Notes: a model not told the origin generated them from the letters alone. Positions 1 through 64,000 are shown, counted from the first letter of the stretch. The stretch is DNA of 64,000 nucleotides from Eubacteriales bacterium (GCA_030539335.1 JAUNSG010000001.1:62001-126000), one strand, 5' to 3'. A program made the numbers and translations.

Positions 1-3000
1 TGCACAAAACGATTTAGAAATTCAGTCAAAAGTAGGCGCAGACACTTCTGAAGCCGAATCCAAAATCAGTTCGTTGACTTCTGAGATACAGGGATTATCA
101 CCAGATATCAAAGCCAGCCTCAGCTTGGACACCACATCCACAGAGTCCATAAAAACATCCATTGCCGGACTAAGCGCAGAAACAATCAACGTAAAAGCAA
201 ATGTTGACGCATCTGCAATCACAGGATACAATCCTGAGTCCAAAAAATGCGATGTAATTTACAATCCAAAGACAGATGCTTTGCCGACATCGTTTGACGC
301 AATTAACCGTACCGTAAATTATACCGCCAATACCTCTGGATTGCCTACAAGTTTCTCCACAATCACAAGATATGTGAATTACGTGAAAACCGGAGATGTA
401 CAGGTTAATGGTACAGCTCATGCTGGTGGTACTGCAAGGGCTGGTGGTGACTGGGGAACGGCTCCGGGCGGAACGACGCTGGTAGGAGAGCTTGGGAGAG
501 AAATCGTCGTTGATACACGTACTGGACGATGGTACACCGTTGGCGATAACGGAGCGGAATTTCGTGATATTCCAGCCGGTGCTATTGTCTTTAATCATCG
601 TCAGACCGAAGACTTACTTGCACATGGCTATGTATCTGGCAGAGCTTCGGCTCTCGTCAGCGGAACTGCTATGGTTACAGGCGGATATAAGCCTTATAAA
701 CCGAGTTCCTCTTCTACAAGTAGAAAGCCTACCTCAAGTTCTTCCAGCCGTTCAAGTTCCTCTCGTTCCAGTAGTTCAAGTAGTTCAAAGAAATCAAGCT
801 CATCAAAGGATGACAAAGACGATTCTGAGATTATCGACTGGATTGAAATTGCGATTGAACGTATTGAAAGGGCAATCGACAGGCTCGCTACAGTTGCCAC
901 AAGCCCCTTCCGTAAACTCGCAGAGCGAATAAATGCAACAAATGAAGAACTTTCTCAAATGTCCTATGAACTGTCTCTGCAACAGAGCGCTTATGACAGA
1001 TACATCCAGCAGGCAAATTCTGTTGGATTATCAAGTGACCTTGCTTCCAAAGTCAAAAACGGTACGATTGATATTACCGAGTATGACGGAGATACTGCTG
1101 ATAAAATCAAAGACTATCAGGAGTGGTACGAAAAGGCACTTGATTGCAAAGATGCGATTCTTGAGCTTAAAGAAAGCATTGCTGAGTTATATCAGAACAA
1201 GTTTGATGATGTTGCCAACGACTATGAGAATCAGCTCTCATTGTTGGAACATCTGACCAACGCATACAACAACGGAATAGATGACCTCGAAGAGCGTGGA
1301 TATCTCGCAAGTACCAAATACTATGAAGCTTTAAGAAATGTTGAAAAGCAAAATATAGATGTTCGTAAGCAGGAACTTGCAGATTTAACAAAACAAATGT
1401 CCGAAGCAATCAATTCCGGTTCCATCAAGGAAGGTTCTGAGGCTTGGTACGACTTCCAAAACCAGATAAACGAGGTAAAGGAAGCGATTCAGGAATCCGA
1501 AACGGCAATGGTCGAATTTTCAAATTCGATTCGTGAAATCAAGTGGGAACACTTTGATTACCTTCAGGAGCAGATTAGTAATATCACCGAAGAAGCAAAT
1601 TTTCTGATTGACCTTATGGAGAATTCTGACCTTTACACCGATAACGGTCAGCTTACCGATACTGGTATGGCGACAATGGGACTTCATGGTCAGAATTACA
1701 ATGTGTATATGGCGCAAGCCGATAAATATGCGGAGGAACTTCTGAAGCTCAATAAGGAAATTGCTGAAGACCAGAATAACACGAAACTCCTCGAACGTCG
1801 TGAAGAGTTACTTGAAGCGCAACGTGATTCCATTTTAGCTGCTGAGGACGAAAAGCAGGCTATTGTTGATATGGTGCGTGATGGTATCGAATTAGAGCTG
1901 GATGCTTTGCAGGATTTAATCGACAGATACACCGAATCTCTCGATAGTGCCAAGAACCTGTATGACTATCAGAAAAAGATTAAAGAGCAAACCTCTGAAA
2001 TCGCATCTCTCCAGAAGCAGATTGCCGCATACGCCGGTGACACTTCCGAGGAGAACCGAGCTACAGTGCAGAGACTTCAAATTGATTTGTCTGATGCTAT
2101 GGAAGACCTTGAGGAAACTCAGTATGACCATTACATCAGCGAGCAAAAGAAGTTACTTGACAATCTGTATGATGAATACGAGATGATTCTGAATGAGCGT
2201 CTGGATAATATTGATGCATTGCTTTCCGACATGATTGACAGCATCAATACAAATTCGTCTTCTATCTGCGATACGCTTCTGTCTGAGGCGGAAAAGGTCG
2301 GATATACGATTACTGAAAATGAAAAAGCGATTTGGTCTAACGAAGGCGGCGCTTTCTCCATTATCACAAAGTATGGCGAATCGTTCTTAACACAGATGAC
2401 CACCGTTAATGATGTAATCTCTAAGATTGCTATCAAAATTGGCGCAATGGTAAGTGAAAGCGATAAGAAAGCAGATACAACCGTTAAAGATACAAAACCG
2501 TCCACACCTACAGATAAGACTGTCAAACCGACGACGAAACCTACAACCGACAAAAAGCCGACAAATACCACAAAGAGCAAATTCAATGAAGATGTGAAAC
2601 GTGGTATCGCCGCCGCAATCTGGATTTACGGCGGTTCCAAATCTGGTTGGGGTAATGACCCACAGAGGAAGAAGAGACTGACGGAGAAATTCGGTTCTGC
2701 AAATGCATCGGCAGTTCAAAGTTATATCAATGCTCATGCCAATAATGGCGACCTGTACAGATACTGGGTAAGCACCGGAAAGAGTAAATTATCCCAGTAT
2801 TACTACAGTGCATTCAAGAAAGGTGGGCTGGCGGATTATACCGGTATGGCATGGCTTGATGGTACTCCAACAGAACCAGAAATGGTTCTTAACCCGGAGG
2901 ATACTTCAAACTTTATCGCTTTGAAGGATGCAATGCGAAGTATAGCTGATGGAAATAGCCCTCTGGCTGATTTGTTCAGCGGTGATGAGGGTGCTGCAAA

Positions 3001-3226
3001 CATTTTGAAACAGCTTGCTAAGATTGAATCGCCTATAGCGGCGAGAGGTTCGAGCATTGGAGACATTACCTATCAGATTACCATTCCTATTGACCATGTT
3101 CAGGATTACAACGACTTCATGAATCAGATGCGTAAGGACGGTAAATTCCAGAAGATGATTGAGGCTATGACCATAGACAGGTTGGTTGGTGGCAGCAAGA
3201 TAGCAAAAAATAAATACCAGTGGTAA
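1..3226 (+). CDS. Phage tail tape measure protein, C-terminal part (left-truncated)
   Basis: The frame is open from base 2, so the gene starts outside the window; about 1074 codons are visible. Tape measure proteins set tail length and help DNA passage. Visible features are a Gly/Ala stretch with LVGELGREIVVD and GAIVFNHRQTEDLL (typical of tape measure proteins), a Ser/Lys/Arg low-complexity linker near 705-815, several hundred residues of Glu/Lys/Gln-rich coiled coil (about 840-2450), a Thr/Lys/Pro linker (2460-2580), and a C-terminal region with KKGGLADYTGMAWLDG and PEMVLNPED. Its place just before the distal-tail genes fits the usual late-gene order of siphoviruses. There are no clear lysozyme or peptidase motifs in the visible part. 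Confidence 0.85.
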   Translation, partial: AQNDLEIQSKVGADTSEAESKISSLTSEIQGLSPDIKASLSLDTTSTESIKTSIAGLSAETINVKANVDASAITGYNPESKKCDVIYNPKTDALPTSFDAINRTVNYTANTSGLPTSFSTITRYVNYVKTGDVQVNGTAHAGGTARAGGDWGTAPGGTTLVGELGREIVVDTRTGRWYTVGDNGAEFRDIPAGAIVFNHRQTEDLLAHGYVSGRASALVSGTAMVTGGYKPYKPSSSSTSRKPTSSSSSRSSSSRSSSSSSSKKSSSSKDDKDDSEIIDWIEIAIERIERAIDRLATVATSPFRKLAERINATNEELSQMSYELSLQQSAYDRYIQQANSVGLSSDLASKVKNGTIDITEYDGDTADKIKDYQEWYEKALDCKDAILELKESIAELYQNKFDDVANDYENQLSLLEHLTNAYNNGIDDLEERGYLASTKYYEALRNVEKQNIDVRKQELADLTKQMSEAINSGSIKEGSEAWYDFQNQINEVKEAIQESETAMVEFSNSIREIKWEHFDYLQEQISNITEEANFLIDLMENSDLYTDNGQLTDTGMATMGLHGQNYNVYMAQADKYAEELLKLNKEIAEDQNNTKLLERREELLEAQRDSILAAEDEKQAIVDMVRDGIELELDALQDLIDRYTESLDSAKNLYDYQKKIKEQTSEIASLQKQIAAYAGDTSEENRATVQRLQIDLSDAMEDLEETQYDHYISEQKKLLDNLYDEYEMILNERLDNIDALLSDMIDSINTNSSSICDTLLSEAEKVGYTITENEKAIWSNEGGAFSIITKYGESFLTQMTTVNDVISKIAIKIGAMVSESDKKADTTVKDTKPSTPTDKTVKPTTKPTTDKKPTNTTKSKFNEDVKRGIAAAIWIYGGSKSGWGNDPQRKKRLTEKFGSANASAVQSYINAHANNGDLYRYWVSTGKSKLSQYYYSAFKKGGLADYTGMAWLDGTPTEPEMVLNPEDTSNFIALKDAMRSIADGNSPLADLFSGDEGAANILKQLAKIESPIAARGSSIGDITYQITIPIDHVQDYNDFMNQMRKDGKFQKMIEAMTIDRLVGGSKIAKNKYQW

Positions 3227-3233
3227 TACCACG

Positions 3234-3259
3234 GGAGGCAGTTTCGGCTGCCTCCTTTT
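3234..3259 (+). terminator. Stem-loop with T4 tail after tape measure gene
   Basis: GGAGGCAG pairs with CTGCCTCC around a 6-base loop, followed by TTTT. It lies 8 bases after the tape measure stop and just before the ribosome binding site of the amidase. It could end or reduce transcription between the two genes. Confidence 0.6.
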
Positions 3260-3275
3260 GATTGGAGGAGATTTA

Positions 3276-4310
3276 ATGAGTAACAGTAGTTTAGTATCGT
3301 ATACAAAACTCAGCCCAAATCATTCCGGGCAGAGAACACATAGTATTGATAGAATCACACCGCATTGTGTCGTTGGTCAGCTTAGTGCTGAAGGCATCTG
3401 CGGTTGTTTTACAAGCACATCCAGACAGGCAAGCTGCAACTATGGCATTGGTACGGATGGGCGTATTTCACTGTGCGTAGAGGAAAAGAATCGTTCTTGG
3501 TGTTCTTCCAGTAATGCTAACGACCAGCGTGCAGTCACAATTGAGTGCGCAAGCGATATGAGTGAACCGTATGCAATGAACAGTAAAGTTTACGCATCTC
3601 TCATCAACCTCTGCGTGGATATTTGCAAACGAAATGGTAAGAAGAAGCTTTTATGGTTTGGTGATAAAACCAAGACCCTCAATTACTCCCCGAAGTCCGA
3701 CGAGATGGTTATCACCGTTCACCGGTGGTTTGCGAATAAGTCATGTCCGGGTAATTGGTTGTATGCAAGATTGGGAGACCTTGCAACGCAGGTAACAAAT
3801 AAACTTGGAGGAAACACTGGAACTACTCCTGCAACTCCAGCGCAGCCCACAACTACAAATAAGAATTTCCCGTCAGTTCCGTTCACTGTTGAGGTTCTTA
3901 TTCCCGATTTGAATATTCGTAAGGGTGCAGGGATGAACTATGCCACAACTGGCAAGTACACCGGGAAAGGCGTATTCACTATTACTGCTGTTCAGAACGG
4001 TTGGGGCAAACTGAAATCTGGAGCTGGCTGGATTTATCTCGAAAACGCATCCTATGTCAAGATTGGTTCAAGTGTTAAGGGAACATCTACTCCTTCTGCC
4101 CCCTCTTTCTCTCCGTATAAGGTAAAAGTCACTGCGGACGTTCTTAATATCCGTAAAGGAGCTGGTACAAATTACGGAACCAATGGTTCTATTCGAGACA
4201 AGGGTATCTACACCATTGTGGCAGAATCATCCGGCAAGGGCGCTGCTAAATGGGGTAAGTTGAAGTCCGGCGCAGGATGGATTTCGCTGGATTATTGCAA
4301 AAAGGTGTAA
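3276..4310 (+). CDS. N-acetylmuramoyl-L-alanine amidase with two SH3 modules
   Basis: Predicted to cut the amide bond between MurNAc and L-alanine. The start is ATG 3276, placed after GGAGGAG; the frame is open slightly further upstream but without a better site. The N-terminal amidase_2-like domain (about 1-175) has candidate zinc ligands H30 (in ITPHCVVG), H149 and C157 (in NKSCPGNW). A Thr/Pro/Ala linker leads to two SH3_3-type wall-binding repeats (about 200-270 and 280-344), each with DLNIRKGAG or DVLNIRKGAG and WGKLKSGAGWI. The position between tape measure and distal tail genes is unusual for a lysis amidase, so a tail-borne lysin is possible. The SH3 pair is almost the same as in the endolysin at 22288-23847. 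Confidence 0.85.
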   Translation: MSNSSLVSYTKLSPNHSGQRTHSIDRITPHCVVGQLSAEGICGCFTSTSRQASCNYGIGTDGRISLCVEEKNRSWCSSSNANDQRAVTIECASDMSEPYAMNSKVYASLINLCVDICKRNGKKKLLWFGDKTKTLNYSPKSDEMVITVHRWFANKSCPGNWLYARLGDLATQVTNKLGGNTGTTPATPAQPTTTNKNFPSVPFTVEVLIPDLNIRKGAGMNYATTGKYTGKGVFTITAVQNGWGKLKSGAGWIYLENASYVKIGSSVKGTSTPSAPSFSPYKVKVTADVLNIRKGAGTNYGTNGSIRDKGIYTIVAESSGKGAAKWGKLKSGAGWISLDYCKKV

Positions 4311-4332
4311 CAGTTACATAGCAATGTTTGCG

Positions 4333-4357
4333 GGGATAATCGCATGACGGTTATCCC
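4333..4357 (+). terminator. Intergenic stem-loop
   Basis: GGGATAATCG pairs with CGGTTATCCC (one G-T pair) around CATGA, followed by a weakly T-rich stretch. It lies between the amidase and the coiled-coil gene. It may be a weak terminator or an RNA processing or stability element. Confidence 0.4.
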
Positions 4358-4395
4358 TCATTCATTGTTCTCAGCAATATATCGGAGGAAAAGGA

Positions 4396-4704
4396 ATGAA
4401 TTTAAAGCGAAAAACTGAAATGCAGGAAAGACGTATCTTATCCATGCAAAAACAGATTGAAAAACTGACAAAAGAAAACGAAACTCTGCGTTCTAAGAAT
4501 CAAGAGTTATCAGATAAAGAGGCTCGATATCAAGTTCAGCTTGACATGGTTGATGAGTTAAGACGTGAGTTCACATCTGGTATTGCGGAAATGAACACCG
4601 TCAAAGAACAGTACCAGCAGGCGATATACGAAGCTCGCCAGATGAAGAAAGATTTTTCCAAAAAGTTTAAGCCGCTCATCAAGCAGCTCAAATCATTTGA
4701 ATAA
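4396..4704 (+). CDS. Small coiled-coil phage protein
   Basis: 102 residues after a GGAGGAAAAGGA ribosome binding site. Almost the whole chain is a charged heptad-like coiled coil (EKLTKENETLRSKNQELSDK and similar). There is no signal peptide, membrane segment or cysteine. It lies between the amidase and the distal tail gene, so a structural, assembly or scaffold role is possible. I do not recognise a named family. Confidence 0.6.
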   Translation: MNLKRKTEMQERRILSMQKQIEKLTKENETLRSKNQELSDKEARYQVQLDMVDELRREFTSGIAEMNTVKEQYQQAIYEARQMKKDFSKKFKPLIKQLKSFE

Positions 4705-4724
4705 GAAAGAAGGAGGTGCTGACA

Positions 4725-5540
4725 TTGTATGCTTGCGATTTTGAATACGACGGTCAGTATTTAAGTGATTACGGATTTGTGATTTGTAATCTCAATGGAA
4801 CATCGGATTTCGATACTGTCAGTGCCGGTTCCAGAATTACATTCAATACAGTATCCAGACATCGTGGAAAGATGTATAGCCTGACTGGTACACAGTATGA
4901 CGAATGCATTACAGCCACATTTGATATCTGCAAAAACCCGGATGAATATGATGATTTACGCATCACCAATGACGAGTACCGGGACATTATGCGTTGGCTC
5001 AATAGGCGTGAGTTCCTTAAATTTCAGGTACTAAACGAAGACGACAAAGAGCAAGAGACCTGTTATTACGAAGCCAGTTTTAATGTAGATAAGATTATGG
5101 TAAATAAGGTTCTCTATGGTCTCGAACTTACAATGGAGACAAACAAACCTTTTGGTTATGGACAAGAATTATCCGTCTCTTGGAATGTAAGTGATACAAC
5201 AAAGACGTATGTACTGTCTGATATGTCTGATGAAATTGGATATACTTATCCGTCAATGGTAATCACCTGCAACCGTGCAGGAGATTTAACTATCCACAAC
5301 GAGATGGAGGACTGCACGATGGTTATAAAAAATGTTTCTGTCGGTGAAGTTATCACAATTGATGGTTCGACACACATCATCTCATCGTCTTTGGATAGCC
5401 ACAAAATATATGACGATTTCAATTTTGAGTTTTTCAGAATTGGAAACACAATTAACAACCGAAATAACAGAATTTCGGCATCCTTACCTTGTAAGTTGGA
5501 ATTTACTTACTCTCCGATTATTAAGGATACGCCAGACTAA
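4725..5540 (+). CDS. Distal tail protein (Dit-like)
   Basis: Expected to form the hub that joins the tail tube to the baseplate. The likely start is TTG 4725, eight bases after AGGAGG; the GTG at 4716 overlaps that site and is rejected. The protein then begins MYACDFEYDGQYLSDYG, matching the usual Dit N-terminus (short beta strands, then the DYGFVI type motif). The length of 271 residues fits the family. The middle part (about 120-140, LELTMETNKPFGYG) resembles the end of the Dit ring domain, followed by a second beta-rich domain. It sits between the tape measure and the large tail protein, the canonical Dit position. The call rests on context plus weak sequence pattern. Confidence 0.65.
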   Translation: MYACDFEYDGQYLSDYGFVICNLNGTSDFDTVSAGSRITFNTVSRHRGKMYSLTGTQYDECITATFDICKNPDEYDDLRITNDEYRDIMRWLNRREFLKFQVLNEDDKEQETCYYEASFNVDKIMVNKVLYGLELTMETNKPFGYGQELSVSWNVSDTTKTYVLSDMSDEIGYTYPSMVITCNRAGDLTIHNEMEDCTMVIKNVSVGEVITIDGSTHIISSSLDSHKIYDDFNFEFFRIGNTINNRNNRISASLPCKLEFTYSPIIKDTPD

Positions 5541-5558
5541 TGAAAGAAGGTGACACAT

Positions 5559-8500
5559 TTGGCGGTAAGAATCAAATTCGATAACACACACAATGTAATA
5601 CAGCCGACATTTGTGTTGGCTACAAGAGCCGGACATAAGCTCGGTTCAATTCCTGCAACAAATATATCTGTATCTGATTCCTTTAATTCCTGCTTTGAGT
5701 TGGAATTCCAAGTAAATCAGAATGATAACGGTAAGAAGTATCATCTTTGGGACAAGATAACAGATTTCAAACTCGTCTGGTGTAGGGAATGGGATGTTTG
5801 GTTTGAGATGTACGTTTCAGTCCAAGACGACAATGATACTGTCAAAAATGTAAGCTGTGTTTCTCTTGGCGAAGCGGAATTATCCCAAATCAACTTATAC
5901 AACATTGAAATTAACACAGAGGACGATATTGCGAGGGATGATTACTCCCCTACCGTACTCTATAAGAAAGATAAACCGGAGGCTTCTCTCTTACACCGTA
6001 TCATGGAGAAAGCGCCTCATTACAGCGTCCGACACGTAGACGCAAGTATTGCCAATATACAAAGAACCTTTACATTCAACAATATCAGTTTATATGATGC
6101 GTTTCAAGATATCGCAGAAGAAATCGACTGTATATTTGTTATTGATTCCGGCACTGCTGACGATGGGTCGATAAGCCGTTCTATCAGCGTATATGACCTT
6201 GAGGCGTATTGCGTAGAATGCGGACATCGTGATAGTTTTTCTGCTAAATGTCCAAAATGTGGCAGTAAAAACATTCTGACCGGATATGGTCAGGACACAA
6301 CCATCTTTGTTTCGACAGAGAATCTCGCTGACAGCATCACATTCAAGACTGACACAGACTCAGTTAAAAACTGCTTCCGCCTAGAGGCTGGAGATGAACT
6401 CATGACAGCAACTATACGGAGTTGTAATCCGAATGGAAGTCAATACATCTGGTATCCGTCCGATGAAACAAAGAATGATATGTCAGAAGAATTAGTCAGC
6501 AAACTTGCGGAATACGATGATACTTATGACTATTATTACAATGAACACGAGCTTACTTTCTCCGGAACAATAATGGCGGATTATAACGAACTTGTGACCA
6601 AGTATCATACATACAATGAGGATTTGCGTACAATACCAGATGCTATTGTGGGATATCCTGCATTGATGAACGCCTACTATGACACAATCGACTTTTATCT
6701 GTTTTTGCATGATAACTTCATGCCATCACCGGAGCTTTCAAGAACGACTGCTGCTTTACAGGCAGCAAGGCTCGGTTCAAATACGCTCTCTCCTGTTGCT
6801 GTACAAGATTTAAGCAAATGCTCATCTTCTACTGCTTCCAGTGCGGTTCTAGCGGTAGCGAAAACGATTGTTGACCCACGCTATCAAGTAAAATTGAAAA
6901 ATGGCGTTTTGAGTGAAAACATATGGGTTGGTAATTTTACTGTAACAAATTACTCAGATGAAACAGATACCGCTGACAGCGTTATGGCGACCGTCATAAT
7001 CAATGATAATTACGAAACTTTCGTCAAGCAAAAATTGGAAAAAGTTCTGAAAAGCGCACAGGATGATAATGATTCTGCAAATGATATCACATCATTGTTC
7101 AAGCTCGCTCTTAGCTCCTTCAAAACAGAAATCAAGAAATATTGTTTAACCAGTTTGAATACTTTCTGTGATGCTTGCCAGTCATGCTTAGATATTTTGA
7201 TTGAGCAGGGTATTGCTGACAGGGAGACATGGGCAAATCAAAATCCAGATTTGTACACAGTTCTGTATCTAAATTACTATGACAAACTTATGGCTCTGCA
7301 AGACGAAATCAAGATTCGTGAAGAAGAAATCGCCGTTATAATCGGTATTTATGATACGGACGGGGACTTGAAAACAGATGGACTTCAGACACTGATTGAA
7401 AAAGAAAAAGCCAAGATTCAAGCAGCATTGAATATGGAGCAATTTCTCGGAAACGATTTGTGGCTTGAGTTTATCTCCTATCGCCGAGAAGATACATACT
7501 CGAATGATAATTATATCTCTGACGGATTGGATAATGGAGAGCTGTTTAATCGTGCGTTTGAATTCATTGAGGTGGCTAAAAAAGAAATTTACAAGTCGTC
7601 TACACTACAGCATTCCCTGTCTGCTTCGCTAAAGAATCTGCTTGTTATGAAAGAATTCGAGCCGATTGTAGACAAATTCTCTGTCGGGAACTGGATTCGT
7701 GTGAAGGTAGACAACGAAGTGTATCGACTCAGGCTCGTCTCGTACTCTATTGACTTTGATGATTTGGACAATATATCCATTGAATTTTCAGATGTCAAAA
7801 AATGTGTTGATGGAGTAACCGACAGCGAAGATATCATCAGTCAGGCTGCGTCTATGGCATCGTCTTATGATGCTGTTACCAGACAGGCAAGTCAGGGAAA
7901 TAAGAGTAAAAAGCAGCTTGAGAACTGGGTAACAAAGGGGCTTGCTCTGACTAAAATGAAAATCATTGACAGTGCAGACAATCAGAATATCACTTGGGAT
8001 TCTCATGGATTGCTTTGCCGGGAATATCTGCCAATTACAGACGATTACAGTGATAAGCAGCTCAAAATTATTAACCGTGGATTGTATCTTACGGACGATA
8101 ATTGGTTGACATCAAAAGCAGGTATTGGAGATTTCACTTTCTATAATCCAGAATCCGGGAAAATGGAAGAAGCCTATGGTGTAATCGCAGACACACTTAT
8201 CGGCAACCTTATTTTGTCAGAGAAAGTCGGCGTATACAATACAAAAAACTCCATCACTATGGATGAAAATGGATTGGTAATTACGACAGATGCTACATCC
8301 GACGGTGTAAATGTCATGGCTTTGACGGTGCAGAGGAAAACACTGGATACGGACGGAAATGAAATCCTTACGCCTGTTATGTATCTCGATGGAGATGGAA
8401 ATCTAGTTATGACTGGTTCGCTACATATTCAATCCAGTATGGATGATGATATAAAGACATTGAACGATTTGTGCGATATTAACAGATTCAACGGTCAAAT

Positions 8501-8855
8501 AACTGAGGCGGTGCATACGGAATCGCAATCCATATATAGCTCCATTGACGAAAGATACAGAGATATTATCGAAGAAACTACAGCACAGCTTGAAAGCTAC
8601 AAAGCTGATATCGGTCAATACATGCAGTTCAATGACGATGGTCTCACTCTCGGAGCTTTAACATCAAACTTCAAAACAATCATTGATAACCGTGGCATGT
8701 ACTTCAAAGAAGGAGATACAACGGTAGCTTATATCAATAATAACCAGTTATATATCCCAAATGCCGTTATTGAAAAAGCGCTGGTACTTGGAAAATTCTT
8801 CTTTAATCCGCATTCAAATAATGACGGAGGTGTTTCCTTAACATGGCAAGGGTAA
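5559..8855 (+). CDS. Tail-associated (Tal-like) baseplate protein with zinc ribbon insert
   Basis: About 1098 residues. TTG 5559, eight bases after AGAAGG, is the preferred start; GTG 5550 overlaps the ribosome binding site. The N-terminal third looks like the hub protein that caps the tail (prophage tail protein family). The middle is helical and coiled (about 480-640), and the C-terminus has repeated short beta motifs (NGLVITT, DGDGNLVMTGSL, DDGLTLGALTSNF) like those at the ends of many tail proteins. Unusual is a complete zinc ribbon, C218-x2-C221 and C231-x2-C234, inside the N-terminal part. No peptidase motif is obvious. Context (after Dit, before DUF859 protein) supports a baseplate role. 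Confidence 0.7.
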   Translation: MAVRIKFDNTHNVIQPTFVLATRAGHKLGSIPATNISVSDSFNSCFELEFQVNQNDNGKKYHLWDKITDFKLVWCREWDVWFEMYVSVQDDNDTVKNVSCVSLGEAELSQINLYNIEINTEDDIARDDYSPTVLYKKDKPEASLLHRIMEKAPHYSVRHVDASIANIQRTFTFNNISLYDAFQDIAEEIDCIFVIDSGTADDGSISRSISVYDLEAYCVECGHRDSFSAKCPKCGSKNILTGYGQDTTIFVSTENLADSITFKTDTDSVKNCFRLEAGDELMTATIRSCNPNGSQYIWYPSDETKNDMSEELVSKLAEYDDTYDYYYNEHELTFSGTIMADYNELVTKYHTYNEDLRTIPDAIVGYPALMNAYYDTIDFYLFLHDNFMPSPELSRTTAALQAARLGSNTLSPVAVQDLSKCSSSTASSAVLAVAKTIVDPRYQVKLKNGVLSENIWVGNFTVTNYSDETDTADSVMATVIINDNYETFVKQKLEKVLKSAQDDNDSANDITSLFKLALSSFKTEIKKYCLTSLNTFCDACQSCLDILIEQGIADRETWANQNPDLYTVLYLNYYDKLMALQDEIKIREEEIAVIIGIYDTDGDLKTDGLQTLIEKEKAKIQAALNMEQFLGNDLWLEFISYRREDTYSNDNYISDGLDNGELFNRAFEFIEVAKKEIYKSSTLQHSLSASLKNLLVMKEFEPIVDKFSVGNWIRVKVDNEVYRLRLVSYSIDFDDLDNISIEFSDVKKCVDGVTDSEDIISQAASMASSYDAVTRQASQGNKSKKQLENWVTKGLALTKMKIIDSADNQNITWDSHGLLCREYLPITDDYSDKQLKIINRGLYLTDDNWLTSKAGIGDFTFYNPESGKMEEAYGVIADTLIGNLILSEKVGVYNTKNSITMDENGLVITTDATSDGVNVMALTVQRKTLDTDGNEILTPVMYLDGDGNLVMTGSLHIQSSMDDDIKTLNDLCDINRFNGQITEAVHTESQSIYSSIDERYRDIIEETTAQLESYKADIGQYMQFNDDGLTLGALTSNFKTIIDNRGMYFKEGDTTVAYINNNQLYIPNAVIEKALVLGKFFFNPHSNNDGGVSLTWQG

Positions 8856-8879
8856 TTCAGAGAAAGGTGGTGGTGTTAC

Positions 8880-10346
8880 ATGGCACTAAGCGGAACAGTT
8901 AATTCAAATGGTTACGATGGTAGGTATATACAGCTTACATGGTCTGCAACGCAGTCCGTCGCCAATAACACTTCTACTATTAAGTGGTCTCTAAAAGGAG
9001 CTGGCACCGGGCAGGCTGGTTGGTATATGGCTGGCGGTTTCAAAGTAGTTATCGCTGGAGATACTGTGTATTCAAAATCCACAGATTATCGTATCAAGCT
9101 TTACAACGGAACTGAGGTTGCGAGTGGCTCAAAAACAATAAGCCATAATAGTGATGGTTCAAAATCATTTTCTATTTCGATACAAGCGGGTATATATACT
9201 TATGCTGTGAACTGCACCGGTAGTCAAAGTTTTACACTGAATACTATTCCACGAGCTTCTAGTATTTCTTGGGGAAGTGGGACATCATCTACTGCTGGCG
9301 TTACAGACGGAACAAATATAAATATAAGTAGAGCAAGTTCAAGCTTTACTCACACCATCACATATCAGTTCGGTAATGCAAAAGGAACAGTATGTACAAA
9401 AACAACTGCTACAAATGTCAAGTGGACAATTCCTATGAGTCTGTTAAATCAGATTCCAAACGCCACAAGCGGTACTGGAACAATGACATGTACTACATAT
9501 AGTGGCAATACTGCTATTGGTACAAGCACATTAAAATTGACCGTTAATGCGCCAGCCTCTGTAAAACCCACAGTGACTTCTGCCTCTGTCGCTATAGATA
9601 ATAGCGCCAATAGCGTGATTGCAGGATGGGGATTATATGTAGTCGGATATTCTAAAGCCAAAATTACTGCCGCTGCAAGTGGCTCTTATGGTTCATCCGT
9701 TAGCAGTTTTACTATCAGCGGCGGATATTCGACCACTCAGTCCGGTTCATCACTATCATACACTGGTGGAAAATTTACATCATCCGGTAGCAAAACATTT
9801 AATGTTGTTGCAAAAGACAGTCGTGGACGTTCATCTGATACAAAAGCCGCTGGAACAATTACCGTATATGCTTATAGTAATCCGACTATTTCTACTTTGT
9901 CTGTACATAGAAGTTCTTCTGACGCAAAGAAAATGGTTGTCAAGGCAAATTGGAATTTTGCTTCTGTAAACGGTAAAAACAGTGTAACGGCAACATTATA
10001 TTATAAGCTGTCAACTTCAAGCGGTTGGACGACTTATGGAACGATTGCCAAAAACACAGATGTGACTCTGACTACTGATTTCGCCGAGGAGCATAGTTAT
10101 AATTTCAGGCTGATTGTAATAGATGCCGTTGGAAATTCCGCACAGGATGAAACATTTATCTCTACAGTTGATGTGCTATTGGATTTCAAAGCTGGTGGCA
10201 AAGGTCTTGGAATCGGTAAAATCGCAGAAACAAACTCTATGGAAGTTGCTTTGGATGCAAAATTCATGGGGACGGTATACATATATGACGATAACGGAAA
10301 CGCCATGACACTGGCAAACTATATCAAATCCATTGTAGGAACTTAA
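8880..10346 (+). CDS. Phage minor structural protein, DUF859-like
   Basis: 488 residues, start ATG with AAAGGTGGTGG upstream. The sequence is Ser/Thr/Gly-rich and beta-rich. It opens with MALSGTVNSNGYDGRY, and has SFTLNTIPRASSI near residue 120 and AGGKGLGIGKIAE near the C-terminus, which are features of the DUF859 phage minor structural family from Firmicutes phages. Ig-like beta repeats fill the middle. It is probably a baseplate or tail-tip component that positions the adhesin encoded next. Confidence 0.7.
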   Translation: MALSGTVNSNGYDGRYIQLTWSATQSVANNTSTIKWSLKGAGTGQAGWYMAGGFKVVIAGDTVYSKSTDYRIKLYNGTEVASGSKTISHNSDGSKSFSISIQAGIYTYAVNCTGSQSFTLNTIPRASSISWGSGTSSTAGVTDGTNINISRASSSFTHTITYQFGNAKGTVCTKTTATNVKWTIPMSLLNQIPNATSGTGTMTCTTYSGNTAIGTSTLKLTVNAPASVKPTVTSASVAIDNSANSVIAGWGLYVVGYSKAKITAAASGSYGSSVSSFTISGGYSTTQSGSSLSYTGGKFTSSGSKTFNVVAKDSRGRSSDTKAAGTITVYAYSNPTISTLSVHRSSSDAKKMVVKANWNFASVNGKNSVTATLYYKLSTSSGWTTYGTIAKNTDVTLTTDFAEEHSYNFRLIVIDAVGNSAQDETFISTVDVLLDFKAGGKGLGIGKIAETNSMEVALDAKFMGTVYIYDDNGNAMTLANYIKSIVGT

Positions 10347-10364
10347 TGGAAGAAAGGAATATTT

Positions 10365-10592
10365 ATGAACGAAGTACAGAAACCAATTACAGTTGCAAGA
10401 GCCGAATTTATTTCGGGCATGACATCCATAATTAACAATTCCATGCTACCGCCATTTATCATAGAGCCTATTTTGAAGGATATGCTGAACGATGTCAGAA
10501 TTATGGCGCAGAGGCAGTTAGAACAGGACACAAAGCGTTATCATGACGCTCTGGAGGCTCTGGAACAGGATGAACCGCAATGTGGCGATTAA
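10365..10592 (+). CDS. Small hypothetical phage protein
   Basis: 75 residues, predicted all-alpha (ARAEFISGMTSIINNSMLPP, then LKDMLNDVRIMAQRQLEQD). It has a clear GAAAGGAAT ribosome binding site 18 bases after the DUF859 gene, so it is in the same transcript. Small helical proteins of this type are common between tail-fibre genes of gut Firmicutes phages. Function unknown. Confidence 0.6.
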   Translation: MNEVQKPITVARAEFISGMTSIINNSMLPPFIIEPILKDMLNDVRIMAQRQLEQDTKRYHDALEALEQDEPQCGD

Positions 10593-10820
10593 ATGTACAC
10601 CCTTTACGGTATTGAATAAGAAGTTACCCTTACCCCACCCTTTGCGGAACTGTTTGGAGGCAGAGTGTTTCTGTCCCCGTGGGATAATGTAAGAAACTGT
10701 ACGAAACATTGATACCAAAGTATTCTTTGGTTCCATCATATCAACCATGACACGAGTGGTGGATTTTAGGTCTGCCACTCTTTTTATATTGAAATTTAAA
10801 AGAAAGAGAGGAATGAGTAT
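10593..10820 (+). promoter_or_regulatory. Untranslated leader with hairpins ahead of the DGR target gene
   Basis: 228 bases without a credible gene. A perfect 7-bp hairpin (ACCAAAG, TATT, CTTTGGT; 10714-10731) is followed by a terminator-like stem (GAGTGGT with GCCACTC, 10754-10780) and TTTTTA at 10781-10786. The ribosome binding site AGAGAGGAATGAG of the 2528-residue protein follows. All other late genes here are packed with short gaps, so this long structured leader suggests a transcriptional checkpoint or separate promoter for the target gene. I found no convincing -35/-10 pair. Confidence 0.4.
10754..10786 (+). terminator. Intrinsic terminator-like hairpin before DGR target gene
   Basis: A 7-bp stem (GAGTGGT with GCCACTC, last pair T-G), 13-base loop, then TTTTTATATT. 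It sits 35 bases before the start codon of the variable protein. It could separate the tail operon from the adhesin/DGR cassette, or act as an attenuator. Confidence 0.55.
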
Positions 10821-13800
10821 ATGGATATATTAGTTAATGTCGCCAATCAAAAGCTGAAAATTGCGACAAACTTAAAAAGCCTTGTCGCAGGTACTCAGGA
10901 GTTCGTCCGTTTCGTATTTAATACGAGCGGTGACTGGGATGGTTTAGCCACATTCGCACAGTTCAGACAGAACGGTGTTGCATATAACCAGTATCTCGAT
11001 GACGACAAAGCTGCCTATCTCCCCTCCGAAATCGGAGTCGGAACATGTACTGTTATGCTGTACGGCAGCAACGGTAATACGATTGCCACAACCAACTATC
11101 TCACATTAACGATTGATGAGAATATCCTTGTGTCCGATGCACAAAGTACGGACATCTCCTTATCGCTGTATAATCAGCTTGTAAGCAAGGTAAACTCACT
11201 CTCCACTTGGAATGAGCAGAACGCTGCTGACTTAATCGCTGTAGATAAAGACTTACAGCAGCAAATTAACCAGAAAGCCTCAGCTACAGACCTTACAACG
11301 GAAATCGCCAGAGCTAAAGCTGCAGAAAAGGCAAATGCTGATGCGATTGCTTTGAAAGCAAGTCAGGCTGATGTTGACGACCTGACTATTAAGGTTACTC
11401 AGTTAGAGAATAATGAGGTTGTTGCTGAATTGATTTCCGAGGCTGTTACTGCTGAAATGGAAGAATACATGTCCAGCGGTCAGCTTGCAAGTATGACAAT
11501 CGCAGACGGAAGTATTTCTCGTAAGAAAGTTAATGCAGACTTAGAGAATACGCTTGTAAAGGCTGATACTGCTATGCAGCCAAGTATGTATGACCCACAG
11601 GGGTTGAAAATTGATGTCTACGCATATGCACAGGGCAAAGCTGATACTGTTCAGAAAAATTTGAACGATGTAAAAGCTGAATTGCAGGACGGATATAAGC
11701 TTACAGATACTCTCCAGTACACCAAAATCGGCGATGCTATCAGGGGTGCTGTTACACTGTCAAGAACATATGCTCAGGCTCTTCTGGCAGATTACAAAGC
11801 ATTCACAATCAAGATTGTAGACGTACTCCCTGTTACTGGTGAAAGCATGACTTTCTATCTCGTACCGAATAAGGCTCAGACCGGATATGATAAATACTGG
11901 TGGGTTACGGATGACAATGGCGATTCCAAATGGGATGTATTCGGAAGTGCATCTACACTTGTTGTAACGGAACTTCCGGAGATTGGAGATGAGGATACAG
12001 ATTACATACTGAAATCCAACGGTGGGTGTCTGTATTACAAATATATTGACGGTGTGTGGGAAGTAGTTGCCGGTTCTCTGGCATACGTTTCCGCTATTCT
12101 TCCGAGTGTCGAAAATGGTAATGAATTTACCGACTACTATATTGTACAGGAAGAAAGCGGTTCCTATCTTCATTACCGCTTTGTTAATGGCTCTTACCAT
12201 GTTATTGGCGGCGACAGTTATACGAAGGATGAAATCAATGCGTTGCTCTCCGCAATCAGCGATTCTATTTCTGCCATAGAAAGCAAAGCGAACGCTACCA
12301 GCGGAGAAGTGGATTTGATTCAGGCGAAGGTAGACGAACTTGGCAACCTTGTGTCTGACGTAACGGAAGGCGATGATGGCATCACCGTCCATTACAAAGA
12401 CGGAACATCTAAAGAGGTGCCTACAAAGGACACTACCATTACGGTTGAAGACGTAAACAGGACGGATTCCGGTATTGCTATCGTCTATACTGATGGTGAT
12501 ACAAAAGAGATTGAAATCTCTGGCGGTGGTGGTGGTACAACTACTTCCGGCTCTGCCTCCATTACAAGGGTGACGGATTCCTCTACACAATGTGTATATG
12601 GAGATTCATGCACCATTGAATTTATCCTTAGCGCACTGGATTCCTCTGGCGATTATGTCGGCGACGGAACGGCGACTTGGTATGTCAACAGTGTAAAGAA
12701 AGCAACGAGCACCGCTTATAATAATGCAACCACATCCTTTGATATTGGACAGTATTTAAGTGTTGGTACGAATACCGTTAAGGTTTCTGTCAGTGTTGAT
12801 ACAGGCGGCGATACACCTACCACTGTCACGAAATCTTGGACAGTTAATGCAGTAAATATGTACGCTGTATGGGATTATGACGATACAACTGTAAATGAAT
12901 CTGATACGGTTGCTATCCGCTGGACTCCTTACGGAGACTTAGAAAAGACAACACATCTGATTATTGACGGCGTGGAAGTCGCAACCAGCACTACGACACG
13001 TTCCGGCGTTCAGCAGTATGTGACAATCAACAAACTCTCCCACGGAAGCCATTTGGCGGAACTGTACTTAACCGCAACCATCAATAAGACGGAAATCCGT
13101 TCCGCATCTATCTTCCATGATATGATGTTCGCAGACAGTGGAAATACAACGCCTATCATCTCCGTATCTCTTGGCACATACGAGATGACGCAGTACAACA
13201 CTTTACGGATTCCTGTTGCGATTTACACACCGGGCAGTTTAACTTCTGATGCTGTTCTTTCCGTTGGTGGTGTTGAGGTAGCTGAATGGAACGACATTGA
13301 CCGGACAGTCCATTACTGGAACTACACTCCGAGCGAATCTGGTACAAAAGTGCTGACAATCTCAAGTGGCGCAACTGCGAAAACAATTACACTGACTGTA
13401 AATGAACTGGATATTGATAATGAGGAAGTATCCGGCTATGCATTCCGAATGAAAGCAAGTGATATTGCCAGCAATGAGGCTCTGCGTGCATTTACAAATA
13501 ACAATATCGGTGTTAGCTTTTCTGAGAATTTTGACTGGAATAACGGAGGTATCAAGACCGAGTACGATGACGATGGAAATATCCGTCAGTTCATCTGCGT
13601 AAAAGCAGGAACTACCATGACCGTGAATTATCAGCTATTCGGCGATGATGCCCGTGTAAACGGAAAAAGCTTTAAGACCATTTTCAAGGTCACAAATTCA
13701 CGGGATTACGATGCTTCTTTCTTGAACTGCGTAGCAAATGGCATCGGTATCTCACTTGGTGCAAACGAAGGTAAGATTACCTCTGAACAGAATACAGTAA

Positions 13801-16800
13801 GCGTGCAATACGCAGAAGATAGCTATGTGGAGTTTGAGTTTGATGTGCGTAAGGCAAACGAATACCGCTATTTGCAGACATATCTTGATGGAGTTATCTC
13901 CAGCACGATTGTGTATGCAGCGGATGATAACTTTACGCAAACAAATAAACAATATATTACCATTGGCTCTGCTGACTGTGATGTTTATATCTATATGGTG
14001 AAGGCTTATGAGTCCTCTCTGTCAATGGACAACCATATTGAAAACTTTATTGCCGATGCGCCGAACGCACAAGAAATGGTAGAACGGTACAACAGAAATG
14101 ATGTTCTGCTTGACGCTGGTTCTACTGGAGCTATGACCTCTATCTCATATAGTAAACTGGCAGCTCAGGCACCAGATAGCCGTATCCATTTGTGGGACAT
14201 TCCACGAATGACAGATGGTAAGAAAGATTATGTAGATGGCTGTTCTTACCAGCAAATTTATACCAACGGAGACCAGAGACATCAGATTTCTGCTGAAGGA
14301 GTTCGTATCTGTATTCAGGGTACTTCTTCTGTAAACTATAAGGATTCTGGTGCAAATACCGACGGTAACTTCCTTCAGGGATTTACGGATGGCAACGGAA
14401 ACCATATTGATACATACAGTATGACCGATGAATCTATCCCGGTAAGTTATTTCAATACCAAAGTAAACGTGGCTTCTTGTGAGAATATCAACAATATGTG
14501 CCTTGCCGAATGGTATAACCGCTACCAGCCATATCAGACATTATGGAGAAGAAAGAATCCACAGGGACGTGACTGCATGGAACTCCATATGGGCGTACAG
14601 TTCATCAAAGACCAGTCTCATGGGTTATTCAGTGATGACGAATACCATATGTATGCAATCTGCAATATGGGTAACAGTAAAAAGAATCTATCTGTATTCC
14701 ATGACGCAGATAACCCTCTTGAATGCTGTGTTGAGTCTCTGGACAACAACTCTAATTACTGCCTGATGATTCCGAATTATGATGAATCCGGTAATCAGGT
14801 TCCGTTTGATGTTGCGCAACTTGATAGTGAGGATTTCTTTGAATTCCGTTATCCGGACAGCCCGACCGATGCAATGAAAAACGCATTCGTGGAATTTGTT
14901 ACATGGATGACCGAAAGCAATCCGTCTCTTGCTACTGGCAATAAACTGCCGTCTGCTGTGACTTATGGAGCATATACTTTCAAAGGGCATGGTAATGGCG
15001 GTACAGAGGTTTTGGCTGGCACAACCATTGACACTTATGCAGGAACCTATACGCACGATACCTATGAGTACCGTATGGCAAAAATGCTGAACGAGTGCGA
15101 AGACCATCTTGTTATGGATGCTATGGTGTACCACTATGTTTTTGTTGAAGAACATACGATGGTGGATAACGTGTGTAAAAATACATTCTGGGGAACGGAA
15201 GATTTACAGCACTGGCAGCTTTGTAAGAACTACGATAACGACACCGCTGACGGAAACGATAATAACGGTAAGTTGATTGTTCCGTTCGGCTGTGAAGGTA
15301 TGGATATGCTGACCGACACCCGTGATGTATTTAATGGAAAATCCGCTGTATGGTGGGGCTTTATCTATGGACTGTATGATGCAAGACGTGTTATGTGGCT
15401 TAACAGAGAAACTGCAGGAGCATGGGATAAAGATGCGTACCTCTCTTTCGTGAAGAGCTATCAGGACATCCTGCCGGAACGTGTCTGGAATCAGGATTAC
15501 TGGTATAAATACCTGCGTCTCTATGAGCAGAGCAGCGTAACGACTTACCTTGATATGTTGGAGGGCGGCAAGAAAGCTCATCAACGTGAGGCATTCGTTA
15601 CCAATAACATGTATTACATGGCGTCACAGTATATGGGTACTGCTTGTACTGGCAAGTCCATCACGATGCGTGGATATACTCCGTCCACATGGGCTGGTGT
15701 TGAACCAAAGTCAGAAGTAACTGTAATGATGTACAACAAGGGATATATTGTCGTACAGATTGGTAACATCTATAAGCAGTTAAAAGCTGAAAAAGGTAAA
15801 TACTATACTATTTCCTTCAGCGATTCTGGCGATATGAATGATACCGTTATCAATATTCACGGTGCAAATCTGGTACAGGCTATCGGAGATATCTCCTGTC
15901 TGTATGTCGGTCGTACCGACTTTGCGAGCGCCACAAGGCTGCGTTCCATTCAGATTGGCTCTATGGTCGAGTGGTATTCTAATCCTAACCTTACAGAAGT
16001 CAGTTTCGGAACGAATACGATGTTGGAGTATCTGTATATTCAGAACTGTCCTAATGTCGTACAGTCGCTTGACTTGACCGGATGTCAGGCTCTTCGTGAA
16101 CTTGATATCAGAGGAAGCGGATTTACAGGCGTTTCATTTGCACTCGGCGGGCTGATTGAGAAAGCATATCTCTCCTCCCCTGCTGCTTTGAATATGCGTA
16201 GCTTGTACAATCTGACAGATGAAAACCTGTCTCTGGAAAGCTATAATAATCTGACATCTCTCCGCTTAGAGGATTGTGATGGGATTGACTCCCTTGCATT
16301 CATCACGAATGCTACAAACCTTGCTCGTGTGCGTATTCTCGGTATCAACTGGGCAATCGCAGACACTACGGTTCTGAACAGAATGCTGCTCCTGTTAGGT
16401 TTGGATGAAGATAACTACAACGTGGATACGTCTGTCCTCGCAGGTTCTGTCTATGTCAGTGGTGCAATCCGAAATCAGGAGCTTCTTAACTATGCAAACG
16501 CATGGGAGAACCTTGTTGTTACTTATGATTCGTCCAATCTCGTTACGCAGTATCTGGCTACCTATGTCAATGCCAATGGAGATGTTCTGTGTGAGATATA
16601 CGTTGACCGTGGCTCCAATGCTCCAGACCCCGTAGCAACTGGTGTGATTTCTACGCCTACACTGAATAGTGATGCTCAGTATGATTACACATGGAGTGGA
16701 TGGGATAATTTGAGTGAAATGCTGTCCGCAAGGACGATTACGGCAACCTATGATACAACAGTGCGTACATACACCGTAACTTGGTATTCCAGAGCAGGTT

Positions 16801-18407
16801 TGTCCCTCGGTTCCGTAGAGGCTGAGTATGGTAGCGAAGCTGTGTACTCCGGTGATATCCCGACAAACACTGAGGAAGAAGGCATGTATATTTACAATGT
16901 CTTTGCCGGATGGAATAAGAGCACCGGATATATTACCGGCGATACTGATGTTTACGCTATCTGGGATAGGGCGGAACTTCCTTCCACTTCTAAGGATTTA
17001 TCCGAGATGAGTCCGGCTGAAATTTATGCGGTTGCAACATCCGGCAGAGCAGGAAGTTATTTCTCTCTGAAAGATTACACTGACATTGTACTTGGACACG
17101 ATTTCGATTTTGAAAATGTGGAAAGTGTAGTGCTGTGTGAAAACAAGGTTTTTGACGGAGCGACTGCAATTGACACGAATATCGCTCTGTTTGGAGCAGA
17201 TTCCCCATCGTTCACGCTTGCGATTGATTTCAGATTTTCCGATACAACTGCTAATAACACGTTGCTCTCCTGCTTTGAAGAGGACGGGGCAGAAGGTTTC
17301 CGGTTGCGTTACAGTTCTTATCCTCAGATTCAATGGGGCGATAAGACCAGCAACTTTGGATATCAGAAATACCGTGACATCGTTGTAATCCGCCATAGAA
17401 AAGGCGATGATAAACTGTATATTTACGCTTCCAACAGCACCACTCCCGGCAGCAGCGGAGTATTTGACACTTCCATCGTGTCCTTTGAGTCAACGAGAAC
17501 CCGAAGCACAGAAACAGATGCGACCATTACACTCGGAGCAGTCAAATATCCAGATGGAGGGTATGACTATTATGGTTCCGGTGTTATCTACTGGTGTAAG
17601 CTGTGGTATGACGATTTGGGGGCAGATAATGCAAAGCAGTTGGCAAGCTGGTATCACGAGACTTTGCGCATGGAATATTGCGGTACAGAACGCTACCGTA
17701 TCGGTACATCCTCTACTAAATGCAATGCTTCATTTATCGCAAACAACGAGTTGACCGACAGACTTTACCGGATGAATAGCCAAAATGTCAATGAGGGCGG
17801 TTGGAACGACAGCCTTATGAGAACATTTGTAAACGAGCGTGTATATGATGCGCTTCCGACTGTGTGGAAAGCAATGATTAAAACCGTGCGTGTACCTACC
17901 TCAGCAGGTTCGCAGTCCTCTGAAATCGTGTATGCATACGATAATATTTATCTGGAAAGCTACACGGCGCTGTTCAACAACACTTCCGAGCCGTATGTCA
18001 ACGAGAGTTCATATATCTCTTGGTACACAAGCGATATTCGCAGGGCGAAATACAGAGGCTTCATCATTCCAGACGATGCGTCTTACTATACAGGCGCTGA
18101 TGAACCATCCACGGTATCATCGAATATTGTGAAGGTTGGAGATGTCTGGAAAGAAAGTACGACCAATGTATGCCATATCTTGATTACTGCGGAGGACTTT
18201 GCAAGACTTCCTTGGACAACTACCAACGGGAAACATGGAACATACACACAGGATGGGAAGCATGTTTGGATATCCGCCAACAACTGGTGGTTGCGTTCTC
18301 CATATGTCGGCAGCTCCGCGGGCTTCTGGTTTGTCGGCAACGGCGGTTACGGCAGCACCAACATTGCGTCCTACGCGTATGGCGTCTGCCCCTGCTTCTC
18401 AATCTAA
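10821..18407 (+). CDS. Giant tail adhesin, target (variable) protein of the DGR
   Basis: 2528 residues, start ATG after AGAGAGGAATGAG. Apparent layout by sequence pattern: tail-attachment N-terminus (1-110); coiled or helical stretches (120-210, 465-515); Gly linker then Ig-like beta domains (565-860); concanavalin/LamG-like region (870-1095); a large domain with EGVRICIQGTSSVNY that may be CotH-like (1095-1610, weak); leucine-rich repeats (about 1705-1870, SLDLTGCQALRELDIRGSG); InlB B-type repeat (1974-2050, FAGWNKSTGYITGDTDVYAI); a second LamG-like region (2090-2280); and a DUF6273/C-type-lectin-like domain (2287-2528). The last domain carries WWLRSP and ends in the variable repeat. Such domains in DGR targets display the diversified residues as a binding surface, so this is the probable receptor-binding tail protein. 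Confidence 0.85.
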   Translation: MDILVNVANQKLKIATNLKSLVAGTQEFVRFVFNTSGDWDGLATFAQFRQNGVAYNQYLDDDKAAYLPSEIGVGTCTVMLYGSNGNTIATTNYLTLTIDENILVSDAQSTDISLSLYNQLVSKVNSLSTWNEQNAADLIAVDKDLQQQINQKASATDLTTEIARAKAAEKANADAIALKASQADVDDLTIKVTQLENNEVVAELISEAVTAEMEEYMSSGQLASMTIADGSISRKKVNADLENTLVKADTAMQPSMYDPQGLKIDVYAYAQGKADTVQKNLNDVKAELQDGYKLTDTLQYTKIGDAIRGAVTLSRTYAQALLADYKAFTIKIVDVLPVTGESMTFYLVPNKAQTGYDKYWWVTDDNGDSKWDVFGSASTLVVTELPEIGDEDTDYILKSNGGCLYYKYIDGVWEVVAGSLAYVSAILPSVENGNEFTDYYIVQEESGSYLHYRFVNGSYHVIGGDSYTKDEINALLSAISDSISAIESKANATSGEVDLIQAKVDELGNLVSDVTEGDDGITVHYKDGTSKEVPTKDTTITVEDVNRTDSGIAIVYTDGDTKEIEISGGGGGTTTSGSASITRVTDSSTQCVYGDSCTIEFILSALDSSGDYVGDGTATWYVNSVKKATSTAYNNATTSFDIGQYLSVGTNTVKVSVSVDTGGDTPTTVTKSWTVNAVNMYAVWDYDDTTVNESDTVAIRWTPYGDLEKTTHLIIDGVEVATSTTTRSGVQQYVTINKLSHGSHLAELYLTATINKTEIRSASIFHDMMFADSGNTTPIISVSLGTYEMTQYNTLRIPVAIYTPGSLTSDAVLSVGGVEVAEWNDIDRTVHYWNYTPSESGTKVLTISSGATAKTITLTVNELDIDNEEVSGYAFRMKASDIASNEALRAFTNNNIGVSFSENFDWNNGGIKTEYDDDGNIRQFICVKAGTTMTVNYQLFGDDARVNGKSFKTIFKVTNSRDYDASFLNCVANGIGISLGANEGKITSEQNTVSVQYAEDSYVEFEFDVRKANEYRYLQTYLDGVISSTIVYAADDNFTQTNKQYITIGSADCDVYIYMVKAYESSLSMDNHIENFIADAPNAQEMVERYNRNDVLLDAGSTGAMTSISYSKLAAQAPDSRIHLWDIPRMTDGKKDYVDGCSYQQIYTNGDQRHQISAEGVRICIQGTSSVNYKDSGANTDGNFLQGFTDGNGNHIDTYSMTDESIPVSYFNTKVNVASCENINNMCLAEWYNRYQPYQTLWRRKNPQGRDCMELHMGVQFIKDQSHGLFSDDEYHMYAICNMGNSKKNLSVFHDADNPLECCVESLDNNSNYCLMIPNYDESGNQVPFDVAQLDSEDFFEFRYPDSPTDAMKNAFVEFVTWMTESNPSLATGNKLPSAVTYGAYTFKGHGNGGTEVLAGTTIDTYAGTYTHDTYEYRMAKMLNECEDHLVMDAMVYHYVFVEEHTMVDNVCKNTFWGTEDLQHWQLCKNYDNDTADGNDNNGKLIVPFGCEGMDMLTDTRDVFNGKSAVWWGFIYGLYDARRVMWLNRETAGAWDKDAYLSFVKSYQDILPERVWNQDYWYKYLRLYEQSSVTTYLDMLEGGKKAHQREAFVTNNMYYMASQYMGTACTGKSITMRGYTPSTWAGVEPKSEVTVMMYNKGYIVVQIGNIYKQLKAEKGKYYTISFSDSGDMNDTVINIHGANLVQAIGDISCLYVGRTDFASATRLRSIQIGSMVEWYSNPNLTEVSFGTNTMLEYLYIQNCPNVVQSLDLTGCQALRELDIRGSGFTGVSFALGGLIEKAYLSSPAALNMRSLYNLTDENLSLESYNNLTSLRLEDCDGIDSLAFITNATNLARVRILGINWAIADTTVLNRMLLLLGLDEDNYNVDTSVLAGSVYVSGAIRNQELLNYANAWENLVVTYDSSNLVTQYLATYVNANGDVLCEIYVDRGSNAPDPVATGVISTPTLNSDAQYDYTWSGWDNLSEMLSARTITATYDTTVRTYTVTWYSRAGLSLGSVEAEYGSEAVYSGDIPTNTEEEGMYIYNVFAGWNKSTGYITGDTDVYAIWDRAELPSTSKDLSEMSPAEIYAVATSGRAGSYFSLKDYTDIVLGHDFDFENVESVVLCENKVFDGATAIDTNIALFGADSPSFTLAIDFRFSDTTANNTLLSCFEEDGAEGFRLRYSSYPQIQWGDKTSNFGYQKYRDIVVIRHRKGDDKLYIYASNSTTPGSSGVFDTSIVSFESTRTRSTETDATITLGAVKYPDGGYDYYGSGVIYWCKLWYDDLGADNAKQLASWYHETLRMEYCGTERYRIGTSSTKCNASFIANNELTDRLYRMNSQNVNEGGWNDSLMRTFVNERVYDALPTVWKAMIKTVRVPTSAGSQSSEIVYAYDNIYLESYTALFNNTSEPYVNESSYISWYTSDIRRAKYRGFIIPDDASYYTGADEPSTVSSNIVKVGDVWKESTTNVCHILITAEDFARLPWTTTNGKHGTYTQDGKHVWISANNWWLRSPYVGSSAGFWFVGNGGYGSTNIASYAYGVCPCFSI
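18273..18394 (+). repeat. DGR variable repeat (VR)
   Basis: 122 bases encoding residues 2485-2525 of the adhesin, aligned without gaps to the template repeat at 19362-19483. There are 17 differences, and all fall on template adenines (34 adenines present, so half are changed). They alter 13 codons: residues 2495, 2498, 2500, 2501, 2504, 2506, 2508, 2510, 2512, 2513, 2515, 2518 and 2520, turning Asn (and one Thr) into Tyr, Ser, Ala, Gly, Phe, Thr or Ile. The first 30 bases and the GC-rich end GCGTCTGCCCCTG are identical in both copies; the latter is the likely initiation-of-mutagenic-homing region. Identity stops right after it, 13 bases before the gene ends. Confidence 0.97.
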
Positions 18408-18425
18408 AATGTAACTTATAAACAA

Positions 18426-18459
18426 TAGCTCTTCCATTGTGAGAACGATGGGAGGGCTA
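18426..18459 (+). promoter_or_regulatory. Hairpin downstream of VR: DGR target element or terminator
   Basis: A 12-bp stem (TAGCTCTTCCAT with ATGGGAGGGCTA, two G-T pairs) around a 10-base loop, starting 31 bases after VR ends, followed by TTTCCATTT. In the Bordetella phage BPP-1 DGR an inverted repeat just after the VR is needed for efficient homing. This stem is longer and further away, so it may equally be the transcription terminator of the adhesin gene. A second small stem (GGCGG/CCGCC) lies at 18473-18487. Confidence 0.5.
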
Positions 18460-18512
18460 TTTCCATTTATCAGGCGGCTTGCCCGCCAAATATGAAACAA
18501 AGGAGTGATAAT

Positions 18513-19310
18513 TTGTCGGTTCTACGAAGCAAACGAAGGATTGCACAATCAGAATTTGAGAATTCATTTACTGAGCTATACCAGTTCAGCATGGTGCAGA
18601 CTTCAAAAATCCCAAAGCGTAGGCAGAAATGGTTATGTACTGACATTGATAACCGAATGAACGCATTATACCGGAGTTTGATGCAGGTCAATGATGCTTA
18701 TTTTCGTAACAGGAACGAACGTGCTGAATATGCGGCGAGCGTTGCGACACAGCATATTAACAGCCTAAATGCCCTAGAAAAGCCACTGATGGTTTTGTGG
18801 GATGTACAGAAGTATGAAACAGGAACTATGGCACACTGGGTTTCAAAAATCAAACGGGAGGTCTTTTTATTGAACCAGATGCATGACGAAGAAAATGTGG
18901 AATTTGAAGTATCTATCTTAGACTGGCGGGCGATTGATAATGCGAACTTCCTCAAGAATATGTCGGAACTTCATCGGTATACACATGGGAAAGTTGCCAA
19001 CGCATATACCGCATATGACGGCACAGAGGGTTCTCTGCTGATTTCTCTTGTGAACGATGCGTTCTATGAACTGGTTCTCTCAAATAAGAAAGTTCCTGAA
19101 ACCAAAGATGAATATGAACAACGTAGGCGGCATATTTCCAATGCGATAACATACCTGAAAGAGATGAACCGACCAATGCTCTTCTATTTTAACCTGATGC
19201 AGTACAGCGAAAGGGTTATGAACGAATGGTCAGAACTCTTAGTGAGCGAACTAAAAATGTTAGCTTCGCTCCAGAGGTCTGATAAGGAGAGGTTTAAGTC
19301 TCTCCGCTGA
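18513..19310 (+). CDS. avd: DGR accessory variability determinant (Avd-like), double-length
   Basis: Avd proteins are small four-helix bundles that form a pentamer, bind the template RNA and the reverse transcriptase, and are needed for cDNA synthesis. The start is TTG 18513, seven bases after AGGAG; ATG 18492 has no ribosome binding site. The resulting 265 residues are about twice the family norm. Residues 20-123 look like the classic Avd pattern: helix, SKIPKRRQ, further helices and a basic C-terminal helix. A second block, 199-253, aligns with 69-123 without gaps (shared P91/P221, Y101/Y231, M106/M236, W109/W239, E116/E246), which suggests an internal duplication that lost a helix. Position between VR and TR matches the mtd-avd-TR-brt order of BPP-1. 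Confidence 0.75.
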   Translation: MSVLRSKRRIAQSEFENSFTELYQFSMVQTSKIPKRRQKWLCTDIDNRMNALYRSLMQVNDAYFRNRNERAEYAASVATQHINSLNALEKPLMVLWDVQKYETGTMAHWVSKIKREVFLLNQMHDEENVEFEVSILDWRAIDNANFLKNMSELHRYTHGKVANAYTAYDGTEGSLLISLVNDAFYELVLSNKKVPETKDEYEQRRRHISNAITYLKEMNRPMLFYFNLMQYSERVMNEWSELLVSELKMLASLQRSDKERFKSLR

Positions 19311-19361
19311 CTATCAAGGATATAGCATCGAAAGATGATTATATTGGGTTATATTTTAGGC

Positions 19362-19483
19362 TCCGCCAACAACTGGTGGTTGCGTTCTCCAAATGTCGGC
19401 AACTCCACGAACTTCTGGAATGTCAACAACAACGGTAACGGCAACAACAACAATGCGTCCAACGCGAATGGCGTCTGCCCCTG
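19362..19483 (+). repeat. DGR template repeat (TR)
   Basis: 122-base non-coding copy of the VR lying between the Avd-like gene and the reverse transcriptase. In the VR reading frame it is a run of Asn codons (AAC/AAT at nearly every variable site) and ends in TGA. AAY codons give the widest amino-acid set when both adenines are randomised. It carries no start codon or ribosome binding site of its own. Its transcript should be the template for error-prone cDNA synthesis. Confidence 0.97.
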
Positions 19484-19792
19484 ATTCGCATACATTAAGT
19501 AACCATGTATAAGGGCGAAAGTGATTCCTCCGGGAATATGTATGAGAAGGAAAATGTAACCCTCTGTATGGATTCCATACAGTAAATAAAGTACGCATCT
19601 GTTTCAAGATGCGTGTGCTATGAAAGCATTCCGTATGATTCTGGACGTGATTACAACGCCTTAATCGGTAGGCGAACTGGTATCCATTGGCTGTCCAGAC
19701 ACCAGTTGTGCAGAATCATTTGCAGCCGAAACCAACAGCCGATAAACAGACTGCACGGAGCAATATCATCACGAATGAAAGGGACGAAAACT
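19484..19792 (+). ncRNA. Structured spacer of the DGR template RNA (TR to RT)
   Basis: 309 bases between TR and the reverse transcriptase start. Two perfect 8-bp hairpins stand close together: CTGTATGG/CCATACAG (19564-19582, 3-base loop) and ACGCATCT/AGATGCGT (19593-19614, 6-base loop). The reading frame of the RT is open from 19613, but no ribosome binding site precedes the early ATG. In BPP-1 the RNA downstream of TR folds and is required for priming and Avd-RT binding; the same role is inferred here. RNA ends cannot be placed from sequence. Confidence 0.6.
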
Positions 19793-21085
19793 ATGACAAA
19801 ATACCAACGGGCAAAAAGACGGATTGCCCGTGACAAAGAAGCTAAACGTATAAAGCATAAGGTTCTGTATTCTGAGAACGATGATTTCAGCAAAGTTATG
19901 ACTATGCAGCATTTATGCTCTGCCCTTCAGAAATGCAGAAAAGGTGTGAATTGGAAAGGAACAGTTCAAGATTATACTGAACATGCCATCGTGGAAATGC
20001 ACCACGCATATTCTTCCTTACATAATGGAAAATTACCGAACCTTACAAGTACAAGCAGAATCGTTCTGTATGAGCGTGGAAAGAAACGGGAGATTGTACC
20101 TATCACTATCCGTGACAGAATGATGCAACGTGTACTCTGCGACCATGCACTCGTACCTGTCCTAAAGAATCGGCTGATATACGACAACGGTGCAAGCATG
20201 AAAGATAAAGGCGTAGAATTCACACGCCAGCGATTGAATCTACACCTACAAAAAGCAGTCAAAGAATATGGTTCAGAATTCTATGTCCTGACTTTTGATT
20301 TCAAAGGTTTCTTTGACAGCATTCCGCACCGTACCTGTCTTGATGTGTTGAAAGACAGTTTCAATGACAGATATATTCAGGGGCTTACGATGGCGGTTAT
20401 TAAGTCTTATGAGAAAGCAACGATTCACTGTATTTCCGACGAAGAATTGAGAAATAAAAGGCTCCGTATACTGAACAACAATCAGTCGAAAGGCATCTGT
20501 CTTGGAAGTCAAGTATCGCAGATTATGGCTCTCGCCGCACCGAATAAATTAGACCATTTTCTAAAAGACCAGTGCGGTGTGAAACCATATATCCGTTATA
20601 TGGATGACGGAATTGTTATCTCAGATAGCAAGGTATTCTTACAGAACCTGTTGGAAAAGATGAAGGAAATCTGCGATAAGCTTGGGCTTACATTTAACAC
20701 CAAGAAAACAAGGATAGTCAAAGCATCCAGAGGATTCGTGTTTATGAAAGTCCGTTACAGAGTTACTCCGACCGGGAAAATTGTACGCACTCTGACAAGA
20801 GCTGGTATTGTACGGATGCGGAGAAAACTAAAGAAATTTCGGAAGATGGTTGATAACGGCAAAATCTCATTGGACGATGTGTATAACTCTATGCAGTCAT
20901 GGTTGGCTCATGCCGATGTCGCCCTCTCCTATCACACAAAACGCAGTATACTGAAATTATATAACCAACTATTTAACGGATACAGAATCACAAAGAAATG
21001 GGAACATATGAAGGGAGGTAAAAACGGTGAATTATTACAAACTGATAGATGGGGAGACCTTCGTTGGGATTGCGACGCAGCTTGA
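19793..21085 (+). CDS. DGR reverse transcriptase
   Basis: 430 residues from ATG 19793 (GAAAGGG upstream); earlier ATGs at 19775 and 19613 lack a binding site, the latter lying in a hairpin. It copies the TR RNA into cDNA while misincorporating at adenines. Motif A is FDFKGFFDS (168-176), motif C is YMDD (269-272) with catalytic D271/D272. The motif before it is LGSQVSQ (237-243), the signature that sets DGR enzymes apart from group II intron RTs, which have QG-x3-SP. Palm motifs D/E follow (FNTKKTRIVK), then a basic thumb region. There is no maturase or endonuclease domain. The end overlaps the next gene by 59 bases. Confidence 0.97.
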   Translation: MTKYQRAKRRIARDKEAKRIKHKVLYSENDDFSKVMTMQHLCSALQKCRKGVNWKGTVQDYTEHAIVEMHHAYSSLHNGKLPNLTSTSRIVLYERGKKREIVPITIRDRMMQRVLCDHALVPVLKNRLIYDNGASMKDKGVEFTRQRLNLHLQKAVKEYGSEFYVLTFDFKGFFDSIPHRTCLDVLKDSFNDRYIQGLTMAVIKSYEKATIHCISDEELRNKRLRILNNNQSKGICLGSQVSQIMALAAPNKLDHFLKDQCGVKPYIRYMDDGIVISDSKVFLQNLLEKMKEICDKLGLTFNTKKTRIVKASRGFVFMKVRYRVTPTGKIVRTLTRAGIVRMRRKLKKFRKMVDNGKISLDDVYNSMQSWLAHADVALSYHTKRSILKLYNQLFNGYRITKKWEHMKGGKNGELLQTDRWGDLRWDCDAA

Positions 21086-21797
21086 TTTTCGAGAATATCA
21101 GAAGAAGCACAATATCCTTTTGGCATGTACGGAAGAAACCGCACAGTATGTCCAGTCAGAAGATACCCTGTACCACGCAAACTGGATGAAACCAGTCAGT
21201 ACAGATAACTTTCCGTATACATCAGTCGAGATGATTGCAATCGACGAAGAAGAATATAACACACTACGAGAAGCAATTGAGGCTGGTAAGGAAATTATAG
21301 TGGAACCGGATACTCCGGTAGAGGAAGAGCCTCTTCCGCCAGACCCGATTGAGGAAGTCACGATTGATTATGTAAAGACATCAAAAATCAGTGAGATGAA
21401 TAATACCTGTAATAAGGTTATTACGAATGGTTTTGATACAGTCCTCAGTGATGGAGAAAAGCATCACTTTTCTCTTACAACACAAGACCAGTTGAATTTA
21501 ATCACTCTGTCTACTTTGGTTGAAAGCGGAGAAACAGCTATCCCCTACCATGCGGATGGAGAACTCTGTAAGTTTTATTCTGCTGATGATATCGGAACGA
21601 TTATCACAACAGCAACGTCGTTTAAAACATACCACGTATCCTATTTTAATGCGTTGCGGGCTTATATCGAATCATTAGAGACTATAGAAGCTATCAGAGC
21701 TATTGTTTACGGAACACCAATCCCGGAAGAATACCAGTCTGAAGTTCTTAAAGTGCTGAATGCACAGATAGGAGTATCCGATGAAGAAAATACTTAA
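21027..21797 (+). CDS. Phage tail-accessory hypothetical protein (DUF4376-like)
   Basis: 256 residues, GTG start eight bases after GGGAGG, so translation begins inside the RT gene. N-terminal domain (1-75) with GIATQLDFREYQKKH, an acidic Pro/Glu linker (about 90-112), and a C-terminal domain (115-256) with YVKTSKISEMNNTCN and FKTYHVSYFNALRAYIESL. That C-terminal pattern resembles DUF4376-type domains found in proteins encoded beside tail fibres. A tail-fibre assembly or decoration role is inferred from context only. Coupled translation with the RT is likely. Confidence 0.5.
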   Translation: MNYYKLIDGETFVGIATQLDFREYQKKHNILLACTEETAQYVQSEDTLYHANWMKPVSTDNFPYTSVEMIAIDEEEYNTLREAIEAGKEIIVEPDTPVEEEPLPPDPIEEVTIDYVKTSKISEMNNTCNKVITNGFDTVLSDGEKHHFSLTTQDQLNLITLSTLVESGETAIPYHADGELCKFYSADDIGTIITTATSFKTYHVSYFNALRAYIESLETIEAIRAIVYGTPIPEEYQSEVLKVLNAQIGVSDEENT

Positions 21798-22230
21798 ACC
21801 AATTATTTTGTTCCTCATCGGCGGCAGTATCTATATATCAATCGAAATCATATATAGGTATCTCATGGACAAGCCTCCGACTCACTGGGCGATGTTTGTT
21901 CTTGGTGGACTTGCTTTCCTCATTATTGGTAGACTCAATGAGCATATTGACTGGGAAATGCCATTCTGGTTACAGGCATTGATTGGAACGGCAATTGTCC
22001 TTGTCCTCGAATTTATTTTCGGGTGCGTATTGAATCTGTGGCTTGGTCTTGCGATATGGGATTACTCAAATATGCCGTTTAATCTGCTCGGTCAAATTTG
22101 CCTTCCATTTGCACTGATATGGTCTGTATTGGTTGTGATTGCTATCGTCTTAGACGATTACCTGCGGTACTGGCTGTTCGCCGAAGAGAAACCTGTCTAT
22201 TATTGGAAATTTCAACAAAGAGAAAACTGA
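21781..22230 (+). CDS. Membrane protein, putative ABC-transporter type IV (CmpB) family
   Basis: 149 residues, starting 17 bases inside the preceding gene's end. Hydrophobic segments at about 5-25, 38-52, 63-92 and 99-125 suggest four membrane passes. The sequence around WLQALIGTAIVLVLEFIFGC and LWDYS-like AIWDYSNMPFNLLGQ resembles PF06541 (putative ABC-transporter type IV), a family often encoded in phages and prophages of gut Firmicutes. Despite the family name there is no transport evidence here. Function in the phage unknown. Confidence 0.65.
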   Translation: MKKILKPIILFLIGGSIYISIEIIYRYLMDKPPTHWAMFVLGGLAFLIIGRLNEHIDWEMPFWLQALIGTAIVLVLEFIFGCVLNLWLGLAIWDYSNMPFNLLGQICLPFALIWSVLVVIAIVLDDYLRYWLFAEEKPVYYWKFQQREN

Positions 22231-22242
22231 ATACCTGTTTTT

Positions 22243-22271
22243 AAGAGCGGTGTGAAAGCCGCTCTTTTGTT
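22243..22271 (+). terminator. Intrinsic terminator before endolysin
   Basis: AAGAGCGG pairs with CCGCTCTT around an 8-base loop, followed by TTGTT. It lies 12 bases after the membrane-protein stop and just before the endolysin's ribosome binding site. Confidence 0.65.
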
Positions 22272-22287
22272 ATGAAAGGAGAATTTT

Positions 22288-23847
22288 ATGTCGTTAATCG
22301 GAAGTAATAACGAACAGAAGATTTGGAATTATTTATATGCAAAGCTCGGAAACGCTTATGGAGTAGCTGGAATCATGGGAAACATGCAGGCTGAGAGCGG
22401 ATTAAAACCTACCAATCTCCAGAACTCCTATGAGACAAAACTCGGATATACGGATGCTTCCTACACAGCGGCTGTTGATAACGGTTCATACACCAACTTT
22501 ATCTATGACAAAGCTGGTTACGGACTTGTGCAGTGGACATATTGGTCTCTCAAAAGAGATTTGTACAACTATGCAAAATCTACAAAGAAATCCATTGGTA
22601 ATTTGGAGATGCAGCTTGAATTCCTTTGCAAGCAGTTGAGTGAAGGATATTCTGCCGTATGGAATACCTGTAAATCTGCAACAACCGTATTGGAAGCATC
22701 CAATGCAATGCTGCTTAAATTTGAACGTCCTGCCGACCAGAGCGTATCCGTTCAGAACAATAGGGCGTCTTACGGACAAGCCTATTACAACAAATACGCC
22801 AAGAAAGCACCTGTAGATGGGGTCAATGTTATGACAGAAGCTGAATTAAGAAAGCAAGTTGCCAACTGGCTTGTACAGTATCTTGATATCACAGAAGGTA
22901 GCGCACAGCATAAAGCTATTCTTGCTGTGTATAACAACAGTAAACTGTGTCCTCGTTATACAATGACTACAAGCGACGCTTGGTGCGCCACTGCCGTATC
23001 TGCCGCTTTTATTGCCTGCGGGCTTGCTGGTGCAGCCGGTTCCGGTAAACTGTTTCAGTGTGTTGAATGCTCTTGTAACAACATGATTGCAAAAGCAAAA
23101 ACTCAAGGCATCTGGGTTGAAAACGATGCTTACGTGCCGAAAGTCGGAGATGTAATCCTCTATGATTGGCAGGACTCTGGTGTTGGAGATAATACTGGCT
23201 CTTCCGACCATGTTGGTATTGTGTACTCTATCTCCGGCTCTACAATTAAAATCATTGAAGGGAATAAAAGCAATACAGTAGCTTACAGAACGCTTGCTGT
23301 AAACGGAAGATATATCAGAGGATATATTGCACCGAACTACGCTAAATACACAGGCACTGTCGCCACTCCATCTCCTACCCCGGAAACACCAACTACCGAA
23401 ACTAATACTTCTTTCCCGGCGGTTCCGTTTACGGTAAAAGTATTGATTTCTGACTTAAACTATCGTTCTACAGGTTCCATGAGCGGAAAAGTTCTGGGGC
23501 AGACTGGAAAAGGTTCATTCACAATTACGGAAGTCAACTCTGATGGTTGGGGCAAATTGAAATCTGGCGCAGGTTGGATTTATCTGAAGAACGCCTCTTA
23601 CTGTACTATCGGTAAAACCATTGCGGATTCCAAGCCAGCCACTTTTACAGCATATAAGGTAAAAGTAACCGCCGATGTATTAAACATCCGTAAGGGTGCT
23701 GGCACAAACTATGGAACGAATGGCACTATCAAAGACAAAGGCATCTATACAATTGTTGCCGAAGCAGATGGAAAAGGGGCTTCCAAGTGGGGCAAGCTCA
23801 AGAGCGGTGCAGGATGGATTTCTTTGGATTGGTGTAAAAAGGTATAA
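22288..23847 (+). CDS. Modular endolysin: tail-lysozyme domain, CHAP-like domain, two SH3 modules
   Basis: 519 residues, start ATG with GAAAGGAG upstream. Residues 1-170 match the phage_lysozyme2 type (IMGNMQAESGLKP, probable catalytic E36; GLVQWT). Residues 185-355 form a CHAP/amidase-like domain with SDAWCATAV (C233) and SDHVGIV (H308), expected to cut peptide or amide bonds. A Thr/Pro linker leads to two SH3_3 wall-binding modules (about 375-440 and 450-519). Two catalytic activities plus wall binding suit a host lysis enzyme. It is followed by small membrane proteins including a holin candidate, the usual lysis cassette. The C-terminal pair of SH3 modules is nearly identical to that of the amidase at 3276-4310. 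Confidence 0.88.
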   Translation: MSLIGSNNEQKIWNYLYAKLGNAYGVAGIMGNMQAESGLKPTNLQNSYETKLGYTDASYTAAVDNGSYTNFIYDKAGYGLVQWTYWSLKRDLYNYAKSTKKSIGNLEMQLEFLCKQLSEGYSAVWNTCKSATTVLEASNAMLLKFERPADQSVSVQNNRASYGQAYYNKYAKKAPVDGVNVMTEAELRKQVANWLVQYLDITEGSAQHKAILAVYNNSKLCPRYTMTTSDAWCATAVSAAFIACGLAGAAGSGKLFQCVECSCNNMIAKAKTQGIWVENDAYVPKVGDVILYDWQDSGVGDNTGSSDHVGIVYSISGSTIKIIEGNKSNTVAYRTLAVNGRYIRGYIAPNYAKYTGTVATPSPTPETPTTETNTSFPAVPFTVKVLISDLNYRSTGSMSGKVLGQTGKGSFTITEVNSDGWGKLKSGAGWIYLKNASYCTIGKTIADSKPATFTAYKVKVTADVLNIRKGAGTNYGTNGTIKDKGIYTIVAEADGKGASKWGKLKSGAGWISLDWCKKV

Positions 23848-23887
23848 AAAGGTGGTAAAAGGTATTAAAAGTGTAAACTTGATTTAT

Positions 23888-23913
23888 TCCGCCGTGGTTG
23901 AATCTACGGCGGA
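23888..23913 (+). other. Perfect 8-bp stem-loop between endolysin and membrane gene
   Basis: TCCGCCGT pairs exactly with ACGGCGGA around 10 bases. There is no T-run after it, so it is not a standard terminator. It directly precedes the ribosome binding site of the next gene and may affect mRNA stability or translation. Confidence 0.45.
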
Positions 23914-23939
23914 TATCTCAATTTGGAGGTGATATTCTG

Positions 23940-24347
23940 ATGAGATACATATCAGAAAAGGAATTCAATTCCCAAATGACAAGAATCCAAAAGGAGAATC
24001 TGTCAAAGGAGCGTGCAAGGAAGCTCAAAGAAGAAAAGAAAAAAGGCAGACCGAAACATAAGCTGCCCTCAACAAGCAAACTGATTCTGCTTGGTATGAT
24101 TCTCCTGTGTGTCCAAATCGTCATCTTCTGCGAATACGCCATGATGACGTTGTATGATGCAAGTTCCCTGTATGTGCTGATTGGTATTCCTGCCGCATTA
24201 GCTCCGATTATCTGGGGATATTACAGTAAATCAAAGGCGGAGAATACAGTCGGTGGAATTGTATATGACACGGCAATGGCAGAAATGCAAATGAGGAATG
24301 AAACTGTAAATGATGAATCCCCGGCAGAAGACGGTTCTGTTGGGTGA
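23940..24347 (+). CDS. Small two-pass membrane protein of the lysis region
   Basis: 135 residues from ATG 23940 (GGAGGTGAT upstream; the frame is open from a TTG at 23898 without a site). A basic, charged N-terminus (about 1-45) is followed by hydrophobic segments near 48-68 and 78-96, then a polar tail with KAENTVGGIVYD. Size, topology and place between endolysin and the next holin-like gene suggest a lysis helper, but I recognise no family. Confidence 0.55.
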   Translation: MRYISEKEFNSQMTRIQKENLSKERARKLKEEKKKGRPKHKLPSTSKLILLGMILLCVQIVIFCEYAMMTLYDASSLYVLIGIPAALAPIIWGYYSKSKAENTVGGIVYDTAMAEMQMRNETVNDESPAEDGSVG

Positions 24348-24363
24348 AATGAGGAGGTAACAC

Positions 24364-24744
24364 ATGAATATTTTGAACGGAATCCAGAATTTCTTACAGT
24401 TGATTAACGACAACTGGACAACGATTATGGTCATTATCGGTCTGGCTATTGCGGTAGGAAAGAAAGTTGCTGATTATTTCAGCAAATCCGACGAGGAGAA
24501 AATCGAAATTGCAAAAGCCCAGATTAAAGAAACTGTCTTGAAGATGGTAACAGAAGCCGAGCTTGATTACGAGGAATGGAATAAGGCTGGCAGTATCAAG
24601 CGTTCTCAGGTTATCGGACAGATTTACGCAGACTATCCGATTCTGTCCAAGGTTGTTGACCAGCAGGCTCTGATTGAATGGATTGACGAAACCATTGATG
24701 AGTCTCTGAAAACTCTGAGAGAGGTTGTCAGCAATAACCAGTAA
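24364..24744 (+). CDS. Holin candidate (LL-H-like)
   Basis: 126 residues, start ATG after GAGGAGGTAAC. One hydrophobic segment (about 17-38, WTTIMVIIGLAIAVGKKVA) is followed by an amphipathic, highly charged C-terminal domain with IKRSQVIGQIYADYP and ALIEWIDETIDESL. This architecture resembles LL-H family phage holins, which form the membrane hole that frees the endolysin. It is two genes downstream of the endolysin in the same transcript. Confidence 0.6.
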   Translation: MNILNGIQNFLQLINDNWTTIMVIIGLAIAVGKKVADYFSKSDEEKIEIAKAQIKETVLKMVTEAELDYEEWNKAGSIKRSQVIGQIYADYPILSKVVDQQALIEWIDETIDESLKTLREVVSNNQ

Positions 24745-24773
24745 AACACATACACAGGAGGAAATGAAAAGAG

Positions 24774-25379
24774 ATGGTTGAGTTATTAGAACAGATTGGC
24801 GAACTCGGTTGGGGGAACGCCGTAATATGTTTTGTACTCATTATCTGTGTCATCGTAACCGGTGTTTCGGGATACCGTAAACTGCTTTCCACTCTCGGTT
24901 TAAGAAGTACGAAAAGTATTAAGGAAGAGGAGACAGAAAATCGGTTAAACAAGATGCAGGAACAGATAGATGCTGTTAATGAGAAAATAAAGCAATACCA
25001 AACTTCTCTTGTTGGAAAGCAGGAAGAGTACCACAAACAGTCTATAGAAATCCGTTCGGAGCTGAAAGACGGGCAGGATGGTCTGAAAGAAGATATCCAT
25101 TCTCTAAAGCAACTTCTACAGCAATTTATTGGCGACCAGAACAAAAGTACAGTTGCTATCCTGCGCAGTTCTCTATGGAGACTCCATAAGGATTTCGTTG
25201 CACAGGGATTTGTTACTCCAGACGGATTGAAGACTTTCATGGAGATGGGTAAGACCTATGAAAATGCAGGCGGAGATGATATTTACCACGAGAAGCTTTT
25301 ACCGGAGGTTGAGGAATTAGATATCCACTATCCAAACGGAAGTATCTATAATCCGGAACCGGAAACTGAACACATTTAA
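24774..25379 (+). CDS. Membrane-anchored coiled-coil phage protein
   Basis: 201 residues, start ATG after AGGAGGAAATGAAAAG. One N-terminal membrane segment (about 14-36, AVICFVLIICVIVTGVSG), then a long coiled coil (about 45-115) and a C-terminal motif region WRLHKDFVAQGFVTPDGLKT. It is the last gene of the phage transcript. The shape (anchor plus coiled coil) recalls spanin- or holin-associated proteins, yet Gram-positive hosts need no spanin. Function unknown. Confidence 0.55.
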   Translation: MVELLEQIGELGWGNAVICFVLIICVIVTGVSGYRKLLSTLGLRSTKSIKEEETENRLNKMQEQIDAVNEKIKQYQTSLVGKQEEYHKQSIEIRSELKDGQDGLKEDIHSLKQLLQQFIGDQNKSTVAILRSSLWRLHKDFVAQGFVTPDGLKTFMEMGKTYENAGGDDIYHEKLLPEVEELDIHYPNGSIYNPEPETEHI

Positions 25380-25451
25380 TACATGATACTATCGAGCATG
25401 GTTTTGTGGGTGTGACAAAATCTACATAGTAACATTGTAGCAAAGCAAATA

Positions 25452-25494
25452 AGCGGGTTGAACTTTCATCGGTTCAGCTCGCTTTCTTTTTCTG
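25452..25494 (+). terminator. Terminator ending the phage late transcript
   Basis: A 12-bp stem (AGCGGGTTGAAC with GTTCAGCTCGCT, two G-T pairs) around TTTCATCG, followed by TTCTTTTTCTG. It lies 72 bases after the last phage gene and closes the long + strand operon. Confidence 0.75.
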
Positions 25495-25546
25495 TCACGT
25501 ATATTATATAATTTTCGGGACATCGGATATCTTCTTAAATGCAAAA

Positions 25547-25584
25547 AATATGGGCATCACAGCCATTAGCCATGTGCCCATATT
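25547..25584 (-). terminator. Terminator at the phage-host junction, - strand
   Basis: A perfect 10-bp stem (AATATGGGCA with TGCCCATATT); read on the - strand it is followed by TTTTTTGC. It ends transcription coming from ppdK and the gene fragment at 25590-25712, and lies only 52 bases from the converging phage terminator. Confidence 0.75.
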
Positions 25585-25589
25585 CTCTC

Positions 25590-25710
25590 TTACATATAAA
25601 TACTTACCTGAAAGTCATACCAGTTAAATATCCGATGACTTGTTGAATTTGCATAGAGGTAATTCTTTGCATCTTCCTTAGTAACTGTAAACTCAAGTAT
25701 TTTTGAGTAA

Positions 25711-25712
<2 letters not shown>
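25590..25712 (-). pseudogene. 3' fragment of an unidentified AT-rich gene at the phage-host junction
   Basis: About 40 codons in one frame (KILEFTVTKEDAKNYL, then a C-terminus FNWYDFQVSIYM and TAA) run straight into the - strand terminator at 25547-25584. Upstream the frame enters the GC-rich ppdK end out of phase. Composition is like the phage rather than ppdK, and a stop followed closely by a terminator is what the end of a real gene looks like. It may be the tail of a gene cut off by prophage insertion or recombination at the ppdK 3' end. I cannot name the family, and chance is possible for so short a stretch. Confidence 0.35.
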
Positions 25713-28341
<2,629 letters not shown>

Positions 28342-28451
28342 TCCTTCTCCTCCTTATACACACAAGTTCCTCTTTTATCCACTGCATTCGTAACTGAATC
28401 CCCCGTATGATATTCATCCTCCGGAAACACTTTCTTCAAACAGTGTGAAAT

Positions 28452-28480
28452 AGTATACATCACCAAACGATTTATGTCAA
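28452..28480 (-). promoter_or_regulatory. Promoter of ppdK
   Basis: On the - strand TTGACA (28475-28480), 17-base spacer, TATACT (28452-28457). It predicts an untranslated leader of about 100 bases. Confidence 0.75.
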
Positions 28481-28683
28481 TCAAATGCACAGATTATTTT
28501 CCATTATCAATCTATTTTTTATTAATTTTTCTCAAGAAATAGGATAATTTGTATGCTTTTTGGGTAAGTTCTTGTCTGTTTTCCCTCTGACGCGCATCCG
28601 CGAATAAATATTCACCGTTTGTGAAACATCCCCTTTCAACTCTTCCAGAAAAAAATAATTTCTCTTTTTTCTGAAAAAAACTC

Positions 28684-28712
28684 TTGACATTTTTTCATTT
28701 ATCAACTATACT
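28684..28712 (+). promoter_or_regulatory. Promoter of the tRNA-Val/Asp unit
   Basis: TTGACA (28684-28689), 17-base spacer, TATACT (28707-28712), about 20 bases before tRNA-Val. The 180 bases further upstream are AT-rich and I see no gene in them. Confidence 0.8.
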
Positions 28713-28733
28713 AACATAGTCGCTGGACGGTAC

Positions 28734-28809
28734 GGAAGTTTAGCTCAGCTGGGAGAGCATCTGCCTTACAAGCAGAGGGTCACAGGTTCGAGCCCTGTAA
28801 CTTCCACCA
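28734..28809 (+). tRNA. tRNA-Val (TAC)
   Basis: 76 bases with encoded CCA. Acceptor GGAAGTT/AACTTCC, anticodon stem TCTGC/GCAGA with loop CTTACAA (anticodon TAC), T stem ACAGG/CCTGT. Confidence 0.97.
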
Positions 28810-28811
28810 AT

Positions 28812-28888
28812 GGCCCAGTAGTTCAGTTGGTTAGAACGCCAGCCTGTCACGCTGGAGGTCGTCAGTTCGAGCCTGATCTGGGTCGCCA
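28812..28888 (+). tRNA. tRNA-Asp (GTC)
   Basis: 77 bases with encoded CCA. Acceptor GGCCCAG/CTGGGTC, anticodon stem CCAGC/GCTGG with loop CTGTCAC (anticodon GTC). It lies two bases after tRNA-Val. Confidence 0.97.
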
Positions 28889-28891
28889 GTT

Positions 28892-28932
28892 TTATTCGAT
28901 CAAGCATTTTTGCTTGATCGAATAAATTTTTC
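28892..28932 (+). terminator. Terminator after tRNA-Asp
   Basis: A perfect 15-bp stem (TTATTCGATCAAGCA with TGCTTGATCGAATAA) and a 4-base loop, followed by ATTTTTCTC. Confidence 0.9.
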
Positions 28933-28940
28933 TCAAGCGC

Positions 28941-28969
28941 TTGACATCACCGGATTTTTCCTGTATAAT
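28941..28969 (+). promoter_or_regulatory. Consensus promoter of the tRNA-Phe/Gly/Cys unit
   Basis: TTGACA, exactly 17 bases, TATAAT. This is a perfect match to the vegetative sigma consensus, 21 bases before tRNA-Phe. Confidence 0.9.
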
Positions 28970-28989
28970 ATCAAACGTTGTGAAAACTT

Positions 28990-29065
28990 GCCTCTGTAGC
29001 TCAGTTGGTAGAGCAGGGGACTGAAAATCCCCGTGTCGGTGGTTCGATTCCGCCCGGAGGCACCA
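28990..29065 (+). tRNA. tRNA-Phe (GAA)
   Basis: 76 bases with CCA. Acceptor GCCTCTG/CGGAGGC (one T-G pair), anticodon stem GGGGA/TCCCC with loop CTGAAAA (anticodon GAA). Confidence 0.97.
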
Positions 29066-29070
29066 AATAT

Positions 29071-29146
29071 GCGGATGTAGCTCATCTGGTAGAGCGCCAC
29101 CTTGCCAAGGTGGAGGTAGCGAGTTCGAGCCTCGTCATCCGCTCCA
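29071..29146 (+). tRNA. tRNA-Gly (GCC)
   Basis: 76 bases with CCA. Acceptor GCGGATG/CATCCGC, anticodon stem CCACC/GGTGG with loop TTGCCAA (anticodon GCC). Confidence 0.97.
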
Positions 29147-29149
29147 TAT

Positions 29150-29223
29150 GGTGCCATAGCCAAGCGGTAAGGCAGTGGACTGCAACTCCTTGATCCCCAG
29201 TTCGATTCTGGGTGGCACCTCCA
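29150..29223 (+). tRNA. tRNA-Cys (GCA)
   Basis: 74 bases with CCA. Acceptor GGTGCCA/TGGCACC, loop CTGCAAC gives anticodon GCA. The anticodon stem GTGGA/TCCTT has a T-T mismatch at the second pair, a small oddity. The T arm CCCAG/CTGGG is intact, so the gene is probably functional. Confidence 0.93.
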
Positions 29224-29224
29224 A

Positions 29225-29260
29225 AAAAGCGATCGTCTTTCGACGATCGCTTTTCTTTTT
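29225..29260 (+). terminator. Terminator after tRNA-Cys
   Basis: A 13-bp stem (AAAAGCGATCGTC with GACGATCGCTTTT), 4-base loop, then CTTTTTTC. It directly follows the tRNA and abuts the end of the convergent lipoprotein gene. Confidence 0.9.
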
Positions 29261-29270
29261 TCTCCCTTCC

Positions 29271-30185
29271 CTATTGATTGACTTCAATATTTCCGTTCTT
29301 GGTTTCCACATACACGGTTACCGTCGGGTTGTCGCCAACCGTGCCGTGCGTTGTCCGGCCATCGCTGGAGAGCATGGATGAAAACGAAGTGGAGATCGAG
29401 CCATTCTTCGTCGTCGCATCAAACTCAAATTCCAGTTCGGGCGGCAGGGTTACTTGAATGCTGTCATTTTTATTGAAGAAAGAGACATCGCCGGTCACTT
29501 CGGTATAAACCACATGTAATTCCCCAGAATTATTGGCCGTATATTTCCCGGAACCAACCGCCGACGCAATCTCCGCATTGCCGCTGGTGGTGGTATAGGT
29601 CACATCGCCATCCAATCGTTTACAGGAGACGCTGCCACTGGTGCTGTCAATCCGTATTGTATCCGCACACAGGTCTCCCACATCCAACGTCCCGCTGGTG
29701 GAAGAGAGCGCGACCTCTTTTGCCTCCACATCGCCGAGCTGGACAGTTCCCGCCGTGCTGTCAATCTTGAGGGAATGCAATCCAGCCTTCATTTCGGTCA
29801 GATCAATATCTCCATCGGTTGTCGTCACCGTCAGATTGTCCCGGTAGGATGCCGGTAAATACACCTCAATATAACGGGAAAAGCCACTTTTCAGGAGCGG
29901 CTTTCCCCCCTCGTGAATCTCGATGCTGTTGCTGCTCTGTTCGACCTTCGCATAATAACTGCGCTTGTTCTCCGTCATATATTCCTTGATGATGAGCTCG
30001 TCATTTTCGCTCTCATAAAATGTTATGGGCTCTTCGTCATAGGATATCGTGACTCCGGATATCCCATTTACGGGGAAATGGATCTCATTGGCCAATTGCA
30101 CGGCTTTTCCCTGCGAACAGCCAGTCAACGCCAGCAGTCCAATGACTACGGTCAGGCACAGGGAAATCTTCTGTTTGTCTTGCAT
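29271..30185 (-). CDS. DUF4097-type lipoprotein
   Basis: 304 residues. Signal peptide with lipobox LTGC (residues 20-23, lipidated C23). The rest is a repetitive beta-helix-like domain with repeats such as TVTTTDGDIDLTEM, LSSTSGTLDVGDL and IDSTSGSVSCKRL, typical of DUF4097 (putative adhesin) domains. It is surface-anchored; the ligand is unknown. It has its own upstream operator that copies the one in front of the neighbouring tetR gene, so the TetR regulator probably controls it. Confidence 0.8.
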   Translation of the reverse strand: MQDKQKISLCLTVVIGLLALTGCSQGKAVQLANEIHFPVNGISGVTISYDEEPITFYESENDELIIKEYMTENKRSYYAKVEQSSNSIEIHEGGKPLLKSGFSRYIEVYLPASYRDNLTVTTTDGDIDLTEMKAGLHSLKIDSTAGTVQLGDVEAKEVALSSTSGTLDVGDLCADTIRIDSTSGSVSCKRLDGDVTYTTTSGNAEIASAVGSGKYTANNSGELHVVYTEVTGDVSFFNKNDSIQVTLPPELEFEFDATTKNGSISTSFSSMLSSDGRTTHGTVGDNPTVTVYVETKNGNIEVNQ

Positions 30186-30215
30186 ACGATGTTCCTCACT
30201 TTCTCGCGAATGCTA

Positions 30216-30233
30216 AATGAATAATTCATTCAC
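30216..30233. promoter_or_regulatory. Operator upstream of the lipoprotein gene
   Basis: AATGAAT-A-ATTCATT palindrome, 31 bases before the lipoprotein start. Read on the - strand it is GTGAATGAATTATTCATT, which matches the + strand sequence at 30954-30971 in front of tetR at 17 of 18 positions. Confidence 0.7.
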
Positions 30234-30241
30234 AATACAGG

Positions 30242-30274
30242 CAAAAATTAGCGGGCACACGGCCCTGCTAATTT
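30242..30274 (-). terminator. Terminator of tetR
   Basis: On the - strand AAATTAGC and GGGC pair with GCCC and GCTAATTT (one bulged base), then TTTTGCC. It overlaps the tetR stop codon. This means the lipoprotein gene needs its own promoter. Confidence 0.65.
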
Positions 30275-30944
30275 ATTGTTGATACGCATGTACCAAATTA
30301 TCTATACAAATCTGTTTCGCCAAATCCACTGGGATATCTTTGGTTTCAAAGGTGGTATAGCGAATATCCATCGCCCACCAGGACAGCATTTCAACGATCA
30401 ATGTCGTTGTTAAATCAAGGTGCTCCACTGGACGGACCGTACCCCGCTCAACAAAAATATGGAGATACTCTGTCATCGTATCGAAAAATTTCTTTCGATA
30501 TGCGACATAGTGTTTCGCCAGATTTTTGAAATCAAATTGGTTTTTCTCAAGAAACAGGCAGCCAACAGCGTACTGTGACAGAAGATCAAAGGCATCGCTG
30601 ATCAGCTCTTCCAAACAATAATCCGCTGCATCGTCTTGAAGATGGACGGCAAAATCCTCTGCGCTCTGTTCAAACAGCGCGATGATCTCCTGCTCCAATC
30701 CAACAAACAAATCATCGGTGATCGGCCGCTCAAATTCGCGCTCGATAAATCCGGGATCTACCGTGCATTTTAGGATAAAATGCATGATCTCCTTTTTTCC
30801 GGAAAAATCGAGATAGATCGTGCCGACCGAAACGCCGGCCGCCTTCGCAATATGGCTGATCTGCGTCTTCGCATATCCCTGCTGAAGAAACAACCGCGTC
30901 GCCGCAGCCGCGATATCCTTAATCCGCTGGTTCAATTGGTACAC
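30273..30944 (-). CDS. TetR family transcriptional regulator
   Basis: 223 residues. Residues about 8-55 form the TetR helix-turn-helix (IAAAATRLFLQQGYAKTQIS, then VSVGTIYLDFSGKKEI). The rest is the all-helical ligand-binding and dimerisation domain. The start is GTG at 30944 or TTG nine bases later; neither has an ideal ribosome binding site. It is preceded by a strong promoter with an operator over the start of transcription, which suggests autorepression, and it likely also controls the DUF4097 lipoprotein. The inducer is unknown. Confidence 0.88.
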   Translation of the reverse strand: MYQLNQRIKDIAAAATRLFLQQGYAKTQISHIAKAAGVSVGTIYLDFSGKKEIMHFILKCTVDPGFIEREFERPITDDLFVGLEQEIIALFEQSAEDFAVHLQDDAADYCLEELISDAFDLLSQYAVGCLFLEKNQFDFKNLAKHYVAYRKKFFDTMTEYLHIFVERGTVRPVEHLDLTTTLIVEMLSWWAMDIRYTTFETKDIPVDLAKQICIDNLVHAYQQ

Positions 30945-30955
30945 CGCCTTTTTGT

Positions 30956-31003
30956 GAATGAATTGTTCATTCTTATTCTATCGCATTTCTTCTAAACTGT
31001 CAA
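30956..31003 (-). promoter_or_regulatory. tetR promoter with overlapping palindromic operator
   Basis: On the - strand TTGACA (30998-31003), 17-base spacer, TAGAAT (30975-30980). Two bases downstream is a perfect palindrome GAATGAA-TTG-TTCATTC (30956-30972) covering the expected transcription start, the classic position for repression. Confidence 0.8.
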
Positions 31004-31014
31004 TATGCAAACGC

Positions 31015-31034
31015 AGCGCGGCCGAAGCCGCGCT
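31015..31034 (-). terminator. GC-rich TTCG hairpin after the MacB-like gene
   Basis: On the - strand an 8-bp stem (AGCGCGGC with GCCGCGCT) with a TTCG loop, 16 bases after the gene's stop. The following T-run is poor (GCGTTTGC), so termination strength is uncertain. Confidence 0.5.
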
Positions 31035-31050
31035 AACGATTCAAAGAAAT

Positions 31051-32262
31051 TTAGGAAATGGGTTTGCTCTTTTTCCGATCACGGAGCCAGGCAAGAAAAC
31101 CAAAACAGGTCAATATTCCCAGCACCATCGAACACCCCATAGAAAAATACACAGACTGTTTGAACGCAACATAGTCTTCCCAAAACAGCAGATAGGTCTG
31201 CCGATACAAAAGGAATTTCCCCGCACTGGCAATTGCCGCCGTTGCGACATGCGCCAGCAGTATTGCGTCCAGCGTCCTAATCGGACGGCTCTCCATCGTT
31301 CGATTCCTTTTCCCGAGGAGGAAAATATAAATTCCGGTCAAAACAAAAATCGCCACACACAGCAAGACGACATGGAACGGCGTGTACACCGTGACACTGA
31401 CAAGATTTTTATTTCCTTCCAAATTTGTCGGATTCGTCGAATAGCTGACCCCAAGATCCCGATCTATCTGCTGAATCTTGTCTTTATACTCCGTATAGCT
31501 ATCCCCATCCTTTGTCAGGATATAGCCACAATTCTTTAAAGAATATACAATCTTCTGAAATTCCGCATCTTCTTCCCCGACCGGATCATTTGTAATCGAC
31601 AGCGATGGCATGACAATCATATTATCGAAGAGTTCAGCCTTGTTATCGATTTCGATTGATGTCCCGGGTTTAAAAAATCCGATCACCTTCATTGGAATCG
31701 GCTCGATGTATTCCAATACAATGGTGTCTCCTACCGCAACGACATCCTTATATTCGCTCCCGACGATGACCGGAACAGGGTCGTCCGAAAAGAAAAAGTC
31801 CTCTTCTCGGAATCCTCGCCCCCCGTCGATGCGCTGCTTCAAAGAAAACGTCTCATACGCAGTCCAATCCAACTGCACGGAGGACAGTCGGATCTGCACG
31901 TCGTCATTTTCTCCATATTCCTCCGTCCCATAGTCCTGCCGGAATATATCCTTGTATCCAAACTCATCGACAACTCCCAGTCCCTGGCTGCCTACTTCCA
32001 AAAAATCAAATTCTTTGTGCATGGTTTCGTTAAACGCCTTCATCTTCCCCAACGCGTCTTTGTCCTCGAAGAAATCCCACAAAGACATAGCAAAGGGAGT
32101 ATCATAGACATCGGCAACGGGCAGAAAAAGAAATTTCTCCTCATTGTAAGTAATTTTCTCTTCCTGCGGTATAAAAAGAAGATGAAACAACAGAAAAATA
32201 AGCACGACGCGAATCAGCAGGATTCCCCACAAGATAGCACCTTGTTTTGTTTTTTTTATCAC
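31051..32262 (-). CDS. MacB/FtsX-like membrane protein without ATPase
   Basis: 403 residues. One N-terminal membrane segment (about 12-30), a large extracellular domain (about 35-290) with PVPVIVGSEYKDVVAVGDT and PMKVIGFFKPGT, as in MacB-type periplasmic domains, and three C-terminal membrane segments (about 297-317, 335-353, 373-395). This is the layout of MacB/FtsX-family ABC permeases, yet no ATPase gene is adjacent. It follows an exported small protein on the same strand in an AT-rich island, so a role in its export or immunity is possible but unproven. Composition differs from the housekeeping genes around it. Confidence 0.55.
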   Translation of the reverse strand: MIKKTKQGAILWGILLIRVVLIFLLFHLLFIPQEEKITYNEEKFLFLPVADVYDTPFAMSLWDFFEDKDALGKMKAFNETMHKEFDFLEVGSQGLGVVDEFGYKDIFRQDYGTEEYGENDDVQIRLSSVQLDWTAYETFSLKQRIDGGRGFREEDFFFSDDPVPVIVGSEYKDVVAVGDTIVLEYIEPIPMKVIGFFKPGTSIEIDNKAELFDNMIVMPSLSITNDPVGEEDAEFQKIVYSLKNCGYILTKDGDSYTEYKDKIQQIDRDLGVSYSTNPTNLEGNKNLVSVTVYTPFHVVLLCVAIFVLTGIYIFLLGKRNRTMESRPIRTLDAILLAHVATAAIASAGKFLLYRQTYLLFWEDYVAFKQSVYFSMGCSMVLGILTCFGFLAWLRDRKKSKPIS

Positions 32263-32283
32263 TACAACTCCACTCCTTCAAAA

Positions 32284-32320
32284 GATGGCAGGAAACGAAA
32301 AAAAAATGCTTCCTGCCATC
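32284..32320 (-). terminator. Hairpin between exported-protein gene and MacB-like gene
   Basis: On the - strand GATGGCAGGAA pairs with TTCCTGCCATC, then TTTTG. The long loop is T-rich. It would reduce read-through from the exported-protein gene into the membrane-protein gene. Confidence 0.5.
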
Positions 32321-32345
32321 ATCAAACACTATTTTACCTCAATGC

Positions 32346-32816
32346 TCATTTATTGTTGATTCCATAGTAGATAGACTTTGCAGAAATTGCTCCTTGTCCA
32401 ACATTTCCGGTAGAAGCATATATTTTTCCCTTTCCCCATTCTCTTTCGGAATCCCAATGATTCTTTCCTATCCAAGCTCTAACTCTTGTATAATGCTTCA
32501 GATAAGTACCATCCGATTTTAGGATAAGGTTTGTCCAACCTTTTACTCCGACACCTACTTTAGCTTTATTCAAAATATACCAACATTTTGATTTTACATC
32601 ATAATTACGTTTTGACAACACATGATTTGTAGAGTCCATAATCACACAATCCGGATCTAATTCTGCCGTATCATTACTTATTTCTGTATAATCAATTCCA
32701 TAGGGATTATTATCCAACTCACTTTCAGTAAATGCATACATACTTGTAGATAACAGCATCCCACTGACACAAAAACAACAAATTCTCTTTGCAAAAGTAT
32801 TCCTAACAGCCTCCAT
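32346..32816 (-). CDS. Exported small protein of unknown function
   Basis: 156 residues with an N-terminal signal peptide (basic start, hydrophobic CCFCVSGMLLSTSMYA, likely cleavage around 28-30). The mature part is polar, with RVRAWIGKNHWDSEREWGKG and a C-terminus STGNVGQGAISAKSIYYG. It is not a family I can name. The Trp/Gly-rich mature domain of about 125 residues and the neighbouring MacB-like membrane protein recall secreted-peptide loci. The start ATG lacks a strong ribosome binding site. A good promoter is present upstream. AT-rich compared with flanking genes, so probably acquired. Confidence 0.6.
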   Translation of the reverse strand: MEAVRNTFAKRICCFCVSGMLLSTSMYAFTESELDNNPYGIDYTEISNDTAELDPDCVIMDSTNHVLSKRNYDVKSKCWYILNKAKVGVGVKGWTNLILKSDGTYLKHYTRVRAWIGKNHWDSEREWGKGKIYASTGNVGQGAISAKSIYYGINNK

Positions 32817-32897
32817 TTTACAGATATTGATTTTTCCAATGCAAATGTTGATTTACATATTTTTTCAGAATTACCTAGGATTATCTGCATTTTCTAT

Positions 32898-32926
32898 ATT
32901 ATAAGCTATTTTTTACTTTAATTCAA
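32898..32926 (-). promoter_or_regulatory. Promoter of the exported-protein gene
   Basis: On the - strand TTGAAT (32921-32926), 17-base spacer, TATAAT (32898-32903). It lies about 80 bases before the start codon in a very AT-rich 200-base intergenic stretch. Confidence 0.65.
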
Positions 32927-32985
32927 TATTTTTAATTGACAAATTTTTATAGAATAATATTATCCAAATATATAGAATATTTTGT

Positions 32986-33010
32986 ATAAAAAAGGACGCA
33001 TCCTGCGTCC
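32986..33010 (-). terminator. Terminator of the hslO transcript
   Basis: On the - strand GGACGCA-GGA-TGCGTCC followed by TTTTTTATA, 15 bases after the hslO stop. Confidence 0.85.
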
Positions 33011-33024
33011 TTCTCTTATCCGTG

Positions 33025-33918
33025 TTATTCTATTTCCCGTGCGGTCGCTGCTGTGAGCAGGACATCGATATCCTCGTGTGAGAGGTTATACACCTTATCA
33101 CAGAACTGACATGTCACCTCAATGCCGTCTTCTTCGTCGCGCAGACGGGTCAGCTCGTCCTTTCCGAGGCTGATGAGCGCACGCGTCACCTTGGAATGGC
33201 TGCACCCACAGCGATATTCGATCGGCACCTCTTCCAGAAACTCGACCGAAAAACCGTCCAGTACGGTGCGGACGATCTCTTCCAGTGACAGGCCGCGCTC
33301 CATCATCGTGGTCATGCCGCCCGCCGCGGCAATGTTGTTTTCCAGCCGTGTGATCTCTTCGTCCGTCGCACCCGGCAACAGCTGTACCAGATAGCCTCCG
33401 GCCTGCTTGACACTCTGATTGGTATCCACCAGCACGCCCAGCGCAGCCGCCGACGGAATCTGTTCGCTCTCCGCAAAATACTTGGTCAAGTCCTCGGCGA
33501 TCTCACCGTTGTGCAGTACGGTTGTACCGGTAAACGGCTCCCCTACGCCGATATCCTTGATGACCATTAGATACCCACGTCCGACACCGCTTCCAACATC
33601 CAAATGACCATCCGGCTTGAGCGGCAGCTCTGCGGCCGGGTTTTGCAGATAACCGCGCACATTGCCCTCACAATCGGCAACGGCGGTAATGGTACCCAGC
33701 GGGCCGTCCCCTTTGAATTGCAGCGTAACTGAACCGTCCTGATCCTTTAGCTCCCGTCCCATCATGGAAGCGCCGCTCAGGGCACGTCCCAATGCTGCTG
33801 TCGCCAGCGGCAACGTCTTATGAATGTTTCTCGCCCGCTCCACCAACTGTGTCGTCGAGACAGCGGTACATTTGACAGCGGCGTCCTTGCAGATCGCCCG
33901 AATAAGTCTATCCTGCAT
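33025..33918 (-). CDS. hslO: Redox-regulated chaperone Hsp33
   Basis: 297 residues, normal length. A cytoplasmic holdase activated when its zinc centre is oxidised. The C-terminal zinc ligands are present as C237-x-C239 and C270-x2-C273 (YRCGCSHSK and TCQFCDKVY). N-terminal folding domain has GRALSGASMMGRELK and LQFKGDGPLG. It starts four bases after the upstream methyltransferase gene, so it belongs to the yerC-methyltransferase-hslO operon. Confidence 0.95.
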   Translation of the reverse strand: MQDRLIRAICKDAAVKCTAVSTTQLVERARNIHKTLPLATAALGRALSGASMMGRELKDQDGSVTLQFKGDGPLGTITAVADCEGNVRGYLQNPAAELPLKPDGHLDVGSGVGRGYLMVIKDIGVGEPFTGTTVLHNGEIAEDLTKYFAESEQIPSAAALGVLVDTNQSVKQAGGYLVQLLPGATDEEITRLENNIAAAGGMTTMMERGLSLEEIVRTVLDGFSVEFLEEVPIEYRCGCSHSKVTRALISLGKDELTRLRDEEDGIEVTCQFCDKVYNLSHEDIDVLLTAATAREIE

Positions 33919-33922
33919 CTTC

Positions 33923-34705
33923 TTACTTCCTTATATCGTGTTTTTCTTCCAAATTCGCATTGGCAATAAAAAAGATCCGCTCTTCCTGTTCCCCCGGGGG
34001 ATCGTCCGAAAGCTCACCGCGCACCTCAATATCCACAAAGCCGGTATCTTTCAATAACTGAACCAGAAATTCAACCGAATAAATCCGTTCTGCATGATGC
34101 TCCTGATAACGGTTCCATGCCCCGTCCTCGTTCAGCTCAAAAATATCAAAGTCATAATGACACAGATCGTTTTCATCGATCTTGGCCTGCCAGACACAAA
34201 AAACGTCCTCATCTTCGCGCACAAAGCTCTGTCCGTCAATGCGTTCCAGCTTAGCCCGGGTGTTGATATCAAAAACAAACGGCGCTCCGGGCATCAGAAA
34301 CAGCTGTACGCGACGAAATGCTTCACGGAGCACGCTCTCATCCGTGACATAATTGATGGAATCCAGACAGCATACGCATGCGTCAATCGTACCATACAAA
34401 TCCAGTTCATCCATCGACTGGTTGAGAAAGACCGGACGCTTTTCCAGCGGCTCCTCCGCACAGGAATCCATCGCGACCATGAGCATATCCTCCGACTGGT
34501 CGACGCCGATCATTTCATAGCCGCGCCCAGCAAGAATGCGCGTCAGGGAGCCGGTACCACAGGCCAGATCCAGCACAATCTCCGGCTTCTTTCCCCGCTG
34601 CGCAAAAACATGTTCAAAAAAATCCGCCCACCGTTCGTATGGCACATCATCGGTGAAGCGGTCATAATATTCGGATAAGAGAGCATAATCGGAAAATCCG
34701 CTCAT
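33923..34705 (-). CDS. SAM-dependent class I methyltransferase
   Basis: 260 residues from ATG 34705, which overlaps the yerC stop (ATGA) after AAGGAG. The frame is open further upstream, but that part overlaps yerC. Motif I is VLDLACGTGSLTRIL with the acidic motif II IGVDQSEDML and motif IV CVCCLDSINYV, as in the small-molecule methyltransferases encoded beside Hsp33. The substrate is unknown. Translationally coupled to both neighbours. Confidence 0.88.
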   Translation of the reverse strand: MSGFSDYALLSEYYDRFTDDVPYERWADFFEHVFAQRGKKPEIVLDLACGTGSLTRILAGRGYEMIGVDQSEDMLMVAMDSCAEEPLEKRPVFLNQSMDELDLYGTIDACVCCLDSINYVTDESVLREAFRRVQLFLMPGAPFVFDINTRAKLERIDGQSFVREDEDVFCVWQAKIDENDLCHYDFDIFELNEDGAWNRYQEHHAERIYSVEFLVQLLKDTGFVDIEVRGELSDDPPGEQEERIFFIANANLEEKHDIRK

Positions 34706-34998
34706 TCTCCCTTCTCCTTCATACGATCCAACGCTGTCCGATAGCCATCCGCGCCGTATTTCAGGCACTTGTTGACACGGCTGATTGTCGCCGTCGATGC
34801 TCCGGTTTCCTTCGCAATCTCACTGTAGATCTGGCCCTTGTCCAGCATCAGTGCGACCTCAAACCGCTGCTTCATCGCCTGTAATTCACTGATCGTGCAG
34901 AGATCATCAAAAAAACGGCTGCATTCCTCCTCATCTTTCAGTGCCAGAACCGCCCGAAAGAGTGCATCCATCGACGCACCGTCTCTCCGTGTATTCAT
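34702..34998 (-). CDS. TrpR-like regulator, YerC/YecD family
   Basis: 98 residues. ATG 34998 follows GGAGAGG and is preferred to ATG 35013, which contains that site. The fold is a TrpR-like helix-turn-helix: LCTISELQAMKQRFEVALML and ETGASTATISRVNKCLKYG (recognition helix). YerC-type proteins in Firmicutes lack tryptophan-repressor residues and their ligand is unclear. First gene of the operon leading into the methyltransferase and hslO. Confidence 0.88.
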   Translation of the reverse strand: MNTRRDGASMDALFRAVLALKDEEECSRFFDDLCTISELQAMKQRFEVALMLDKGQIYSEIAKETGASTATISRVNKCLKYGADGYRTALDRMKEKGE

Positions 34999-35104
34999 TC
35001 GCAGCCTCTCCATTCCAAATAAAATTCCGGTTTCTACCGGTACACGCTCATTTTATCACACTATTACGTGAAAGTAAACAACGGATTTTTCATACCGTGA
35101 AAAC

Positions 35105-35142
35105 AGAAAAGCCTGCCTGGTATCTTTCCTCGCCAGGCAGGC
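35105..35142 (-). terminator. Terminator of the gatCAB operon
   Basis: On the - strand GCCTGCCTGG and CCAGGCAGGC form a perfect 10-bp stem followed by TTTTCTGTTTT, 18 bases after the gatB stop. Confidence 0.9.
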
Positions 35143-35159
35143 CCTCTTTTCCATAGTAT

Positions 35160-36596
35160 TTACCGCTCAGCCAGCTTTTTCGCCAGCATCTGATTGATCA
35201 TCTTCGGGTTTCCCTTGCCCTTGGATGCCTTCATGCACTGTCCAACAAGGAATCCGACTACGTTCTTCTTACCACCCTTGTAATCCTCAATCGATTTCGA
35301 ATTGGCCGCCAGAACTTCATCGACCAGTGCTTCAATCGCGCCCTCATCCGACATCTGCTTGAGCCCAAGATCCTCGACAATCTGATCGACCGAATCCTCG
35401 GTCTCAAACAGCTTGACAAGAACCTTTTTTCCCGCATTGCCGGAAATCACGTTCTTCTCAATCAGCTCGACCATCGCAACCAGCTTTTCCGCCGTCAGTT
35501 TGGTATCACTCAGCTCCATCTGCTTGTCATTCAGATATTTGGAGATGTCCGACAGCACCCAGTTTGCCAGCGCCCGCGCCGATACGCGCCCCATCGCGGC
35601 GCCGTCATCGACCAGACACGCCTTCTCAAACGAATCTGAGAGCGTGCGCGCCTCCTTCGGTGTCAGGCCCAAGTCATTGACGTAACGGTCAAAGCGCGAC
35701 TGCGGCAGTTCCGGGATCTCCGACTCGATCTGCTTCATCCATTCGTCGTCGATCTCGACGGCGATCAGATCCGGATCCGGGAAATACCGATAATCCTGCG
35801 CATCCTCCTTGGAACGCATGACCAGATTCTTCACCTTGGAGTCATCCCAGCGGCGTGTCTCCTGGACGATCTTGCCGCCCTCCTCCAGCACCTCAATCTG
35901 ACGCTCGACCTCGTAGTCGATCGCGCGGACAGCCGCCGAGAACGAGTTGATGTTCTTCATCTCCACACGGGTGCCAAGCTCCTCCGTCCCCTCCGGACGG
36001 ACCGAAACGTTGACGTCACAGCGGATCGAACCTTCTTCCATGCGGCAGTCACTGATTTGCAGATAAGAGAGCGTGGTTTTGACGGTTTCGAGGAATTCCT
36101 TTGCCTCCGCCGAGGAATGGATATCCGGCTTGGTGACCATCTCGATCAGCGGGACTCCACAGCGGTTAAAGTCGACCACCGTGCCCTCTCCCTCATCGTG
36201 CAGCAACTTTCCGGCATCCTCTTCAAAATGGATCCGCTCAAAGCGGACACGCTTCGGCTTGCCGTCTACGAGGAAATCCACATAGCCATTCTCACAGATC
36301 GGAACGTCAAACTGCGAAATCTGGTATGCTTTTGGCAAATCGGGATAGAAATAGTTCTTACGATCCGACTTACAGAGCTGGTTGATCTGACAATGGGTTG
36401 CCACGCCCATCTTCGCTGCATAGTGGACGACCTGTTTGTTCAGCACCGGAAGCGCCCCCGGCTGACCGGAGCACACCGGACACACATGTGTGTTGATCGG
36501 CGCCCCGAACTGGGTACTGCATCCACAGAAAATTTTGGTCTTCGTGGAAAGCTCCGCGTGAACCTCCAGACCAATAACCGGTTCATAATGTATCAT
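35160..36596 (-). CDS. gatB: Asp-tRNA(Asn)/Glu-tRNA(Gln) amidotransferase subunit B
   Basis: 478 residues, usual length. GatB activates the mischarged tRNA (kinase step) in the GatCAB complex that makes Gln-tRNA(Gln) or Asn-tRNA(Asn). The N-terminal cradle has GLEVHAELSTKTKIFC and zinc-site cysteines in CGCSTQFG and HVCPVCSGQPG. The C-terminal helical and YqeY-like tail has GFLVGQCMKASKGKGNP. It follows gatA by 18 bases. Confidence 0.97.
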   Translation of the reverse strand: MIHYEPVIGLEVHAELSTKTKIFCGCSTQFGAPINTHVCPVCSGQPGALPVLNKQVVHYAAKMGVATHCQINQLCKSDRKNYFYPDLPKAYQISQFDVPICENGYVDFLVDGKPKRVRFERIHFEEDAGKLLHDEGEGTVVDFNRCGVPLIEMVTKPDIHSSAEAKEFLETVKTTLSYLQISDCRMEEGSIRCDVNVSVRPEGTEELGTRVEMKNINSFSAAVRAIDYEVERQIEVLEEGGKIVQETRRWDDSKVKNLVMRSKEDAQDYRYFPDPDLIAVEIDDEWMKQIESEIPELPQSRFDRYVNDLGLTPKEARTLSDSFEKACLVDDGAAMGRVSARALANWVLSDISKYLNDKQMELSDTKLTAEKLVAMVELIEKNVISGNAGKKVLVKLFETEDSVDQIVEDLGLKQMSDEGAIEALVDEVLAANSKSIEDYKGGKKNVVGFLVGQCMKASKGKGNPKMINQMLAKKLAER

Positions 36597-36614
36597 GATG
36601 GTATCCCCCTTCTA

Positions 36615-38075
36615 TCACAATGCCACGAGATCGGTCAGACCGGTCGCGCGCTCGAAAGCCAGGCCGGCATTCAGCAGCTTCTGTTCCCCAAAACGCGGAC
36701 CAATCAGCTGCATGCCGATCGGCATCCGTCCGGAATCAAAGCCGCACGGCTGTACCAGTCCCGGCAGGCCGGCAATGTTGACGGATACCGTACAGATGTC
36801 TCCCATGTACATCTGGAGCGGATCGTCGGTCTTTTCTCCGATTTGATAGGCCGTTGTCGGGGCGGTCGGCGTCAGGATCACATCCACTTGTTCGAATGCC
36901 TTCGCATAGTCCGCACGGATCGCCCGCTGTGCGGCACGCGCCTTCTTGTAATAGGCATCATAATAGCCGCTGGACAGCACATAGGTGCCCAGCATAATAC
37001 GGCGCTGTACCTCCGGACCAAACGCCTCACTGCGCGACTTGACGTACAGATCAATCAAATCGTCCGCTTTTTGGGTTCGATAGCCGTACTTGACACCGTC
37101 AAAACGCGCCAAGTTGGAGGAGGCCTCCGCCGAGGAGAGAATATAATAAATCGGCAGGGCATATTTGCTCAGCGGCAAGGAAAGCTCCACAATCTCTGCC
37201 CCCAGTCCGCGGTATACCTCAGCGGCATCCAACACTGCCTTGGACACCTCAGCATCAATGCCCTCCCCAAAGTACTCCTTCGGCAGGCCAATCCGGACAC
37301 CCTTCATATCGGGATCCAGCTTCGCATGCAGGCTGTCATACTCCCGCGGGATGCTCGTCGAATCGTGCATCGGGTCTGCCCCGCGCAGTACGTCCGCCAG
37401 AAGTGCGGCATCCTCCACACTGCGTGCCATCGGGCCGATCTGGTCGAGCGACGAGGCAAAGGCAATCAGGCCATAGCGCGATACCGTGCCGTACGTCGGC
37501 TTGAGGCCGACCACACCACAGAACGAAGCCGGCTGACGGATGGAACCACCGGTATCCGAACCGACGGCCAGCGGTGTCTCTCCCGCTGCTACAACCGCCG
37601 CGGAACCGCCGGACGAACCGCCCGGCACATGCGCCGGATTGTGTGGGTTGCGTGTGGTTTGCAGCGCCGAGTTCTCACAGGAGGAGCCCATGGCGAATTC
37701 ATCCAGGTTGGTTTTTCCGGTAATGACAAGACCCTCTTCGTTCAGCTTGTCCACAACAGTCGCATTGTAAAATGGCACGAAGTTCTCCAGCATTTTGGAG
37801 GCGCAGGTCGTCGCCGTGCCTTTGGTACAGATGTTGTCCTTGACCGCAATCGGGATACCTGCGAGCGGCGAAAGCTCCTCACCAGCCGCACGCTTCTCGT
37901 CGATCTGTGCCGCACGCGCCAGCGCCGCTTCCTCATCGGTGCTGATATACGCACCGACGGTGTCCTCTACCTGCGCCGTGCGGGCAAATACCGCCTTCGT
38001 CAGTTCTACCGAGCTGATCTCCTTACTCTGCAGAAGAGAGGAAAGCTCGGATGCTGTTTTCTGATACAGTTCCAT
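36615..38075 (-). CDS. gatA: Asp-tRNA(Asn)/Glu-tRNA(Gln) amidotransferase subunit A
   Basis: 486 residues from ATG 38075 (GGAGGAG upstream, the site overlapping the gatC stop). GatA releases ammonia from glutamine. The amidase Ser-Ser-Lys triad is visible: Lys in PIAVKDNICTKG and Ser residues in VPGGSSGGSAAVVAAG and GSDTGGSIRQPA. Second gene of the gatCAB unit. Confidence 0.97.
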   Translation of the reverse strand: MELYQKTASELSSLLQSKEISSVELTKAVFARTAQVEDTVGAYISTDEEAALARAAQIDEKRAAGEELSPLAGIPIAVKDNICTKGTATTCASKMLENFVPFYNATVVDKLNEEGLVITGKTNLDEFAMGSSCENSALQTTRNPHNPAHVPGGSSGGSAAVVAAGETPLAVGSDTGGSIRQPASFCGVVGLKPTYGTVSRYGLIAFASSLDQIGPMARSVEDAALLADVLRGADPMHDSTSIPREYDSLHAKLDPDMKGVRIGLPKEYFGEGIDAEVSKAVLDAAEVYRGLGAEIVELSLPLSKYALPIYYILSSAEASSNLARFDGVKYGYRTQKADDLIDLYVKSRSEAFGPEVQRRIMLGTYVLSSGYYDAYYKKARAAQRAIRADYAKAFEQVDVILTPTAPTTAYQIGEKTDDPLQMYMGDICTVSVNIAGLPGLVQPCGFDSGRMPIGMQLIGPRFGEQKLLNAGLAFERATGLTDLVAL

Positions 38076-38086
38076 CGTTCTCCTCC

Positions 38087-38371
38087 TTACTCGACCACGC
38101 GCGGAACGCTGACGCCGCCGCATTCCACGACGGGTGCGTTTTTCAGAATCTCTTCGCTCGGATAGGACGGAATCTCCACGTCCTCACGCAGCGCATTCTT
38201 GCGCTCGGTATCAATCACATCCGTGATGTCGCCCAGATCAAGCTCCTGAAGCTGATCGACCATCGCGACGATCCCCTGCATATCTTCCGCCAGCTTGTCA
38301 AAGCCTTCCCCATGTGGGTCGAGTCTTGCCAGACCGGCAATGTATGCAATGTCCTGTGTGGTAATTGCCAT
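38087..38371 (-). CDS. gatC: Asp-tRNA(Asn)/Glu-tRNA(Gln) amidotransferase subunit C
   Basis: 94 residues, typical for GatC, which wraps around and stabilises GatA. Conserved features are IAYIAGLARLD near the N-terminus and RKNALREDVEIPSYP toward the C-terminus. It starts 18 bases after the ligA stop, so ligA and gatCAB are probably co-transcribed. Confidence 0.95.
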   Translation of the reverse strand: MAITTQDIAYIAGLARLDPHGEGFDKLAEDMQGIVAMVDQLQELDLGDITDVIDTERKNALREDVEIPSYPSEEILKNAPVVECGGVSVPRVVE

Positions 38372-38389
38372 TACCCTACTCCTCCTCTG

Positions 38390-40504
<2,115 letters not shown>

Positions 40505-41146
40505 TTACGGCTCACAATACACCGCCGGGACCTCTCCGACAAGAATCATCTCTGTGAGCGGATACGTATTCTCAATGACAACCGATCGGCTGCACCAGAG
40601 CGCATGGAGATTGACCTCCGCCCGCACCAGCAACGTCATGCCGTATTTGGTCTGATTCACACCGGAATCCGTAAAGTCCGACTGGATGCTCGCGGATACC
40701 ATGCCCAGTCCGACAACACCAAATGGCAGCTCCGGCCCGGCGCCGGCAAAATACTGCGGGTCGAGCAGGGTTCCCAGTGGGACAGCCAGCCGTTCCTCCT
40801 CCAGCTTATTGAGCTCCTCGTAGGTGTTTTCTACCGCCGCTGACCGGACGCACTCTGCCGCTACCGAATCCGTCATCAGCGCGGCAGCCGATCCATCCGA
40901 CAGGGTTGCCAGCGAGGAAATCGCCGCTCCGTTCTCTGAAATCGCCTCCGAAACCGCCTGCTCCATCGCAATGGTTGCCTTGTACTGAATCAGATTCTCT
41001 GCATATTCGGCCAGTCCCGGACGCAATGTGCGGAAAAATACCGCCAGAAAAACCAGAACTGCAGCCAGGAGCATGATAAGAAAAAGCGGCAGCCCCGTAA
41101 CCCGCGCGCCTCTTCGCCAGTATCGATATTTGTGCGGACGTCTCAT
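40505..41146 (-). CDS. yunB: Sporulation protein YunB
   Basis: 213 residues from ATG 41146 (GCGGGGATGCT upstream). One N-terminal membrane anchor (about 18-40, LPLFLIMLLAAVLVFLAVFF), then an extracytoplasmic domain with the family pattern NTYEELNKLEEERLAVPLGT and VEVNLHALW-like residues. YunB is a sporulation protein under mother-cell control in Bacillus; its presence supports a spore-forming host. It precedes ligA by about 80 bases and follows a strong terminator, so it starts its own transcript. Confidence 0.85.
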   Translation of the reverse strand: MRRPHKYRYWRRGARVTGLPLFLIMLLAAVLVFLAVFFRTLRPGLAEYAENLIQYKATIAMEQAVSEAISENGAAISSLATLSDGSAAALMTDSVAAECVRSAAVENTYEELNKLEEERLAVPLGTLLDPQYFAGAGPELPFGVVGLGMVSASIQSDFTDSGVNQTKYGMTLLVRAEVNLHALWCSRSVVIENTYPLTEMILVGEVPAVYCEP

Positions 41147-41225
41147 AGCATCCCCGCCTTTCTTCCTGCATCGTATGCACGAAACAATTGGCGGGTGAAA
41201 GACGACAAAAAGGGGCAAAAAAGGC

Positions 41226-41256
41226 AAAAAGGAGCATCTGAAAATTCAGATGCTCC
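41226..41256 (-). terminator. Terminator of the cmk-plsC-ispH operon
   Basis: On the - strand GGAGCATCTGA pairs with TCAGATGCTCC around a 4-base loop, followed by TTTTTGCC. It lies 40 bases after the ispH/S1 stop. Confidence 0.9.
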
Positions 41257-41295
41257 TTTGCATAACTCGTATACGTTTGTCTCGGAAATTAAGAA

Positions 41296-43233
41296 TTACT
41301 CCTCATCCTGCAGCAGGGCACGGATGGAAAGGGAAACCTTCTTCTTCTCGGAGTCGATGTCGATGATCTTTGCCTCGACCTCCTGACCGATCTGCAGAAC
41401 CTCATCCGGCTTTGCAATGCGGCGGTCAGCGATCTGGGAAATGTGGATCAGGCCATCTACGCCCGGGATGATCTCCGCAAATGCGCCGAACGGCATGAAC
41501 TTCAGGATGCGAACGGTAGCAACGTCGTCAATCTCGTAGTTGGTGGAGAATACGTTCCACGGATTGTCCTCCGGACGCTTGTAGCCCAGAGAAATCTTCT
41601 TGTTCTCACGATCCAGGCCGATCACGTAAACATTGACGGTATCGCCAACATTGACAACCTCGGACGGATGCTTAATGCGGCCCCAGGACAGCTCCGAAAT
41701 GTGGATCATGCCGTCAACGCCGCCGATGTCAACGAATGCACCGTAGGAAGTCAGGGACTTCACCGTACCGGTGTACTCCTTGCCAACCTCGATCTCGTTC
41801 CAAACCTTCTCTGCAGCAGCGCGGCGCTCTTCCTGTGCAACGGCACGGATCGAACCAACAACGCGCTTTCTCTGACGGTTGATCTCCGTGATGCGGAAAC
41901 GTGCAACCGTGCCAACCAACTGGCTCAGCGGCTGGCCCTTCGGAATACCGGTCTGGCTTGCCGGGATGAAGACACGAACGCCGAATGCATTTGCAACAAC
42001 GCCGCCCTTGTTCTCCTCATTGACCTTGCCTTCTACAACGGTCTTCTCTTCCTTAGCAGCCTCGATGGACTCCCAGCCCTTCATCTGATCAACGCGCTTC
42101 TTGGACAGAACAACAGTACCCTCTGCATCGTTCACGCGGACAACAACAACTTCAATCTCGTCACCCGGCTGAATGCTGTTGATGTCGAAGGACGGATCGT
42201 CGGACAGCTCATGCTGCGGGATGTAGGCAGCATGCTTGACGCCCAGATCAACCTGAACTTCATTCTGTGCAATCTGCAGAACGGTACCGGTTACCTTATC
42301 TCCTGTATTTAAAGTCTTGAAGCTTTCCTCAAGCATTGCAGCGAAATCCTCGCTGCCGGTTTCAATTCTGGTTTCTTCGCTCATAGTGTTTTTGACCTCC
42401 TTAATAATCCACGCCGGTGTGGACGCGCCTGCTGTAATTCCGATAAACGGTTGCTCCATGTCTTCCGTCTCGTCTCCCGAAAGTTCTGTGGCATCTTCGA
42501 TGTAAAGCACGTGATCGCATAGCGACCTGCTGATTTCATACAGACGCTTTGTGTTAGAGCTCTTCCTGTCACCAATCACAATCATGATGTCCGACTTGCC
42601 GGCGAGCAGACGAGCCTCTGCCTGACGCTCATCCGTGGCATAACATATTGTATCAAATATTTTGACGTTTGTACACTCTTTTTTTATAATTTCTATACAA
42701 AAATCCCATAATTTTCGATTTATTGTGGTTTGAGCAACCACACTGATCGGTTTTTCCCGTAAAATCCGCGCTTCTTCCGTGTCTGCATGCAACACCTGTT
42801 GAAGTTCTTCGAGTGACTGCACACAGCTCGACTGCCTGCACCAGCCGCGAATCCCGATGACCTCCGGGTGATTCCGCGAGCCGATCACAATCACATGACG
42901 GCCATCCTCGCTCTCCGTCCGCGCGATCTGATGGATCTTGTTGACAAATGGACAGGTCGCATCGATCACGCGACAGCCCTTCTCCTCCAGCTCACAATAG
43001 ATGCTCTCCGGCACGCCATGCGCCCGGATCAGTACATCCGAACCGTCCGGAATATTCTCCACGGAATCCGCCTTTTTCACGCCGAGTTTCTTCAGGCGCT
43101 CGACCTCATAGGTGTTGTGGATGATATCCCCCAGCGCCCAGATTCCGCCATTTTCCGCGCACGCCCGTTCCGCGGTCTCAACCGCCCGGCGCACGCCGAA
43201 ACAGAAGCCGGCTGTCTTTGCCACCTCAACCAT
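41296..43233 (-). CDS. ispH: IspH-ribosomal protein S1 fusion
   Basis: 645 residues. The N-terminal part (1-280) is 4-hydroxy-3-methylbut-2-enyl diphosphate reductase, the last step of the MEP isoprenoid pathway; the 4Fe-4S cysteines are C11 (AGFCFGV), C94 (ATCPFV) and C197 (DTICYAT). The C-terminal part (about 305-645) holds four S1 RNA-binding repeats, the third with [20 protein letters not shown]. This fusion is a known feature of many Clostridia and Negativicutes. The S1 part likely acts in translation. The start overlaps the plsC stop by eight bases, so translation is coupled. Confidence 0.95.
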
Positions 43234-43822
43234 TTGGGATTGTCTCCTTTAATGCATAAATTCGACGCATGATCTCATCCGCCAGCGCCTGATATCCCTC
43301 TTTGCTGCGGGTCGGCTCCGGCGTAAACGGCTTGCCAATGACCACATATACCTTGGAGCGGAACTTCTTATCCTCCGAAATATAGATGGGAAGAATCGGC
43401 GCCTTTGTCTTGAGTGCAATGCGCGCTGCGCCCAGCTTGACCGGGTCACCGTCCTTGTGATGTGTCGTGCCCTCTGGGAAGATCAGCAGCTTTTTACCGT
43501 CCTTGACCGCCTGGAGCGCCGTACGGATCGCGACGATATCCATGTTTTCCCGGTCAACCGGAAAGGCGCCGAGCGCCGCAATCAATGGGGCGAGCGGTTT
43601 GATCTGGAACAGTTCCTTTTTCCCCATCGCGACCAGGGGATGCTTATTGCCCATCGCCGTCGCGACCAGCACCGGATCGGCCCATTGAGTGTGATTGGCG
43701 CAAACCACACAGCCGCCCTCCGGAATATTCTCTCGTCCGATGATATGATAGTCATATTTCAAATGGTCGTACACCGAGACGACCGGAATGGCTATGTACT
43801 GAAACCAACGCTGATACTTCAT
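43226..43822 (-). CDS. plsC: 1-acyl-sn-glycerol-3-phosphate acyltransferase
   Basis: 198 residues. Makes phosphatidic acid at the membrane. The catalytic NHTQWAD (H44-x4-D49) and the phosphate-binding FPEGTTHHKDG motif are present, with the substrate motif VFPVDREN-like AFPVDRENMD between. Its ATG overlaps the cmk stop (ATGA). The cmk-plsC-ispH/S1 order is common in Clostridia. Confidence 0.93.
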   Translation of the reverse strand: MKYQRWFQYIAIPVVSVYDHLKYDYHIIGRENIPEGGCVVCANHTQWADPVLVATAMGNKHPLVAMGKKELFQIKPLAPLIAALGAFPVDRENMDIVAIRTALQAVKDGKKLLIFPEGTTHHKDGDPVKLGAARIALKTKAPILPIYISEDKKFRSKVYVVIGKPFTPEPTRSKEGYQALADEIMRRIYALKETIPNG

Positions 43823-44505
43823 CTTTCTTCCTCCACCGCGGCTCGAATCTGCTGCAAGACCGCGTCAATCGACTGCTCCAGGGTGAGTTCACTGGTGTCC
43901 ACCAAAACGGCATCCTCCGCCTGTCTGAGCGGCGCTGCCGCACGCTCCGAGTCCTGCTTGTCACGCTGGATCATGTCGGACAAAACCGCTTCATACGTGA
44001 CATCCTCGCCCTTCTCCTGCAGCTCCAGCAGGCGGCGCTTGGCACGCGCTTCCGTACTCGCTGTCAGGAAAATCTTCACTCTCGCATCCGGCAAAATCAC
44101 CGTGCCGATATCACGGCCATCCATGATAACACTGGTCGTGCGCGCCAGATTGCGCTGTGTATCCAGCAAAAAGGCACGAACCTCCGGAATCGCCGAGACA
44201 AAAGACGCATACATGGACATCTCCGGTGTGCGGATCAGGGATGACACATCCTCCCCGTTCAGCAGTACATGCTGCACCCCGGCATCGTCATACGCCAGTC
44301 CAATCGTTACGTTCTCATCCAGCATCGGCAGTACCTTTTCCGGCTCGCCGATCGAAATTCCCCGGCGCGATACCGCAAGTCCGATCGTGCGGTACATCGC
44401 CCCGGTATCGACATAGACAAAGCCCATTGCCTTTGCCGCTGCACGGGCAATCGTGCTCTTTCCGGCACCGGATGGGCCGTCAATTGCCACTGCAATATGA
44501 TTCAT
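43819..44505 (-). CDS. cmk: Cytidylate kinase
   Basis: 228 residues from ATG 44505 (GGAGGAAG upstream). Phosphorylates CMP and dCMP. P-loop GPSGAGKS at 10-17, the YVDTGAMYRTIG nucleotide-binding region, and the lid/Arg motif MDGRDIGTVILPDA. Length and motifs are normal. Confidence 0.96.
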   Translation of the reverse strand: MNHIAVAIDGPSGAGKSTIARAAAKAMGFVYVDTGAMYRTIGLAVSRRGISIGEPEKVLPMLDENVTIGLAYDDAGVQHVLLNGEDVSSLIRTPEMSMYASFVSAIPEVRAFLLDTQRNLARTTSVIMDGRDIGTVILPDARVKIFLTASTEARAKRRLLELQEKGEDVTYEAVLSDMIQRDKQDSERAAAPLRQAEDAVLVDTSELTLEQSIDAVLQQIRAAVEEER

Positions 44506-44531
44506 AATCACGCTTCCTCCCATATTATTTG

Positions 44532-44936
44532 TTATACAACACGGTGCCCCAGACCGATGGCCACTTCATTCAAATTGAGCATGCCGATGCTGAAATAGAC
44601 CGCAACACTGACGTGATGATCCGCGCGGGCAATGCCGATCTTTCCACCGACATTCAGGCCGACCGCCTTGGTCATAAGCTGACTCACCGCCTCACGGGCA
44701 GCGCCGGCTACCGCGCCTTCTTCCCCTTTTTCCGCATCAATCAGGCCCTCGCGTTTCGCGGCAACCACCGCGCGTTCAATGATCTTATTGATCGAAGAGA
44801 TAAAATCTCCGCCAAAATTCACCGCAGCCGCAGCAATGCCGCGGTCATGCATCTCCGCCTTGACCGCGCTTTCCTCTTCAAAATTTCCTGTCACCGCAAC
44901 GCGAACCGCTGCTGTCGCAACATCCCTGCTGTCCAT
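44532..44936 (-). CDS. HutP family protein
   Basis: 134 residues from ATG 44936, which follows ACAGGAGAACAT; an earlier ATG at 44963 overlaps the previous stop (TAATG) but has a weaker site. In Bacillus HutP is an RNA-binding antiterminator of the histidine-utilisation operon. The family core GDFISSINKIIERAVVAAKR and RADHHVSVAVYFSIGMLNLN is intact. No hut genes are nearby; clostridial homologues beside cmk probably have another role. Confidence 0.85.
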   Translation of the reverse strand: MDSRDVATAAVRVAVTGNFEEESAVKAEMHDRGIAAAAVNFGGDFISSINKIIERAVVAAKREGLIDAEKGEEGAVAGAAREAVSQLMTKAVGLNVGGKIGIARADHHVSVAVYFSIGMLNLNEVAIGLGHRVV

Positions 44937-44962
44937 ATGTTCTCCTGTCCGTAAATTTTCCA

Positions 44963-46225
44963 TTATTCCTCATCTGTCGCCGCGTGAAGACCCGCCAGAT
45001 AGCCGGTCGACCACGCAATCTGCAAATTAAAGCCGCCGGTATATGCATCGACATCCAGCAGTTCCCCGGCAAAATACAAGCCAGCTGCCTTTTTGGACTG
45101 CATGGTCTTGGGGGAAACCTGCTTGACGGAAACACCGCCTGAGGTGACAATCGCTTCCTCAATCGGCCGCATCCCCGTGATCTCCAGCGGGAACTGCTTG
45201 ATGACTGTCACCAGCCGTGACCGCTGTTTCTTTGTAATGCTGTTCACCTTTGTGTGCGGGTCAATGCCCGAATGCGCCACCACAATCGGGATCATCTTGC
45301 GGGGCAGAAGCGCAGAAAGCGCATTGCGGAAGTCCGCATTCTGCTTTTCCGCAAAGTCTGACAGGAGCCGCTTGTCCAGTGTCGGACGGTCCAGCGCCGG
45401 CTTGAGATCGATCTCGGCCCGGTAACTGGCTTTGTCCCATCGACGCATATGCGCCGACGCACTGAGCACCAGCGGGCCGGAAATACCAAAATGCGTAAAC
45501 AGCATTTCGCCAAACCCTTCGTGCAGCTTTTTGTTGTTTTCAAAGATGGTCAATGTGACATTTTTCAGGGACAGCCCCTGCATCCGCGGGCAGTCTGTCC
45601 CACGGCAGGTGAGCGGAATCAGCGACGGCCGCAGCGGCGTCACGGTGTGTCCAGTCTCCTCCGCAAACCGATACCCGTCTCCGGTCGAACCGGTCAGCGG
45701 ATAGGATTTTCCGCCCGTCGCCACAATGACACGCGATGCGCGATAGGTGCGGGATTCCGTGCGGACACCGCACACTGCGCCGTTCTCGTCCTGCTCTATG
45801 CCGGTGACCGTCGCGTGCTTGAGTACAACGCCTGCACGATGGATGGCGCGATACAAAGCATCGACGATGTCAACCGAGCGGTCAGACTGCGGGAATACCC
45901 GGTTTCCGCGTTCGGTCTTGAGCGGCACCCCCAATGTCTCAAAGAAATCCATCGTATCCTGCACGCTGAACGCATCGAGTGCACTGTACAAAAAGCGTGG
46001 ATTCTGCGGTACATTGGATAAAAACGTATCCCGGTCACAGTTATTTGTCACATTGCACCGGCCCTTACCGGTAATCATGATCTTGCGGCCGATTTTTTCC
46101 TTGCTCTCAAACAGCAGCACCTGCGCGCCCGCCTGTGCTGCCGTATATGCCGCCAATAATCCGGCTGCGCCGGCGCCAATCACCGCAACCGTCACACCAG
46201 AATTATTCGTTGTCGAGTTTTTCAT
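44963..46225 (-). CDS. HI0933/BaiN-type flavoprotein, NAD(P)/FAD-dependent oxidoreductase
   Basis: 420 residues from ATG 46225, overlapping the rpiR end by 23 bases; the ribosome binding site is weak. The FAD-binding dinucleotide fold is VIGAGAAGLLAAYTAAQAG, followed by ESKEKIGRKIMITGKGRCNVTNN, a family signature. The C-terminal GGVSVKQVSPKTMQSKKAAG and GELLDVDAYTGGFNLQIAWS complete the flavin site. In some clostridia a relative (BaiN) reduces bile-acid intermediates, but the general family function is unsettled, so no substrate is assigned. Confidence 0.88.
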   Translation of the reverse strand: MKNSTTNNSGVTVAVIGAGAAGLLAAYTAAQAGAQVLLFESKEKIGRKIMITGKGRCNVTNNCDRDTFLSNVPQNPRFLYSALDAFSVQDTMDFFETLGVPLKTERGNRVFPQSDRSVDIVDALYRAIHRAGVVLKHATVTGIEQDENGAVCGVRTESRTYRASRVIVATGGKSYPLTGSTGDGYRFAEETGHTVTPLRPSLIPLTCRGTDCPRMQGLSLKNVTLTIFENNKKLHEGFGEMLFTHFGISGPLVLSASAHMRRWDKASYRAEIDLKPALDRPTLDKRLLSDFAEKQNADFRNALSALLPRKMIPIVVAHSGIDPHTKVNSITKKQRSRLVTVIKQFPLEITGMRPIEEAIVTSGGVSVKQVSPKTMQSKKAAGLYFAGELLDVDAYTGGFNLQIAWSTGYLAGLHAATDEE

Positions 46226-47066
46226 AGACCTGATATTCATCCCAAATGGTTTCCAGCTTGTTGAAGATATTGCTGACCTCGTCCTTCTTGCGCATACCGA
46301 GGGCAACAATCAGCGCATTGATGACGCTCAACGGCGCCACCAGCGAATCCACAAACGATGCCATATCGCTCTTGGCAATCAGGGTATAATGCGCCGCCTG
46401 GCTCAGCGGGGACAGACGGCTGTCCGTCAGTGCAATCGCCGTCGCTCCGGAATCGCGTGCGTATTCGAGCGCCTTCAGCGTGCGCCGCGAATACCGCGGG
46501 AAACTAATGCCCAAAACCACATCGCCCTTCCCGACACGCAGGATCTGCTCAAATGCCTCACTGGCACTCGTGGTATGTACCAGACGGACATTGTCAAACA
46601 TCAAATTGAAATAGAAGCCGATAAAACTGGACAGCGCATAAGACGAACGCACACCCAGAATATAAATATGCTTTGCCTTCAGAATCTCTTCGACAACCGT
46701 GTTAAAGGTCTCCTGATCCAGTTCGTCCAGCGTCAGGCGGATCTTTTCGATATCCGAATTGAGCACCGCGCGCAGGACATCCCGGTTGCCCATGCGGTCG
46801 TTGGTGACCTCCATGCGCTGTACCGCGGTCAGCTTGTTGCGGATCATCTCCTGCAATGCCTTCTGTAAGTGCGGGTAGCCGCCGTAACCCAGTTCGGTCG
46901 CAAAACGAACCACCGTCGATTCGCTGACACCGACGGTAGCACCCAGCTTGCTTGCCGTCATAAAGGCGGCCTTATCGTAGTGCTCAATAATATACCGTGC
47001 GATCAATCGCTGTCCCTTCGAAAATTCAGACATTCCACTCTGAATTTTGCTCATCAAGTCGCTCAT
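46203..47066 (-). CDS. RpiR/MurR family transcriptional regulator
   Basis: 287 residues. N-terminal helix-turn-helix (about 1-77, ASKLGATVGVSESTVVRFATE) and C-terminal SIS sugar-phosphate-binding domain (about 120-250, YILGVRSSYALSSF and ISFPRYSRRTLKALEYARDSG). Members respond to phosphosugars. It is the first gene of a run with the oxidoreductase, hutP, cmk, plsC and ispH/S1, but which of them it controls cannot be told from the sequence. Confidence 0.92.
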   Translation of the reverse strand: MSDLMSKIQSGMSEFSKGQRLIARYIIEHYDKAAFMTASKLGATVGVSESTVVRFATELGYGGYPHLQKALQEMIRNKLTAVQRMEVTNDRMGNRDVLRAVLNSDIEKIRLTLDELDQETFNTVVEEILKAKHIYILGVRSSYALSSFIGFYFNLMFDNVRLVHTTSASEAFEQILRVGKGDVVLGISFPRYSRRTLKALEYARDSGATAIALTDSRLSPLSQAAHYTLIAKSDMASFVDSLVAPLSVINALIVALGMRKKDEVSNIFNKLETIWDEYQVYEKLDNE

Positions 47067-47176
47067 TATTCAAAACCCCTTCAAGCGCGCATGCTTCTCC
47101 GTTCTATTTTTATTTTACCCACAAATAAGCAAAAATGCAAGAGGGGCAAGAAAAAATTGCAAAAATCTGCAAGAAT

Positions 47177-47890
47177 TCATTCATCTCCAGCCAGCAGCCG
47201 CAGCTCCTCCCCGGTCAGCTCCCGCCATTTCCCCGGTGCGAGGCCGGGATCGAGCGTCAGTCCGCCTTCCGCGACCCGTTTGAGCCGAATCACCCGCAGG
47301 CCGCACTGCGCACACATCCGGCGAATCTGGCGGTTCCGCCCCTCGTGGATGCCAATGGACAGCACCCAATCGCCGTTGTCCAGCCGGTTCCGTGTCTTCA
47401 CCTCCGCCGGACGGATGCGATAGCCCTCGATCACCATCGGCTGTGCCAGACGCGGAATGCCCCGCTCGTCGCCGCGCACCGTGACCTCATACCACTTCGT
47501 AATCTCATGGCGCGGATGGGTGAGCTGGTGGATCAGCTCGCCGTCATTGCTGAGCAGCAGCAGGCCTTCGGAATACTGATCCAGCCGCCCTACCGGCAAA
47601 ACCCGTACCGGACACTGCTGAACCAGATCGGCAACACTGCGCCGCCCCCTTTCATCGTGCATGGTTGTCACGACTCCTGCCGGTTTGTTCAGCATAATGG
47701 TCATCGTTCGTTCATGCCCGCCGATCCGTCTTCCGTCCACGATAATTTCATCGCACTCCGGGTCTGCCTTTTCGCCGAGCTGTGCTGTGCGCCCATTTAC
47801 TGTGACGCGCCCTTCCTCCAGCAAACGCTCCGCCGCCCGGCGTGAACAGATTCCCGCACCGGACAATATTTTTTGCAGCCTCTGCTCCAT
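47177..47890 (-). CDS. rluB: rRNA pseudouridine synthase, RluB/RsuA family
   Basis: 237 residues from ATG 47890 (AAAGGAGATACC upstream); the frame is open further, but that part lies under the divergent dacB gene. The N-terminal S4 domain (1-60, RLQKILSGAGICSRRAAERL) precedes the catalytic domain with GRLDQYSEGLLLLSNDG (catalytic D104) and HEGRNRQIRRMCA. Converts specific uridines of rRNA to pseudouridine. Only 62 bases separate it from dacB on the other strand. Confidence 0.92.
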   Translation of the reverse strand: MEQRLQKILSGAGICSRRAAERLLEEGRVTVNGRTAQLGEKADPECDEIIVDGRRIGGHERTMTIMLNKPAGVVTTMHDERGRRSVADLVQQCPVRVLPVGRLDQYSEGLLLLSNDGELIHQLTHPRHEITKWYEVTVRGDERGIPRLAQPMVIEGYRIRPAEVKTRNRLDNGDWVLSIGIHEGRNRQIRRMCAQCGLRVIRLKRVAEGGLTLDPGLAPGKWRELTGEELRLLAGDE

Positions 47891-47952
47891 GGTATCTCCT
47901 TTATGAATAACTCGTTTTCCTCCCGCGTAAAGTATCGCAAGGGGGATCCCGT

Positions 47953-49032
47953 ATGAAAAAATTTCTGTGTTTCCTGTTGTTTCTTCCGTGCCTGATCGTC
48001 TCTGCCGGCGCCTATTCGGCCGGAGCGTATGCCGTGCTGGATGCCGATACCGGAACGATTTTGGATTCTTCCAACGCAGACACACGCCTGCCGATGGCGA
48101 GCACGACAAAAATCATGACCGGGCTGCTTGCCGCCGAGGACAGCAATCCCAATCGCATGATCTCCGTCCCGGCCGAATGTGCGGGCATCGAAGGTTCGTC
48201 CATGTACCTGCAGGCGGGAGAGGTCATCTCCCTGCGCGATGTCCTGTACGGCCTGCTCCTGTGCTCCGGTAATGACGCCGCAGAGTGCATCGCATCGGTC
48301 TGCGGCGGACGGGAGGCCTTTGTCACCCGCATGAACCAGCGCGCCGCAGAACTGGGGCTTTCCAACACCCATTTTGACAATCCGAGCGGCCTGGACGGGG
48401 AAACGCACTATACGACTGCCACCGAGCTGGCACAGCTCACCGCCTATGCCCTGAAAAACCCGCTGTTTGCCGAGATTGTTTCCACCAAGGACTATACCTC
48501 CGGCACGCATTATATGCACAACCACAACAAGCTCCTGTCGATGTACAGCGACTGTATCGGTGTGAAAACCGGCTATACCCAGACGGCCGGACGCTGTCTG
48601 GTCTCCGCTGCATCCCGCGATGGGCACACCGTCATTGCCGTCACGCTGAACGACCGCGACGACTGGAACGACCACATCGCGATGCTGGACCGTGCGTTTT
48701 CCACCATGCACACCGAACAGATCGCGACACGCGGGCAGCATGCCATTACACTCCCCGTCCTCTCCGGGATGCAGTCGGAAGTTGCGCTTGTCTGTTCAGA
48801 TGACCTGTCCGCCTCCCTGCTGGGGGAACAATCCGCCGAGCTGGTTCTGTCACACCGCGGCATGCTCTACGCACCGTTTTCTGCCGGAACGGTCTGCGGC
48901 ACAGCTCAAGTCGTCGTAAACGGCTCGGTTGTCGATTCCTGTGCACTCATCACGCAGTCGGACGTCGCTTTGGACGAATCTCAGGAACGCCTCAGCCTGT
49001 GGGAACGCCTGCGACGGAAGCTGTTTTCGTAA
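47953..49032 (+). CDS. D-alanyl-D-alanine carboxypeptidase (class A, DacF-type)
   Basis: 359 residues, the only + strand protein gene in this block. Signal peptide at 1-21. The penicillin-binding motifs are all there: S50-T-T-K53, S105-G-N107 and K205-T-G207. Trims pentapeptide stems of peptidoglycan outside the membrane. A C-terminal domain (about 255-345) follows, without the usual amphipathic anchor being obvious. In clostridia, DacF relatives are often sporulation-linked. The ribosome binding site is AAGGGGGATCCCGT. Confidence 0.92.
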   Translation: MKKFLCFLLFLPCLIVSAGAYSAGAYAVLDADTGTILDSSNADTRLPMASTTKIMTGLLAAEDSNPNRMISVPAECAGIEGSSMYLQAGEVISLRDVLYGLLLCSGNDAAECIASVCGGREAFVTRMNQRAAELGLSNTHFDNPSGLDGETHYTTATELAQLTAYALKNPLFAEIVSTKDYTSGTHYMHNHNKLLSMYSDCIGVKTGYTQTAGRCLVSAASRDGHTVIAVTLNDRDDWNDHIAMLDRAFSTMHTEQIATRGQHAITLPVLSGMQSEVALVCSDDLSASLLGEQSAELVLSHRGMLYAPFSAGTVCGTAQVVVNGSVVDSCALITQSDVALDESQERLSLWERLRRKLFS

Positions 49033-49086
49033 TATCAGTATAGCATAAAACCCATCTCGAAGAAAGCGTGTGCCTTCTCCCGGATA

Positions 49087-49115
49087 AGAAAAGAGGACCA
49101 CCTTTGGTGATCCTC
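49087..49115 (-). terminator. Terminator of guaB
   Basis: On the - strand GAGGATCACC-AAA-GGTGGTCCTC followed by TTTTCTT, 17 bases after the guaB stop. It lies in the convergent gap with dacB. Confidence 0.88.
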
Positions 49116-49132
49116 CGCATTCTTTTGTTTGC

Positions 49133-50644
49133 TTACTTGACGACGTTCTGAGACGAGTCCTTGAGCACGACGTCATGCGCGCCACCCTCGACGATCGAGG
49201 TCGCCGATACCAGCGTAATCTTCGCCTTTTCCTGCAGCTCCGGAATGGTCAGGGTACCGCAGTTGCACATGGTGGAGCGAATCTTTGCCAGCGTCATATC
49301 CAGGTTGTCCTTGAGCGGACCGGCGTACGGTACATAGGAGTCGACGCCCTCCTCAAAGGACAGCTTCTTATCGCCGCCCATATCATAGCGCTGCCAGTTT
49401 CTTGCGCGGGCGGAGCCTTCACCCCAGTATTCCTTCATGTAAGAACCGCCGATGACAACACGGTTCGTCGGGGATTCGTCGAAACGGGAGAAGTAACGGC
49501 CGAGCATCAGGAAATCGGCGCCCATTGCCAGCGCCAGTGTCATATGATAGTCGTAAACCAGGCCGCCATCCGAACAAATCGGAATATAAATGCCGGTCTG
49601 CTCATAGTACTCATCCCGTGCTTCTGCAACTTCAATCAGAGCGGTAGCCTGTCCGCGGCCGATGCCTTTCTGCTCACGGGTGATGCAGATCGAGCCGCCG
49701 CCGATGCCGACCTTGATGAAGTCCGCGCCGCACTTGGCGAGGAAGCGGAAGCCTTCCTTATCGACAACATTGCCTGCGCCGACCTTGACGGAATCGCCAT
49801 AGTTCTTGCGGATCCAGTCAATTGTCAGCTTCTGCCACTCGGAGAAGCCCTCCGAGGAGTCAATACACAGGACATCTGCGCCCGCCTCGACCAGAGCCGG
49901 TACACGCTCCTCGTAGTCGCGCGTATTGATGCCGGCGCCAACCATATAGCGCTTGTGCGAATCCAGCAGCTCCAGCGTGTTTTCCTTATGGGAATCATAG
50001 TCCTTGCGGAATACCATATACATCAGGTGCTGGTCATCGTCGATGATCGGCAGAGCGTTCAGCTTCTCATCCCAGATAATGTTGTTTGCTTCCTTCAGGG
50101 TGGTAGATTTCTCACCGACAATCAGCTTTTCAAACGGGGTCATAAAAGTCGATACCTTTTCGTCGCCATTCATACGGCTGACGCGGTAATCACGGCTGGT
50201 GACGACGCCGACAAGCTTTCCGGTCGGGGTGCCGTCCTCGGTGACTGCCATCGTGGAATGACCGGTCTGCTTCTTCAGCTCCAGAACATCATTCAGGGTG
50301 GCATCCGGTGTAATGTTGGAATCGCTGATTACAAAGCCGGCCTTGTAGCTCTTGACACGGGCAACCATCGCTGCCTCCGACTCAATGCTCTGCGAGCCAT
50401 AGATGAAGGACAGGCCGCCCTCTCTGGCCAGTGCAATTGCCATTGTGTCATTGGAAACGGCCTGCATAATGGCGGAAACCATCGGAATGTTGATCGAAAT
50501 CGCCGGCTCCTCTTCGCCCTTGCGGAATTTCACCAGCGGCGTCTTCAGGTTGACGTTCTTCGGCTGGCATGCAGCGGAAGAATAGCCCGGCACGAGCAGA
50601 TACTCGCTAAAAGTACGGGACGGTTCGGAAAAATAATATGCCAT
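49133..50644 (-). CDS. guaB: IMP dehydrogenase
   Basis: 503 residues. Oxidises IMP to XMP with NAD, the committed step of GMP synthesis. The catalytic loop is [18 protein letters not shown] (nucleophilic Cys near residue 320), with [10 protein letters not shown] and [11 protein letters not shown] for substrate binding. Two CBS domains (about 95-220) interrupt the barrel. It is the longer form that lacks the usual GGGSIC-TTR spelling at one position (ITREQ instead of TTR). Own promoter and terminator, so monocistronic. Confidence 0.94.
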
Positions 50645-50695
50645 GGTATCGACTCCTTTTCATCCTCAGTATTCGTAATTTTGATTATTGAATTT

Positions 50696-50723
50696 ATTAT
50701 ACTCGCTGTTTCATAACATGTAA
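50696..50723 (-). promoter_or_regulatory. Promoter of guaB
   Basis: On the - strand TTACAT (50718-50723), 16-base spacer, TATAAT (50696-50701), about 50 bases before the start codon. No purine riboswitch is evident in the short leader. Confidence 0.6.
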
Positions 50724-50811
50724 ACCGCCGCCCCATTGTAAAATCCGTAGAAATTCCCCGGAATTTTGCAGGGATTTTTGCACGAAAAAGAACATTTCCC
50801 CAAAAGTTGAA

Positions 50812-50841
50812 GGAGCAGGCAAATATGCCTGCTCCTTTTTT
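50812..50841. terminator. Strong hairpin between cysS and guaB
   Basis: A perfect 10-bp stem (GGAGCAGGCA with TGCCTGCTCC). The + strand has TTTTTT after it; on the - strand, the direction of cysS, the tail is TTCAACTTTT. It most likely ends the long operon that finishes with cysS. Confidence 0.75.
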
Positions 50842-50868
50842 CATTCATTTTTCCAGAAAATCCTTTGC

Positions 50869-52278
50869 TTAATCCTTATAGCTCCACTGCGTTCCCTGGC
50901 GGGTATCCTTCAAAATGATCCCCTTCTCGTTCAGCAGATAATCACGGATGCGGTCGGCCTCTGCAAAGTTCTTCGCCTTCTTCGCCGCAGCGCGCTGCGC
51001 AATCAGGTCCTCAATCTCGCTGTCGATCGACTTCTCTTCCAGATGCGCGACCAGACCGAGTACCCCGCACAGCTCCATCATGAGATCAAAGCACGCCTGG
51101 ATAAACGCCTTCGTGCAGGACGGGTCCTTGACCGCGGTGTTGATGTCGCGTACCAGCTCAAAGATCGCCGCCAGTGCATCCGCAGTATTCAGATCGTCAT
51201 CCATCGCGCTGATGAACTTCTCGCGATGCGCGCCGAATGCCTCGATCTTTTCCTGCTCTGCTGCGGTCATCGCCTCGCCTTCCAGCTTGGTCAGCAGGAA
51301 CTGTAAGTTCTCCGCCGCCGTATACAGGCGCTCCAGCGATGCCTTCGCCATCATGAGGGAATCCTCGGAATAGTTCAGCGGGGTGCGGTACTGCGCCGAC
51401 AGCATGAACATGCGGATGGTCTCATAGCCATATACCTTGGCGGCATCCCGGACCATAAAGAAATTGCCGGCCGACTTGGACATCTTCTCGTTGTCAATCG
51501 TCAGGAAGCCATTGTGCAGCCAGTAATGGGCAAACTCACAACCGTTGGCACACTCCGACTGCGCGATCTCGTTTTCGTGATGCGGGAAAATCAGATCCTT
51601 ACCGCCGGAATGGATGTCAATCGTCTTGCCGAGGTACTTATTGACCATAGCCGAGCACTCGATGTGCCAGCCCGGACGGCCTGCGCCCCACGGCGTCTCC
51701 CAGCTCGGCTCACCCGGCTTTGCGCCCTTCCAGACGGCAAAGTCCATCGGGTCTTCCTTGATCTCGCCGACACTGATGCGTGCACCAGCCTGCAGCTCAT
51801 CGAGCGGCTGATGGGACAGCTTGCCGTACTCCGCAAACTTCTTGGTGCGGAAGTAGACATCCCCGTTCTCAACCGCATACGCATAGCCCTTGTCGAGCAA
51901 GCTCTGGACGATTCCAATGATGGCGTCCATCGTCTCGGTTGCACGCGGATGCACGGATGCGGCACGGATACCCAGGCCCTGTGCATCTTTGAAATACTCC
52001 TTGATATAGCGGTCTGCGATGACGTCGTAAGTGACCCCCTCGTCATTCGCCTTGTTGATAACCTTGTCATCAATGTCCGTAAAGTTCTGTACGAACGTTA
52101 CCTCATAGCCGCGATACTCCAGATAGCGGCGCAGCGTGTCGAAAATAATAAACGGACGCGCGTTGCCAATGTGAAAATAGTTATAGACCGTCGGACCGCA
52201 GGAGTACATCTTTACCTTGCCCTCTTCAATCGGGACAAACTCCTCCTTGGTACGAGTCAGTGAATTATACAGCTTCAT
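50869..52278 (-). CDS. cysS: Cysteinyl-tRNA synthetase
   Basis: 469 residues, usual length. Charges tRNA-Cys. Zinc ligand C27 (YSCGPTVYN), class I HIGN at 36-39, and KMSKS in DNEKMSKSAGNFF. The anticodon-binding C-terminus ends in GTQWSYKD. Last gene of the operon. The window also encodes its tRNA (29150-29223). Confidence 0.97.
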   Translation of the reverse strand: MKLYNSLTRTKEEFVPIEEGKVKMYSCGPTVYNYFHIGNARPFIIFDTLRRYLEYRGYEVTFVQNFTDIDDKVINKANDEGVTYDVIADRYIKEYFKDAQGLGIRAASVHPRATETMDAIIGIVQSLLDKGYAYAVENGDVYFRTKKFAEYGKLSHQPLDELQAGARISVGEIKEDPMDFAVWKGAKPGEPSWETPWGAGRPGWHIECSAMVNKYLGKTIDIHSGGKDLIFPHHENEIAQSECANGCEFAHYWLHNGFLTIDNEKMSKSAGNFFMVRDAAKVYGYETIRMFMLSAQYRTPLNYSEDSLMMAKASLERLYTAAENLQFLLTKLEGEAMTAAEQEKIEAFGAHREKFISAMDDDLNTADALAAIFELVRDINTAVKDPSCTKAFIQACFDLMMELCGVLGLVAHLEEKSIDSEIEDLIAQRAAAKKAKNFAEADRIRDYLLNEKGIILKDTRQGTQWSYKD

Positions 52279-52320
52279 GCTGAAAAACAGCTCCCTTCTT
52301 CGTTTCTGTCAATGCTGCTC

Positions 52321-52890
52321 TTATTTCTTCGTGGTTGCGCCATCGGCGATCAGTGCCCAATTGCGCTTGAGATAGTCATAGCCGGAATACAGCGTGACGA
52401 GCGTCATCACAATCCCGGCAGCCAGGCAGAGTGTTGCTGCCGCACCGGTCAGCTCTCCGCCGTTTGCCGCAATCTGACACAGGAAAATGACGATGATGCC
52501 GGCGATCTGGACACAGGTCTTCACCTTGCCCGACCAGGCCGCTGCCATCGCCTGCCCCTTGAGCGCCGCAATCGTGCGCAGAGAGGTGATGATGAATTCA
52601 CGCGCCAGAATGATCCAGACCAGTGCACCGGAAATCAGATCCTGCTCGACAAACATACACAGTGCCGCCGTGACAAGCAGCTTATCCGCCAACGGATCGA
52701 CAAACTTGCCGAAGTCCGTAACCTGATTGTACTTCCGCGCAATGTAACCGTCAAGGAAATCCGTAGCGCTCGTGACGAGGAACAGAATCAATGCGGCAAT
52801 CGTACAGCCCGGACCGCCAATCCACATCAGGATGACAAACACCGGAATCAATGCGATTCTCGTCAGTGTAATTTTATTCGCAAGTGTCAT
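52321..52890 (-). CDS. pgsA: CDP-diacylglycerol-glycerol-3-phosphate 3-phosphatidyltransferase
   Basis: 189 residues, several membrane segments. Makes phosphatidylglycerol phosphate. The CDP-alcohol phosphotransferase motif is complete: D44-x2-D47-G48-x2-A51-R52-x8-G61-x3-D65-x3-D69. Located between rimO and cysS, as in many Clostridia. Confidence 0.96.
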   Translation of the reverse strand: MTLANKITLTRIALIPVFVILMWIGGPGCTIAALILFLVTSATDFLDGYIARKYNQVTDFGKFVDPLADKLLVTAALCMFVEQDLISGALVWIILAREFIITSLRTIAALKGQAMAAAWSGKVKTCVQIAGIIVIFLCQIAANGGELTGAAATLCLAAGIVMTLVTLYSGYDYLKRNWALIADGATTKK

Positions 52891-52907
52891 GTCTTGCTTC
52901 CTCCTTT

Positions 52908-54245
52908 TTATTCTGTCGTCTCCGTCGTACCTTCCAGCTCTTCCCCAACGGCTCCGCTGATTCGCACCGGAACAAACTGTCCCTCCTCGACGGAAAACGC
53001 ACTGTCAAACAGGACGCGGCCGTCGACGTCCGGCGAATCCGCATAACAGCGGCCGTAATACAAGCCGGTTTCCGGGTCCCAGCCCTCACACAGGACATCC
53101 AAAAGCTGTCCTTTGACCCGTGCGGCAAAGCTGTCCAGAATCTCCGACTGCAATTCCTCGACAATCAGACGGCGCTGCTGCTTGACCGACTCCTCGACCT
53201 GATCCGGCATCTCCGCCGCCTCACTGCCCTCCTCCGGGGAGTAACAGAACACGCCGACGCGTTCAATCCGTGTCTCACGCAGGAAGGTACACAGCTCTTC
53301 AAACTCCGCCTCCGTCTCTCCCGGCAGGCCGACAATCAGACTCGTGCGCAGGACAACCCCCGGAATCCGGGCGCGCAGTTTGGCAAACAGATCCGAAAGA
53401 TATTCGCTGTTTCCTCGGCGGTGCATCGCTGTCAGAATCCGGTCATTGACGTGCTGAATCGGGATATCCAGATACTTGACAATCTTCGGCTCCTCCGCAA
53501 TCACATCAATCATCTCTTCCGTGATCTCGTCCGGATACAGATAATGCACACGCACCCAGGTAAAGTCCAGAGCGCACAGCTCCCGGAGCAGTTCCGGCAG
53601 CATCGGCTTGCCATAGAGATCGCGGCCATACATCGTGATGTCCTGCGCAACCACGATGATTTCCCGCACACCGGATGCCGCCAGCTCCCGTGCTTCCGAC
53701 AGGATGTTCTCCATCGTGCGGGAGCGGAACTTTCCGCGCAGCTGCGGGATGACACAGTAGGCACAGCGGTTGCTGCACCCCTCTGCAATCTTCAAATAGG
53801 CGTAATGCCGCGGTGTCAGCAGAAGCCGATGGTTTTCCAGCTCCGCCAGACTGATCGGGTCAAACGCCTCATAGGCATGACCGCTGTTTTTCAATGCGGC
53901 ATGGACTGCCTCAACAATATTGGTATAGCTTCCGGTCCCCAGAACCGCGTCAACCTCCGGCATTTCCGTAAGGAACTCATCCTTGTACCGCTGTACCAGA
54001 CAGCCGGTCACGACAAGCGCCTTGAGCGAGCCGCTTTGCTTGAGCTGTGCGGTTTCCAGGATGGTTTCGATCGCTTCCTGCTTGGCCGCCTCGATAAAGC
54101 CACAGGTATTGATTACCGCGACATCGGCATCCGCCACATCGTCCACGATCTGAATCCCGTCCTCCTGAAGCATCGCTAACATATGTTCACTGTCCACCAG
54201 GTTTTTCGCACAACCCAATGAGATCAGTCCCAGTTTCACTGGCAT
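52908..54245 (-). CDS. rimO: Ribosomal protein S12 methylthiotransferase
   Basis: 445 residues. Radical-SAM enzyme that methylthiolates an Asp of ribosomal protein S12. The N-terminal MTTase domain begins LGLISLGCAKNLVDSE with its cluster Cys residues. The radical-SAM C-x3-C-x2-C is in GCSNRCAYCVIPQLRG. A C-terminal TRAM domain follows (about 375-445). LGCAKNLVDSE distinguishes RimO from MiaB. It ends 18 bases before pgsA starts. Confidence 0.96.
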   Translation of the reverse strand: MPVKLGLISLGCAKNLVDSEHMLAMLQEDGIQIVDDVADADVAVINTCGFIEAAKQEAIETILETAQLKQSGSLKALVVTGCLVQRYKDEFLTEMPEVDAVLGTGSYTNIVEAVHAALKNSGHAYEAFDPISLAELENHRLLLTPRHYAYLKIAEGCSNRCAYCVIPQLRGKFRSRTMENILSEARELAASGVREIIVVAQDITMYGRDLYGKPMLPELLRELCALDFTWVRVHYLYPDEITEEMIDVIAEEPKIVKYLDIPIQHVNDRILTAMHRRGNSEYLSDLFAKLRARIPGVVLRTSLIVGLPGETEAEFEELCTFLRETRIERVGVFCYSPEEGSEAAEMPDQVEESVKQQRRLIVEELQSEILDSFAARVKGQLLDVLCEGWDPETGLYYGRCYADSPDVDGRVLFDSAFSVEEGQFVPVRISGAVGEELEGTTETTE

Positions 54246-54266
54246 GGAGTGATCCTCCCTTTTGGT

Positions 54267-54767
54267 TTATTCTTCCTCGTCCAGCAATTCGACATAGCGT
54301 TCCATTGCCTGACGGATCTGCGAAAAGGAAAATCCCTTCCGCTGCAGCGCCGCAAAGGCTTTTTCGTTCCTTGTCCGGTCACTGACATCCCCGTGCAGCT
54401 TTTTTTCCAGTAGCGCAACCATCGCATCCCAGTCCGGCTCAAAGTCCTCCAGAACCTCCTGTGCGATCTCCCGCGGAATCCCGCGGTGCTGCAGCTCCTG
54501 CCGGATGCGAAGCTTTCCACAGCCCTTTGCACGGTAGCTGCGGACAATCATCTCGGCATACGTCGTATCGTCCAACGCCCCGAGAACGCGCATCCGCTCC
54601 ACGGCATACTGTGCACTGTCCTCGGAAAATTCCTTTTCCTTCAGCTTCTGCAGCAGCAGCTTTTCGGACAGCGGCCGCCGTGCCAGCATCGCCGCCGCCG
54701 TGCTGGCTGCCTGCTCATACTCCTCCTCCGGGGTCAGCGGAGGCGCATTCTTTTTTCGTCTCATCAA
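54267..54767 (-). CDS. recX: Regulatory protein RecX
   Basis: 166 residues. Binds RecA filaments and modulates strand exchange. Three-helix repeats are visible ([17 protein letters not shown]-like [34 protein letters not shown]). Its ATG overlaps the recA stop, so the two are translated in a coupled way. Confidence 0.9.
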
Positions 54768-55969
54768 ATATCATCGTCGCCGAAGTCGTCTGCATCAATG
54801 GAGACCGCAGCACTTCTGCGCTTTCTGGGCTTCTCCTCCGACGCTTCCGGCGCCGCTTCCGAATCGGCGGACGATCCCGCCGCATCCTTTTCCTGCGCAC
54901 GGGCACGCGGGCTGTTCGCCAGACGCTCTGCTCTCGCCTTTTCACGCGCTTCTACAATGGCTTTGCGGATATCCGCCTCCAGCTTTTCCGCGATCTCCGG
55001 ATTGTCGCGCATATACTGCTTGGCATTCTCCCGGCCCTGTCCAATGCGGTTGTCCCCGAGATAGAACCATGCGCCGCTCTTGCGCACCAGATTGTATTTG
55101 ACACCCAGATCGACCAGCTCACTGACGCGCGAAATGCCCTCACCATACATGATATCAAATTCCGCTTCCCGGAACGGCGGCGCCATCTTGTTCTTGACGA
55201 TCTTGACGCGCGTATGGCTGCCGATCATCTGCGTTCCATTTTTCAAATGCTCGACGCGGCGAACCTCGATGCGAACCGACGAATAGAATTTCAGCGCACG
55301 TCCACCGGTCGTCACCTCCGGATTTCCGTAGATAACACCGACCTTTTCACGCAGCTGGTTGATAAAGATGGCAACACAGTTGGACTTCGAAATGACGCCT
55401 GCGAGCTTCCGCAGCGCCTGACTCATCAGACGGGCATGCAGGCCGACAAACGCATCGCCCATCTCGCCCTCGATCTCCGCGCGCGGAACCAGGGCCGCAA
55501 CCGAGTCGATGACGATCAGATCAAGTGCGCCGGAACGCACGAGCTGTTCGGTGATCTCCAGACCCTGGTCGCCGGAATCCGGCTGGGACACCAGCAGGCT
55601 GTCAACATCTACGCCCAACGCCTGCGCATAGGCCGGGTCGAGCGCATGCTCCGCATCGATATACGCGACCTCGCCGCCCATCGCCTGTGCCTGTGCGACG
55701 GCATGCAGCGCCAGCGTGGTCTTACCGGAGGATTCCGGTCCGAACACCTCGACAATTCGTCCGCGCGGAAGTCCGCCAATGCCGAGCGCCATATCCAGTC
55801 CGATGGAGCCGGTTGGGATGACGTTGACGTTCATCGTGCTTTCCTGTCCCATCCGCATGACTGAATTTTTCCCAAACTGCTTTTCAATCTGTGCCAGCGC
55901 AATTTCCAGCGCCTTTTTCTTATCGGTAGCCACAGTTACCGGCTCAATATGCTTTTTTTCTTTTGCCAT
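54764..55969 (-). CDS. recA: Recombinase RecA
   Basis: 401 residues, about 50 longer than typical because of a charged C-terminal tail ([20 protein letters not shown]). Drives homologous recombination and SOS induction. Walker A GPESSGKT at 77-84, Walker [21 protein letters not shown] region, and loop L2 [20 protein letters not shown]. No SOS box was recognised; it sits in the middle of an operon one base after prmC. Confidence 0.98.
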
Positions 55970-55970
55970 A

Positions 55971-56849
55971 TTATTGCTCCTTTATTTCAGAAGAATTTGC
56001 TGGGACATAGGCATGAACCACACGCTGGATCCCCGCCAAATCCTTTTCCATTCCAATTTCAACCAGGCCGCCGAGATGGAACAGCGCCATGATATCGCGC
56101 GCCTGCTTCCAGCCGCATTCGACCAAAATACACGCGCCGGGATTTAGTTTCCCTGCATACCGTTTGGAAAGAATCCGGTAAAAGTCCAAACCGTCCTCCC
56201 CGCCAAACAGAGCCAGATGCGGCTCAAACTCCTTTACTCCCGGGTCCAGCTGCTCCATCTCTTCCGCTGTAATATACGGCGGATTGCAGACCAAAATATC
56301 ATATACGCCGGAAATGTTGTGCATGCGGCGCACATCCCCCCACTGCGTCATGTACCTGGCTTTATCCAATCCATGCCGCTCCGCGTTTTCCCGGGCAACC
56401 TCCAGGGCCTTCGCCGAGATATCGACGCCGACGACCGACGCCTGCGGGACATTCTTTGCCAGCGCGATGCCAATGCATCCACTGCCGCAGCACAGATCCA
56501 GTACCTTGGGATTCTCCCGCTTTTTCGCCTCACGGATCGCCGCATCGCACAGGCATTCGGTATCGCTGCGCGGAATCAGGACATCATTCGTGACGTGGAA
56601 GGTATAACCATAGAAGTCCCATTCCCCGATAATATAGGCGACCGGTTTGCCGCGCAGACGCTGAATCAGCATCTCCCCGGCGTTTTTCCGCTGCGACGGC
56701 GTCACCTCCGTCTGTCTCCAGACCGCTGCATTCCGCCGGTCAACCTCCGCCGCCTTCGCCGCAATTTCCCACGCCTCCAGCTGAGCGGATTCAATTCCGT
56801 TTTGCTGCAGAATCCCCCGAATGGATTCATATAAATTCCATGCTGTCAT
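55971..56849 (-). CDS. prmC: Release factor glutamine N5-methyltransferase
   Basis: 292 residues from ATG 56849, one base after the DUF1385 stop. Methylates the GGQ glutamine of RF1/RF2. Helical N-terminal domain with [18 protein letters not shown] motif [19 protein letters not shown] and the glutamine-binding NPPY in [12 protein letters not shown]. Confidence 0.95.
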
Positions 56850-56850
56850 C

Positions 56851-57795
56851 TTACCACGCATCCTCACCCTGCTTTTCCGGAATGACTGCCTTCATCGCCG
56901 TGATCGCGACCTCAATCATACTGTCGTCCGGTTCCAGTACCGTCAAATGCTGCAGCATCCGTCCCGGCCAGCTCACAATACGTGACAGCAGGCCATCCGA
57001 ACGACCGGTAATCTTGAGCACCTCGTAGCTGAGTCCGATAATCAGCGGCAGCAGCACGATGCGCAGCGCCATGCGCAGCAGCCTGCTCCGTACGTCAATC
57101 AGCCAGAAAACCAGAATGCTGATAATCATAATCACAAACAGGAAGCTTGTACCGCAACGCGGATGCTCCCGCTTTTGCATACGCACGTTTTCCACGGTCA
57201 GCTCCAAGCCCTTTTCATAGCAATAAATCGTTTTATGCTCTGCGCCGTGATATTCATAGGTCCGGCGGATGTCCTTCATCAGCGATACCAGCCACATATA
57301 GAAGACAAACAGCACAATACGAATGACGCCCTCGATCAGGTTCTCCACCAGATGCGGCACCCGGTCCGACAGCAGCCCTGACAGGAACGCCGGCAGGAGG
57401 ATAAACAATCCCACAGCAAGCAGGACACCGAGGACAATCGATATCGTGAAAATCGCCGATTCGATCTTTTTGGCGCCGATCTTTTTTTCCAGCCAAGCCT
57501 CGAATTTGCCCGGCTCGTAATTCTCGTCCTCTTCCTCCAGAAACCGGGACGAGTAATCAATCGCATGAAAGCCCTCCGCCATCATGGAAATCATATTCAC
57601 GAAGCCGCGGATGATCGGCAGTCCGACAATCGGATACCGCTCCTTGAGCGGATGGTTTTCGGACTCCTCCGTCACAATTTCCCCATCCGGTTTGCGCACA
57701 GCAATACAGGTCTTTCGCGGCCCTTTCATCATAATTCCTTCCAGCACGGCCTGGCCGCCAATGCTGGTCTTATGAAGCACTTTTTCACTGCTCAC
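56851..57795 (-). CDS. DUF1385 membrane protein
   Basis: 314 residues. Typical start SIGGQAVLEGIMMKGP, then several membrane segments (about 110-140, 160-182, 215-260) and YEYHGAEHKTIYCYE, a conserved family motif with possible metal ligands. Function unknown; in Clostridia it is nearly always next to prmC. It overlaps the histidine kinase end by 11 bases. Confidence 0.92.
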   Translation of the reverse strand: MSSEKVLHKTSIGGQAVLEGIMMKGPRKTCIAVRKPDGEIVTEESENHPLKERYPIVGLPIIRGFVNMISMMAEGFHAIDYSSRFLEEEDENYEPGKFEAWLEKKIGAKKIESAIFTISIVLGVLLAVGLFILLPAFLSGLLSDRVPHLVENLIEGVIRIVLFVFYMWLVSLMKDIRRTYEYHGAEHKTIYCYEKGLELTVENVRMQKREHPRCGTSFLFVIMIISILVFWLIDVRSRLLRMALRIVLLPLIIGLSYEVLKITGRSDGLLSRIVSWPGRMLQHLTVLEPDDSMIEVAITAMKAVIPEKQGEDAW

Positions 57796-59407
57796 TGGGT
57801 ATTTCCTCCGTTAGGCCCTGGGTATCGGACAAGTCGGAAGGCTTGGCCGGTTCCGCGATCTTGGTCGGCTCATCGCTGATCAGCGGCGCCACCTCCGCCA
57901 GCGGCAGAGAAACGGTGACACAGGTCCCCTCTCCCTGCTTGCTGGTGATGTTCAGAATGCCGCTGTGCATCCGTACAATCTCATCCGTGACCGCCAGTCC
58001 GATTCCGCTGCCGCGCTGTTTGGAGCTTCCCTTATAGAACTTCTCCTTGACAAACGGCAGCTCGTCCTCCGGGATGCCAATGCCCCAGTCGCGCACACTG
58101 ATGCGGGCGGTATAGCTGTCGCATTCCAGACGAACCTCTACCTTGCCGCCGCTCTTGCCATACTTGGCCGCATTGTCAATAATATTCAAAAAGACCTGCT
58201 TCATGCGGTGACGGTCGCCGTTCACAATACACATCTCTTCCGGAATCTCATAATTCAGCTCGATGTGTTCCTTTTCCAGCATGTTCTGGTACATATAAAC
58301 GGCTTCATACAGCTCGGCGCCGACATCAAACAGCTCCATATTCAGCTTCATTCGGCCGGATTCCAGACGGGTGAATTCCAGCAGCTCCTCTACCATCTGG
58401 GTCAGCCGGCTGCTCTCCTTCTGGATGATACTCAGTCCCAAAAGGACCTCCTCCGGATCGGTCGCGCCGCCGGCGATCAACGTATCACTCCAGCCGCCGA
58501 TTGCAGTCAGCGGCGTGCGCAGCTCGTGCGATACCGACGAGATAAAATCATTCTTCATGCGCTCCGCACGGCCGATTTCCTCCGACATCTGGTTGATGGT
58601 ATCACACAAATCGCCGATCTCATCGTCGTGAATCTTTTGCAGGCGCATGCCATAGCGTCCAACGGTGATCTCCTTGGCAATCACATTGATCTTTTTGACC
58701 GGTTCAATGATCGACTTGATAAAATAACGATTAGAAATAATGACCGTCGCGACAAATGCGCCGCCGATAATCAGACAGACCAGCACCATCAGAGCAACCT
58801 GCCTCCGGACCTTCGCCGTCGAAGAGACATAGCGGACAACGCCGATCAGCTCATTGTTGGAATCATACAGCGGGGCGGAAACCGACATGACATTTTCATC
58901 GGAGGTCGTATCCCTTCCAATCCAGAAGGTTACTTGGTTTTCCTCCAAACACTCCGCAACATCCTTTGTGCCCGGCTGGCTTCCCTGGCTCAGGGAAGAT
59001 GACGATGCCATAATCCGGCTGGAACCGGAGATCGTCTGGATAATCTGGATCTCTACCTTGCTTTTATCCTCACTGCTGGTGACAAACGATTTGCTCGCCG
59101 AAATAAACTGCTCATTGCTCTTATTCATAAAGCGGTTTAAAAAGCTGGCTGTCTGCACCGCGCGGCTCATCAGATTTTCACTCATCGAGTTATAATAATA
59201 GCTCGCCGAAATCATCGCGACAAAAATCGTGATAATCGCAAGCAGTGCCAAAAGAAAGGTCAGCGAGTTGGTCATCCATCGACCGCGCAGACCGCCGCGC
59301 GAACGCTGTACCCGAATCTCATGTACATTATGCTCCGGCTTTTGTTTATTAAACTCCTGCGATATATCCGGAAGTTCCCTGGTATCCGCAGTTACATTAT
59401 TATCCAT
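57785..59407 (-). CDS. Sensor histidine kinase
   Basis: 540 residues. Membrane segments at about 49-70 and 203-225 enclose an extracellular sensing domain (about 71-200) with VMSVSAPLYDSNNELIGVVRY, PAS/Cache-like. A HAMP linker (about 226-280) leads to the phosphoacceptor H294 in SSVSHELRTPLTAIGGW. The ATPase domain has NIIDNAAKYGK (N box), DWGIGIPEDEL (G1) and GSGIGLAVTDE (G2). Acidic C-terminal tail. It pairs with the response regulator nine bases upstream. Confidence 0.95.
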   Translation of the reverse strand: MDNNVTADTRELPDISQEFNKQKPEHNVHEIRVQRSRGGLRGRWMTNSLTFLLALLAIITIFVAMISASYYYNSMSENLMSRAVQTASFLNRFMNKSNEQFISASKSFVTSSEDKSKVEIQIIQTISGSSRIMASSSSLSQGSQPGTKDVAECLEENQVTFWIGRDTTSDENVMSVSAPLYDSNNELIGVVRYVSSTAKVRRQVALMVLVCLIIGGAFVATVIISNRYFIKSIIEPVKKINVIAKEITVGRYGMRLQKIHDDEIGDLCDTINQMSEEIGRAERMKNDFISSVSHELRTPLTAIGGWSDTLIAGGATDPEEVLLGLSIIQKESSRLTQMVEELLEFTRLESGRMKLNMELFDVGAELYEAVYMYQNMLEKEHIELNYEIPEEMCIVNGDRHRMKQVFLNIIDNAAKYGKSGGKVEVRLECDSYTARISVRDWGIGIPEDELPFVKEKFYKGSSKQRGSGIGLAVTDEIVRMHSGILNITSKQGEGTCVTVSLPLAEVAPLISDEPTKIAEPAKPSDLSDTQGLTEEIPSEQ

Positions 59408-59416
59408 AAGCGCTTG

Positions 59417-60103
59417 TTATCCTTCCCACATATAGCCAAATCCACGCACGGTAATAATATATTTCGGCGACGCCGGTACATCCTCCACCTTGATACGCAG
59501 GCGGCGGATGTTTACGTCGACAATTTTCAGTTCGCCGGAGTAATCGCGTCCCCAAACCGAAGAAAGCAGCTCTTCGCGGTCCAATGCCCGGCCCTTATTC
59601 TGCATAAAGGTCTTCATAAGCGCAAACTCGACCTGTGTCAGATCCACGCGGCGTCCATTCTTACGCAGCTCGCGCGCACGCAAATCCAAATGGAATGGGC
59701 CGCTCTGAATCACCTCTGCCGCCACATTGTGGAATCCCATGCGGCGAACCAGCGCATCCACACGCGCGGTCAGCTCCGCCACCGAAAATGGCTTTGTGAC
59801 ATAATCGTCCGCACCGGTCATCAGTCCGGTCACCTTATCCGACTCCTGCACACGGGCTGTCAGCATGATAATTCCGCCCTCATAGCCCTCGGCACGCAGT
59901 GTACGGCAGACTTCATAGCCGTCGATGCCCGGAAGCATGACGTCCAGAATGCAGACGAGAACGTCCGTATTTTTATGATATTCCGCCAGTGCATCCTCGC
60001 CGCAGCCCGCCTGAATGACCTCATAGCCGGCGCGCTTCAAATTGATGACAAGGAAACTGCGAATGTTTTCTTCGTCTTCTAATACCAGAACCTTTTTCGA
60101 CAT
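59417..60103 (-). CDS. OmpR-family response regulator
   Basis: 228 residues from ATG 60103 (AAAGGAG upstream). Receiver domain with D10/E11 and phosphoacceptor D54 (CILDVMLPGIDGYE) and K in TKPFSVAELTARV. C-terminal winged helix with LTQVEFALMKTFMQNKGRALD and VDVNIRRLRIKVED. Partner of the kinase that follows. Target genes are unknown. Confidence 0.95.
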   Translation of the reverse strand: MSKKVLVLEDEENIRSFLVINLKRAGYEVIQAGCGEDALAEYHKNTDVLVCILDVMLPGIDGYEVCRTLRAEGYEGGIIMLTARVQESDKVTGLMTGADDYVTKPFSVAELTARVDALVRRMGFHNVAAEVIQSGPFHLDLRARELRKNGRRVDLTQVEFALMKTFMQNKGRALDREELLSSVWGRDYSGELKIVDVNIRRLRIKVEDVPASPKYIITVRGFGYMWEG

Positions 60104-60147
60104 TTCTGATAAACTCCTTTCTTCAAACTGCCTGTACCGTTTTCCGC

Positions 60148-61503
60148 TTAATACCAATCCGAATTGACCTTGGCAAACTGTCCCTTTGCCTGTGTCTCGG
60201 TAATGGCATATTCACTCTCCGTCTGCTCAATCCGCATGGCATAGCATTGGCTGTTGGAGCCGCCCAGATCGGTGAGATTTCCCGTCTGGAACAGCAAATC
60301 CCGATCCCGTTCGCTAAACACATAAATTGTCAGCAAAACATCTTTTGTCTCTGCATCCAGGAATAAGGTCTGACTGATGCCCGAATCACTGGCCGTCATC
60401 ACATTTACATGCTCACGCCAGCCCGACGGGAGGAACAGCCGCCATTCCTCGTTCAACGAGTTATAGGTTGTAGCGACCCGCTTTGTCATCTCGTCCTCAT
60501 CCAGGCTGAACTGATACCAGTCCGTAAACCATGCTGCGTTGACCTGAGAATCCGTGGTATCCGCCTCCGAGACCTCCGTCAACTGCGGAATTTCTGTCAG
60601 CTGTGGAACTTCGACACAGCCATCCGAATTAATATCTTCCGAATAATACAGAGAAACCGAACGATAGGTCGAAAGATCCGTTGTAATCGCCAAGTTTTGC
60701 AGTTTCTTCTGGATCTTCTTATCCTGTTTTTTTATCTCCAGCACGTAGATATCCGTCTGCATGCCGTTATCCGTCTCAAATTTGTTGTCGACAAATACTG
60801 CGGTTTCTCCGCTGGCGAGTTTTCCAGTCGTGATATTTACCGTCGCCTGGATATCCTGCGTTGCATCCGCCTGCGATACCAGTTCCAGCTCTCCTCTCTT
60901 CCTGCTGTAATCATACAGGCTTGCCGTCTTTCCGTTCTCGGTATAATTTACCGTAAACAGCTCGTCTACGTTATCCCCATCTAGATCACACGTGGTAAAA
61001 TCGGTATAATCCATCTCGCGCAAGCTCCGCATTTCTCCGTCCTGCAGAGCACAAACCGTCATGCCCTTTTCCGCACTGTTGGAAAGATTCCAGGTGATAA
61101 TCATTCCCTTTTCAGTCCGGTCCGAATTCAGATAAGGAAAAGACAGAGAACCAATCGCCGAGCCTTTTCCCGAAATACAGCCGATCTGTACGTATTCATC
61201 ATCCGTCCTCTGGAAGACAAAAACCTGAACCTTGCCGCTTTTTTTGCTGCACATGGTGGCAATCGCTTCATCGGTTCCGTCTCCATCCAGATCCTCAAAC
61301 GTGACCGTATTGCGGTACTGTCCGGACTGCGGAGAAATAGACGACATGGTACTTTCCAGCTCATTCAATTTATTTTGCAGCAGTACATAGCTCTTCGGCG
61401 GTTTTGGGGTTTGCAGCAAATCATCCCCGCTGCTCAGCATCGTACAACCGCTCAGCATTACCGCACAGAGGAGCAATGCTGCGATTCGTTTCCTATATTT
61501 CAT
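60148..61503 (-). CDS. Lipoprotein of unknown function upstream of a two-component system
   Basis: 451 residues. Signal peptide with lipobox LSGC (residues 17-20). It contains repeats like FEDLDGDGTDEAIATM and TCDLDGDNVDELFTV, Asp-rich loops as in FG-GAP/VCBS calcium-binding propeller blades. It lies 44 bases before the response regulator in the same direction. Because lipoprotein, regulator and kinase share one operon, it may tune or sense for the kinase. Family otherwise not recognised. Confidence 0.75.
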   Translation of the reverse strand: MKYRKRIAALLLCAVMLSGCTMLSSGDDLLQTPKPPKSYVLLQNKLNELESTMSSISPQSGQYRNTVTFEDLDGDGTDEAIATMCSKKSGKVQVFVFQRTDDEYVQIGCISGKGSAIGSLSFPYLNSDRTEKGMIITWNLSNSAEKGMTVCALQDGEMRSLREMDYTDFTTCDLDGDNVDELFTVNYTENGKTASLYDYSRKRGELELVSQADATQDIQATVNITTGKLASGETAVFVDNKFETDNGMQTDIYVLEIKKQDKKIQKKLQNLAITTDLSTYRSVSLYYSEDINSDGCVEVPQLTEIPQLTEVSEADTTDSQVNAAWFTDWYQFSLDEDEMTKRVATTYNSLNEEWRLFLPSGWREHVNVMTASDSGISQTLFLDAETKDVLLTIYVFSERDRDLLFQTGNLTDLGGSNSQCYAMRIEQTESEYAITETQAKGQFAKVNSDWY

Positions 61504-61606
61504 AGATCCTCCAAAGCGAAATCTTCATTTTCGCCTAGCACTCCAGAATAAACAAAGTTATTGTACCATATTTTTTTGTATTTGAACACCTCATGCAATA
61601 ATTTTC

Positions 61607-61636
61607 TTGACAGCCAAAAAAGCAATATGCTATGAT
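61607..61636 (+). promoter_or_regulatory. Promoter of tRNA-Leu
   Basis: TTGACA (61607-61612), 18-base spacer, TATGAT (61631-61636), 15 bases before the tRNA. Confidence 0.75.
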
Positions 61637-61651
61637 TACAAAGGATTCTTT

Positions 61652-61736
<85 letters not shown>

Positions 61737-61757
61737 ACTAATCCGCTGATAAAATAG

Positions 61758-61785
61758 AGGCCAGCCGAAAGGGCTGGCTTTTGTA
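61758..61785 (+). terminator. Terminator after tRNA-Leu
   Basis: GCCAGCC pairs with GGCTGGC around a GAAAG loop, followed by TTTTGTATTT. Confidence 0.85.
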
Positions 61786-61831
61786 TTTCGCGCGGATGTG
61801 CTACAGGCATTGCCCTTTTCGAAACACAACG

Positions 61832-61864
61832 AAGCCCCCAGCAGGTCACGACTGCTGGGGGCTT
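61832..61864. repeat. Long GC-rich inverted repeat
   Basis: A perfect 13-bp stem (AAGCCCCCAGCAG with CTGCTGGGGGCTT) and a 7-base loop. Neither strand has an immediate T-run, so it is not a standard terminator. It stands between tRNA-Leu and the convergent small gene, and may be a rho-like stop, a mobile-element relic or an RNA structure. Confidence 0.6.
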
Positions 61865-61924
61865 CTGTCGCTTTTACGGAGCGATCTACCGTGGCTGGTT
61901 ACCGTTGTTTATTTCTCCCGGTTT

Positions 61925-62236
61925 TCAATACTCCTCTTTCTCCTGCTGTGAAGAGAGGATTTTTTCCTCCTGGTTTCCAAACTTCGCACCATATTTGTAC
62001 ATCAGGAATCCCAGCTCCTCGGCAATATCGCGCCAGGCATTGTTGATGATGTCCACATCCCTGTCGTCATTCTGCACTCCGAGCCTCTGGCGAAGGCGTT
62101 CGGAAGCATCGAAAATCTCACCATAGCTTACATCACAGGGCTTCCCTTCTTCAAACGCATCCTCAACTCCGTACATGGGTTCCACATAGGCACCCCACAG
62201 CGACTCGTATACTTCTCTGACAAATTCTTTGTTCAT
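61925..62236 (-). CDS. Hypothetical acidic protein
   Basis: 103 residues, ATG after ACAGGAGGATCGAT. Mostly helical and acidic (VREVYESLWGAYVEPMYG, LRQRLGVQNDDRDVDIINNA). No motif I recognise. It is divergent to a small ribbon-helix-helix gene across a repeat-rich intergenic region, so the two may be a regulated pair. Small accessory genes of this size are common in integrated elements. Confidence 0.55.
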   Translation of the reverse strand: MNKEFVREVYESLWGAYVEPMYGVEDAFEEGKPCDVSYGEIFDASERLRQRLGVQNDDRDVDIINNAWRDIAEELGFLMYKYGAKFGNQEEKILSSQQEKEEY

Positions 62237-62266
62237 ATCGATCCTCCTGTTTTATGATTAATTTTT

Positions 62267-62353
62267 TGTACTTAATCAGAGTACAAGTCAAGTACAATGC
62301 AAACATTATATCATAGATTCTACTTAAAATATACTTAAAATCAGTCTACTTAG
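62267..62353. promoter_or_regulatory. Repeat-rich operator region between two divergent small genes
   Basis: TACTT occurs at 62269, 62321, 62332 and 62348 on + and as AAGTA at 62290 on the other strand. One pair forms the inverted repeat TGTACT/AGTACA (62267-62285). Ribbon-helix-helix proteins bind short tandem sites of this kind, and such a gene follows at 62378. Confidence 0.5.
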
Positions 62354-62377
62354 ATTTGTATATTGTTGAGGTGTACA

Positions 62378-62566
62378 ATGAGAAACAAGAAATACAAGCA
62401 TCTGGGCCTTCACATTGATCCGGAGTTGCATTATAAACTACATTATATTTCGCAATATGAGGGACGTTCTGCAAACGGACAAGTTCTCTATCTAATTCGG
62501 AAATGTATTCGAGAGTTTGAAAGCAAGGAGGGTATTATCCCTTTTGAAAACAAGGACGAGGAGTAA
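62378..62566 (+). CDS. Ribbon-helix-helix (Arc-like) DNA-binding protein
   Basis: 62 residues from ATG 62378 (TTGAGGTG upstream); the frame extends slightly further but without a site. The pattern fits an Arc-type fold: beta strand YKHLGLHIDPELHYKLHYIS, then a helix-turn-helix pair EGRSANGQVLYLIRKCIREFE. Such proteins bind DNA as dimers of dimers, often at their own promoter. The upstream TACTT repeats are candidate sites. It could be the antitoxin-like half of a small regulatory module, but the partner gene is not a known toxin. Confidence 0.75.
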   Translation: MRNKKYKHLGLHIDPELHYKLHYISQYEGRSANGQVLYLIRKCIREFESKEGIIPFENKDEE

Positions 62567-62598
62567 CCCGAACAATCTCACCCATAAAGCATAAAAAA

Positions 62599-62628
62599 AC
62601 CATTCCCGGCATGTCCGTCAGGAATGGT
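62599..62628. terminator. Bidirectional terminator between RHH gene and HAD phosphatase
   Basis: ACCATTCC pairs with GGAATGGT. T-runs follow on both strands (TTTTGTTTT on +, TTTTTTTATG on -), serving both convergent genes. Confidence 0.8.
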
Positions 62629-62635
62629 TTTTGTT

Positions 62636-63247
62636 TTATCTGGTTTCGCTCCACAGCTTTTTCTTTCCGTGCTGGTGTTCCCAAACATTCCATGGAACCA
62701 GCTTACTGCCGCGGATAATCCACGCTTCGTCCGCGATCCGCGCCAGCGGCGCATCAGACAACGAATCGGAATAGAATTTATCAATCCGTGCACCCTCGCC
62801 AAACGCCTCATAAAAGCGCTGTACCTTTTCATCCCCCCAGCAGTTCTTTCCCTGATACCGTCCGGTATAGGGATCGACCCGTGAGGCCATCACGACCGGA
62901 ATGCCGAGCAGCACACAGGCCGGTTTTACTAAAAATTCCGGCGAGGCCGAAATTACCACATCATTCTTTTCCCGCAGATTCTCCAGATACAGCGGTTTGA
63001 TGTTGGAAATATGGCTCTTCCAAAACTGTTCCACCACCCGCGGCGTATCGCCAATGCAGCGCAGGAATTTATACATCTCTTCCTTCGTCCGCGTTTTGCT
63101 CTGTCGTTTGGCAAAATATCGTCCGAACTGCACCGCTGTATTGGGCAGCGTAACCGCCATCGCCGGATGATGGAGAAGGCAATACCGGAAAAAATCAACG
63201 GTGCTGTCTCCGCGGTAGATTGTCTCGTCAAAATCGTATACGTTCAT
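62636..63247 (-). CDS. HAD-IB family phosphatase (SerB-like)
   Basis: 203 residues. HAD motif I is DFDETI (nucleophile D5, acid D7), motif II SASPEF (VISASPEFLVKPA), motif IV KFYSDSLSDAPL. The substrate is unknown; it could be a phosphoserine-type or lipid-linked phosphate. It lies 20 bases downstream of degV, so the two are co-transcribed. Confidence 0.88.
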   Translation of the reverse strand: MNVYDFDETIYRGDSTVDFFRYCLLHHPAMAVTLPNTAVQFGRYFAKRQSKTRTKEEMYKFLRCIGDTPRVVEQFWKSHISNIKPLYLENLREKNDVVISASPEFLVKPACVLLGIPVVMASRVDPYTGRYQGKNCWGDEKVQRFYEAFGEGARIDKFYSDSLSDAPLARIADEAWIIRGSKLVPWNVWEHQHGKKKLWSETR

Positions 63248-63267
63248 ACTATCTCTCTCCCATGCTG

Positions 63268-64000
63268 TCAGTTGCCGCGCTTATCTCCATAGAAGAACAG
63301 CGCCAACGTCCCGGGGCCGGAATGCGCACCGATGACGGTATCCAGAATGTGGATGTCTATGTTCTTGGCCGGAGTGTTCTTCCGAATCCAGTTCGCCAGA
63401 GCGCGGGCATCCGCCTCACAGTCGCCATGGCTGATCGCGACACTGTAGCGCTTCAGATGATCCACATCCATATGCTTCACCATCTGACGGCCCAATTCCT
63501 CCACGGAATTCTTTCTGCCGCGCACCTTCTTATCCGGAATCAGATGGCCTTCGTCATCCACAAACAAAATCGGCTTGATGCCCACAAGGGAGCCCATGAC
63601 CGCAGCGGACTTGGACACACGGCCGCCGCGATGCAGATAAAACAGGTCATCCACCGTAAACCAATGGACAATATGTCCGCGCACCGCTTCGATGTGCCGG
63701 GCCAGCTCCTCCGCCGGCATACCTTCCTTCTGGCAGCGAACGGCTTCCCTCGCCAGCATGGTCTGTCCGCCTGCCGCCGCCTTGGTGTCCACACAATAAA
63801 TGTGCTGCGCCGGATACTTCTCCCGCAACTCGTCCGCCGCCATACATGCCGACTGATAGCTTCCGCTCAGTCCGGACGAAAAGCCGATATAGACCGCATC
63901 CTTACCGGACTGCAAAATCTCTTCGAAAACGACAGCAAACTGCCCCATCGTTCCCTGTGCGGTGGTGACATTCTTGCCATCGCGCAGCTCCTGATAAAAT
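63268..64000 (-). CDS. DegV family fatty-acid-binding protein (5' end cut by window edge)
   Basis: About 244 codons are visible; the frame continues to the window edge (reading FYQELRDGKNVTTAQGTMGQ), so the start is missing and the internal ATG at 63948 is not the start. DegV proteins bind a fatty acid and hand it to FakA kinase. Conserved features are YIGFSSGLSGSYQSACMA, YCVDTKAAAGGQTMLA, DDLFYLHRGGRVSKSAAVMG and IGAHSGPGTLALFF. No fakA is in the window. Confidence 0.92.
   Translation of the reverse strand, partial: FYQELRDGKNVTTAQGTMGQFAVVFEEILQSGKDAVYIGFSSGLSGSYQSACMAADELREKYPAQHIYCVDTKAAAGGQTMLAREAVRCQKEGMPAEELARHIEAVRGHIVHWFTVDDLFYLHRGGRVSKSAAVMGSLVGIKPILFVDDEGHLIPDKKVRGRKNSVEELGRQMVKHMDVDHLKRYSVAISHGDCEADARALANWIRKNTPAKNIDIHILDTVIGAHSGPGTLALFFYGDKRGN

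Follow-up and report, generated by a model that had tools for sequence, protein, structure and literature searches.

Most descriptions of diversity-generating retroelements (DGRs) present a cassette and, next to it, the one gene on which it acts. The locus studied here lies in a 64,000-nucleotide stretch from an Eubacteriales bacterium (the window; C13:62001-126000 of the 2.76-Mb genome G000) and bears on what defines a gene as the target of such a cassette.

The local cassette

The initial annotation described a complete prophage DGR at 10821-21085 with the gene order of BPP-1 (target with VR, avd, TR, and RT). This description held up, as all four parts are present in that order, the VR/TR differences are confined to adenines, and the prophage ends could be located. 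The features are given below in window coordinates.

10821-18407, + strand: target 1, a tail-module protein of 2,528 amino acids (aa) with a C-terminal DUF6273 domain holding the VR; located between a DUF859 tail protein and the lysis genes
18273-18398, + strand: VR1, with 17 differences from the TR, all at TR adenines; 3' end GTCTGCCCCTG-C-TTC, IMH-like
18424-18461, + strand: GAGA-loop hairpin with a 17-bp stem, 25 nt after VR1
18473-18487, + strand: candidate target hairpin GGCGG-CTTGC-CCGCC, one of only three copies in the genome, each after a VR
18513-19310, + strand: double Avd with its two domains in tandem; 265 aa if TTG 18513 is the start, 272 aa if ATG 18492 is
19362-19487, + strand: TR, with 34 adenines in its first 122 nt, mostly in AAY codons; 3' end GTCTGCCCCTG-A-TTC, IMH*-like
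19485-19759, + strand: structured TR-RT spacer RNA, with 7 helices and 46 pairs, 31 of them with changes on both sides
19793-21085, + strand: DGR reverse transcriptase, 430 aa, with LGSQVSQ and YMDD

The direct repeat at 18273-18401 and 19362-19490 is the sole long repeat of the region, and VR1 aligns with the TR without gaps over its whole length. Within a 122-nt block, all 17 differences fall at TR adenines (9 A>G, 7 A>T, and 1 A>C), as the initial annotation had stated; the probability of this arising by chance is ~1e-11. Every difference is at codon position 1 or 2. The repeats also differ at their 3' ends, with a C in the VR (CCCCTG-C-TTC) and an A in the TR (CCCCTG-A-TTC), and this C/A difference is kept in nearly all clade members, as would be expected for IMH and IMH*.

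Relatives allowed us to ask whether VRs also change at other bases at a similar rate, the observation that the initial annotation named as evidence against a DGR. Two contigs of one sister phage (L061 and L062) have identical TRs and VRs that differ at 20 sites, while the remainder of their shared phage DNA (~7.5 kb) holds 10 differences. The L062 VR differs from the L062 TR at 16 sites, all of which are A. This outcome favors a DGR, and divergence concentrated in the VR points indirectly to diversification in nature, in the sister phage.

Both RT motifs named in the initial annotation are present, although its start at 19613 is most likely to be replaced by ATG 19793. A profile of the RT from five clade members was compared with solved structures. 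The best match was the BPP-1 DGR RT (8ub7, 7.6e-21), ahead of group II (maturase, 6.6e-11) and retron-type RTs. The RT also clusters with the RTs of other TR/VR cassettes in a tree of such RTs, intron and retron enzymes having been compared by the structure-profile scores. By these comparisons the RT is assigned to the DGR clade and not to the intron or retron enzymes that the initial annotation had held out as the alternative. A DUF4376 or tail-fiber-like gene (PHROG 1348; window 21027-21797) shares 59 bp with the 3' end of the RT gene, an overlap kept in several relatives.

The spacer between TR and RT has no Rfam match. In nine clade members it takes up a seven-helix fold in which 95% of cells are paired. 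Changes on both sides occur in 31 of the 46 pairs, compared to a mean of 17 in shuffled alignments (0 of 500 shuffles as high) and 9 to 15 in slid controls. Double-change cells number 87 against a shuffled mean of 26. In the BPP-1 model, RT and Avd are brought in by the spacer, which also serves to prime cDNA synthesis (PMC12875486). The covarying RNA described here fits that model and may play the same part.

The Avd-like gene was identified as such in the initial annotation, which missed that it encodes two fused Avd domains; its most likely start is TTG 18513. The 272-aa protein matches PHROG 3206 (Avd) over two stretches, each half alone matches it (8e-4 and 1.1e-3), and the halves match one another (hhalign probability 96.8, E 2e-10). 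AlphaFold2 with five homologues produced two helical bundles (pLDDT 86.5, pTM 0.84); this model was used in place of one from two sequences only (pLDDT 58). For the modeled C-terminal half, structural alignment gave Z 13.5 with BPP-1 Avd (4dwl) and Z 13.2 with the Avd of the DGR RNP (8ub7). Because unrelated helical bundles in the same list reach down to Z ~12, the fold match supports the sequence evidence without replacing it. The N-terminal half had no separate match in the PDB list, which was filled by one domain, so its assignment as Avd rests on sequence. Taken together, we read the gene as a head-to-tail double Avd, which is atypical of DGR accessory proteins.

Avd domains were counted at ~160 RT loci. 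Double Avd proteins (263 to 279 aa) accompany essentially all RTs at least 45% identical to that of this DGR, and single Avd proteins (~136 aa) mostly accompany RTs below 45%. In the RT tree, a 23-row clade that includes this RT (support 100/98) has 21 members with a double Avd and 2 in which no Avd was seen; many of its members lie on contigs of 92 to 167 kb. The double Avd thus characterizes a well-supported RT clade whose members are mostly large phages. In some of these, a single-domain Avd occurs in addition to the double one (L168:400-1194 and 4075-4488; L173 and L174 near 12572). No published description of a double Avd was found in the literature searched, which consisted largely of journals outside subscription.

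Remote targets and prophage boundaries

A search of the whole genome with the TR recovered the TR itself, VR1, and two further strong matches, each on the minus strand. The interval given in the initial annotation therefore stands as the local cassette but leaves out two further VRs elsewhere in the genome.

C17:248125-248239, - strand: VR2, at the 3' end of a 260-aa gene (G000:C17:248086-248868, - strand)
C13:18642-18752, - strand: VR3, at the 3' end of a 259-aa gene (G000:C13:18606-19385, - strand)
window 25736-25750, no strand: attR core GCTGCCTGTGCTGCA, in the ppdK 3' end; right end of the prophage
G000:C17:221004-221018, outside the window: attL core GCTGCCTGTGCTGCA

Within the matched blocks, all 10 differences in VR2 and all 20 in VR3 are at TR adenines (P of 6e-7 and 1.5e-14), which brings the sum for the three VRs to 47 of 47. 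Over 110 nt in VR2 and 106 nt in VR3, no TR base other than adenine is changed (76 to 80 such sites in each), and the two patterns of adenine change are unlike each other. Both end, like VR1, in GTCTGCCCCTG-C-TTC.

The VR2 and VR3 proteins are paralogues (55% identical) with an N-terminal CPxC-H motif and a C-terminal DUF6273 domain; their zinc-ribbon matches are below the Pfam cut-off. The genome has exactly three DUF6273 genes, and each one is a VR gene. For the tail target, this domain (E 3e-14) is in line with the C-type-lectin-like fold with a 3' VR proposed in the initial annotation; in all three targets, Pfam assigned DUF6273 and the fold is carried over from a report that DUF6273 has a C-type-lectin fold (PMC10743442). 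Neither the DUF6273 targets nor the tail protein N-terminus had a PDB sequence match.

To place these genes we determined the ends of the prophage. A 15-bp word, GCTGCCTGTGCTGCA, is common to C17:221004 and C13:87736, and joining the host flanks at this core regains a normal PPDK C-terminus (...RLAAAQAALKDK) in place of a phage-derived tail. Because the shared att core restores this C-terminus, we conclude that the C17 and C13 contig ends are one prophage in the ppdK 3' end, ~123 kb long (122.9 kb if C17 and C13 abut). GC content is 0.37 to 0.45 in C13:1-~87.7k and in C17 from ~221.0k to its end (0.42 for the phage), compared to ~0.50 to 0.56 in flanking host DNA. Both stretches are filled with phage genes. 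Next to attL is a large serine recombinase (C17:220999-222711), identified by sequence inspection, which is followed by replication genes, RtcB, Thg1, an aminotransferase, a phosphoesterase, a radical SAM protein, structural genes, and lysis genes. The L061/L062 and L086 phages are integrated in the same gene. An empty site, with pstS next to ppdK, was not seen in six genus relatives, in which host gene order differs or ppdK is elsewhere, so the evidence for it is the att core together with the restored ppdK. Among sister phages searched for the C17-side replication gene, which would put both halves on one contig, there were two weak matches only. Five tRNA genes (Val, Asp, Phe, Gly, and Cys; window 28734-29223) lie in host DNA ~3 kb past attR and are not used as the attachment site.

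Both remote targets fall inside these boundaries, at phage coordinates 27.1-27.9k (VR2) and 53.8-54.5k (VR3). The TR is 62.7 kb from VR3 and at least 89 kb from VR2 (89.4 kb if the contigs abut). The att sites, the GC content, and the PHROG neighbors place both in the phage, and the idea that they are host genes was rejected. The small targets are encoded among early genes, on the strand opposite to the tail target. A lipoprotein-like gene on the opposite strand (G000:C17:247635-248048), possibly a lysogenic-conversion gene, adjoins the VR2 target in this early region. GC skew across the joined phage has a single minimum at 66 to 68 kb, and all three targets face away from it. Reconstituted BPP-1 DGR shows an orientation preference (PMC12875486), which the arrangement here would fit.

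As to what the small proteins do, a weak PHROG match to a Hoc-like decoration protein covers only the DUF6273 part, PADLOC gave no match, and no relatives were found in 86 same-family genomes or in a first viral scan. We tentatively suggest, at somewhat less than an even chance, that they are intracellular variable binders, e.g., counter-defense or superinfection/exclusion factors. Virion decoration and lysogenic conversion are possible roles.

The shared hairpin and alternative readings

Folding of the DNA downstream of the VRs identified a common element, GGCGG-CTTGC-CCGCC. With up to one mismatch allowed, this 15-mer has exactly three copies in 2.76 Mb, all downstream of a VR and in the sense orientation. 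The DNA between VR and hairpin is unrelated in VR1 compared to VR2/VR3, and the spacing is 74 nt for VR1 versus 44 and 45 nt for the other two. In relatives, the element lies behind the tail VR with stems that vary yet stay paired (GGTGG/CCACC, GGCGGTAA/TTACCGCT, and GGGCGG/CCGCCT), and a loop of CTTGC, CTTTGC, or CTTCGC is kept in many members, though not in all.

A hairpin or cruciform downstream of the VR is required for efficient retrohoming in BPP-1 (Guo et al. 2011, PMC3240598); its stem is variable, its loop is sequence dependent, and together with the IMH it is enough to steer the BPP-1 DGR to a foreign gene (PMC3240598). Since BPP-1 retrohoming needs such a hairpin, with a variable stem and a sequence-dependent loop, the CTTGC-loop element is best read as a target-recognition hairpin. 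We infer this role because of that likeness, and only infer it because the element departs from the published pattern. Hairpins of other phage DGRs lie 4 to 34 bp from the VR and have a GRNA loop (PMC3240598), whereas the loop here is not GRNA and the distance is 44 to 75 nt. Moreover, the GAGA-loop hairpin is closer to VR1 and fits the GRNA consensus of phage DGRs (PMC3240598); it is absent after VR2 and VR3.

Location after stop codons and a GC-rich stem, typical of terminators, would also suit an element that ends transcription of the three genes or stabilizes their mRNA, with no part in DGR recognition. We consider this unlikely. No T-run follows the hairpin, the whole genome has only three copies of it, and the copy before avd is directly upstream of the avd ribosome-binding site. 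In addition, the kept loop and covarying stems are as reported for DGR target hairpins (PMC3240598).

The cassette could instead be an ordinary single-target phage DGR, with VR2 and VR3 as old gene copies (duplications or captures of the tail-gene 3' end) in which diversification has ended. Part of the 3' context shared by VR2 and VR3 can indeed be due to descent, as the two genes are 55% identical. Aging, though, would change all bases, but the 76 to 80 non-adenine sites of each remote VR are unchanged next to 10 and 20 changed adenines. The two patterns of change differ, and the hairpin has been kept at three sites despite different DNA between VR and hairpin. This explanation is very improbable.

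A second DGR with its own TR and RT, missing from the assembly or lost, has an even slighter chance of being the source of the remote VRs: sister phages G089, G094, and G095 (155, 153, and 164 kb) do carry a second cassette away from the tail DGR, but BLASTP (E up to 1) links none of the targets of those cassettes to the remote proteins, VR2 and VR3 equal the known TR at all non-adenine bases, and no second TR or second RT related to the DGR RT was found in the 2.76-Mb genome, so a second DGR within this genome was rejected as their origin.

Proposed mechanism and comparison with known systems

We are thus left with a ~123-kb temperate phage in which, very probably, one DGR acts on three phage genes. 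The most likely arrangement, which has strong sequence support, would be one RNP and one template, with any tagged locus as a recipient. The biochemical steps, modeled on BPP-1, would run as follows. The structured spacer RNA would carry the TR transcript, which RT and double Avd would bind. The TR would be copied into cDNA with errors opposite adenines, and the cDNA would replace the VR in any gene with a GC-rich 3' VR end and a downstream CTTGC-loop hairpin. Recipients would be the lectin-like C-terminal domain of the tail protein and the two small DUF6273 early proteins. Variation in the tail VR may alter adsorption, and variation in the small VRs would alter binding by the early proteins. 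The initial annotation proposed tail-fiber variants for host switching. For the 2,528-aa target this is plausible, and tail tropism switching is likely, but the proposal is incomplete in that the two small early-region proteins are also diversified, which a tail-fiber model does not explain.

A broader version of this model, which we regard as doubtful, holds that DGRs give large Clostridia phages a means of varying many genes at once. The IMH and CTTGC hairpin would form a portable tag, through which one template and a double-Avd RT keep both a tail adhesin and a set of early proteins inside the cell hypervariable, the small proteins being a diversified counter-defense or exclusion repertoire. 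As part of it, the double Avd would probably have a ring stoichiometry different from the BPP-1 pentamer. Chains of two domains cannot be assembled evenly into a ring of five, which poses a structural question for the RT-Avd RNP.

With one template, three genes, and a genome-unique hairpin on exactly those genes, what defines a DGR target becomes directly testable. The largest DGR survey states that remote targets would escape its detection (Roux et al. 2021, PMC8144416), and the hairpin offers a sequence handle for locating them. Small early DUF6273 targets also recur in unrelated phages; a single TR covers them in this phage and in three smaller ones, and sister phages have separate second cassettes for them. 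This recurrence is an argument that variation in proteins outside the tail benefits phages.

The closest functional reference is the Bordetella phage BPP-1 (mtd-avd-TR-brt), which has the same gene order, adenine mutagenesis, IMH/IMH* difference, hairpin downstream of the VR, and RT and Avd folds. It has one VR, whereas the present phage has three, two of them remote. Its Avd is a 128-aa single-domain protein that forms a pentamer, in contrast to the double Avd, and its GRNA-loop hairpin is close after the VR, as opposed to a CTTGC-loop hairpin 44 to 75 nt away.

Large sister phages took a different course. No remote VR of the main TR was found in G087, G089, G094, or G095, and three of these have a second complete cassette far from the tail DGR, consisting of a small DUF6273 target, an Avd-like protein (121 to 126 aa), a TR (~82 nt), and an RT (ORF of 348 to 476 aa).

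G089:C1:142500-147000: second cassette (L277)
G094:C1:32500-37500: second cassette (L274)
G095:C1:92500-97500: second cassette (L275)

At G095:C1:72260 (L276), a 212-aa DUF6273 gene has a 78-nt segment 91% identical to the second TR with mostly adenine differences, and on this similarity we identify it as a remote VR of the second G095 cassette.

Other phages combine more than one DUF6273 target with one DGR. In the tentaclin gut phages nd4/nd12, one DGR has two such targets, but both are in the cassette and one VR is near the 5' end of a gene (PMC10743442). In the Faecalibacterium prophages Lelie and CP11, a single DGR serves two DUF6273 targets, one large and one small, hence two VRs compared to three here, and the portion of that report consulted mentions neither a shared target hairpin nor a double Avd (PMC11792537). 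A remote small DUF6273 gene, annotated as a hypothetical protein and carrying a VR of the local TR, is also present in Roseburia phage Shimadzu, Dulem virus 34, and Acutalibacter phage Fontainebleau. All or nearly all differences between these remote VRs and the TR are at adenines, and both VRs of each phage are followed by a hairpin. The three phages differ from the present one in genome size (39 to 45 kb), in having one remote VR found, and in having a single Avd or a protein unrecognized as double Avd. Distal second VRs near counter-defense genes were noted briefly in four gut prophages (PMC12629997); the present phage has two distal VRs per TR, a likely recognition hairpin, and resolved prophage ends. 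Taken together, this is a true DGR whose cassette alone is ordinary. What is new is the combination of three targets, a genome-unique tag, and a double Avd, which extends the brief reports of single remote VRs in gut prophages.
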